A model generated the notes under the pieces. That model searched no databases. It was not told the DNA's origin and was given only the letters and a program-made list of their open reading frames with translations. A DNA stretch of 35,166 bases from Acidimicrobiales bacterium (lineage in GTDB: Bacteria; Actinomycetota; Acidimicrobiia; Acidimicrobiales; MedAcidi-G1): the NCBI GenBank assembly GCA_016845305.1, contig JAERSW010000072.1, positions 1-35,166 of the forward strand. Direction: 5' to 3'. The position numbers were made by a program, and so were the translations under genes. Positions within the stretch are counted from its first letter, which is position 1. Each line of letters begins with the position of its first letter. This document shows, piece by piece, positions 1 to 35,166 of this stretch.

Positions 1-14
1 CCCCAGGAGTCCCC

Positions 15-857
15 GTGACGCTCGAACTCGAACTCCCCGAGGTGGAGACCATCCGCTACGCCCTCGACCGGGAGGTCGCCGGCCGCAAGGTGAAGACGGT
101 GGAGGCCGCCTCGATGGCCGTCCTCGGCCGCTACCGGAACCGCAAGCAGTTCGCCTCGGCGGTCGAGGGCCGCAAGCTCGGGGCGGTGCGTCGCATCGGC
201 CTGTTGCTGGTCACCGAGCTGGACGGCGAGGACCTGCTGGTGGTCCGTCCCGGCGCCGGCTCGACCATCCGCCGCCACGCCGCCAAGGACAAGGTGGCCC
301 CGGGCACCGAGTTGACCGTCACGTTCACCGTGGGTGGCCAGTTCCGCCTGGTCGACCCCGAGGGCGCCTCGGAGGCCTGCGTGGTCGCCGGCGACGAGCT
401 CATGGCCGAGTTCCCCGAGCTGGCGTCCCTCGGCATGGACCCGGCCGGCGAGATGATTCCGTGGACCACCTTCGGCGGACAGGTCCTCGGACGGTCGATG
501 CCGCTGAAGGACCTGCTGTGCGACGACTCGATCGTGGTCGGCGTCGGCGACGTCTACTCCGACGAGATCCTCTTCCACGCCGGCCTCCGCCACGACCGCC
601 TGTCGGACGACCTCTCCCACCAGGAGGTGCGGCGGCTGCACCAGGCGCTCATCCAGGTGGTCAACGACGCCATCAAGTACCGGGGCACCGACCTCGAGGA
701 GCGCCCCTTCGTGGACGTGTTCGGGGAGCCCGGGATCTACGGCGAGCACCTCGCCGTGTACGGGAGGGCCGGTGCGCTCAGCGAGCGGAACCGGACCCCC
801 ATCCAGCGCACCAAGTACAAGGGCCGCTGGACCTACTACTGCGACACCCAGGTCTGA
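15..857 (+). CDS. Fpg/MutM-family DNA glycosylase paralogue, probably catalytically inactive
   Basis: The 280-residue protein follows the Fpg/Nei fold from end to end: the LPEVET N-terminal strand (residues 7-12), the helix-two-turn-helix segment GVGDVYSDEILFHAGL (176-191) and the C-terminal VYGR...TPI...YYC hairpin (248-276). Active Fpg needs a proline exposed at the N-terminus after Met removal. Here an MTLE-type extension precedes the motif and Leu5 sits where that Pro should be; only Glu6, equivalent to the second catalytic residue, remains. The beta-strand Lys is Leu63, the H-L-G-M-S/T-G loop is R-P-G-A-G, D-P-R-R-F is D-P-E-G-A, the usual Asn is Asp179, and three of four zinc Cys are lost (Ser256, Asn259, Gln279; Cys276 kept). 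The GTG start has AGGAG 5 nt upstream. The position just before smc is where actinobacterial mutM sits. The frame is open throughout, so it appears maintained, perhaps as a DNA-binding protein; that role is inference. Confidence 0.85.
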   Translation: MTLELELPEVETIRYALDREVAGRKVKTVEAASMAVLGRYRNRKQFASAVEGRKLGAVRRIGLLLVTELDGEDLLVVRPGAGSTIRRHAAKDKVAPGTELTVTFTVGGQFRLVDPEGASEACVVAGDELMAEFPELASLGMDPAGEMIPWTTFGGQVLGRSMPLKDLLCDDSIVVGVGDVYSDEILFHAGLRHDRLSDDLSHQEVRRLHQALIQVVNDAIKYRGTDLEERPFVDVFGEPGIYGEHLAVYGRAGALSERNRTPIQRTKYKGRWTYYCDTQV

Positions 858-864
858 GCGGCCC

Positions 865-924
865 ACCCCGGGACGGGGTTCCCCGCAACGGGGAGTGCGC
901 GCGACCGCGCGGGGCGACGCGCGC
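865..924 (+). terminator. Three consecutive hairpins after the MutM-like gene, no T-tract
   Basis: Two directly abutting perfect 6-bp hairpins with triloops (865-879 with ACCCCG/CGGGGT; 880-894 with TCCCCG/CGGGGA) are followed by a 7-bp GCGCGCG/CGCGCGC stem (897-903 with 918-924). They lie between the stop and the -10 element of the next unit. No T-run follows, so termination is inferred from position and stem strength only. Confidence 0.45.
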
Positions 925-925
925 C

Positions 926-931
926 TAGGGT
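926..931 (+). promoter_or_regulatory. -10 element TAGGGT before smc, leaderless type
   Basis: TAGGGT fits TANNNT and ends 6 nt before an ATG at 938, so transcription would begin on or beside that ATG. No -35 match is visible at 16-18 bp spacing. Confidence 0.5.
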
Positions 932-937
932 GGCGCG

Positions 938-1009
938 ATGGCGAATGACACGGGTGTGATTCCGGGCGGGCGGACCCGGCCCGGCGGGGTGGGGCCGACG
1001 TGTTCCTGA
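938..1009 (+). CDS. Possible 23-codon leaderless upstream ORF overlapping the smc start
   Basis: An ATG at 938 lies 6 nt after the TAGGGT hexamer and opens a 23-codon frame that begins MANDTGVIPGG. It ends with a TGA at 1007-1009, 10 nt inside smc (GTG at 1000) and in a different frame. If transcription starts at about 938, this is the first codon on the mRNA and the smc start would be reached by coupling or by its own G-rich ribosome site (GGGGTGGGG, about 987-995). The peptide resembles nothing I know. It could also be non-coding, with smc having a 60-nt leader. Confidence 0.3.
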   Translation: MANDTGVIPGGRTRPGGVGPTCS

Positions 1010-4000
1010 AGAGCCTCTCCATCAAGGGCTTCAAGTCGTTCGCCGACACGGCGGTGCTGGACATGGAGCCCGGGGTGACCGTCGTGGTCGGCCCCAACGG
1101 CAGCGGCAAGTCCAACGTGGTGGACGCCATCGCCTGGGTGCTCGGCGCCCAGGCCCCCAGCGCCGTGCGGTCCCAGAAGATGGACGACGTCATCTTCGCC
1201 GGCACGGCCACCCGGGCCGCCCTCGGTCGGGCCGAGGTGTCGATCACCGTCGACAACGCCTCGGGGCAGCTCCCGGTGGAGTTCAGCGAGGTCACCATCA
1301 CCCGCACGCTGTTCCGCACCGGGGAGAGCGAGTACGCCATGAACGGGGCCCCGTGCCGGCTGCTCGACATCCAGGAACTGCTGTCCGACGTCGGCGTGGG
1401 CCGGCAGCAGCACGTGATCATCTCGCAGGGACAGATCGACGCCGTGCTGAACGCCCGCCCCGAGGACCGGCGGGCCATCATCGAGGACGCCGCCGGGATC
1501 CTGAAGTACCGGCGTCGCAAGGAGAAGGCCCAGCGCCGCCTCCAGGCCACCGAGGCCAACCTGGACCGCCTCTCCGACCTGCTGCGCGAGGTCCGCCGAC
1601 AGCTCCGTCCGCTGGAGCGGCAGGCCGACGCGGCCCGTCGCCACGGCGACCTGCTGGCCGAGCTCACCGCCCTGCGCCTCCACCGTGCCGGCCGCGAGTT
1701 GGCCACCCTGCGGACCCGGGCCCGCGACGAGGCGGAGACCCGGTCGGCGCTGGCCACCGCCGAGTCCACGCACAACGCCGCCCTGGCCCGCCTCGACGCC
1801 GAGGTGGTGGCCGCCGAGGCCGAGCTGGCCTCGCGGGGCGGCGACGACCTGGGCGACCGGCTGGTCCGGCTCGAGGCGCTGCGGGAGCGCGGCCGCGGCG
1901 TGCGCGGCGTGCTGGTGGAGCGCCTGCGGGGCATCGAGCGGGACCGCTCGGCGCTGGTCTCCCAGCAGGTGGTGGTCGGCCTGGAGGCCGAGTTGGACCG
2001 GTCCGAGGCCGAGATGGCCCGTCTGGAGGCCGAGTCCGAGGAGCTGGCCCCCGACGCCGAGCGGCTCGCCCTGGACGAGACCGAGTTGGCCGCCGACCGG
2101 GCGGCCTTCGAGGTCGACTGGTCGGACGGGGTCCCCGCCCTGGGCGGCCATGCCGCCGAGGCCCGGGGCGAGCTGGGGGTGCTGCGGGCCGCCGTGACCC
2201 AGGCCGATGCCGAGCGGCGACGGGTGGCCGACAGGCTGGCCGCGCTGGAGGAGGCCGCCGACCGGCTGGAGGTGGAGGCGGGGCGCCTGCGGGCCGACCT
2301 GTCCACCGGGGAGACGGCCGAGGAACCGCTGGTCGCCGAGGTGGCGGCCGCCGAGACCCGGGCACACGAAGCGGCGGTGGCCCGCAACGCGGCCTGGGAG
2401 CGGGTGGTGGCGGCCGAGGCCGAGGTCCGCACGGCGACGGCCCGCGTCGACGCCCTCGCCCTGGCCCTCGACGAGGCCCGGTCGCGGGCCGGCGCCGAGC
2501 ACCTGGCCGGCGTGGACGGGGTGCTCGGCACGCTGCTCGACCTGGTCGAGGTCGACGAGGGGTTCGAGGCCGCCTTCGAGGCGGCGGCCGGCTCGGCGCT
2601 GGACGCCGTGGTGGTCGACGGGGTGGACGCGGCCCGTCAGGCGCTGGGAGCCCTGGAGGAGGGCAGGCTGTCGGCGGCCGTCCTGGCCCTCGGAGCAGGG
2701 ACGACCACCGTGCCCGCCCCGCTGGTGGGCGATCCGGTGCGGCCCCACGTGCGACCCCGGATGGGGGGTGGGGCCGCCGGTCTCGACGAGTTGCTGGACC
2801 GCCTGCTCGGGTCGGCCGTCGTCGTCGATGCCCCGCTGGTCGACCTGGTCGACCTGGCCATCGGCCACCCCGAGGCGGTCCTGGTGACCCGCGGTGGCGA
2901 CCGCCTCGGCCCGACCGGCTGGCGGGTCGGGGGCGACGGTCGGGGTGCGACCGGCGCCGCGCTGGCCGAGGCGGAGGGCCGCCTCGCCGCGGCGGAGGCC
3001 GAGCGGGTCGACGCCGCCGGTGCGTTCGACCTCGCCGAGGCGGCCACCTCGGCCGCCGACGACCAGGTGGCCCGGGGCAATCGGGCGCTGGACGAACACG
3101 ACGGCCGGTTCACCGCGGCCGCCGAGGCCCTGCAGCGCCTCCAGGCGGAGCGTCGCGACCTGACCAACGAGGCCGAGGGCCTGCGGAGCCGCCTCGGCGA
3201 GATGGACCAGCGGAGGGCCGACGACGGCCGCCGTGTGGCCGAACTCGAGGAGCGCCTCCCGACGCTGGAGGCCGACGAGGAGGCCTCGCTGGAGGCCGGC
3301 CGTCGCATGGCCGCGGCCCGCAACGCCCTGGAGGAGCGGGCGGCCGGCATCGGCGCCCGACGCACCGGCCACGACGTCCGGGTTGCCGACGTGACGGGCC
3401 GCCTGACCGTGGTCCGGGCCCGTGTGGTCGAGGTCCGGGCCCGGCTCGAGCAGCTGGCCGACGAGCGGGTCGCCGCGGCGGCCCAGCGCGACGACCTGGA
3501 GGGCCGGGAGGCGGCCACCCGGACGCTGGTGGACGCCGTGGACGCCCGCATGGCCGTCGTCGACGCCCGCCTCGACGCGCTCCGGGAGCACCGTCGCCGC
3601 CAGTCCGAGCGGGTGCGGGCCGTGGCCGCCCGCCTCGACGGGCTCCGCCGCGACCGGACCGCAGCGGAGACGGCGCTCCGGGAGGCCCGGGAGCGCTCAT
3701 CCCGTCTCGAGGTGGAACGGGCCGAGACCCGCATGCGGATCGAGGGCATCACCGAGACCATCCGGTCCGAGTTCGACCGGGAGCCCGAGGCGGCGCTCGA
3801 CGCGCCGTGTCCGGAGCTGGCCGACGGCGTGACCCCGGCCGGTCGCATCGCCGAGCTGGAACGCGAGCTGAAGCTGATGGGGCCCATCAACCCGCTGGCC
3901 CTGGCCGAGTTCGACTCGCTCCGGGAGCGCCACGAGTTCCTCCAGGAGCAGCTGGACGACATCCGTGCCACCCGGAAGGAGCTCCGCAAGGTCATCCGGT

Positions 4001-4512
4001 CGGTCGACGAGGAGATCGTCTCGGTGTTCGCCTCGGCCTTCGCCGAGGTGTCCAGCCACTTCGAGGACCTGTTCGAGTCGCTGTTCCCGGGTGGACAGGG
4101 CCGGCTCCGCCTCACCACCCCGGACGACCTGCTGGAGACCGGGCTGGAGGTCGAGGCCCGCCCGTCGGGCAAGAACGTGAAGAAGCTGTCGCTGCTGTCC
4201 GGTGGCGAGCGCTCCCTGACCGCCCTGGCCTTCCTCTTCGCCGTCTTCCGCAGCCGGCCGTCCCCCTTCTACGTGATGGACGAGGTCGAGGCCGCCCTCG
4301 ACGACGTGAACCTCCACCGGTTCCTCGGACTGGTCGACCAGTTCCGCGACGATGCCCAGCTGGTGATCGTCAGCCACCAGAAGCGGACCATGGAGGCCGC
4401 CGACTGCCTCTACGGGGTGTCGATGGCCCCCGGCGGGTCGTCGAAGGTGGTCAGCGAGCGGGTCGGTGCCGAACGGGTGGCCGCCCGCCTGGGCGTGCTC
4501 GCCAACGGCTGA
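1000..4512 (+). CDS. smc: Chromosome segregation protein SMC
   Basis: The 1170-residue SMC ATPase would, with ScpA and ScpB (not in the window), form the bacterial condensin that organises and segregates the chromosome. Residues 31-38 are the Walker A motif GPNGSGKS in the N-terminal head. The Q-loop region QQHVIISQGQID lies near 136-147. Two long coiled-coil arms, rich in Ala, Glu and Arg, flank a hinge at about 505-645. The C-terminal head carries KLMGPINPLALAEF, the ABC signature LSGGERS near 1066 and Walker B with D-loop YVMDEVEAALDD near 1091. Length and domain order are normal for the family. The GTG start places FLKSLSIKGFKSF at the N-terminus as in other SMC proteins. ftsY and ffh downstream are the usual neighbours, but a two-component system and a protease are inserted between. 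Confidence 0.98.
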   Translation: MFLKSLSIKGFKSFADTAVLDMEPGVTVVVGPNGSGKSNVVDAIAWVLGAQAPSAVRSQKMDDVIFAGTATRAALGRAEVSITVDNASGQLPVEFSEVTITRTLFRTGESEYAMNGAPCRLLDIQELLSDVGVGRQQHVIISQGQIDAVLNARPEDRRAIIEDAAGILKYRRRKEKAQRRLQATEANLDRLSDLLREVRRQLRPLERQADAARRHGDLLAELTALRLHRAGRELATLRTRARDEAETRSALATAESTHNAALARLDAEVVAAEAELASRGGDDLGDRLVRLEALRERGRGVRGVLVERLRGIERDRSALVSQQVVVGLEAELDRSEAEMARLEAESEELAPDAERLALDETELAADRAAFEVDWSDGVPALGGHAAEARGELGVLRAAVTQADAERRRVADRLAALEEAADRLEVEAGRLRADLSTGETAEEPLVAEVAAAETRAHEAAVARNAAWERVVAAEAEVRTATARVDALALALDEARSRAGAEHLAGVDGVLGTLLDLVEVDEGFEAAFEAAAGSALDAVVVDGVDAARQALGALEEGRLSAAVLALGAGTTTVPAPLVGDPVRPHVRPRMGGGAAGLDELLDRLLGSAVVVDAPLVDLVDLAIGHPEAVLVTRGGDRLGPTGWRVGGDGRGATGAALAEAEGRLAAAEAERVDAAGAFDLAEAATSAADDQVARGNRALDEHDGRFTAAAEALQRLQAERRDLTNEAEGLRSRLGEMDQRRADDGRRVAELEERLPTLEADEEASLEAGRRMAAARNALEERAAGIGARRTGHDVRVADVTGRLTVVRARVVEVRARLEQLADERVAAAAQRDDLEGREAATRTLVDAVDARMAVVDARLDALREHRRRQSERVRAVAARLDGLRRDRTAAETALREARERSSRLEVERAETRMRIEGITETIRSEFDREPEAALDAPCPELADGVTPAGRIAELERELKLMGPINPLALAEFDSLRERHEFLQEQLDDIRATRKELRKVIRSVDEEIVSVFASAFAEVSSHFEDLFESLFPGGQGRLRLTTPDDLLETGLEVEARPSGKNVKKLSLLSGGERSLTALAFLFAVFRSRPSPFYVMDEVEAALDDVNLHRFLGLVDQFRDDAQLVIVSHQKRTMEAADCLYGVSMAPGGSSKVVSERVGAERVAARLGVLANG

Positions 4513-4542
4513 CCCGCCGGGCTCGCCGCGGGCACCGGTGAC

Positions 4543-4557
4543 GGGCCGCCGCGGCCC
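4543..4557 (+). terminator. Hairpin after smc, no T-tract
   Basis: A perfect GGGCCG/CGGCCC stem (4543-4548 with 4552-4557) with a 3-nt loop lies between the smc stop and the next -10 element. No T-run follows. Confidence 0.35.
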
Positions 4558-4576
4558 CTGCCGCCGGGTGGACGGG

Positions 4577-4582
4577 TACCGT
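4577..4582 (+). promoter_or_regulatory. -10 element TACCGT, leaderless type, for the two-component operon
   Basis: TACCGT ends exactly 7 nt before the GTG start at 4590. No ribosome site precedes that GTG, which supports leaderless translation. Confidence 0.55.
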
Positions 4583-4589
4583 CGGCGGC

Positions 4590-5315
4590 GTGCGCATCCT
4601 CGTGGTCGACGACGAGGCCGACCTGGTCGACGCCCTGGCCAGGGGCCTCCGACGGGAGGGCTACGCCGTGGACACGGCCACCGACGGCGAAGAGGCCCTC
4701 GCCAAGGCGTCCTGGACGCCCTACGACCTCGTCTGCCTCGACCTGACGATGCCGGGGATCGACGGGCTGGAGGTGTGCGAGCGGCTCCGCGAGGAACCGC
4801 CGGAGGGGGTGGTCCCCCGGGTCCTGATGCTCACCGCCCGGGACACCCTCGAGGACCGGATCCGGGGCCTCGACGTCGGCGCCGACGACTACCTGGTCAA
4901 GCCGTTCGCCTTCGACGAGCTGTCGGCCCGCATCCGCTCGTTGCTGCGGCGGGACCCCGGGCGTTCGGGGGCGGTCCTGCGGGTCGGGGACGTCGAGCTG
5001 GACACGGCCCGCCATCGGGCGGTGCGGGGCGACCGGGTCCTGGAGCTGACGGCCAAGGAGTTCGCCCTCCTGCGGTACTTCATGAGCAGTCCCGGTGAGG
5101 TGATCTCCCAGGAACGGCTGCTGGACCACGTGTGGGACGAACACGCCGATCCGTTCACCAACACGGTCCGGGTCACGGTGGGCACCCTGCGACGCAAGCT
5201 GAGCGTCGACGACGAGGCGCCCCTGCTGGAGACGGTGGTCGGCTCCGGCTACCGGCTGGTCGAGCCGTCGGGTGGGGTCGTCGACGGCCGCGGGACCGGC
5301 GGGCCCGGATCGTGA
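4590..5315 (+). CDS. OmpR/PhoB-family response regulator
   Basis: The 241-residue regulator has a receiver domain (about 1-118) with the acidic pair Asp7/Asp8, phosphoacceptor Asp51 in LDLTMPG, the conserved Thr in MLTARD and the Lys in DDYLVKPF. A winged-helix DNA-binding domain follows (about 128-225) with LTAKEFALLRYF and TVRVTVGTLRRKL...GSGYRLV. It would be phosphorylated by the kinase encoded next; the two genes overlap by 4 bases. Together with the HtrA protease downstream the order matches mycobacterial mprA-mprB-pepD, which senses envelope stress. By that parallel it may control the protease, but no operator is proven. The residues do not establish orthology with MprA, so no symbol is assigned. 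Confidence 0.95.
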   Translation: MRILVVDDEADLVDALARGLRREGYAVDTATDGEEALAKASWTPYDLVCLDLTMPGIDGLEVCERLREEPPEGVVPRVLMLTARDTLEDRIRGLDVGADDYLVKPFAFDELSARIRSLLRRDPGRSGAVLRVGDVELDTARHRAVRGDRVLELTAKEFALLRYFMSSPGEVISQERLLDHVWDEHADPFTNTVRVTVGTLRRKLSVDDEAPLLETVVGSGYRLVEPSGGVVDGRGTGGPGS

Positions 5316-6535
5316 AGGGTCCGGGCCTCCGCCTGGCCGACCGGATGCCCGACCGGTTCGGGAGCCTCCGGACCCGCCTTGCCCTGCTGTACTCGACCGT
5401 CCTGTTCGTGCTCGCCGCGGTCATGGTCGGCGGTATCTACCTGGGCCTGTCCCGGGCCCTGTCCGACGAGCCCACCTCCCGGCTGACCCGCTTCGAGCAG
5501 CTGGCCGCCGACTCTCCGGCCGGGTCGCCGGCCGAGGGCGAGGTCGCCTTCGTGCCCGAGCAGCGGCCCGACCGGCCATGGCTGGTCGTCTTCGAGGAGG
5601 AGGTCAACCGGCGGGCCCTGGAGCGGCTCCGGGCCTACTCGTTCACGGCCCTGGCCGGCCTGTTCCTGGGCAGCCTCCTGGTGGGGTGGTACGTGGCCGG
5701 GCTGGTGCTGCGACCCATCGGCCGGATCACCGCGGTGGCCCGGGAGATCACCGCCACCGACCTGTCGCGTCGCATCGACCTCGGGGGGCCGTCCGACGAG
5801 CTGCAGGACCTGGCCGACACCTTCGACGACATGCTGGGCCGCCTCGACGAGGCCTTCGAGGGCCAGCGGCGGTTCGTGGCCGAGGCCTCGCACGAGCTGC
5901 GCAACCCGTTGGCCGTGCTGCGGACCAACCTCGACGTGGTCATGGCCGACGACGACGCGGCGCCCGACGACTTCCGGGCCGCCGGGTCGGTCGCCCTGCG
6001 GGCCGCCGAGCGCATGTCGGTGCTGGTCGACGACCTGCTGCTGTCGGCCCACCACGAACGCCCCGACGCAGATCGCCGTCCGATGGACCTGGCCCGGGTG
6101 GTGGCCGAGACCGTCGAGGACTTCGGTGCCGCGGCGACCACCGCCGGCGTGGTCCTGGAGCACCGTCCCGGGGAAGGGCTGTCGGTGGTCGGTGACCCGG
6201 CAGCGCTCCGGCGGGCGGTGGCCAACCTGCTGAGCAACGCCATCCGGGTCTCCGATGCCGGTGGGACGGTCCGGGTCGACACCGGGGGGGACGACGACCG
6301 GGTCTGGGCCTCGGTGGTGGACCACGGGCCGGGCATCGCCGCCGACCACCTCGACGACGTCTTCCAGCGGTTCTGGCGGGGCGACCGGGCCTCGGCCCGG
6401 GAGGCCGGCCGCTCCGGCCTCGGCCTGGCCATCGTCCGCCAGATCGCCGAAGGCCACGGCGGGCGGGCCACCGTCCGGTCCACGCTGGGGGAGGGCTCCA
6501 CCTTCACGGTGTGGTTGCCCCGGCTCGTGCCCTGA
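5312..6535 (+). CDS. Membrane sensor histidine kinase
   Basis: I place the start at GTG 5312, overlapping the regulator stop as GTGA, which gives 407 residues. Transmembrane segments at about 23-46 and 109-133 flank a short extracytoplasmic region of about 60 residues. A HAMP domain (about 131-183) leads into the dimerisation/phosphoacceptor helix FVAEASHELRNPL with His194. The ATPase domain shows the N box NLLSNAIRVS, G1 DHGPGI, F box FQRFWRG and G2 GRSGLGLAIV. It should autophosphorylate at His194 and pass phosphate to Asp51 of the adjacent regulator. The short sensor loop suggests a small ligand, an envelope signal or a partner protein; the stimulus cannot be read from sequence. Confidence 0.95.
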   Translation: MKGPGLRLADRMPDRFGSLRTRLALLYSTVLFVLAAVMVGGIYLGLSRALSDEPTSRLTRFEQLAADSPAGSPAEGEVAFVPEQRPDRPWLVVFEEEVNRRALERLRAYSFTALAGLFLGSLLVGWYVAGLVLRPIGRITAVAREITATDLSRRIDLGGPSDELQDLADTFDDMLGRLDEAFEGQRRFVAEASHELRNPLAVLRTNLDVVMADDDAAPDDFRAAGSVALRAAERMSVLVDDLLLSAHHERPDADRRPMDLARVVAETVEDFGAAATTAGVVLEHRPGEGLSVVGDPAALRRAVANLLSNAIRVSDAGGTVRVDTGGDDDRVWASVVDHGPGIAADHLDDVFQRFWRGDRASAREAGRSGLGLAIVRQIAEGHGGRATVRSTLGEGSTFTVWLPRLVP

Positions 6536-6567
6536 CCGGTCCGGCGTCGTGAAACGACCGGGACCGG
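6536..6567 (+). terminator. Compound hairpin after the kinase gene, no T-tract
   Basis: It begins immediately after the stop codon. The outer stem is CCGGTCC (6536-6542) with GGACCGG (6561-6567); an inner stem GTCGT/ACGAC (6546-6550 with 6554-6558) closes a GAA loop. It ends 2 nt before the next -10 element. Confidence 0.45.
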
Positions 6568-6569
6568 CC

Positions 6570-6575
6570 TACTTT
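6570..6575 (+). promoter_or_regulatory. -10 element TACTTT, leaderless type, for the HtrA protease
   Basis: TACTTT ends 7 nt before the ATG at 6583, giving the protease its own promoter despite its place after the two-component genes. A poor -35 candidate (TCGTGA, 6547-6552) sits 17 bp upstream. Confidence 0.6.
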
Positions 6576-6582
6576 TGCGGCC

Positions 6583-8253
6583 ATGGTCGACGTGCCCGAC
6601 GCTGACGGAGGAGCGCCCCGCTCGGTGGAGCGCAGCAGCATCGAGGTCGGATCTCCACGCGAACGGTCGCGGTCGGAGTCCCCCTCGCCCCTTCCCGGAC
6701 CCCGGGAGGAACCGTCAGAGTCGACGTCGTTCCCGGGCCTGCTCCCGGCCCCGGTCAAGCCGATCGACCCGCCGGTGGCGGTCAGCGGTCGCCTGGTGGC
6801 CGGGGTGGCCGGCATGGCCGGCCTCGTGGTGGCCCTGGTGGTGGGCCTGGCCGCGGGGTGGTTCCTCCGGGGCGACGGCCCGTCGGACGACGGGGGCGAC
6901 CTGTCGGCCTCCGAGGTGGTGCGGCTCATGGACGAGTTGGCGGCCGGTTCGTCGACCGTCGACGCCGACGAGGTCCGTGCCCTGGTCGACGCGGCGGTGG
7001 CCGAGGCGCTGTCCGGCGCGGAGCCCGGGCTCTCCCGGACGGAGGTCGAGGCCCTGGTCGCCTCCGGGATCGACGACCTCTCCGACCCCGGCGGGGTCGG
7101 CCTCAGCGCCGAGGAGGTCACGGCCATCGTGTCCACGGTGGTCGACGAGTCCTCGGGCCTCGACCGGGCGGACGTGGAGGCGCTGGTGGGCCGCCTGGTG
7201 GAGGAGTCCTCCGGCCTGGACGCCACCGAGGTCGAGTCCCTGGTGGCCCGGCTGTTCGCCGACGCTCCGGTGGACGACTCGGGCGACGAGCCGGTGGTGG
7301 CCGTCGCCGAGGCGCTCCGGGACACCGTGGTCCTCGTGTCGGTGCCCGACCAGGGGCACGGGTCGGGGATCGTCATGGAGGGTGGTCGGATCGTGACCAA
7401 CGCCCACGTGGTGGACGGGGCCGACGAGGTGGTGGTCAGCCTCCCCAACGGTCGGGAGGTCGAGGCCGAGATCATCGGCGTGGACGTCCGTCGGGACGTG
7501 GCGGTCCTCGGGCTGGCCGACGGGATCGAGGGGCTGGTGCCCGCCGTGTTCGCCTTCAGCGAGGACCTCCGGGTCGGCCAGCTGGCCGTCGCCCTCGGGA
7601 GCCCGTTCGACCTCGACCGGACGGTCACCAGCGGCATCGTGAGCGCCCTGGGTCGGGTCATCGACTCGTACGGCTGTGAGAACGGCCCCGGCGCCGACTG
7701 CGCAGGCGTGGCCATGATCCAGACCGACGCCCCGATCAACCCCGGCAACTCGGGCGGGCCCCTGGCCGACCGCCAGGGTCGGGTCATCGGGATGAACACC
7801 TCGATCCGCGGCGGCGGGATCTTCGGTGGCGGCAACATCGGCCTCGGCTTCGCCATCCCCAGCGACACCGTGGTGCTGGTCGCCCAGCGCCTCATCGACG
7901 GGGAGCCGGTGGGGACCGCCTGGCTGGGGATCCGCGGCCAGTCGCCCGTCGACGGCAGCCCGGGAGCCCTCGTCGTCGAGGTCGTCGAGGGCTCGCCGGC
8001 CCACGCCGCCGGCCTTCAGGTGGACGATCGGATCTTCCGCTCCGACGGCCGCCCGATCCGCGACATGCCGGCCCTGCGTGCCGACATCCAGATCCGCCTT
8101 CCCGGCTCCTCGGTCACCCTGGAGGTGGACCGCGGCGGCGAGATCCTCCGCCTCGAGGTCGACCTCGGGGCCTTCGACGACCAGTTCGTCGAGCCGCCCG
8201 ACGCCGGCGATGGTGACGGGGATGACGCTGACGGCGGGGACGACGACGAGTGA
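6583..8253 (+). CDS. Membrane-anchored HtrA/DegP-type serine protease with PDZ domain
   Basis: The 556-residue protein has a Ser/Pro/Glu-rich cytoplasmic N-terminus (1-65), one transmembrane segment (about 71-94), a repeat stalk (about 107-226), a trypsin-like domain (about 240-425) and a PDZ domain (about 435-525), then an Asp/Gly-rich tail. The catalytic triad is visible: His275 in VTNAHVV, Asp305 in RRDVAVLGL and Ser390 in NPGNSGGPL. It should degrade or chaperone damaged proteins outside the membrane. The stalk holds several copies of an (S/D)xxEVxxLVxxxV pattern spaced by about 16-25 residues and ending in ESSGLD, which is unusual for HtrA and likely helical. The neighbourhood resembles mprA-mprB-pepD. 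No ribosome site is seen and the start is chosen from the -10 spacing. Confidence 0.95.
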   Translation: MVDVPDADGGAPRSVERSSIEVGSPRERSRSESPSPLPGPREEPSESTSFPGLLPAPVKPIDPPVAVSGRLVAGVAGMAGLVVALVVGLAAGWFLRGDGPSDDGGDLSASEVVRLMDELAAGSSTVDADEVRALVDAAVAEALSGAEPGLSRTEVEALVASGIDDLSDPGGVGLSAEEVTAIVSTVVDESSGLDRADVEALVGRLVEESSGLDATEVESLVARLFADAPVDDSGDEPVVAVAEALRDTVVLVSVPDQGHGSGIVMEGGRIVTNAHVVDGADEVVVSLPNGREVEAEIIGVDVRRDVAVLGLADGIEGLVPAVFAFSEDLRVGQLAVALGSPFDLDRTVTSGIVSALGRVIDSYGCENGPGADCAGVAMIQTDAPINPGNSGGPLADRQGRVIGMNTSIRGGGIFGGGNIGLGFAIPSDTVVLVAQRLIDGEPVGTAWLGIRGQSPVDGSPGALVVEVVEGSPAHAAGLQVDDRIFRSDGRPIRDMPALRADIQIRLPGSSVTLEVDRGGEILRLEVDLGAFDDQFVEPPDAGDGDGDDADGGDDDE

Positions 8254-8256
8254 CCG

Positions 8257-8277
8257 TCGGCGCCGGATCGGCGCCGA
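8257..8277 (+). terminator. Perfect 9-bp hairpin after the protease gene, no T-tract
   Basis: TCGGCGCCG (8257-8265) pairs perfectly with CGGCGCCGA (8269-8277) around a GAT loop, 3 nt after the stop and 11 nt before the ftsY -10. It is followed by GACCCC, not a T-run. Confidence 0.5.
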
Positions 8278-8288
8278 GACCCCACCGG

Positions 8289-8294
8289 TAGGCT
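8289..8294 (+). promoter_or_regulatory. -10 element TAGGCT for ftsY
   Basis: TAGGCT ends 9 nt before the ATG at 8304, so the leader would be only a few nucleotides long. Confidence 0.5.
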
Positions 8295-8303
8295 GCCGGC
8301 GCC

Positions 8304-9221
8304 ATGGGACTCCGCTCACGACTCGGTCGCGCCCGCGACGCCTGGGCGGACCGCATGGCCGTCGTCCGGGCCGCCGAGGTGGTCGACGACGCCTCCTGGG
8401 AGGACCTGTCGGACGCCCTGCTGCTGGCCGACGTGGGGGTGGCCACCGCCGACGAGCTGGTGGCCGAGGTCCGTCGCCGGGTGGGGCGTGACGGCCTCCC
8501 CGACGGGGAACGCGCCGGGGACGGGGTCCTCGAGGTGCTCAAGGAGGTCCTCGTCGAGCGACTCGGCGGGGTCGACCGGTCGCTGGCCCTCGGAGGCTCG
8601 CCGTCGGTCTGGTTGTTCGTGGGGGTGAACGGGGTCGGCAAGACGACCACCATCGGCAAGCTGGCCCGCCGCGAGGCCGACGCCGGCCGGAGCCTCGTGC
8701 TGGGCGCCGGCGACACCTTCCGGGCGGCCGCCGCCGACCAGCTGGCCATGTGGGCCGACCGGGCCGACGTGCCCATCGTGCGGGGCGCAGAGGGGGCCGA
8801 TCCCAGCTCGGTGGTCTTCGACGCCGTGGAGCACGCCGCGGCGCGTGGAGCCGACCTGGTGCTGGCCGACACGGCGGGTCGGGTCCACACCCGGAGCAAC
8901 CTCATGGACGAGTTGGCCAAGGTCCGCCGGGTGGCCGAGAAGGGCGCCGGTACGGTCACCGAGACGCTGCTGGTGGTGGACGCCACCACCGGCCAGAACG
9001 GCCTCGTCCAGGCCCGGCAGTTCGCCGAGGCGGCCGAGGTCACCGGCATCGTGCTGACCAAGTTGGACGGCTCGGCACGGGGCGGCATCGTGGTGGCCGT
9101 CCAGGACGACCTGGGCATCCCGGTCAAGCTGGTGGGCGTGGGGGAGGGCGTGGACGACCTCGTGGAGTTCGATCCGGCCGACTTCGTGGACGCCCTCTTC
9201 GCGGCCGACGTGGCCGCCTGA
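8304..9221 (+). CDS. ftsY: Signal recognition particle receptor FtsY
   Basis: FtsY docks SRP-bound ribosomes at the membrane through a GTPase heterodimer with Ffh. The 305-residue protein is almost only the NG core: a helical N domain (1-98), G1 GVNGVGKT (107-114), DTFRAAA, DTAGR, the TKLD guanine-specificity motif and GVGEG. It lacks the long acidic N-terminal A domain found in some actinobacterial FtsY proteins, and starts directly with a basic amphipathic stretch (MGLRSRLGRARDAW) that could bind lipid. ffh follows 19 nt later and is probably co-transcribed, so both SRP GTPases would be made together. Confidence 0.97.
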   Translation: MGLRSRLGRARDAWADRMAVVRAAEVVDDASWEDLSDALLLADVGVATADELVAEVRRRVGRDGLPDGERAGDGVLEVLKEVLVERLGGVDRSLALGGSPSVWLFVGVNGVGKTTTIGKLARREADAGRSLVLGAGDTFRAAAADQLAMWADRADVPIVRGAEGADPSSVVFDAVEHAAARGADLVLADTAGRVHTRSNLMDELAKVRRVAEKGAGTVTETLLVVDATTGQNGLVQARQFAEAAEVTGIVLTKLDGSARGGIVVAVQDDLGIPVKLVGVGEGVDDLVEFDPADFVDALFAADVAA

Positions 9222-9240
9222 GCACGGGAGGTTCGAGACG

Positions 9241-10704
9241 GTGTTCGAGGGTCTGAGCAGTCGGTTCGAGGGGATCCTGAAGCGGGTCCGCGGCAAGGGT
9301 CGGCTCAGCGAGCAGGACGTCGAGGAGTTCCTCGCCGAACTGCGGGTGGCCCTGCTGGAGGCCGACGTCCACCTGTCGGTCGTCCGGTCGTTCCGCGACC
9401 GGGTGCGGGAGCGGGCCGTCGGCGTCGAGGTCAGCGGGGCGCTGAACCCGGGCCAGCAGGTGGTCAAGATCGTCCTCGACGAGCTGACCGGCGTCCTGGG
9501 GGGCGAGACGCACCGGCTGACCTTCGCCGCCAGGCCGCCGACGGTCATCCTGCTGGCCGGTCTGCAGGGCTCGGGCAAGACGACCACGGCGGCCAAGCTG
9601 GCCCGCCTGCTCAAGGCCCAGGGCCGCAACCCGCTGCTGGTCGGGGCCGACCTGCAGCGTCCGGCCGCCGTCGAGCAGCTCCGGACCCTCGGTGGCCGCA
9701 TCGACGTACCCGTCTTCAGCGAGGCCACCGATCCGGTGGAGGTCGCCCGGGCCGGCCTGGCCGAGGCCCGTCGTCTGGGGCGCGACGTGGTGGTGTGCGA
9801 CACGGCGGGCCGCCTGGCCATCGACGACGACCTGATGGCCGAGGTGGCCGAGGTCTCGGCCGTGCTCGAGCCGGACCACACCTTCCTCGTGGTGGACGCC
9901 ATGACCGGCCAGGACGCGGTGAACGTGGCCGAGGCCTTCCACGCCCGGCTCGAGCTGGATGCCGTGGTGCTCACCAAGTTGGACGGCGACGCCCGGGGCG
10001 GTGCGGCGCTCAGCGTGCGCGAGGTGGTGGGCCGGCCCATCGCCTACGCCTCGACCGGTGAGGGCCTCGAGGACTTCGACGTCTTCCACCCGGACCGCCT
10101 GGCCAGCCGCATCCTCGGCATGGGCGACGTCGAGACCCTGATCGAGAAGGCCGAGGAGACCTTCGAGCAGGAGAAGGCCGAGGCCGCCGCGGCGCGCCTG
10201 ATGGAGGGCACCTTCACCCTCGACGACTTCCTCGAACAGCTCAAGGCGCTGCGGAAGATGGGGCCGATCAGCAACATCATGGGCATGGTCCCGGGGATGG
10301 CCCAGCAGATGAAGGACGTCGACACCGAGGTCGACGAGCGCCGCATCGACCGGATCGAGGGGATCATCAACTCCATGACCCCGGCCGAGCGGGCCGATCC
10401 GGACGTGATCGACGGCTCCCGCCGTTCCCGGATCGCCGCCGGCAGCGGAACCCAGCCCGGCGAGATCAACCAGCTGGTCCGCCAGTTCCGCGAGATGCGC
10501 AAGATGATGAAGCAGATGGGCAGGGGTCCGGGTCGGAAGGCGGCCAAGGCCCGTGGCGGGAAGAAGGGCCGCAAGGGCCGGGGCGGTCGGACGACGGACG
10601 GTGGCCCCGTCCTCGTCGACAAGAAGAAGGGCCTGTCCCTGCCCGGGCTGGGCGACCTGCCGGCCGGGCTCGGCGGCCCCGGCGGTGGCCTGTCGGCGGA
10701 CTGA
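9241..10704 (+). CDS. ffh: Signal recognition particle protein Ffh
   Basis: Ffh binds signal peptides and 4.5S RNA and targets nascent membrane proteins to FtsY. The 487-residue protein has the N domain (1-95), G1 GLQGSGKT (107-114), DLQRPAA, DTAGR and TKLDGDARGG. A methionine-rich M domain (about 315-440) includes MGPISNIMGMVPGM and the RNA-binding QFREMRKMMKQM helix. A basic Gly/Lys/Arg tail, GRKAAKARGGKKGRKGRGG, precedes a Gly/Leu/Pro-rich end, longer than in E. coli Ffh. The GTG start at 9241 has GGGAGG (9226-9231) upstream. Confidence 0.98.
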   Translation: MFEGLSSRFEGILKRVRGKGRLSEQDVEEFLAELRVALLEADVHLSVVRSFRDRVRERAVGVEVSGALNPGQQVVKIVLDELTGVLGGETHRLTFAARPPTVILLAGLQGSGKTTTAAKLARLLKAQGRNPLLVGADLQRPAAVEQLRTLGGRIDVPVFSEATDPVEVARAGLAEARRLGRDVVVCDTAGRLAIDDDLMAEVAEVSAVLEPDHTFLVVDAMTGQDAVNVAEAFHARLELDAVVLTKLDGDARGGAALSVREVVGRPIAYASTGEGLEDFDVFHPDRLASRILGMGDVETLIEKAEETFEQEKAEAAAARLMEGTFTLDDFLEQLKALRKMGPISNIMGMVPGMAQQMKDVDTEVDERRIDRIEGIINSMTPAERADPDVIDGSRRSRIAAGSGTQPGEINQLVRQFREMRKMMKQMGRGPGRKAAKARGGKKGRKGRGGRTTDGGPVLVDKKKGLSLPGLGDLPAGLGGPGGGLSAD

Positions 10705-10890
10705 GGTCCGTCCGTCCGGGGTCGTCGGGATGGGGCCTGTGCCATCGGACCGGGCCCCGATCGGCGCCGGGGGCTGGAAATCGGCCCGGATCCCGGCAGA
10801 CTGGGCGACCGAACGGGCGCATCTCCCGACGCGCCCGCCCCGCCAGAAGGTGCGGGGCCCCGCCGCCGGCGACACGGTCGGCAGGGGAGT

Positions 10891-10926
10891 CCTGACGAGA
10901 TGGCCAGGCCAGACGGCCTGACGAGA
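10891..10926 (+). repeat. Direct repeats flanking a hairpin in the rpsP leader
   Basis: CCTGACGAGA occurs at 10891-10900 and 10917-10926. Between them CAGGCC (10905-10910) and GGCCTG (10915-10920) form a perfect stem with an AGAC loop. The block ends 17 nt before the rpsP GTG. The ffh–rpsP gap (10705-10943) contains no strict TANNNT hexamer; CAGACT at 10797-10802 is the nearest -10 candidate. The repeat could be an operator or part of an r-protein leader; neither is shown. Confidence 0.45.
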
Positions 10927-10943
10927 CAGAGAGTGGTACCGAC

Positions 10944-11414
10944 GTGGCCGTGAAGCTCCGCCTGATGCGGATGGGCAAGAAGAAGCAGCCGACCTACCGG
11001 GTGGTCGCCGCCGACTCGCGCAAGGCGCGCAACGGCCGGATCATCGAGGCCGTCGGCTTCTACGACCCCCGCCGTGACCCGTCCGTGATCGAGATCGACA
11101 ACGACAAGGCGGTGGGCTGGCTGCGCAACGGCGCCCAGCCGACCGAGCGCGTCGAGAAGCTCCTGAAGATCACCGGCGCCTGGGACGAGTTCAAGGGCCA
11201 GCCGGCCGGCTCCAGCGCCACGCCGCCGCCCGCTCCGAAGGCCGAGGCCCCGGTCGCCGCTCCCGCCGCCGAGGAGGCCCCCGCTGAGGAGGCTCCCGCT
11301 GAGGAGGCTGCTGCCGAGGAGGCTCCCGCTGCGGAGGCTGCTGCGGAGGAGGCCCCCGTCGAGGAGGCCCCCACTGAGGAGGCTGCTGAAGAGGACGCGG
11401 AGGACGAGTCGTGA
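10944..11414 (+). CDS. rpsP: 30S ribosomal protein S16 with long acidic tail
   Basis: The S16 core (about 1-83) starts AVKLRLMRMGKKKQPTYRVV and contains GRIIEAVGFYDPR. S16 binds 16S rRNA and is needed early in 30S assembly. A tail of about 73 residues follows, built of [10 protein letters not shown]-type units and ending EEDAEDES. Many bacterial S16 proteins stop near 80-90 residues, though actinobacterial ones are often extended. The tail repeats use GCT for Ala, unlike the GCC/GCG-dominated neighbours. It heads a rpsP–khpA–rimM–trmD run, the common bacterial order. The gap before the GTG is 239 nt, with only a weak purine-rich stretch as ribosome site. Confidence 0.97.
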   Translation: MAVKLRLMRMGKKKQPTYRVVAADSRKARNGRIIEAVGFYDPRRDPSVIEIDNDKAVGWLRNGAQPTERVEKLLKITGAWDEFKGQPAGSSATPPPAPKAEAPVAAPAAEEAPAEEAPAEEAAAEEAPAAEAAAEEAPVEEAPTEEAAEEDAEDES

Positions 11415-11659
11415 GCGCCGAGGCACCCACCGCCGAGGGCGTCCTCGAGTACCTGATCAAGTCGATCGTCGAGCAGCCCGACGAGGTCCGGATCGAGACC
11501 TCGGGCGACGAGCGGTGCACCTTCTCGGTCACCGTGGCCGACGGCGACATGGGTCGGGTCATCGGCCGTCGTGGCCGGGTGGCCAACGCCATCCGCACCA
11601 TCGTCCGGGCCGCCGCGGTCCGCGACGAGACGGAGATCGACGTCGACTTCGTCGACTGA
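11411..11659 (+). CDS. khpA: KH-domain RNA-binding protein KhpA
   Basis: The 82-residue protein is a single KH domain with the GxxG loop in MGRVIGRRGRVANAIR (about 47-62) and the C-terminal strand ETEIDVDFVD. KhpA (YlqC) partners with KhpB/Jag in Gram-positive bacteria and binds many RNAs, affecting cell division and small-RNA biology. It overlaps rpsP by 4 bases (GTGA) and is therefore likely translationally coupled to S16. Confidence 0.95.
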   Translation: MSAEAPTAEGVLEYLIKSIVEQPDEVRIETSGDERCTFSVTVADGDMGRVIGRRGRVANAIRTIVRAAAVRDETEIDVDFVD

Positions 11660-11666
11660 CCGTCCC

Positions 11667-12224
11667 ATGGACGGTCGGCCGGCCCCTGACGGTCCGGCCC
11701 TTCTCGAGGTCGGACGGATCGACAAGCCCCACGGCATCCGTGGGGAGGTCGTGGTCAGCCTGACCACCCATCGCCTGGAGCGCCTGGCGCCCGGCTCGGT
11801 CCTGCACACCGACCGGGGTGGGCTGGTCGTCGAGTCGAGCCGTCCGCACCAGCACCGACACCTGGTCCGCTTCGACGCCATCGCGGACCGTGACGCCGCC
11901 GAGGGGTGGCGGGGCGTCGTGCTGTCGGCGCCGCCCATCGACGAGGCCGACGACGACACCCTGTGGGTCCACCACCTGGTGGGTGCCGTGGTGGTCGACC
12001 AGCACGGCACCGAGCACGGCGAGGTGGTGGCCCTCGTCGAGAACCCGGCCAGCGACCTCCTGGAACTGTCCGACGGCCGCCTCGTCCCCCTGGTCTTCCT
12101 CGTGGCCCACGAGCCCGGGGTCCGCATCGACGTCGACGTGCCCGTCGGCCTCCTGGATGACGACGACGATGCCGACGACGAGGGCGCCGAGGGCGGGGAC
12201 GGGGCCACCGGAGGGTCGCGGTGA
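11667..12224 (+). CDS. rimM: Ribosome maturation factor RimM
   Basis: RimM helps mature the 30S head around S19. The N-terminal beta-barrel has the diagnostic VGRIDKPHGIRGEVVV (about 13-28). The PRC barrel follows from about residue 90 (DTLWVHHLVGAVVVD...GEVVALVENPASDLLEL). The C-terminus is an acidic DDDDDADDEGAE stretch, longer than usual. I place the start at ATG 11667, 7 nt after the khpA stop, giving 185 residues; an in-frame extension upstream would overlap khpA and has no family similarity. Confidence 0.95.
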   Translation: MDGRPAPDGPALLEVGRIDKPHGIRGEVVVSLTTHRLERLAPGSVLHTDRGGLVVESSRPHQHRHLVRFDAIADRDAAEGWRGVVLSAPPIDEADDDTLWVHHLVGAVVVDQHGTEHGEVVALVENPASDLLELSDGRLVPLVFLVAHEPGVRIDVDVPVGLLDDDDDADDEGAEGGDGATGGSR

Positions 12225-12958
12225 GCCTCCGGATCGACGTCTTCACGATCTTCCCCGGCATCGTCGAGGCCTACGCCGCCGAGAGCGTGCTGGGCCGAGC
12301 CGCGACGGCCGGCCTGCTCGACGTGCGGGCCCACGACCTGCGCATGGCAGCCACCGACGTGCATCGGACGGTCGATGACAGTCCCTTCGGTGGGGGCGCC
12401 GGCATGGTGATGATGCCCGAGCCGGTGTTCGCCGCCGTGGAGGCGGTCGATCCGCCCCGGCCGCTGGTCCTGATGGGGCCGGCCGGCCGGCCGTTCGACC
12501 AGTCGGTGGCCGCCGAGTTGGCCGCCCTCGACGGCTTCTCCCTGCTCTGCGGCCGCTACGAGGGCGTCGACGAGCGAATCCGGACCGACCTGTGCGACGA
12601 CGAGGTCTCCCTCGGCGACTTCGTCCTGGCCGGCGGCGAGCTGGCTGCCCTCGCCGTTGTGGAGGCCGTGGCCCGGCTCCGACCCGGGGTGCTCGGCAAC
12701 TCGGCGTCGCCGGATGACGAGTCGTTCGCCGACGGTCTGTTGGAGTACCCGCACTGGACCCGCCCGGCCGAGTTCCGGGGCCTCGAGGTCCCCGAGGTGC
12801 TCCGATCGGGCGACCACGGCCGGGTGGAGCGGTTCCGTCGGGCCGCTGCGCTGGCTCGGACCCTGGAGCGTCGTCCCGACCTGGTCGAGCGGCGGGGCGG
12901 TCTGGCCGACGAGGACCGGCGCCTGCTAGCCGAGTTCGGCTTCGATTCCCCCACCTGA
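12221..12958 (+). CDS. trmD: tRNA (guanine37-N1)-methyltransferase TrmD
   Basis: TrmD uses S-adenosylmethionine to make m1G37 in tRNAs and so prevents +1 frameshifting. The 245-residue protein has the SPOUT signatures [16 protein letters not shown] (about 47-62), [38 protein letters not shown] and [15 protein letters not shown], which include the trefoil-knot cofactor loop and the catalytic Asp region. It starts with GTG inside the rimM stop (GTGA). It is the last gene of the rpsP-type run before a hairpin and the rplS promoter. Confidence 0.98.
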
Positions 12959-12982
12959 GGCCCACACCTTTGGCTGGCGATC

Positions 12983-13044
12983 TCCGGCCCGTGAGCCGGA
13001 CGGCACAGGTGCGCCCGGTGGCCGCCCGGTGTCGTCCCCGGGCG
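12983..13044 (+). terminator. Two hairpins after trmD, no T-tract
   Basis: A perfect TCCGGC/GCCGGA stem (12983-12988 with 12995-13000) is followed by a stronger 7-bp CGCCCGG/CCGGGCG stem (13023-13029 with 13038-13044). The latter ends 7 nt before the rplS -10 element. Confidence 0.4.
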
Positions 13045-13051
13045 ATGGCCG

Positions 13052-13057
13052 TATGCT
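13052..13057 (+). promoter_or_regulatory. -10 element TATGCT for rplS
   Basis: TATGCT predicts a start near 13064 and an 80-nt leader before rplS. The same hexamer is used before rimP–nusA. Confidence 0.55.
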
Positions 13058-13070
13058 GTCCGACCGGTCC

Positions 13071-13123
13071 GATCCCGCCGTGGGATCCGACCCACGGAGG
13101 GTCCGCTCCCGCCTGACGGACCC
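13071..13123 (+). promoter_or_regulatory. Two-hairpin leader of rplS
   Basis: GATCCC (13071-13076) pairs with GGGATC (13082-13087), and GGGTCCG (13099-13105) pairs with CGGACCC (13117-13123). Both stems are perfect and fill most of the predicted leader, ending 11 nt before the GAGGA ribosome site (13135-13139). This is a candidate for L19 autoregulation, which is inference. Confidence 0.45.
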
Positions 13124-13145
13124 CGCAGATCCCCGAGGACGACCC

Positions 13146-13493
13146 ATGCAGCCCACCGATCTCGTCGACCAGCAGAACCTCCGCGACGACGTCCCCGACT
13201 TCGCTGCCGGCGACACCCTGAAGGTGCACGTCCGCGTGGTCGAGGGCAACCGCCAGCGCGTCCAGCTCTTCGAGGGCGTGGTCATCAAGCGCCAGGGCAG
13301 TGGCGTCCGCGAGACCTTCACCGTCCGCAAGCTCAGCTTCGGCGTCGGCGTGGAGCGGACCTTCCCGGTCCACTCGCCGATCATCGACCGCATCGAGGTG
13401 GCCACCCGTGGCGACGTCCGGCGGGCCAAGCTGTACTACCTGCGCGACCGGGTCGGGAAGCGGGCCAAGGTCAAGGAGAAGCGGGAGTTCTGA
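13146..13493 (+). CDS. rplS: 50S ribosomal protein L19
   Basis: L19 lies at the 30S-50S interface. The 115-residue protein matches the family throughout: [58 protein letters not shown] and [20 protein letters not shown]. The ATG at 13146 is preceded by GAGGA and gives the normal L19 length. lepB and rnhB, which usually follow rplS in actinobacteria, are absent; yraN comes next. Confidence 0.98.
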
Positions 13494-13500
13494 TCCCGCG

Positions 13501-13527
13501 ACGGCCGGCCGGATCGCCGGAGGCCGT
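13501..13527 (+). terminator. Hairpin after rplS, no T-tract
   Basis: ACGGCC (13501-13506) pairs with GGCCGT (13522-13527) around an inner CCGG/CCGG stem with an ATCG loop. It is followed by CACAGTCC and then the yraN -10 element. Confidence 0.45.
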
Positions 13528-13540
13528 CACAGTCCATCCG

Positions 13541-13546
13541 TAGCGT
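13541..13546 (+). promoter_or_regulatory. -10 element TAGCGT, leaderless type, for yraN
   Basis: TAGCGT ends exactly 7 nt before the ATG at 13554. There is no ribosome site before the start. Confidence 0.55.
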
Positions 13547-13553
13547 CGCCGGC

Positions 13554-13943
13554 ATGGCGACGAACGGGAACCGCCCCACCGGACCATCTCCGGCCCCCCA
13601 TCTGGCCCCCCATCTGGCCCTGGGGGCGTGGGGGGAACGCGTCGCCGCCCGTCGCTACCAGCGCGACGGCTACCGGGTGCTCGACCGCAACTGGCGGTGC
13701 CCGTCCGGCGAGCTGGACCTGGTGGTGTCCCGCGACGGGGTCGTCGCCTTCTGCGAGGTCAAGACCCGGCGGTCCTCGGCCTTCGGGTTCCCCGCCGAGG
13801 CGGTCGACGGTCGTCGGCAGCGGCGGATCCGGGCCGCGGCTTCCCAGTGGCTCCGGGAGCATGGGCACGGTCACCGGTCGGTCCGGTTCGACGTGGTGTC
13901 GGTGCTTCCCGGCCGGGTGGAGCGGATCGAGGCGGCCTTCTGA
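13554..13943 (+). CDS. yraN: YraN/UPF0102 family nuclease-fold protein
   Basis: The 129-residue protein has the UPF0102 core: GAWGERVAARRYQRDGYRVLDRNWR, then the PD-(D/E)XK-like GELDLVVSRDGVVAFCEVKTR with acidic residues and the E-V-K triad, then a helix that ends WLREHG. The family is nuclease-like but its physiological substrate is unsettled. In actinobacteria it normally sits directly before comM and dprA; here 5.7 kb of accessory genes intervene. The N-terminus contains a short APHL duplication encoded by a direct repeat. Confidence 0.93.
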   Translation: MATNGNRPTGPSPAPHLAPHLALGAWGERVAARRYQRDGYRVLDRNWRCPSGELDLVVSRDGVVAFCEVKTRRSSAFGFPAEAVDGRRQRRIRAAASQWLREHGHGHRSVRFDVVSVLPGRVERIEAAF

Positions 13944-13949
13944 TCGGTC

Positions 13950-13974
13950 GCCACCCGCCCGTTCCACCGGTGGC
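13950..13974. terminator. Inverted repeat between convergent genes
   Basis: GCCACC (13950-13955) pairs with GGTGGC (13969-13974). It lies between yraN and the minus-strand zinc-motif gene and could act on both strands. There is no T-run. Confidence 0.3.
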
Positions 13975-14011
13975 CGCGCATGGCTGGGGAGCGATGTGGC
14001 GGGTGGGACCT

Positions 14012-14209
14012 TCAGCGCCGGCGGCGTCCCGTCCAGCAGCCCCGGTGCCAGTGGCGCCGCAGGTCCGGCGCCTCGACGGGCACGATGACCACGTGGCCGA
14101 GGCCCGGGGGGATCTCCCGGTGGCAGCCCGGGCACAGGTAGGCCTTGGTGGCCTGGTACGGCTGGATGAAGCGCTCCTCCAGCTCGCCGAGGATCTCGGG
14201 GTTGTCCAC
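14012..14209 (-). CDS. Small zinc-motif protein of an actinobacterial family, function unknown
   Basis: The 65-residue protein carries CPGCHREIPPG (Cys26, Cys29) and RRHWHRGCW (His53, His55, Cys58), a likely zinc-binding set, joined by GHVVIVPV. From memory, similar short proteins with CPGCxxEIxPGxxHVV and RRHWHxxCW are widespread in actinobacteria, sometimes labelled ATP/GTP-binding without evidence. The GTG start (complement of 14207-14209) has GGAGG 7 nt upstream (complement of 14217-14221). It is the second gene of a two-gene minus-strand unit, 32 nt after the stop of the 36-residue membrane protein. Confidence 0.8.
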   Translation of the reverse strand: MDNPEILGELEERFIQPYQATKAYLCPGCHREIPPGLGHVVIVPVEAPDLRRHWHRGCWTGRRRR

Positions 14210-14241
14210 CGGTCAGCCTCCGCGGACGATGGTCGGCCGGT

Positions 14242-14352
14242 TCACGACAGCACCGCCCAGGCGACCAGCAGGAGCCCGGCCACGATCGCCGCGCCCACGT
14301 AGAGGACGTCGCTGGGTCGGCGACGGTGTGGGCGTTGGGGGTCGAATCCCAT
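14242..14352 (-). CDS. 36-residue single-pass membrane protein, unknown function
   Basis: Reading the minus strand from ATG at 14352 gives a basic N-terminus, MGFDPQRPHRRRPSD, followed by one hydrophobic helix (about 16-35: VLYVGAAIVAGLLLVAWAVL) and a TGA at 14242-14244. The Arg-rich start places the N-terminus in the cytoplasm. A -10-like GATACT lies 6 nt before the ATG, so the mRNA would be leaderless. The next gene downstream is the zinc-motif protein. The compact charged-then-hydrophobic layout, promoter placement and operon argue for a real gene. I recall similar short proteins in actinobacteria but cannot name a function. Confidence 0.7.
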   Translation of the reverse strand: MGFDPQRPHRRRPSDVLYVGAAIVAGLLLVAWAVLS

Positions 14353-14358
14353 GGCGTC

Positions 14359-14366
14359 AGTATCGT
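14359..14366. promoter_or_regulatory. Overlapping divergent -10 elements
   Basis: Plus-strand TATCGT (14361-14366) lies 9 nt before the cytochrome c ATG at 14376. On the minus strand GATACT (complement of 14359-14364) lies 6 nt before the ATG at 14352. The two hexamers share four base pairs, and the two start codons are separated by only 23 nt. Confidence 0.55.
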
Positions 14367-14375
14367 CGGCGCCCG

Positions 14376-14729
14376 ATGCCGAGCCACCCCTTCCCGCGCC
14401 TCCTCGTCGCCGTCGTCCTCGCGGTGGTGGCCGTGGGGTCGGCCTGTGCCGGCACGCCGCCCGAGGTTCCCGGCGCAGCCGACGGCACGGCCGATCCCGC
14501 CCTCGTCCGGGGTCGGGAGGTCTGGTCCCGGTCGTGCTCGTCGTGCCACGCCCCTGACGGATCGGGGGGACGGGGACCCTCGGTCCGTGGCGTGGAGGCC
14601 CGATTCCCGACGGTCGCCGACCAGGTCGACCTGGTGTCCGACGGTCGGGGCTCGATGCCCGGCTTCGGCGGCCGCTACACGGCCGAGGAGCTCGAGGCCG
14701 TCGTCCGCTACACCCGCGAGGTGCTCTGA
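14376..14729 (+). CDS. Secreted or lipid-anchored monohaem cytochrome c
   Basis: The 117-residue protein begins with a hydrophobic export signal ending near VGSAC24, a borderline lipobox. The mature part is a small class I cytochrome c: haem attachment CSSCH at 54-58, a GxG linker and an axial Met94 in GSMPGFGG, then the C-terminal helix AEELEAVVRYTREVL. It would carry electrons outside the membrane; its partner is unknown. No cytochrome maturation or oxidase gene is near. The start is chosen from the divergent -10 spacing and the signal peptide; longer frames upstream have no supporting features. Confidence 0.9.
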   Translation: MPSHPFPRLLVAVVLAVVAVGSACAGTPPEVPGAADGTADPALVRGREVWSRSCSSCHAPDGSGGRGPSVRGVEARFPTVADQVDLVSDGRGSMPGFGGRYTAEELEAVVRYTREVL

Positions 14730-14753
14730 CCGTCGGTTGCTCGGGGCCCGTCG

Positions 14754-14775
14754 GCCCATGTGGACGCCCATGTGG
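14754..14775 (+). promoter_or_regulatory. Direct repeat just upstream of the -35, possible activator site
   Basis: GCCCATGTGG occurs twice, at 14754-14763 and 14766-14775, with a 12-bp period (about one helical turn). It ends 4 nt before the -35 hexamer. OmpR/PhoB-type regulators bind tandem half-sites of about 11 bp at such positions; the link to the regulator in this window is only a hypothesis. Confidence 0.4.
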
Positions 14776-14779
14776 CCGG

Positions 14780-14808
14780 TGGACAGGGAGCGGGAGCCGA
14801 TCTATCTT
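14780..14808 (+). promoter_or_regulatory. Full -35/-10 promoter for the giant repeat protein
   Basis: TGGACA (14780-14785, five of six to TTGACA), a 17-bp spacer and TATCTT (14803-14808). The predicted start near 14815 leaves a 38-nt leader with GGAGGG and GAGG before ATG 14853. This is the only promoter in the window where I see a good -35. Confidence 0.6.
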
Positions 14809-14852
14809 CGAGACGACCTCGATGTCGGGCGAAGACGAGGAGGGCCGAGGCG

Positions 14853-17800
14853 ATGGGGATCAGGGGACGGCGGACGCTCTTCCGAACGGTCCTGATGGCG
14901 GGCCTGGTCACCGTGATGGTGCCGACCGCCGCCGTGGCCCAGGACTTCGGTGGGGCACCTCCAGGCGGTGGAGGCGGCGGCTTCGATCCCGGTCCTGCTC
15001 CCGCTCCTGAGCCCGCGTTCGAGGCGCCTGCTCCCGCTCCTGAGCCCGCGTTCGAGGCGCCTGCTCCCGCTCCTGAGCCCGCGTTCGAGGCGCCTGCGCC
15101 GGAGCCTGAGCCCGCGTTCGAGGCGCCTGCGCCGGAGCCTGCTGGTGATCCCGGTGGTGGTGATCCCGGTGGTGGTGAGGCGCCTGCGCCGGAGCCTGCT
15201 GGTGATCCCGGTGGTGGTGATCCGGGTGGTGGTGAGGCGCCTGCGCCGGAGCCTGCTGGTGATCCCGGTGGTGGTGATCCGGGTGGTGGTGAGGCGCCTG
15301 CTGGTGATCCCGGTGGTGGTGAGGCGCCTGCTGGTGATCCCGGTGGTGGTGATCCGGGTGGTGGTGAGGCGCCTGCTGGTGATCCCGGTGGTGGCGAATC
15401 CAAGGGCGATGCGCCTGCTGGTGGCGAGGGTGGTTTCCCGGATCCTGGTGGTGCGGCTGGTGGCGGCGATGCGCCGGCTGGTGGTGACCTTCCGGATCCC
15501 GGTGGTGCGGCTGGTGGCGATGCGCCGGCTGGTGGTGAGGGTGGTTTCCCGGATCCCGGTGGTGGTGCGCCTGAGGGTGGTGCCGAGGGTGGTTTCGGTC
15601 CGGCGCCTGAGGGTGGTGCGCCTGAGGGTGGTGCCGAGGGTGGCTTCGTTCCAGCGCCCGGCGATGGTCCTCGACCCGAGGACGCCCCGTCCGGCCTGAT
15701 CTTCAACGAGGGTGGCGAGGGTCCGGCCTTCGTGCCGCAGCAGGCCGATCCGAACAGTGCGGCCGGCCAGGTGCTCGACAACCCCGACGACTACCGACCC
15801 CCGTCCGTCGACGACTTCTTCGGTGCTGCCGGACCAGAGGGGGGCGACCCCTTCGGCCCGTCCGGCGGCTTCGGCCAGCCACCGGAGGGCGGAGAGGGCG
15901 GCTTCGGCCAGCCACCGGAGGGCGGAGAGGGTGGCTTCACCCCGGAGGGTGCCCCGGAGGACGGCCCGGGTCCGGCCCCGGAGGATGGCTTGGGTCCGGC
16001 TCCCGAGGGCGGTCCTGCCTTCATCGACCCGTTCGCCGGTGATGACGGCAACGCGCCGCCGCGGTTCGATCCCAACGCCTTCGGACCCGCCGCGTTCGGT
16101 CCTGGAGACGGCGAGGGCGGCGAGGATGGTGAAGGCGGCGAGGGCGCGCCCGGCCCCAGCCCGTTCGGCGGGTTCCTGGCCGCACCGGACCACGCCGAGT
16201 CGTTCGACGACTTCGGGGAGCAGCCGGGCAATGCCGGCAACTTCTTCTTCCAGAACGTCCTCGGTCCGGCGGCCCCGGGTGCCGGTGGCTTCGGGCCCGA
16301 ACCGCCCGGCGACGGCGAGGGTGGCTTCGGCGAACCGCCGGAGGGAGCCCCGGCGCCTGCCGACGGCGAGTTCGGTCCGGCCGGCCCACCGCCCGATGGC
16401 GAGGGCTGGCAGGGCCCGACGTTCGAGTTCGACGACGACGGTGGCCTGAAGGGCGACTTCTTCGCTCCGCAGCAGGCCTTCAGCCTCGGCCAGCCGCCGG
16501 GACCCGGTGGAGCGCCGGGCGACGGTGAGGGTGGTCCGCCGCCCGACCCGCTCGGCCAGTTCTTCGGCGACTTCCTCGGACCCGAGGGGCCGGAGGGCGA
16601 GCCCGGCGCGGCCGGTCCCGAGGGGGGTCCGGGTCTCGTCGAGGGCGTCCAGGCCTTCTTCGACCCGAACCAGGAGGGCGGCTTCAAGCCCAGCGACTTC
16701 TTCGAGGACGCCCGCGGCCACGCCGGTCCGGCCCCGTTCGCCCCCGGCGCCGAGCCTCCGCTGGGCGCCGATGGCGAGCCCGTCGAGGGCTTCGCCCCCG
16801 GCGGGCCGGAGGGCGGCTTCGTGCCCGGCCTGGCCTTCGAGGACCGGGGCGTCGACCAGTTCCAGCCTCCGGTGGCCTTCGACATGGGCGAGGGCGGCCA
16901 GGCCATGGCCTGGGAGGACGGCATGAGCCAGGTCCGTCGCGACGACGGCTCGATGAACGTCTTCTGGGGCGACGGCAAGGCCCTCGAACGCGAGGTGCTC
17001 GACGACGGCGCCATCCGCCAGGTCAATCCCGACGGCACCGAGATGCTCATCGCCGCCGACGGATCGGCCCAGTTCACCTCGATCACCGGTGACGCCGTCG
17101 TCCGCGAGCGCACCGACGACGGTGGCTTCCGGACCACCAGGCCCGACGGCGGCCTCGTCTTCGAGGGTGAGGACGGGGCGAAGTCCTTCTTCGAGCCGTC
17201 CGGCTGGTCCCGCGAGCAGGTCGTCGACCCGGAGACCGGGGCCATGATGACCCGAGGGTCCGACGGCCTCGTCGAGCTGGTCAACCCAGACGGCACGTTC
17301 AACCGGATCAACCCCGACGGCACCCAGGACCAGGCCTTCTTCGGTGAGGAGGGCGAGCTCATCACCCAGAACGGTGACGGCTCGCAGAGCGTCGTCCACG
17401 CCGACGGCACCGAGGAGTTCCAGGACGCCTCGGGCTACGGCGGCAAGAAGGTCCAGTCCGACGACGGCTCCTTCGTGACCCTGATGACCGACGGTGCCTC
17501 CAAGATGGAGGCCGAGGACGGCAGTTGGGCCATCGAGGTGGCCCCCAACGGCGAGCAGACGGTCACGTCCACGCTCGAGGACGGGACCATCCAGAAGAAC
17601 CTGCCCGACGGTGGCGTGCAGCGGTACAACCCGGAGATCGGGGCGACCACGTTCACCACGCCCGAGGGTGGCGACTACATCACCCGGGAGAACCCCGACG
17701 GCAGCGTCGTGGTGACCGATCCGACCGGCATGGTCACCGAGTCTGATCCGGTCACCGGCAGCACCCACGTGACGTTCGCCGACGGTTCGGTCCAGACGAC

Positions 17801-18809
17801 CGAGCGCCTCGAGGACGGCTCGCTGGCCACGACGCTCCCGACCGGAGACGTGGTGGTCACCGCTCCGGACGGCAGCCAGAGCGTGGTGACGGCCGAGGGC
17901 GAGGCGGCGACGACGGAGGTGACCGAACTCGAGGACGGCAGCCAGCTGATGGTGGCCACCAAGGCCGACGGCACCCAGAAGTCCACCCAGGTCGCCGACG
18001 ACGGGTCGCTGACCACGTCGTGGAGCGTGGCTGGACCCGCCGACGACGCTCCGGCGGCCGGCGACGGCAGCGCCGAGGGGGATCCGCCCGAGGGCGCCGG
18101 CTTCGCCGACGGCGAGGCGCCCGACGCTCCGCCGGTGCCCAAGGGCCTCCAGGTCGACCCGGAGAGCGGGCAGACCACGGTGCTGCTCAGCAGCGGCGAG
18201 GCCGTGGGCCACACCCTCGGCGAGGACGGCGTCCTGACCCTGCAGTCGACGGCCACCGACCCGCCGCCGGGCGGCGCCGACGGTGTGCCCGACGCCGAGG
18301 GCGAGGGCGCCGACGGGGAGCCCGACGAGGCGGCCGACGCCGCGGCGACCCGCCTGGCCGTCATCAACCCGGCGGTCGGCGAGGTCATCACCGAGGGCGA
18401 CGTGACCCTGGTCGAGTCGACGTTCACCGACACCGGGGGCGTGGCCATGGAGATCGCCCCGCTACCCGGCGAGCCCGACGCGCCGCCGGCCGAGGTGGCC
18501 ATCTCCGCGGACGGCACCCAGCAGGCCATCACCAGCCCGACCGGGGACACGGCCACGGCCACGACCTCGGACACCGGCGTGGTGATCGCCATGGAGGGCG
18601 CCCCGATGCAGGCCACGCTCGACAACCTGGATCCGGGTGACCAGCAGCCGTTGGTCGCCGCCGACGGGGCGGCGGTGACGGCCGCACCGGCGGCCGACGG
18701 GTCGATGGCCTTCCTCGACGCCGATGGCAACCCGGCGACCAAGGCGGACGGAACGGCCTATACGGCCGACGACATGGCGGCCATGGTCGTCGCCTTCGAC
18801 GAGGAGTGA
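14853..18809 (+). CDS. Giant secreted Pro/Gly/Glu/Phe-rich protein with DG-strand repeats
   Basis: The 1318-residue protein has a signal peptide with likely cleavage after AVA29. Region 1 (about 31-210) is tandem PAPEPAFEA units and then EPAGDPGGGDPGGGE units. Region 2 (about 210-675) is acidic and disordered, full of GGFG, PPEGGEGGF and FGPxP motifs. Region 3 (about 678-1060) holds about 25 short strands, each ended by a DG turn, e.g. NPDGT, ADGSA, PDGGL, with a period near 9-10 residues. Region 4 (about 1060-1318) is Asp/Ala/Thr-rich. I see no cysteine, membrane anchor or sorting motif. By eye region 3 resembles PDGT-type repeats that make single-layer beta-sheets, as in the Tcp10/CPAP G-box. 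It is probably a surface or matrix protein; no function is recognised. The start is set by GAGG and the signal peptide. Confidence 0.85.
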   Translation: MGIRGRRTLFRTVLMAGLVTVMVPTAAVAQDFGGAPPGGGGGGFDPGPAPAPEPAFEAPAPAPEPAFEAPAPAPEPAFEAPAPEPEPAFEAPAPEPAGDPGGGDPGGGEAPAPEPAGDPGGGDPGGGEAPAPEPAGDPGGGDPGGGEAPAGDPGGGEAPAGDPGGGDPGGGEAPAGDPGGGESKGDAPAGGEGGFPDPGGAAGGGDAPAGGDLPDPGGAAGGDAPAGGEGGFPDPGGGAPEGGAEGGFGPAPEGGAPEGGAEGGFVPAPGDGPRPEDAPSGLIFNEGGEGPAFVPQQADPNSAAGQVLDNPDDYRPPSVDDFFGAAGPEGGDPFGPSGGFGQPPEGGEGGFGQPPEGGEGGFTPEGAPEDGPGPAPEDGLGPAPEGGPAFIDPFAGDDGNAPPRFDPNAFGPAAFGPGDGEGGEDGEGGEGAPGPSPFGGFLAAPDHAESFDDFGEQPGNAGNFFFQNVLGPAAPGAGGFGPEPPGDGEGGFGEPPEGAPAPADGEFGPAGPPPDGEGWQGPTFEFDDDGGLKGDFFAPQQAFSLGQPPGPGGAPGDGEGGPPPDPLGQFFGDFLGPEGPEGEPGAAGPEGGPGLVEGVQAFFDPNQEGGFKPSDFFEDARGHAGPAPFAPGAEPPLGADGEPVEGFAPGGPEGGFVPGLAFEDRGVDQFQPPVAFDMGEGGQAMAWEDGMSQVRRDDGSMNVFWGDGKALEREVLDDGAIRQVNPDGTEMLIAADGSAQFTSITGDAVVRERTDDGGFRTTRPDGGLVFEGEDGAKSFFEPSGWSREQVVDPETGAMMTRGSDGLVELVNPDGTFNRINPDGTQDQAFFGEEGELITQNGDGSQSVVHADGTEEFQDASGYGGKKVQSDDGSFVTLMTDGASKMEAEDGSWAIEVAPNGEQTVTSTLEDGTIQKNLPDGGVQRYNPEIGATTFTTPEGGDYITRENPDGSVVVTDPTGMVTESDPVTGSTHVTFADGSVQTTERLEDGSLATTLPTGDVVVTAPDGSQSVVTAEGEAATTEVTELEDGSQLMVATKADGTQKSTQVADDGSLTTSWSVAGPADDAPAAGDGSAEGDPPEGAGFADGEAPDAPPVPKGLQVDPESGQTTVLLSSGEAVGHTLGEDGVLTLQSTATDPPPGGADGVPDAEGEGADGEPDEAADAAATRLAVINPAVGEVITEGDVTLVESTFTDTGGVAMEIAPLPGEPDAPPAEVAISADGTQQAITSPTGDTATATTSDTGVVIAMEGAPMQATLDNLDPGDQQPLVAADGAAVTAAPAADGSMAFLDADGNPATKADGTAYTADDMAAMVVAFDEE
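15003..15134 (+). repeat. 33-bp tandem repeat, four copies, in-frame
   Basis: Units begin at 15003, 15036, 15069 and 15102 and encode an 11-residue PEPAFEAPAPA-type motif. The copies are nearly identical in DNA, suggesting recent slippage or recombination. Confidence 0.9.
15135..15396 (+). repeat. 57-bp tandem repeat with shorter derivatives, in-frame
   Basis: Copies start at 15135, 15192 and 15249; 30- and 45-bp derivatives follow. They encode EPAGDPGGGDPGGGEAPAP-type units. Gly is mostly GGT and Ala/Pro often GCT/CCT, unlike the C- and G-ending codons of neighbouring genes. Confidence 0.9.
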
Positions 18810-18814
18810 GGGCG

Positions 18815-19510
18815 ATGGACGTGACGAGGCGGGGCCGACGACGGTGGACCGGTCGCTCGACGGTCGGCGTGCTCGCCCTGGCACTCGTGGCCGGGGCATG
18901 TGGCGGGGGCGGCGACGCCGAGGAGGCCGTGGTCCCGACCACGGTGGCCACCACGGCCGCTCCGACCACCACGACCGCGGCGCCGACCACCGAGACGGAG
19001 GCCACCACGACCGTGGCGCCGACCACGGAGACGGAGGCCACCACGACGGTGGTGACGACCACCACCGCCGAGCCGTGCCTGCCCGCACCCAACGCCTCGT
19101 GCGCCGGGGCGGACCTGGCTGGCGCCAACCTGGCCGGGATGATCCTGCCCGGCATCGACCTCTCGGGGGCCAACCTCGAGGGTGCCCTGCTGAACGGGGC
19201 CATGCTGGCCGGCGCCGACCTCTCGGGCTCCAACCTGGCGGGCGCCACCCTGTCCAGCACCAACCTGGCCGGCGCCGACCTGTCGGGGGCCATCGCGGCG
19301 GGCGCCGTCTTCTACCGGACCAACCTGACCAGCGCGAACCTCGTCCTGACCGACCTGACGGCCGCCGTGCTCATGGAGGCCGACATGAAGTCGGTCAACA
19401 TGACCGGGGCGTCGGTCCAGGGCCTGGTCGAACGGCGGGCCTTCTGGTGCAGCACCATCTACGTGGACGGCACCCTGAAGAACGACAGCTGCCAGATCGC
19501 CACCGACTGA
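18815..19510 (+). CDS. Pentapeptide-repeat lipoprotein
   Basis: The 231-residue protein has an export signal ending in VAGAC, a likely lipid-attachment Cys. A Thr-rich stalk follows, with two APTTETEATTTV copies. Then come about 20 A(D/N)LxG pentapeptides (CAGADLAGANLAG onward), which fold as a right-handed quadrilateral beta-helix. The C-terminal cap has two Cys (FWCSTIYVDGTLKNDSC) that may pair with each other or with the two Cys before the repeats. It should be displayed outside the membrane. It begins at the stop of the giant repeat gene: an in-frame GTG at 18806 overlaps that stop, but GAGGAG (18801-18806) is better placed for ATG 18815. The two genes are probably co-transcribed. Fold family is clear; role unknown. 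Confidence 0.88.
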   Translation: MDVTRRGRRRWTGRSTVGVLALALVAGACGGGGDAEEAVVPTTVATTAAPTTTTAAPTTETEATTTVAPTTETEATTTVVTTTTAEPCLPAPNASCAGADLAGANLAGMILPGIDLSGANLEGALLNGAMLAGADLSGSNLAGATLSSTNLAGADLSGAIAAGAVFYRTNLTSANLVLTDLTAAVLMEADMKSVNMTGASVQGLVERRAFWCSTIYVDGTLKNDSCQIATD

Positions 19511-19517
19511 TCGGGTT

Positions 19518-19533
19518 CCGCCGGCCCCGGCGG
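19518..19533 (+). terminator. Hairpin after the pentapeptide-repeat gene, no T-tract
   Basis: CCGCCGG (19518-19524) and CCGGCGG (19527-19533) are complementary; the innermost pair must open. It lies 8 nt after the stop. Confidence 0.35.
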
Positions 19534-19599
19534 GCTGACCCGGGTCGGCTGGGCCGGACAGCCGGGGCCCGGACGCGACGCATCGTCACAGGCGGCCCA

Positions 19600-19605
19600 T
19601 AGGTT
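19600..19605 (+). promoter_or_regulatory. -10 element TAGGTT for comM–dprA
   Basis: TAGGTT predicts a start near 19612 and a leader of about 58 nt ending in the GGAGGA ribosome site at 19661-19666. Confidence 0.5.
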
Positions 19606-19620
19606 CCTCCCCGGACGCTC

Positions 19621-19666
19621 GGAGTCGGCGCGACACGACTCCTCCCGACACCGAGGTGGGGGAGGA
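19621..19666 (+). promoter_or_regulatory. Mutually exclusive hairpins covering the comM ribosome site
   Basis: Stem A pairs GGAGTCG (19621-19627) with CGACTCC (19636-19642). Stem B pairs TCCTCCC (19640-19646) with GGGAGGA (19660-19666), which is the Shine-Dalgarno sequence. They share 19640-19642, so A would free and B would hide the ribosome site. No ligand or regulator is known. Confidence 0.4.
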
Positions 19667-19669
19667 ACC

Positions 19670-21187
19670 GTGCTCGCCACCATCCATGCCGCAACCCTTC
19701 ACGGGGTCAGCGGCCATCCGGTCCGCGTCGAGGTCCACGTGGCCGACGGCCTACCGGCGTTCACCGTCGTCGGCCTGCCCGACGCCTCCTGCCGGGAGGC
19801 GCGCGACCGGGTCCGGGCCGCACTCGAGTCCAGCGGCCTGCCCTGGCCGCCCCGCCGGATCACCGTCAACCTGGCGCCCACCGGCGTCCCCAAGGCCGGG
19901 TCGGTCCTCGACCTGCCCATGGCCGTCGGGCTCCTCGTGGCCTGCGGCGAGCTCGAGCCCGGGCAGGTCGACGGCCTGGGGTTCCTCGGAGAGCTGGGCC
20001 TCGACGGCTCGATCCGACCGGTACCGGGGGTGCTGCCGCTGGTGGATGCCGTCGAGGTGCCCGGCATGGTCGTCCCGGTGGCCAACGGCGCCGAGGCCGC
20101 CCTGATCGACGACCGACGGGTGCGGGTGGCCGACGACCTCCGCGGCCTCGTCCTGGCCCTGCGCGGCGACGGGGAGTGGGCGACCCCCGAGGTGGCGGAA
20201 CCGTCGCCGGTCGACGGGGGTGGTCCCGACATGGGCGACGTCCGGGGCCAGCGGTTCGCCCGGTTCGCCCTGGAGGTGGCCGCGGCCGGCGCCCACCACC
20301 TGCTCCTGGTCGGACCACCCGGCGCGGGCAAGAGCATGCTGGCCCGCCGGCTCCCCGGGCTGCTGCCCGACCTGGCGCCCGACGAGGCCCTCCAGGCCAC
20401 GAGGGTCCGTTCGGCGGCCGGCGAGGCGCTCCCGGTCGACGGGCTGGTCCGGCGACCTCCCTGGCGTGCCCCGCACCATGGGGCGTCCCCGGCGGCACTG
20501 GTCGGCGGCGGGAGCGGGACGATGCGGCCCGGGGAGGTGAGCCTGGCCCACGGAGGGGTGCTCTTCCTCGACGAGTTGGGCGAGTTCGCGCCCAGCGCGT
20601 TGGAGACGCTCCGGCAGCCGTTGGAGGACGGCACGGTGCGGGTCAGCCGGGCGGGTGCCAGCGCCGAGTATCCGGCCCGGGTGCTCCTCGTGGCGGCCAT
20701 GAACCCCTGCCCGTGTGGAGGCTCGGCGGCCCCCGGCGGCTGCCGGTGCCCGTCCACGGTGCGGGCCCGCTACGTCCGGCGGATCTCCGGACCGCTGCTC
20801 GACCGCTTCGACCTCCGGATCGCCGTCGACCGGCCGGATCCGGTCGACCTGCTGTCCGGCGCCTCCGGGGAGTCGTCGGCCGACGTCGGCCGCCGGGTCG
20901 CCTCGGCACGTGGCCGGGCCGTCGCCCGGGGCGTGGACGCCAACGGGGCGCTCGATCCCGCGGCCCTGCGGGAGGCCGCACCGTTGTCGGAGGCGGCGGT
21001 CCGGCGCCTCGAGGCGGAGTTGCACGCCGGTCGGCTCAGCGCCCGTGGGCTGCACCGCGTCCGGTCGGTGGCCCTCACCGTGGCCGACCTGCTCGGCCGG
21101 GACGGTCCCCTCGACGTCGACCTGGTCGAGGTGGCCCTGGGCCTGCGGATCGACCCGTTCCGATCGGAGGTGGCCGGTGTCCGGTGA
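19670..21187 (+). CDS. comM: ComM/YifB-type Mg-chelatase-like AAA+ ATPase
   Basis: ComM in Vibrio is a hexameric helicase that drives branch migration during integration of transformed DNA. The 505-residue protein has the N-terminal Lon-like fold (GHPVRVEVHVADGLPAFTVVGLPDASCREARDRV...NLAPTGVPKAGS), Walker A GPPGAGKS (215-222), Walker B GGVLFLDELGEF (about 295-306), the MNPCPCG...CRC cysteine cluster and the arginine-rich RRISGPLLDRFDLRI sensor region, then the C-terminal Mg-chelatase helical domain. dprA overlaps it downstream. Such pairs are conserved even where natural transformation is unproven, so no competence claim is made. Confidence 0.96.
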   Translation: MLATIHAATLHGVSGHPVRVEVHVADGLPAFTVVGLPDASCREARDRVRAALESSGLPWPPRRITVNLAPTGVPKAGSVLDLPMAVGLLVACGELEPGQVDGLGFLGELGLDGSIRPVPGVLPLVDAVEVPGMVVPVANGAEAALIDDRRVRVADDLRGLVLALRGDGEWATPEVAEPSPVDGGGPDMGDVRGQRFARFALEVAAAGAHHLLLVGPPGAGKSMLARRLPGLLPDLAPDEALQATRVRSAAGEALPVDGLVRRPPWRAPHHGASPAALVGGGSGTMRPGEVSLAHGGVLFLDELGEFAPSALETLRQPLEDGTVRVSRAGASAEYPARVLLVAAMNPCPCGGSAAPGGCRCPSTVRARYVRRISGPLLDRFDLRIAVDRPDPVDLLSGASGESSADVGRRVASARGRAVARGVDANGALDPAALREAAPLSEAAVRRLEAELHAGRLSARGLHRVRSVALTVADLLGRDGPLDVDLVEVALGLRIDPFRSEVAGVR

Positions 21188-22346
21188 GCACGCGGCTGCG
21201 GCGGAAGACGTCCAACGATCCCATCTGGTGGCGCTGGTCGGCCTGCCCGACATGGGGCCGGCCCGCCTCCGTCTCCTCCTCGACGGCCGGGACCCGGTCG
21301 ACGCCTGGGAGGGTCTCCGGCGGGGGCGCATTCCGATGGCCCTGTCCAGCCGGTTGGGGCGGCGCCGCGAGGAGGTCGTGGCCCGTTGGACGGCGACGGT
21401 CGCCGGGACCGTGGTGGCCGAGCGTTGGGCCGAGGTGGCCGCCAGCGGACAGTCCGTGTCCTGGTACGGGGCCCCGGGATACCCGGCCGCCCTCCTCGAC
21501 GACCCCGAGCCTCCGGTCGTCCTCTTCGCCACCGGCGGGTCGGTCGCCGAGGGGGCGGCCGACCGCCCACGGGTGGCCATCGTGGGGACCCGACGGTGCA
21601 CCGCCTACGGCCGGAGCGTGGCCGTCGAGCTGGGTCGGAGCCTGGCCGCCGCCGGCGTGGAGGTCGTCTCCGGTCTGGCCATCGGCATCGACGCCGCGGC
21701 CCACCTCGGTGCCCTCCGTGCGACCGACGGCGCCCCTCCGATCGCCGTGGTGGGGACCGGTCTCGACGTCGTCTACCCGTCGGCCAACCGGGACCTCTGG
21801 GAACGGGTCGCCGAGCACGGGCGGATCCTCAGCGAGATGCCGCCCGGTTCGGGTCCGACCCGCTGGTGTTTCCCGGCGCGGAACCGCATCGTGGCCGGCC
21901 TGGCCGACGTCCTGGTGGTCGTCGAGTCCCACGCCGAGGGCGGTTCGCTGCACACGGTGGCCGCGGCGCTCGACCGAGACCGACCGGTCCTGGCCGTGCC
22001 CGGTCCGATCCGGAGCCCGGCATCGGCGGGCTGCAACCGGTTGCTGGCCGAGGGTGCGGCGCCGGCCTGCGGGCCCGACGACGTCCTCGGCGTCCTGTCG
22101 CTGCTGGGCCGTCCGGCCTCGCCGGTCCTATCGGCCGGGGAGGCGCCGGAGCCGGCCGACCTCGGGACCGACGCCCGGAGGGTCCTCGACGCCCTGGGCT
22201 GGGATCCGGTGGTCCCCGACGCACTGGCTGCCCGGACCGGCCTGCCACCGGTGGCGCTGATCGCCGCGGTGGCCGAGCTGACCGACCGGGGGCTGGTCGT
22301 CGAGACCCGGGGCCACCTGGAGCGCCGAGGGGAGGAGCGGTCATGA
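21177..22346 (+). CDS. dprA: DNA-processing protein DprA
   Basis: DprA loads RecA onto incoming single-stranded DNA. The 389-residue protein has an N-terminal helical region (LVALVGLPDMGPARLRLLL), the extended Rossmann core with VAIVGTRRCTAYGRSVA, EVVSGLAIGIDAAAH, VVGTGLDVVYPSANRDL, SEMPPGSGPTRWCFPARNRIVAGLAD and VVVESHAEGGSLHTV, and a C-terminal winged-helix DML1-like domain (LGWDPVVPDALAARTGLPPVALIAAVAEL). GTG 21177 has GGAGG 6 nt upstream and overlaps comM by 11 nt. The upstream comM and downstream LytM-type gene are tightly packed with it, suggesting one operon. Confidence 0.95.
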   Translation: MSGEHAAAAEDVQRSHLVALVGLPDMGPARLRLLLDGRDPVDAWEGLRRGRIPMALSSRLGRRREEVVARWTATVAGTVVAERWAEVAASGQSVSWYGAPGYPAALLDDPEPPVVLFATGGSVAEGAADRPRVAIVGTRRCTAYGRSVAVELGRSLAAAGVEVVSGLAIGIDAAAHLGALRATDGAPPIAVVGTGLDVVYPSANRDLWERVAEHGRILSEMPPGSGPTRWCFPARNRIVAGLADVLVVVESHAEGGSLHTVAAALDRDRPVLAVPGPIRSPASAGCNRLLAEGAAPACGPDDVLGVLSLLGRPASPVLSAGEAPEPADLGTDARRVLDALGWDPVVPDALAARTGLPPVALIAAVAELTDRGLVVETRGHLERRGEERS

Positions 22347-24079
22347 CCGGGTGGACGACGGCACGCGCACCCTCGGGCCGCCCATCGGGCCTTCCGCCGA
22401 GCCCCCAGTCGGGCCGATGGCGGGGCCGGATCGTCGGCATCGCCGTGGCGGTCGGGCTGTCCGTGGTCGCCGGCCTGACGACGCCCGTCCCGGTCGCCGC
22501 GGCGGCGGTGGTCGACCGGGACGACGGCGACGCGGTCCACCACGAGGCGCCGGTCCCCGGCGAGCCCATCGACGGGTTCCGTCCCCCCGGTTCCGAGTGG
22601 GGGGCCGGGAACCGTGGTCACGAGTACGCCACCGGGCGCGGGGATCCGGTCGCCGCCTCGGCCCCGGGGACCGTGGTGTTCGCCGGCCACGTCGGCGGTC
22701 GACTCCACGTGACGGTGTGGCATCCCGACGGCCTCCGGACCACCTACGCCTTCCTGGCCTCGGTTTCGGTGGCCGAGGGCCAGGTGGTGGTCGGCGGGAC
22801 GGTGGTCGGGACCTCGGCGGGACGGTTCCACTTCACCGTCCGCGACGCCGAGGACCGGTACCTCGACCCACTCTCCGTGCTGGGGAGGAAGGTCCGCTGG
22901 GTCGCCGAGCTGGTGCCCCACGACGATCCCCGCGTCGAGGCGGCGGCCCGGGCGCTACGACGACTGCACGAGAAGTCGATCCTGGAACGGCTGGGGGGCT
23001 GGGCCTCGGCGGCGGGAAAGTGGGTCGGCGACCGGGCAGAGGACGTCGGGCGCTTCGCCGTCGTCGTCGCGCTCGAGGTGGCCCACCGGGTCGCGTGGGC
23101 CACCATGCGGACCATCGTCGACTCCGACGAGTGGATCCTGCTCGGCCTCCGGGTGGCTCGGGCCATGCTGGGCGCCGAGGAGTGCACGCCGGACTCGGTG
23201 CACCCGCCGCCTCCGGAGGGCGACCGGGTCGCCGTGCTGGTCGGTGGCCTCGACTCCGGCCACGCCGGCGAGGCGTTCGCCGCCCTCGACCTCGTCGGCC
23301 TGGGCGTGGCCCCGACGGACGTGGTCGCCTTCTCCTACGAGGGCGGCCGGTCGCCCGACCCGAGCCTCGGCGGGCTGCGGTGGCTCGATCCGGTCCCGGT
23401 CACCGTGCACGACGACGAGTCCACCCGTCGATCGGTCGCCGACTCGGCGGTCCGGCTGGCCGACCTCCTGGTCCGCCTGGGCGACCTCCGCCCGCTGGCC
23501 ACCCTCGAGGTCTACGGCTTCTCCCTCGGGGGGATGGTGGCGGTGACGGCCGCCGTCGACGTCCACGCCCGGCCCGACCCGCCGGCGCTGGCCATCCTGA
23601 CCTTCGCCAGCCCGCACGGGGGCCTGGCCCTGGCCGAGCTCCTCGACGCGGTCGACGCCATCCCCGGGGTCGACGCCCTGGCCCGGAAGCTGGGCCTGCC
23701 CGGTGGTCGGCCGGTGGTCGACGACCTCGCCGACGGGTTGGCCGTGGAGGTGCCCGACGGCCTCCGGGTGCTCAGCGTGGCCGCCCGGAGCGACCCGCTG
23801 GTCCCGGCCACCCGGTCCCGGCTCCTCGGAGCGACCGAGGCCATCGTCGACACCGACGGCTTCGACCACGACTCGATGGTCGGGCACTCCCAGACCCACC
23901 GGGAGGTCGAGCTGTTCCTGGCCGGCCGACCGAAGCGGTGTCGCCCGTTGCTCACCCGGGTGGCCGACGTGGTGGTCCCCGAGGCCATCGACGAGGTCCA
24001 CGGCTTCCTGGCCGGCAACCGCGATGCCGACGGCCTGCTGGACGGCGACGGCTCGAAGAAGAAGGGGAAGAAGAAGTAG
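22343..24079 (+). CDS. Fusion of a degenerate LytM (M23) domain with an alpha/beta hydrolase
   Basis: The 578-residue exported protein starts with ATG overlapping the dprA stop (ATGA). A signal segment lies at about 29-52. Residues about 60-180 follow the M23 pattern but the metal ligands are altered: [14 protein letters not shown] replaces HRGxDxAAPxGTPV, TTYAFL replaces xxYxHL and GRFHF replaces PHLHF. Only one core His is kept, so the domain is likely non-enzymatic, like EnvC or NlpD activators. After a helical linker (about 190-285), the second domain shows an alpha/beta hydrolase with nucleophile Ser394 in YGFSLGGM, Asp484 in ARSDPLVP and His509 or His515 (FDHDS, VGHSQ). It ends SKKKGKKK. 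M23 genes sit before rpsB in other actinobacteria; this fusion I do not recognise. Substrate unknown. Confidence 0.82.
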
Positions 24080-24094
24080 CGAGGCGGCCGGGTT

Positions 24095-24136
24095 CGGGGG
24101 TCCCTGCGGGGTGGCGTGGCCCCGACGGGATCCCCG
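24095..24136 (+). terminator. Two-tier hairpin after the comM–dprA–LytM operon, no T-tract
   Basis: The outer 10-bp stem (24095-24104 with 24127-24136, one G-T pair) and inner CGGGG/CCCCG stem (24107-24111 with 24120-24124) are separated by a 2x2 internal loop. It ends 11 nt before the rpsB -10 element. Confidence 0.5.
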
Positions 24137-24147
24137 ATGGTCGCCGG

Positions 24148-24153
24148 TACACT
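24148..24153 (+). promoter_or_regulatory. -10 element TACACT for rpsB–tsf
   Basis: TACACT predicts a start near 24160 and a leader of about 110 nt. Confidence 0.5.
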
Positions 24154-24161
24154 CCATCCCC

Positions 24162-24234
24162 GGTCCGGCGCACCGAGTGTCGGACCAGACCGAACACCCC
24201 TTCCCACCCACGGTCGCCTCCGGGCGCGAGGAGG
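24162..24234 (+). promoter_or_regulatory. Structured leader of rpsB
   Basis: GGTCCG (24162-24167) pairs with CGGACC (24181-24186), and CCTCC (24217-24221) pairs with GGAGG (24230-24234). A gap of 20 nt follows before the AAGGAG ribosome site at 24255-24260. S2 leaders regulate rpsB–tsf in several bacteria; whether this one does is unknown. Confidence 0.35.
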
Positions 24235-24269
24235 GGGCGAGACGAACCGATGGGAAGGAGACCACGACC

Positions 24270-25232
24270 ATGGCCGTCGTGACCATGAAGCAGTTGCTCG
24301 AGGCGGGTGTCCACTTCGGACACCAGACCCGCCGCTGGGACCCGCGGATGAAGCGATTCATCCACGGTGAGCGGTCGGGGATCTACATCATCGACCTCCA
24401 GCAGACCCTCGAGCGGATCGAGTCGTCCTACACCTTCGTCCGCGACCTCGTCGCCGGCGGTGGCCGCGTGCTGTTCGTCGGCACCAAGCGCCAGGCCCAG
24501 GACGCCGTCCGTTCCTACGCCGAGAAGTGCGGCATGCCGTACGTGAACCAGCGCTGGCTGGGCGGCATGCTCACCAACTTCCAGACGATCTCCAAGCGGG
24601 TCGCCAAGATGCAGGAGTACCAGCGCATGCGGGACTCCGGCGAGTTCGAGGCCATGCCCAAGAAGGAGGCCCTCCTCCTGTCGCGCGAGCTCGAGAAGCT
24701 GGAGCGCAACCTGGGCGGCATCCAGGACATGGAGCGCCTGCCGGACGCCATCTTCGTGCTCGACACCGTCCGCGAGCACATCGCCGTGACCGAGGCCAAC
24801 AAGCTGGGCATTCCGGTGGTGGCGGTGGTCGACACCGACTGCAACCCCGACGTGATCCAGCACCTCATCCCCGGCAACGACGACGCCATCCGGTCGGGTC
24901 GCCTGCTGTGCCGGGTCGTGGCCGACGCCGTGGAGGAGGGTCGGTTCATCCTGAACTCCCGCAACGCCGGCGCCGACGACGGTCCGTCGTTGGACGCCGA
25001 GGAGAAGGCGGCCGCCCAGGCCGAGGCCCGCGACCAGGCCGCTGCCGCGGCCGCCGAGCGCGAGGCCCGCGTGGCCGCCTCCGTCGCCGCCCCGACCGAG
25101 GAGGCCCCCGCCGAGGACGCGCCTGCCGAGGCCGAGGCCCCCGCGGCGGAGGCTCCCGCCGAGGAGGCCCCCGCCGAGGAGGCTCCTGCCGAGGCCGCCG
25201 CCGAGACGACCACCGAAGAGGAGCAGGCCTGA
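24270..25232 (+). CDS. rpsB: 30S ribosomal protein S2 with long acidic tail
   Basis: S2 joins the 30S subunit late, near S1 and the head-body junction. The core (about 1-235) is typical: [60 protein letters not shown] and [13 protein letters not shown]. The C-terminal 80 or so residues are Ala/Glu/Pro repeats ([22 protein letters not shown]) ending TTTEEEQA. The S16 gene in this window has a similar tail. ATG 24270 is preceded by AAGGAG at a 9-nt spacing. tsf follows after 2 nt. Confidence 0.98.
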
Positions 25233-25234
25233 CC

Positions 25235-26026
25235 ATGGCCGACATCACCGCCAAGGACGTGAAGGCCCTGCGCGACGCCACCGGCGCCGGGATGATGGAC
25301 GCGAAGAAGGCGCTCACCGAGTGCGACGGCGACTTCGAGGCCGCCTCGCAGATGCTGCGGGAGAAGGGCCTGGCCAAGGCCGCCACCCGTTCGGACCGCG
25401 ACAACGTCGAGGGGGCCATCGGCCTCGCCGTCGACGGGTCCCGGGCCGCACTGGTGCACCTCAAGTGCGAGACCGACTTCTCGGCCAAGTCCGACGGCTT
25501 CCTGGCCCTGGTCGACGACCTCACGTCGGCGGTCCTCGCCGAGGGCGAGGGCGCGGTCGAGGCCCGCTCGTCGGCCATCGACGACCTCCGGATCACCATC
25601 AAGGAGAACATCGAGGTCGGCGCGGTCACCCTCGTGGAGGCCGCCGACGGCAACGTGCTCGACACCTACCTTCACGTCCAGGACGGCCGTGGCGTGAACG
25701 GCGTCGTGGTCGAGGGCTCCGGCGTCGACCAGGAGACCCTCCACCAGGTCGCCCTCCACATCGCGTTCGCCAAGCCGACCGCCCTGACCCGCGACGAGGT
25801 CGACGCCGACCTGGTCGACAAGGAGCGGGCCGCCCTGCTCGACATCACCAAGGCCGAGGGCAAGCCCGAGCAGGCCTGGGACAAGATCGTCGAGGGCCGG
25901 CTCACCGGCTGGTTCCGCGAGACGGTCCTGCTGGAGCAGGGCCTGCACGGCGACAAGACGTCGGTGGCCGACACCCTGAACGGCGGCAGCATCGAACGGT
26001 TCACCCAGGCCTACCTGGGGGCCTGA
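25235..26026 (+). CDS. tsf: Elongation factor Ts
   Basis: EF-Ts exchanges GDP for GTP on EF-Tu. The 263-residue protein has the N-terminal UBA-like helix [26 protein letters not shown], the core strand [17 protein letters not shown] with the TDF motif that contacts EF-Tu, and the C-terminal dimerisation helices. It is translated 2 nt after rpsB, the standard arrangement. GAGGAG at 25218-25223 is the likely ribosome site. Confidence 0.98.
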
Positions 26027-26027
26027 G

Positions 26028-26765
26028 GTGTCCACCGGGGACCGCACGCCGGCCCGGTGGGACCGCGTCGTCCTGAAGGTCTCCGGCGAGGCGTTCGCCG
26101 GTGACGCCGGCTACGGCATCGACGGAGAGATCGTCGGGCGGATCGCCTCGGAGATCGTCGACGTCCTCGCCGAGTTCGAGGTCGACGTGGCCGTCGTGGT
26201 CGGTGGCGGCAACATCTGGCGCGGCATGTCCGGCGCCGGAGCCGGCATGGACCGGGCCCAGGCCGACTACATGGGGATGCTCGCCACCTCCATCAACGCC
26301 CTGGCCCTCCAGGACACCCTGGAGCAGATGGGCCAGCCCACCCGGGTGCAGACGGCCATCCACATGGCGCAGATCGCCGAGCCGTACATCCGGCGCCGCG
26401 CCATCCGCCACCTCCAGAAGGGTCGGGTGGTGATCTTCGCCGGCGGCACCGGGAACCCGTTCTTCACCACCGACACCGCGGCGGCCCTCCGGGCCGTCGA
26501 GATCGAGGCCGGTGCGGTGCTCAAGGGCACCCACTCGGGGACCGACGGGATCTACACCGCCGATCCGAAGGTCGACGCCGAGGCCACCCGTCTCGAGCAG
26601 GTCAGCCACCTCGACGTGATCCAGAAGGGGCTGCGGGCCATGGACGCCACGGCCATCACCCTGTGCATGGACAACGACCTGCCCATCGTCATGTTCGACC
26701 TGATGACCTCGGGTAACGTCCGTTCCATCCTCGCCGGGGAGTCGGTGGGCACGCTGGTCGCCTGA
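26028..26765 (+). CDS. pyrH: Uridylate kinase PyrH
   Basis: PyrH phosphorylates UMP to UDP with ATP and is hexameric and UTP-inhibited in bacteria. The 245-residue protein belongs to the amino-acid-kinase fold: [62 protein letters not shown] and [19 protein letters not shown] 26028 lies one base after the tsf stop, so the genes are co-transcribed with likely coupled translation. Order rpsB–tsf–pyrH–frr is conserved. Confidence 0.98.
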
Positions 26766-26772
26766 CCGCCCG

Positions 26773-26787
26773 CTCCCCACCGGGGAG
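26773..26787 (+). terminator. Hairpin between pyrH and frr
   Basis: CTCCCC (26773-26778) and GGGGAG (26782-26787) pair perfectly around an ACC loop, 7 nt after the pyrH stop. No T-run and no clear -10 follow, so it may only reduce read-through or protect RNA. Confidence 0.3.
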
Positions 26788-26851
26788 AGCACGGAGTCGG
26801 CCCCGATCGCCTCCGGGCGACGAGAGGACCGGACGACGGCAGGGGGCCGTG

Positions 26852-27415
26852 ATGAGCGACGAGATGATCCAGATGGTGCTGGACGAGGCCGACGTCGCCA
26901 TGACGGATGCCGTCACCCACGCCAAGCGGGAGTTCTCCACCGTCCGGACCGGCCGGGCATCCTCGTCGCTCGTCGAGAAGATCACCGTCGAGGCCTACGG
27001 CGTCGAGATGCGGATGCAGGAGTTGGCCAGCTTCTCCATCCCCGAGCCCCGGCAACTGCTCGTCACCCCGCACGACCCGGCCAACGTGCCGGCCGTCGAG
27101 AAGGCCATCGTCCAGGCCGACCTGGGCCTCACCCCCGGCAACGACGGGCGCAGCGTGCGGCTCTCCTTCCCGGAGCTGACCGAGGAACGCCGCCGCGATC
27201 TGGTACGCATGGTGAACGGCATGGCCGAGGATGGGAAGAACCGGATGCGCGGACTGCGCCGCAACGCCCGCAAGGACCTGGACGACCTGGAGGGTTCGGT
27301 GTCCGAGGACGACCTCAAGTGGGCCAGCAGCCGGCTCGACGACATGATCCACGGCCACGAGGCGGAGATCGACACCGCCCGCCAGGCCAAGGAAGACGAA
27401 CTGCTCGAGGTCTGA
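26852..27415 (+). CDS. frr: Ribosome recycling factor
   Basis: RRF splits post-termination ribosomes with EF-G. The 187-residue protein has the tRNA-like helical bundle signatures FSTVRTGRASSSLVEKITVEAYG, SFSIPEPRQLLVTPHDP, AIVQADLGLTPGNDG and the C-terminal RRDLVRMVNGMAEDGKNRMRGLRRNARKDL helix. ATG 26852 is preferred over GTG 26849 because AGGGGG (26841-26846) is then 5 nt away. Confidence 0.98.
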   Translation: MSDEMIQMVLDEADVAMTDAVTHAKREFSTVRTGRASSSLVEKITVEAYGVEMRMQELASFSIPEPRQLLVTPHDPANVPAVEKAIVQADLGLTPGNDGRSVRLSFPELTEERRRDLVRMVNGMAEDGKNRMRGLRRNARKDLDDLEGSVSEDDLKWASSRLDDMIHGHEAEIDTARQAKEDELLEV

Positions 27416-27420
27416 ACCGG

Positions 27421-27448
27421 CGGACCGAGGGGTCCGACGGACGGACCC
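27421..27448 (+). promoter_or_regulatory. Alternative hairpins before cdsA
   Basis: The central GGGTCCG (27430-27436) can pair with upstream CGGACC (27421-27426) or downstream CGGACCC (27442-27448). The downstream stem abuts the GGGAGGGGG ribosome site (27450-27458). It may tune cdsA translation relative to frr. Confidence 0.35.
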
Positions 27449-27463
27449 GGGAGGGGGACCAGC

Positions 27464-28771
27464 GTGAACGACCAGCAGGACGGACCCCGGCAGGGGGACT
27501 TCGACGAGATCCGGATCCTCGGCCTTGACGGACCGGAGGAGGCGGCGGAGCCCGGACGGTCGGTCTTCGGCGCGGAACCCTCCTCCGCCGAGTTGCCGCA
27601 CTGGTCCGAGCCTCCGGTCGACGTGAGCGGGGGGACCGACGGCGGGGACGATCCCTGGTCGGGCCTCGACGACGGTCCCCGGTGGTCCGACGACGTCCCC
27701 GAGGACCACGAGTCCCAGCAGCCGGTCGGCGACGAGGACGCGGCGGCCGTGTTCTTCGACGACGGCCCACTGGGCTCCCCATTGGGCTCGTCGTCGGTGG
27801 AGTTCGACCCGTCCCTGCTGCCCCCGGACGAGCCGCTGCCCGATCCGCCCGCCGGGGCATCCACCGGTGAGACGGCCGCCGTGGCCGACGAGCCGGTCGC
27901 ACCGGCGCCTCCGGGACCGGGGACGCCGGGCTCCGGTCGGTCCGCCGGTGGTGGCCGGGACATGCCCATGGCCATCGTCACCGGCGTGGGCATGGGTGCC
28001 CTGGCGCTGGTGGCCTTCAAGATCGGCTCCGACGCCACCCTGGCCCTGACCACCATCCTCCTGGTGGTCGCCGCGGCCGAGTTCTTCCTCGCCCTGCGCC
28101 GGTCCGGCTACCAGCCGGCATCGCTGCTCGGCGTCACCGCGGTGGCCGCCCTGAACCTGGCCGCCTACTGGCGCTTCGAGGCGGCCGTGCCCCTGGTGCT
28201 CGGCCTGACCGTGCTGTTCACCATGCTCTGGTACCTGACCGGCGTGGACCGGCAGGCGCCGCTGCTGAACCTCTCGGTCACCCTGCTGGGCGTCCTGTAC
28301 GTCGGGTTCCTCGGCTCGTTCGCGGGCCTCATGCTGACCGACCCCAACGGCATCGGGATGCTGCTGGCCGCCGTGCTGTGCACCGTCGCCTACGACACCG
28401 GTGGCCTGGTGGTGGGCCGGATGGCGGGTCGGAGTCCGCTGTCGGCGGTCAGCCCGAACAAGACCATGGAGGGCCTGGTCGGCGGCATGGCCGTGTGCTT
28501 CGCCATGGCCGTCCTGGTCGTGGCCCGGATCACCCCGTTCGGGCAGGACCCCGGCGACCTGTCGTCGGCCTTCGTACTGGGGGTCGTGGCCGCCCTGGCC
28601 GCCCCGCTGGGCGACCTGTGCGAGTCGATGATCAAGCGCGACCTCGGCATCAAGGACATGGGCAGCATCCTCCCCGGTCACGGGGGCCTGATGGACCGTT
28701 TCGACGCCCTGCTGTTCGTCCTGCCGGCCACCTACTACGCGGCCCGGTTGATGGACCTCTTCGCCGTCTGA
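27464..28771 (+). CDS. cdsA: Phosphatidate cytidylyltransferase with disordered N-terminus
   Basis: CdsA makes CDP-diacylglycerol from CTP and phosphatidic acid, the branch point of phospholipid synthesis. The 435-residue protein has about 165 N-terminal residues that are acidic, Pro/Gly/Ser-rich and likely disordered. Several membrane helices begin at about residue 167. The family signature is at the C-terminus: CESMIKRDLGIKDMGSILPG followed by HGGLMDRFDAL, including the metal- and substrate-binding KD and D-R-x-D motifs. An upstream SPNKTMEGLVGG is also typical. E. coli CdsA is about 285 residues and lacks the N-terminal extension. uppS, commonly upstream, is absent. Confidence 0.96.
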   Translation: MNDQQDGPRQGDFDEIRILGLDGPEEAAEPGRSVFGAEPSSAELPHWSEPPVDVSGGTDGGDDPWSGLDDGPRWSDDVPEDHESQQPVGDEDAAAVFFDDGPLGSPLGSSSVEFDPSLLPPDEPLPDPPAGASTGETAAVADEPVAPAPPGPGTPGSGRSAGGGRDMPMAIVTGVGMGALALVAFKIGSDATLALTTILLVVAAAEFFLALRRSGYQPASLLGVTAVAALNLAAYWRFEAAVPLVLGLTVLFTMLWYLTGVDRQAPLLNLSVTLLGVLYVGFLGSFAGLMLTDPNGIGMLLAAVLCTVAYDTGGLVVGRMAGRSPLSAVSPNKTMEGLVGGMAVCFAMAVLVVARITPFGQDPGDLSSAFVLGVVAALAAPLGDLCESMIKRDLGIKDMGSILPGHGGLMDRFDALLFVLPATYYAARLMDLFAV

Positions 28772-28793
28772 GCCCCGGCGGGCATCCCGGCAC

Positions 28794-29951
28794 ATGACCG
28801 CGACCTCGGTGGCCGTCCTCGGTTCGACCGGGTCGATCGGGACCCAGACCCTGGACGTGGTGGCGGCCCGTCCCGGCGACTTCGACGTGGTGGCCCTCGG
28901 GGCGTCCCGGTCGGTTGACCTCCTCGCCGAGCAGGCACGGGCCTTCCGACCGGACGTGGTGGCCATCGCCGATGGGTCGCTGGCCGGCGAGCTGGCCGCG
29001 GGCGTGCCTGCCGGGACGGAGGTGCTGGCCGGCCCCGGATCAATGGCCGAGGCCGCCGTCGCCGCCGAGGTGGCCATCAACGGCGTGGTGGGCTTCGCCG
29101 GCCTGCCGGTCACCCTGGCCGTGCTGGCCGCGGGGCGGCGCCTGGGCCTCGCCAACAAGGAGTCGCTGATCGCCGCTGGCCCCGTCGTCCAGCGGGTCCG
29201 GGCCACGCCCGGCGCCGAGCTGCTGCCGGTGGACAGCGAGCACTGCGCCATCCACCAGTGCCTGCGGGCCAACGACGTCGCCGAGCGGGTCGACCGGCTG
29301 GTCCTCACCGCGTCCGGCGGCCCGTTCCGGGGTCGCAGTCGGGAGGACCTGGCCGGCGTCACCGTGGACGAGGCCCTGGCCCATCCGACCTGGTCGATGG
29401 GTCCGAAGATCACCGTCGACTCGTCCACCCTCATGAACAAGGGCCTGGAGGTCATCGAGGCCCACGAGCTGTTCGGGATCGGGTACGACCGGATCGACGT
29501 GGTGGTCCACCCGCAGTCCATCGTGCATTCGATGGTCACGTTCAGCGACGGCGCCACCATCGCCCAGCTGTCCGAACCCGACATGCGCCTGTGCATGGGC
29601 TACGCGCTCCGGTGGCCGGACCGCCTCGACGTTCCCTACGGGGCCATCGACTGGACCCGCCCCTCCCGCCTGGACTTCGAGCGGCCCGACCGCGCTGCCT
29701 TCCCCTGCCTGGACCTGGCCTTCGCCGCCGGGCGGGCCGGCGAGACGGCCCCGGCGTGGCTGAACGCCGCCAACGAGGTGGCGGTGGCGGCCTTCCTCGA
29801 CGGTGCCCTGACCTGGACCGGGATCGCCGAGGTGCTGGCCGACGCGCTCGAGGCCTGGCCGGGCGACCCGGCCTCCGACGTCGAGGCGGTCCTCGACGTG
29901 GATCGTCGTGCCCGCGCGGTGGCGACGGACCTCGTCTCGGCCCGGGGCTGA
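28794..29951 (+). CDS. dxr: 1-deoxy-D-xylulose 5-phosphate reductoisomerase
   Basis: Dxr converts DXP to MEP with NADPH, the first committed step of the MEP isoprenoid pathway. The 385-residue protein has the nucleotide loop GSTGSIG (10-16), the LANKESLIAAG motif, the metal-binding PVDSEHCAIHQ and the substrate loop WSMGPKITVDSSTLMNKGLE, and the C-terminal helical domain WLNAANEVAVAAFL. It starts 22 nt after cdsA with no obvious ribosome site. ispG, a later enzyme of the same pathway, is two genes downstream. Confidence 0.98.
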   Translation: MTATSVAVLGSTGSIGTQTLDVVAARPGDFDVVALGASRSVDLLAEQARAFRPDVVAIADGSLAGELAAGVPAGTEVLAGPGSMAEAAVAAEVAINGVVGFAGLPVTLAVLAAGRRLGLANKESLIAAGPVVQRVRATPGAELLPVDSEHCAIHQCLRANDVAERVDRLVLTASGGPFRGRSREDLAGVTVDEALAHPTWSMGPKITVDSSTLMNKGLEVIEAHELFGIGYDRIDVVVHPQSIVHSMVTFSDGATIAQLSEPDMRLCMGYALRWPDRLDVPYGAIDWTRPSRLDFERPDRAAFPCLDLAFAAGRAGETAPAWLNAANEVAVAAFLDGALTWTGIAEVLADALEAWPGDPASDVEAVLDVDRRARAVATDLVSARG

Positions 29952-29955
29952 CGAC

Positions 29956-31245
29956 GTGCGTCGGGACGGTCCCGTCGACCATCGGATCCGGCTGGCGCTG
30001 CTCGTCGGCGCCGTCGTCTCGTTCGGCCTGGTCGGTGGCGCCTCGGGCCTCGTCGTCGTGGCGTCGTTCGTCGTCATGCTGGTCCTCCACGAGCTCGGCC
30101 ACTACCTCGTGGCCCGCTGGTCGGGCATGCAGGTCACCGAGTTCTTCATCGGGTTCGGGCCGCGGCTGTGGTCGGTGCGGCGCGGCGAGACCACCTTCGG
30201 GGTGAAGGCGGTGCCGGCCGGCGCCTACGTCCGCATCACCGGCATGACCAGCCTCGACGTGGTCGACCCGGCCGACGAGCACCGGACCTACCGGGCCCAG
30301 ACGTACCCGCGCCGCCTGGCCGTGGCGCTGGCCGGGTCGGCCACCCACTTCGCCGTGGCCCTGGTGCTCCTGGTCGGGTTGTACGGGATGGTCGGCACCC
30401 CGGACCCGGACCGCTGGCACGTGGGCGACGTGGTGGCCGGGACCACCGCCGACGACCTCGGGGTCCGGACCGGCGACCGGATCGTCGCCGTGGACGGCCA
30501 CGAGGTCGACGACTTCGCCGAGTTCGGGGTGGTGGTCCGCTCGCTGCCGGGACGGACGGTGGACGTGGTCGTCGAACGCGAGGGCGACCGGCGCACCCTG
30601 TCGGCCACCATCGGCAGGCGCGTCGCCGCCGACGGGACGGCCAGCGGCTTCTTCGGGGTGGGCTACGAACGTCCGCTGGTCACCGTCGGGCCGGTGCGGG
30701 CCGTCGGCGACGCCCTGCACCGCTTCGTCGACCTGACGGTCCTGTCGGTCGACGGCCTGACCTCCTTCTTCACCCCGGACGGGCTCGCCTCGTTCTTCTC
30801 CGGGGCCCTCCCCGGATCGGACCCCTCGGCCGGGCCCGCGGGAGGAGCCGAGGCAGGGACGGCGGGTGGGGTCGCCTCCGGGACGGCGCCCGCCGCGGCC
30901 CCGGCCGGCGCCCATGTGGACGACGAGGCCGAACGCCTCCTGTCCATCTACGGGGCGGCCCGGCTGGGGAGCGCCATGTTCGACGACGGCTGGGCCACCT
31001 ACCTGTGGTTCCTGGTGCTGGTCAACGTGTTCATCGGGGTGTTCAACCTGGTGCCGTTGCTGCCGCTGGACGGCGGCCACGTGGCCATCGCCACCTACGA
31101 GCGGCTGCGGTCGTTCGGCGGACGCCGCCACGTGGCCGACGCGGCGAAGCTGGTGCCGGTGACCTGGGCGGTGGTGTCGCTGCTGGTCCTGGTGGCCGCC
31201 GTCGCCCTGTACCGCGACATCGTCGACCTGCCCGACTTCGGCTGA
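29956..31245 (+). CDS. rseP: Site-2 intramembrane metalloprotease (RseP/Rip1 type)
   Basis: S2P proteases cut anti-sigma factors or signal peptides inside the membrane. The 429-residue protein has zinc ligands in HELGH (His45, His49) within the first hydrophobic region, a PDZ domain (about 155-235; GDVVAGTTADDLGVRTGDRIVAVDG), and the third ligand in LPLDGGH (Asp372) near the C-terminal membrane helices. An Ala/Gly/Pro-rich linker of about 35 residues (about 290-325) sits between the PDZ region and the last helices. GTG 29956 lies 4 nt after the dxr stop. The dxr–rseP–ispG order is the usual actinobacterial one. Its substrates cannot be read here. Confidence 0.95.
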   Translation: MRRDGPVDHRIRLALLVGAVVSFGLVGGASGLVVVASFVVMLVLHELGHYLVARWSGMQVTEFFIGFGPRLWSVRRGETTFGVKAVPAGAYVRITGMTSLDVVDPADEHRTYRAQTYPRRLAVALAGSATHFAVALVLLVGLYGMVGTPDPDRWHVGDVVAGTTADDLGVRTGDRIVAVDGHEVDDFAEFGVVVRSLPGRTVDVVVEREGDRRTLSATIGRRVAADGTASGFFGVGYERPLVTVGPVRAVGDALHRFVDLTVLSVDGLTSFFTPDGLASFFSGALPGSDPSAGPAGGAEAGTAGGVASGTAPAAAPAGAHVDDEAERLLSIYGAARLGSAMFDDGWATYLWFLVLVNVFIGVFNLVPLLPLDGGHVAIATYERLRSFGGRRHVADAAKLVPVTWAVVSLLVLVAAVALYRDIVDLPDFG

Positions 31246-31274
31246 CCGGCCGGGCCCCGGTGGTGGGGCGCCGG

Positions 31275-31280
31275 TAGCCT
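31275..31280 (+). promoter_or_regulatory. -10 element TAGCCT, leaderless type, for ispG
   Basis: TAGCCT ends 7 nt before GTG 31288, so ispG may be expressed from its own leaderless transcript as well as from read-through. Confidence 0.5.
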
Positions 31281-31287
31281 CCGACCC

Positions 31288-32514
31288 GTGGAGGTCCAGG
31301 CCGGGATCGAACGGCGCCCGACGCGCCAGGTGATGGTGGGGGACGTGCCCGTCGGCGGCGGGGCGCCCATCACCGTCCAGTCCATGACGGTGACCCGCAC
31401 GGCCGACCACGAGGCCACCCTCCAGCAGGTCTACGACCTGGCCATGGTCGGCGCCGACATCGTGCGCTGCACCTGCAACGAGCCGGAGGCGGCCGAGGGC
31501 CTGGCCCGCATCGTGCCCCGGTCGCCGGTGCCCATCGTGGCCGACATCCACCACCAGTACCGGATGGCCCTGGCCGCGCTGGAGGCCGGCGTCCACTGCC
31601 TGCGCCTCAACCCGGGCAACATCCGCCGACCGGAGCACATCCGCACCGTGGCGTCCGAGGCCCGGGACCGGGGCGTGCCCATTCGCATCGGGGTCAACGG
31701 CGGCTCGCTCCATCCCGACCTGTACGCCAAGTACGGCGGAAAGGTCACCCCGGAGGCCATGGTCGAGTCCGCGCTCGACGAGATCCGGTTCTTCGAGGAG
31801 GTCGACTTCGACCTGGTGAAGATCTCGGTGAAGGCGTCCAGCGTGCCGTTGATGATCGAGGCGTACCGCCAGCTGTCCGAGGTCACCGACTTCCCGCTGC
31901 ACCTGGGCGTCACCGAGGCCGGGCCGCCGCCGGCCGGGCTCATCAAGTCCTCGGCGGGCATCGGCGCCCTGCTGGCCGAGGGCATCGGCGACACCATCCG
32001 CTACTCGCTGACCGCGGACCCCGTCGAGGAGGCGCGGGCCGGGCGGGCCCTGCTGGAGGCCATGGGGCTCCGCGAGCGGAAGAACGTCGACCTGATCGCC
32101 TGCCCGAGCTGCGGGCGGGCCGAGATCGACGTGGTCGAGGTGGCGGAACGGGCCATGGCCGCCTTCGCCGAGAAGGAGATCCCCCTCCAGGTGGCCGTCA
32201 TGGGCTGCGTGGTGAACGGTCCGGGCGAGGCCCGCGACGCCGACCTGGGGATCGCGGCCGGCAACCGCCGGGGACACCTGTTCGTCAAGGGACGCAACGC
32301 CGCGGTGGTGCGCGAGGACGAGATGGTGGACGCGCTCGTGGAGTGGGCCGAGCTCATCCACGCCGAGGGCGCCGAGGCGGCGCTGGCCCGGGTCGACACC
32401 GAGAAGGCCGAACGCGAGGCGGCCCGCGACCGGGACCGCCTGCTGGCCGAGCAGGGCGAGGACGCCAACGACGCCGGGACCCGCATCGAGCTGATCCGCC
32501 GCCACACCGGCTGA
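31288..32514 (+). CDS. ispG: 4-hydroxy-3-methylbut-2-enyl diphosphate synthase
   Basis: IspG reduces MEcPP to HMBPP with a [4Fe-4S] cluster. The 408-residue protein has the TIM-barrel part (PITVQSMTVTRTADHEATLQQV, ADIHHQYRMALAALEAG, LRLNPGNI, RIGVNGGSL) and the cluster domain with Cys272 and Cys275 in ACPSCGR, Cys307 in MGCVVNGPGE and the nearby Glu314, the usual three Cys plus Glu set. A charged tail of about 50 residues follows. It lies in a row with dxr and rseP. Confidence 0.98.
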   Translation: MEVQAGIERRPTRQVMVGDVPVGGGAPITVQSMTVTRTADHEATLQQVYDLAMVGADIVRCTCNEPEAAEGLARIVPRSPVPIVADIHHQYRMALAALEAGVHCLRLNPGNIRRPEHIRTVASEARDRGVPIRIGVNGGSLHPDLYAKYGGKVTPEAMVESALDEIRFFEEVDFDLVKISVKASSVPLMIEAYRQLSEVTDFPLHLGVTEAGPPPAGLIKSSAGIGALLAEGIGDTIRYSLTADPVEEARAGRALLEAMGLRERKNVDLIACPSCGRAEIDVVEVAERAMAAFAEKEIPLQVAVMGCVVNGPGEARDADLGIAAGNRRGHLFVKGRNAAVVREDEMVDALVEWAELIHAEGAEAALARVDTEKAEREAARDRDRLLAEQGEDANDAGTRIELIRRHTG

Positions 32515-32526
32515 CCGGCCGGGCCG

Positions 32527-32569
32527 CCCCCGGCGGTCACGTCCCCTAGGCGCTCGCAGGGGCCGGGGG
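32527..32569 (+). terminator. Compound hairpin after ispG, no T-tract
   Basis: CCCCCGG (32527-32533) pairs with CCGGGGG (32563-32569), enclosing CCCCT/AGGGG (32543-32547 with 32558-32562). Its last base directly abuts the next -10 hexamer. Confidence 0.4.
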
Positions 32570-32575
32570 TATGCT
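32570..32575 (+). promoter_or_regulatory. -10 element TATGCT for rimP–nusA–ylxR
   Basis: TATGCT predicts a start near 32582 and a leader of about 125 nt. Between 32639 and the rimP start I find no TA dinucleotide, so no other -10 of this type can lie after the internal terminator. Confidence 0.55.
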
Positions 32576-32608
32576 TCCCGACGACGTGCATCGCCGGTTC
32601 CCCGACGA

Positions 32609-32638
32609 GGCGTGGGCTCTGCCCACGCCTTTTGTTTT
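32609..32638 (+). terminator. Intrinsic terminator inside the rimP–nusA leader (attenuator)
   Basis: GGCGTGGGC (32609-32617) and GCCCACGCC (32621-32629) form a perfect 9-bp stem with a TCT loop, followed at once by TTTTGTTTT (32630-32638). This is the only textbook intrinsic terminator in the window. It is about 34 nt downstream of the predicted -10 and 70 nt upstream of rimP. In Bacillus subtilis NusA limits its own operon through a leader terminator, and the same logic would fit here. Confidence 0.8.
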
Positions 32639-32707
32639 CGGTCCCGACGGTCGCCCGTCGACGGAAGCGACGTCGCGCCCGAGGGCGCCGAGGGACAGGA
32701 GGAGCAC

Positions 32708-33244
32708 ATGGCCGTGGTCGACCGCATCGACGCGCTGGCCGCGCCCCTCTGCGACCGCATCGGCGTGGAGCTCCTCGACGTGGAGTACGAGGGCGGCGTC
32801 CTGCGCCTGGTCGTGGACCATCCCGACGGGGTGGGCATGGAAGCCATCGCCGGGGTGACCCGCGAGGTGTCCCGCGCCCTCGACCACGAGGACCCGATCA
32901 GTGGGTCGTACACCCTCGAGGTGACCAGCCCCGGACTGGAACGTCCGTTGAAGCGGCCGGCCCACTTCGTCCGGGCCCTGGGCGGCGAGGTGTCGGTCAA
33001 GACGGTGCCCGGCACCGAGGGTGACCGGAGGGTGGCTGGCGTGCTGGCCGAGGCCGACGACGACGGCATCGTGGTCCGCTCGGCCGACGGCGTCGAGCGA
33101 CGGCTCCGCCACGACGAGGTCCTGAAGGCGAACACCGTCTTCACCTGGGTCCCCGAACCGAAGTCGGCCCGCAAGGGCGGCGACGGGTCCGGGACGACGA
33201 ACGATGGGGGCGGCGACGCCCCGGGAAGGGAGGTCGGATCGTGA
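32708..33244 (+). CDS. rimP: Ribosome maturation factor RimP
   Basis: RimP aids early 30S assembly. The 178-residue protein has the N-terminal alpha/beta domain (LAAPLCDRIGVELLDVEYEGGVLRLVVDHPDGV) with the family motif YTLEVTSPGLERPL and a C-terminal SH3-like barrel (GVLAEADDDGIVVRSADGVERRL). The tail is Gly/Asp-rich. ATG 32708 has AGGAGGAG (32697-32704) upstream. nusA overlaps its stop by 4 bases. Confidence 0.96.
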   Translation: MAVVDRIDALAAPLCDRIGVELLDVEYEGGVLRLVVDHPDGVGMEAIAGVTREVSRALDHEDPISGSYTLEVTSPGLERPLKRPAHFVRALGGEVSVKTVPGTEGDRRVAGVLAEADDDGIVVRSADGVERRLRHDEVLKANTVFTWVPEPKSARKGGDGSGTTNDGGGDAPGREVGS

Positions 33245-34362
33245 ACGCCGACATGATGGAGGCCCTGCAGGCCCTGGCCAACGAGCGGGGCGTCTCCGTG
33301 GACACCCTGTTCGCCGCACTGGCCGACGCGCTCGAGTCCGCCTACAAGCGGATGCCCGAGGCCCACGAGTTCTCCTGGGTGACCATCGATCCCGACACCA
33401 TGGAGATCCGGGTCTTCGCCCAGGACCTCGACGAGGAGGGCGAGCCGGTCGGCGAGGAGTTCGACGTCACGCCCGACAACTTCGGCCGGATCGCCGCCCA
33501 GACGGCCCGCCAGGTCATGACCCAGCGGATCCGCGAGGCCGAGCGGGACCTCAAGTACGAGGAGTACGCCGGCCGGGAGGGCGACATCGTCACCGGCATG
33601 ATCCAGCAGACCGACGCTCGTTACACGCTGCTGGACCTGGGCCGGGTGGAGGCGCTGCTTCCCCAGGCCGAGCAGGTGCCGTTCGAGCGCCCCGAGGCCA
33701 ACGCCCGCCTCAAGGCGTACATCGTGGAGGTCCGCAAGACGGCCAAGGGCCCGCAGATCGTGGTCAGCCGGACCCACCCGGGCCTCATCAAGCGCCTGTT
33801 CGAGCTGGAGGTGCCGGAGATCGCCGACGGCGTGGTGGAGATCCGGGCCTGTGCCCGCGAGCCCGGACACCGCACCAAGATCGCCGTGTGGTCCAACGAC
33901 TCGAACGTCGACCCGGTGGGGGCCTGCGTGGGCGCCCGGGGTGCCCGGGTGCGCATGGTCGTCAACGAGCTGCGTGGCGAGAAGATCGACATCGTCCCCT
34001 TCTCGGAGGACCCGGCCGACTTCGTGATGAAGGGCCTGTCGCCGGCCAAGGTCAAGGAGGTCCTCATCGACGAGGAGACCGGGACGGCGACCGTGGTGGT
34101 CCCCGACTACCAGCTGTCGCTGGCCATCGGCAAGGAGGGCCAGAACGCCCGCCTGGCCGCCCGGATGACCGGCTGGCGGGTCGACATCAAGAGCGAGACC
34201 CAGATCGCCCAGGAGGCCGCCTACGCCGACGTGGAGTGGGCCGAGGGCGAGTGGGTGGTCGACGACGAGACCGGCGAGCAGGTCTGGAAGCCCGCCGAGG
34301 GTGGACCGGCCGTGTCGGCCGGCGAGTGGACCGAGGCGGCCACCGGCGAAGAAGAGGAGTAG
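33241..34362 (+). CDS. nusA: Transcription elongation/termination factor NusA
   Basis: NusA binds RNA polymerase and modulates pausing, termination and antitermination. The 373-residue protein has the RNAP-binding N-terminal domain (about 1-125), an S1 domain (about 110-190; [29 protein letters not shown]), and tandem KH domains with [14 protein letters not shown] (KH1) and [19 protein letters not shown] (KH2). The C-terminus is short and acidic (ATGEEEE), without the acidic repeats of E. coli NusA. GTG starts inside the rimP stop (GTGA), so translation is coupled. Confidence 0.98.
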
Positions 34363-34400
34363 GCGACCCGACGTCGGCCGGGCCCGCGGGCGGTCTCGAG

Positions 34401-34664
34401 GTGGCCGGACCACGGCGCACGTGCATCGCCTGTCGGACGCAGGCGGCGGCCGGTGGCCTGCTCCGGATCGCCTGGCCGGCCGGTGCCGACGGCCCCGTCG
34501 TCGGCGGGACGCCCGGTGGTCGGGGTGCGTGGGTGCATCCGACCGATGACTGCCTGGCGGCCCTACGGGTCGAACGCCTGTCGAGGGCCCTGCGCCGCAC
34601 GGTGACCGCCGACGCCTTCGCCCTGCTGCTGGACGGCCTCCGGCGGGCTGCGGCGGACACCTGA
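34401..34664 (+). CDS. ylxR: YlxR (RnpM)-family RNA-binding protein
   Basis: The 87-residue protein fits DUF448: RRTCIACRTQ, LLRIAWPAG, GGRGAWVHPTDDCLAAL and LSRALRRTV. In Bacillus the homologue, renamed RnpM, has been reported to modulate RNase P. The position between nusA and infB is conserved. I choose GTG 34401 because it is the first plausible start after nusA in this frame and keeps the core intact. Ribosome binding is weak. Confidence 0.88.
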   Translation: MAGPRRTCIACRTQAAAGGLLRIAWPAGADGPVVGGTPGGRGAWVHPTDDCLAALRVERLSRALRRTVTADAFALLLDGLRRAAADT

Positions 34665-34681
34665 TCCACCCCGCCAACCGA

Positions 34682-34687
34682 TAGCGT
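34682..34687 (+). promoter_or_regulatory. -10 element TAGCGT for infB
   Basis: TAGCGT lies 17 nt after the ylxR stop and predicts an 88-nt leader before infB, giving IF-2 its own promoter within the nusA operon. Confidence 0.5.
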
Positions 34688-34696
34688 CAGACGGCG

Positions 34697-34716
34697 CTTC
34701 CCGGTGTCCCGGGAGG
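34697..34716 (+). promoter_or_regulatory. Hairpin in the infB leader
   Basis: CTTCCCGG (34697-34704) pairs with CCGGGAGG (34709-34716), one G-T pair, around a TGTC tetraloop near the 5' end of the predicted leader. A weaker CCCG/CGGG stem follows at 34723-34734. Confidence 0.35.
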
Positions 34717-34781
34717 CAGGATCCCGCAGCCGGGACCCTGAAGAGAGAACCCCGAGCAGAGAACAGGACGTCGATTCCACC

Positions 34782-35166
34782 GTGCCGAAGAACATCCGCG
34801 TCTACGAGTTGGCGCGAGAGCTGGGGATGACCAACGCCGAGGTCCTGGACCTGTGCGGGTCGCTCGGCATCGGGGTGAAGAGCCATTCCTCGGGCATCGT
34901 CGAGGCCCAGGCCGACCGTGCCCGCCGCAAGGCCGAGCGCGAGGGCCTGGTCCGCGAGGTCCAGCCCGAGGAGCCCGGGAAGAAGCCCAAGAAGGACGCC
35001 AAGAAGGACGCCGAGCCGGAGCCCGAGCCGGTCATCGAGGCCGCCGCCGAGGTCGCCCCGGCACCCGAGCCGACGCCCGAGCCCGCCCCGGAGCCCGTCC
35101 CCGAAGCCGATCCCGAGCCCGTCGGCGAGGCCGCTCCGGAGCCGACGCCCGAGCCCGCCCCGGAGC
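34782..35166 (+). CDS. infB: Translation initiation factor IF-2, N-terminal part (cut by window end)
   Basis: Only the first 128 codons are present. PKNIRVYELARELGMTNAEV (residues 2-21) with LDLCGSLGIGVKSHSS is the IF-2 N-terminal subdomain. A basic helix (ADRARRKAEREGLVREV), a KKPKKDAKKDAE stretch and a Pro/Glu/Ala-rich linker (PEPTPEPAPEP) follow. The GTP-binding domain lies beyond the window. The long linker is typical of actinobacterial IF-2. The GTG start at 34782 has only AGGA about 14 nt upstream. Confidence 0.95.
   Translation, partial: MPKNIRVYELARELGMTNAEVLDLCGSLGIGVKSHSSGIVEAQADRARRKAEREGLVREVQPEEPGKKPKKDAKKDAEPEPEPVIEAAAEVAPAPEPTPEPAPEPVPEADPEPVGEAAPEPTPEPAPE

Follow-up and report, generated by a model that had tools for sequence, protein, structure and literature searches.

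The window (the whole stretch of DNA that was analysed, 35,166 nucleotides) carries a large gene and, next downstream on the same strand, a gene for a pentapeptide-repeat lipoprotein. The features of this pair are listed below by position; all lie on the plus strand.

14780..14808 (+): promoter-like site TGGACA-17-TATCTT, 5′ of the large gene; assigned by consensus match alone, which is no proof of function
14853..18809 (+): large gene, encoding a 1318-residue, probably exported protein with no cysteine
14853..14942 (+): Sec-type signal peptide, residues 1-30, recognised by eye
14943..16883 (+): acidic low-complexity arm, residues 31-677, with APAPEPAFE, GDPGGGEAPA and PEGG/GGF spacers (from composition and charge)
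16203..16265 (+): arm motif 1, residues 451-471, FDDFG..FFFQNVLG (from alignment)
16398..16481 (+): arm motif 2, residues 516-543, GWQGPTFEF..GDFFAPQQAF (aligned in 4/4 relatives: L030, L033, L034, L037)
16644..16718 (+): arm motif 3, residues 598-622, FFDPNQEGGF..FFEDARG (same 4/4 relatives)
16848..16922 (+): junction motif 4, residues 666-690, QFQPPVAFD..AMAWEDG, entering the sheet (same 4/4 relatives)
16884..17999 (+): DG-turn core, residues 678-1049, modelled as 38 short strands (AlphaFold; alignment of 24 sequences)
18000..18806 (+): C-terminal region, in which further strands and linkers occur together with a terminal piece that is beta-rich and conserved (AlphaFold, conserved blocks)
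18408-18794 (+): the beta-rich terminal piece, residues 509-637 of the model of 678-1318 (AlphaFold, conservation)
18815..19510 (+): 231-residue pentapeptide-repeat lipoprotein (PF00805, lipobox AGAC, translation)

The large protein and its low-complexity arm

The reading frame at 14853-18809 (+) translates into 1318 residues with zero cysteines, confirming the cysteine-free protein of that length described in the first-pass annotation. Its domain order is a signal peptide, a 647-residue arm, the DG-turn core (678-1049) and a conserved C-terminal region. The signal peptide, read by eye, is MGIRGRRTLFRTVLMAGLVTVMVPTAAVAQ, and comparable N-terminal signals were seen by eye in all ten relatives with a readable start (of 12 inspected; L046 and L098 could not be read). 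Judged from these signals, the protein is probably exported and would leave the cell through the Sec route. The promoter-like site occurs once within 14700-19700, compared to a mean of 0.0 (sd 0.2) in shuffled sequences. A search of the large protein against NCBIfam returned a single match, at 16.8 bits and under the cut-off of 19. Additional copies of the core were sought in the same genome, and only the 14853-18809 locus was recovered, plus two weak minus-strand matches there. TSP3_bac, a first-guess identity, was set aside, as its own-genome search gave no match.

The arm (31-677) is made up mostly of glycine (28.0%), proline (20.4%), alanine (13.8%), glutamate (9.7%), aspartate (8.7%) and phenylalanine (8.0%), with 119 acidic residues against 8 basic ones. 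It contains 13 GGF and 28 FG/GF, bearing out the earlier description of a GGF/PEG region with Phe-Gly spacers. The short repeats of the arm vary freely among relatives. Between the window and L037, the arm motifs are retained and the spacers are swapped from a PEG type to an MGMGM type. Motif 1 is the least widespread of the four, being alignable in L030 and L037, less clearly so in L033, and absent from the visible part of L034. The retention of Phe-rich motifs while spacers change lends some support to the suggestion that the arm is sticky. The arm may be organised as stickers (the four conserved motifs) joined by replaceable spacers, and its binding target would be either the arm itself or something outside.

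The DG-turn core and its resemblance to the G-box

Residues 678-1060 contain 26 DG dipeptides, far above the mean of 5.2 (sd 2.0, maximum 12) obtained from 2000 shuffles. Their spacing is most often 9, and the periodicity that the first-pass annotation had proposed to look for is present, with autocorrelation peaks of the family profile at lags 9 and 38. The core could be aligned over 24 sequences with position-specific conservation, the relatives being 29-85% identical to the window. The AlphaFold model of the core, built from 13 sequences, reached a pLDDT of 89.8 and a pTM of 0.57, and displays 38 strands in 372 residues, four per 38-39 residues. The annotation had counted about 25 DG-turn strands, likened to a long single-layer sheet: the model supports the sheet, but the number of predicted strands is higher. 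The core is predicted to fold as an open beta-ribbon, one layer thick, in which about 38 strands run antiparallel. Its length would be about 17 nm, scaled from the reported 9.2 nm of the roughly 20-strand CPAP domain, and the ribbon would extend by further strands in the C-terminal region. The overall twist is uncertain, since the pTM is 0.57, Foldseek TM-scores to G-box chains are low and the rmsd in VIA-align is often 9-14 Å.

Structural comparison pointed to the G-box of CPAP/SAS-4 (Tcp10_C), a domain of a centriole protein of animals, a resemblance that had been proposed by eye. G-box chains account for 7 of the 8 VIA-align rows with Z of at least 8 for the core (range 8.1-9.2), the eighth being an Rhs chain. 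Among them, 4bxr was matched with Z 9.2 (rmsd 13.5, 175 aligned) and 4by2 with Z 8.6 (rmsd 4.8, 136 aligned). These values are modest, because models without a clear match typically reach a best Z of 7-8. Foldseek TM-scores of the core to G-box chains were only 0.12-0.25 when normalised to the query and 0.24-0.53 when normalised to the target. Meanwhile, the sequence profile of the core matched CPAP at 1e-14, which strengthens the by-eye resemblance. For the model of 678-1318, SAS-4 4mpz was the top row (Z 9.4, rmsd 3.3, 118 aligned), in a table that barely bears on the C-terminal piece. That model had an overall pLDDT of 73.2 and a pTM of 0.36, with ten-residue means in the terminal piece mostly of 60-91. 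The C-terminal region displayed no Pfam family at E 0.001.

The window protein scored 20.4 bits against Tcp10_C (PF07202) as a whole and 34.6 bits as the core, not reaching the Pfam cut-off of 36. Five relatives were scanned singly: L019 (96.1 bits) and L027 (55.7) passed this cut-off, and L004 (31.7), L013 (25.0) and L021 (35.2) fell below it. When the core of L019 was scrambled with DG positions fixed, one of three scrambles scored 20.3 bits and two gave no match, as did the reversed sequence. The score of L019 therefore indicates that the Tcp10_C match is not due to DG spacing alone, and the scramble score indicates that the 20.4 bits of the whole window protein mean little by themselves. 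The window core itself falls just short of the cut-off. The annotation's remark that no such protein was known is not supported as worded, since the repeat region of L019 and L027, and also that of a Streptomyces AAWKG protein, pass Tcp10_C.

The core resembles the CPAP G-box in its predicted single-layer antiparallel sheet, with glycine turns about every nine residues. The core differs in being bacterial, in following a signal peptide and in its four-strand superperiod of 38-39 residues. A PRxxPxP motif of STIL type was absent from the large protein when its own sequence was scanned. In the CPAP/STIL G-box literature (PMC3776556, PMC5366329), the CPAP G-box has about 20 strands, compared to about 38 predicted in the window core, and is reported to be predominantly monomeric in solution (PMC3776556), which speaks against self-assembly through the sheet.

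The paired lipoprotein and variation among relatives

The likely start of the lipoprotein gene is the ATG at 18815, five bases past the stop of the large gene. Its product consists of a signal with the lipobox AGAC after a hydrophobic stretch (found by pattern and by eye), a Thr/Ala/Glu linker, and a beta-helix with two cysteines on either side. It is a clear member of PF00805 (88.8 bits, cut-off 20.2), differing from pentapeptide repeat proteins by its lipobox and linker and scoring far under the cut-offs of the named equivalogs that it matched, such as Qnr and HetL. Apart from pentapeptide families, it weakly matched cytochrome c551 (17.2 bits, cut-off 118). A lipobox-like motif was present in all 21 lipoproteins that were read; in L045 the first pattern match lies upstream, with LGAC further on.

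The pairing of the two genes is well supported. Of 29 copies in the family, 22 have the lipoprotein gene as their immediate downstream neighbour in the same orientation, as do 3/3 copies of a second family, which makes 25 of the 32 copies having downstream DNA in view. The annotation's link between the large protein and the beta-helix lipoprotein encoded by the next gene is reinforced by this count. The seven copies with no adjoining lipoprotein (in genus g4, those of L038-L042 and L086; in L047, the second of the tandem copies) indicate that the pairing is not obligatory. The pair occurs in several settings, being followed by comM/dprA, by rpsB/tsf or by an epimerase-like gene. Among 48 genomes of the family, 20 carry the core and a close lipoprotein, 1 the core only, 3 the lipoprotein only and 24 neither, where a close lipoprotein is one with E below 1e-40, a threshold picked after inspecting the list. 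Of the three lipoprotein-only genomes, two have a contig that breaks off immediately upstream, with the end of the large gene still readable at its edge; in the other one, the contig stops at this point.

As a domain, the core could be aligned in 21 of the 48 family genomes and in 3 genomes of the second family. Outside the core, these proteins are variable in design. The window protein's lack of cysteine is not general in the family, as relatives carry up to 66 of these residues. Some replace the arm by up to 33 Cys-x13-Cys hairpins (L041, L042), which from their sequence apparently form a disulfide-stapled extension of the sheet. Others (L057-L059, L061) have Ala-rich insertions that separate strands in the C-terminal part. 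Among the 25 of 33 Pfam families that were listed, aRib was matched by 11 of the 24 members (at best 6.3e-8; below cut-off in L019) and CopK in 5/24 (best 3e-6; barely above the cut-off of 23.8 in L019 and L021, spanning 24-26 of 70 positions). MiiA was matched in 5/24 members (best 6.5e-7). As these matches are partial or short, aRib, CopK and MiiA were set aside as identities.

A candidate two-gene surface module

Because the large gene usually lies beside the lipoprotein gene, the two products probably form an unrecognised cell-surface structure. The explanation that we prefer, and judge just about probable, is a two-gene module in which an exported ribbon is kept at the surface by the lipoprotein. 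The lipoprotein, tethered to the membrane by a lipidated cysteine and a flexible linker, would bind the ribbon or the C-terminal piece, keeping the large protein at the surface. That the large protein is exported, binds the lipoprotein, is anchored at the surface and serves as a coat or adhesive is what we infer; the reading frame, the repeats, the conservation in the family and the gene pairing were observed, and the fold was predicted.

The ribbon might instead be released freely, as an adhesin or as part of a matrix, with the lipoprotein aiding folding, wall crossing or assembly rather than anchoring. Consistent with this, inspection by eye and Pfam revealed no sorting signal, wall-binding domain or membrane helix beyond the signal peptide in the large protein, and Cys-rich relatives might need extracellular folding help. 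Nevertheless, we consider release fairly unlikely: the window protein is cysteine-free, the Cys-rich L038-L042 are among the copies with no adjacent lipoprotein, and the Pfam and NCBIfam matches of the lipoprotein include no chaperone family. It is barely credible that the gene is a low-complexity expansion with no selected function. The freely varying short repeats of the arm would suit such an origin, but the core is conserved over two families, and so are the arm motifs and the lipoprotein pairing.

Two other folds were weighed for the core. A shell of the Rhs/YD type, as in secreted toxins or effectors, is suggested by the top Foldseek row (RhsA 7q97, E 7.2e-10), followed by several Rhs and teneurin chains, by an Rhs chain that VIA-align superposed along 337 residues (Z 8.2, rmsd 13.1), and by a short profile stretch matching an Rhs core at 1.2e-4. 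This is very improbable, as RHS was absent both from the whole protein (one Pfam family at E 1) and from the core (four at E 0.1), the neighbours are the lipoprotein and housekeeping genes, and the C-terminal region, itself lacking a Pfam family, is conserved rather than variable among close relatives. We also find it improbable that the core is a beta-propeller with about ten blades, each made of four strands and 38 residues. The superperiod fits such blades, and designed Cake propellers were the top profile matches (Cake8 2.8e-30 compared to 1e-14 for CPAP; in a search with just the window protein, Cake6 1.1e-8 compared to 1.3e-7 for CPAP). However, Foldseek TM-scores to Cake/Scone chains were 0.10-0.14 with rmsd above 20 Å, and G-box chains head the VIA-align table. 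No Cake/Scone chain was among the 50 VIA-align rows listed for the core, an absence that excludes nothing.

To our knowledge, single-layer sheets with no hydrophobic core are rare, OspA and the CPAP G-box being the best known. An exported protein of this type in bacteria, almost twice the length of the CPAP domain and having stapled-looking natural relatives, would represent a surface architecture of a new sort and possibly a new material as well. It is possible, rather than probable, that they represent an undescribed class of bacterial surface fibres: an open single-layer ribbon with no hydrophobic core, tens of nanometres long, serving as a modular chassis on which a dedicated beta-helix lipoprotein docks in most cases. 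One actinobacterial order would hold three builds of it, namely the sticker-and-spacer arm of the window, the stapled extension of L041/L042 with up to 33 hairpins, and the Ala-rich inserts between C-terminal strands of L057-L059 and L061. Experiments could now ask whether these are bacterial relatives of the centriolar G-box or a fold that arose twice.

OspA is a bacterial surface protein with an exposed single-layer sheet, and Borrelia OspA variants were present in the VIA-align table of the core at Z about 5-7. OspA is itself a lipoprotein and has globular caps, whereas here ribbon and lipoprotein are encoded by two genes. MORN repeats and Rhs/teneurin YD sheets, also present in the structural table, are likewise long hairpin sheets. 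Their repeat motif differs from the DG-turn motif, and neither MORN nor RHS was among the four Pfam families of the window core at E 0.1. Among the papers listed for the G-box, bacterial Tcp10_C, single-layer sheets and pentapeptide-repeat lipoproteins, we found no bacterial G-box-like exported protein and no description of this gene pair, with subscription journals mostly outside reach. Work that came up for PF07202 dealt, by title, with basal bodies of Giardia and with milk whey, and searches for AAWKG and a prokaryotic TCP10 domain returned none. The core matched no phage records, and the best row in a viral structure library had an E of 1.6e-5, with query TM-scores of at most 0.23.

The AAWKG family protein of Streptomyces is reminiscent of the window protein in being actinobacterial and having Tcp10_C-type repeats (64.1 bits), with 30.6% identity over two pieces. 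Its gene differs in having WXG100 genes and those for type VII secretion as neighbours, and no pentapeptide lipoprotein is annotated within 3 kb of it in a gene table that is possibly incomplete. Ten plasmid records matched the core, all from Streptomyces, and seven of these are annotated as AAWKG family.

The locus and the sequence of the big protein

The genome of the window comprises 2.9 Mb in 136 contigs, of which the window is one (35,166 bases). Its housekeeping genes, ordered by eye and presumably smc, ftsY, ffh, rpsP, trmD, rplS and yraN, then comM, dprA, rpsB, tsf, pyrH, frr, dxr and ispG, follow an order that looks actinobacterial. Two plus-strand genes separated by five bases sit between a small cytochrome c gene and comM:

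14376-14729, small cytochrome c gene immediately preceding the big one (PF13442, 50.9 bits)
14780-14808, promoter-like site before the first gene of the pair (single site)
14853-18809, plus strand, big gene, 1318-residue protein
18815-19510, plus strand, pentapeptide-repeat lipoprotein gene (PF00805), 231-residue protein

A cytochrome c gene also lies upstream of the big gene of one relative (L028); the upstream side is out of view in many other copies.

As the first-pass annotation stated, the big protein contains no cysteine. Its N-terminal region (the arm, residues 31-677), described there as Phe-Gly-type, is indeed rich in Gly, Pro, Ala, acidic residues and Phe, with 119 acidic against 8 basic residues. 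The proposed DG-turn repeat also held, with 26 DG in residues 678-1060 against a shuffle mean of 5.2 (sd 2.0, maximum 12, n = 2000), and the family profile repeats at lags of 9 and 38. The DG excess, the composition and these lags indicate that the noted features are genuine and lie well outside what chance would give.

A DG-turn domain predicted to resemble the G-box

Judged by its sequence, the core (residues 678-1049) is a defined domain. Across 24 aligned sequences, DG, G and other positions are invariant, and indels are few until the C-terminal end. Searching with the core alone gave matches in 20 of 61 genomes, its own included. Profile searches detected it in 21 of 48 genomes of the window's family (5 of 6 genera), in at least 10 of 298 genomes of an order sample (at least 7 from the same family and at least 3 from a second) and in at least one of 246 genomes of a phylum sample, namely the window's own; the order and phylum counts are lower bounds, since at most 6 and 7 candidates, respectively, were scored per genome. 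A scan of named genomes yielded 12 loci. The named relatives are labeled Acidimicrobiales, Acidimicrobiaceae, Acidimicrobiia, Actinomycetota or Candidatus Microthrix, and several are, going by their sample names, presumably marine. Of 26 reading frames from relatives (L028-L052), 17 lie on a contig that starts inside the gene. Repeats probably break the assemblies, so public data will under-count the big gene.

The AlphaFold model of the core (13 sequences; pLDDT 89.8, pTM 0.57) has 38 strands, mostly grouped as three short and one longer per 38-39 residues. Its top Foldseek rows were Rhs, the CPAP G-box, designed propellers, an axoneme protein and teneurins. When structures were realigned, G-box entries took ranks 1-5, 7 and 8 (Z 8.1-9.2), so that the G-box likeness previously seen by eye is supported by the predicted model. 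A longer model was poorer overall (pLDDT 73.2, pTM 0.36), and its first match was SAS-4 (4mpz; Z 9.4, rmsd 3.3 A, 118 aligned). In the realignment one Rhs chain reached Z 8.2, and MORN, teneurin and OspA ranked lower. Designed propellers were the strongest matches in a sequence search of solved structures; this complicates a simple reading, and the fold cannot be named from sequence scores by themselves. We consider a Rhs-like toxin shell and a propeller unlikely. The type of fold is already known from G-box, OspA, MORN and Rhs sheets. The CPAP domain is reported to be a single-layer sheet of ~20 antiparallel strands with type I turns between them (PMC3776556) and to be ~9.2 nm long (PMC5366329). 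Scaled from it, the modeled window core would be an estimated ~17 nm long.

The Pfam model of the CPAP/SAS-4 G-box, Tcp10_C, matched all 24 aligned core members with E values no higher than 0.1 (best 2.9e-31). The annotation's remark that it knew of no such protein is not supported as worded: two of five relatives scanned singly pass the Pfam cut-off. The window protein falls below it and is for that reason not filed under Tcp10_C. In the phylum, Tcp10_C was found in 3 of 198 genomes at E 0.001 (one over the cut-off) and in none of 14 control genomes, with a 35-position model that missed the window's own gene; by this search the family is rare there. A Streptomyces plasmid (NZ_CP108601.1) likewise encodes Tcp10_C-type repeats, in an AAWKG family protein (positions 946-4251 of locus L091; 64.1 bits, above the cut-off) that has WXG100 and type VII secretion genes as neighbors.

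Pairing with the lipoprotein gene

Among 30 core-bearing reading frames, L028 runs off its contig end, and 29 could be judged for a downstream neighbor. The lipoprotein had been suggested as a partner, and a pentapeptide lipoprotein indeed comes next on the same strand in 22 of these, its open frame at most 12 bases past the big-gene stop in 21. The exception on spacing (L036) has a run of N inside the big gene, and the lipoprotein follows the remainder, 2.4 kb on. The seven unpaired copies are L038-L042 and L086, all from one genus, and the second tandem copy of L047. The lipoproteins have a lipobox, a linker and most of the helix in common; the partners of L051 and L052 are more distant.

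By genome (n = 48), 20 had both genes, one (G028) the core only, three the lipoprotein only and 24 neither, at a lipoprotein threshold (E 1e-40) picked after the list was seen; the choice matters, as a looser limit of E 1e-5 brings in weaker pentapeptide matches, present in 45 of the 48. In two lipoprotein-only genomes the big-gene end lies at the contig edge, and the third cannot be judged. As the genomes are related, these counts are not independent. The stronger argument for pairing is that it recurs in two families and amid different neighboring genes; in the second family the lipoprotein adjoins in 3 of 3 copies.

Variable regions around the core and a possible surface ribbon

The arm spacers of the window and L037 are unrelated (PEG against MGMGM type). 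Four blocks are alike despite them: FDDFG..FFFQNVLG, GWQGPTFEF..GDFF.PQ..F, FF(D/N)PN.EGGF..FFEDARG and QFQPPVAFD. Blocks 2-4 were present in all four relatives aligned pairwise (L030, L033, L034, L037); block 1 was found in L030 and L037, weak in L033 and not seen in L034, whose contig may start inside the arm. Strict patterns for blocks 1-4, which were too narrow, matched 2, 5, 0 and 6 of 10 sequences. A sticker-and-spacer protein would show such a pattern, as would short binding motifs.

Other relatives differ more. The open frames of L041 (genome G028) and L042 (G032) encode 1834 and 1838 residues, with 1334 and 1341 residues before the core that contain 65 and 66 cysteines. Successive cysteines form exact Cys-x13-Cys pairs 32 and 33 times (shuffle means 1.6, maxima 7 and 8), and a D/N/S-G lies midway between the two cysteines in 29 of the 32 pairs of L041 and 32 of the 33 of L042. 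The commonest cysteine period, 14 plus 24, equals the core's 38-residue unit. Disulfides closing DG hairpins would give this pattern, suggesting that the sheet continues ahead of the core as a stapled ribbon, possibly a natural disulfide-stapled single-layer sheet. Pfam gave no family for the pre-core part of L041 or L048. In L048-L050, L099 and L100, a different Cys-rich repeat (CLxRGGxW..W.YCYEDDGS..W) stands in the arm's place, alone or additionally. The C-terminal regions of L057, L058, L059 and L061 extend for ~1000 residues, with very Ala-rich, probably helical blocks between conserved strands. A Sec-like signal was seen by eye at the N-terminus of all 10 relatives with a readable start.

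Read together, these facts fit best with a surface ribbon: the big protein would be exported to the surface and docked there by the lipoprotein, and its outer part, apparently swapped between lineages, might act in coat, adhesion or aggregation. In the leading alternative, the big protein would be released as a matrix component and the lipoprotein would be its helper. Neither an exported G-box-like ribbon in bacteria nor this gene pair turned up in the literature searched, outside which most subscription journals lie.

Downstream of dprA in the window, a frame at ~22350-24079 seemingly fuses M23-like peptidase and alpha/beta-hydrolase-like parts (named by eye).
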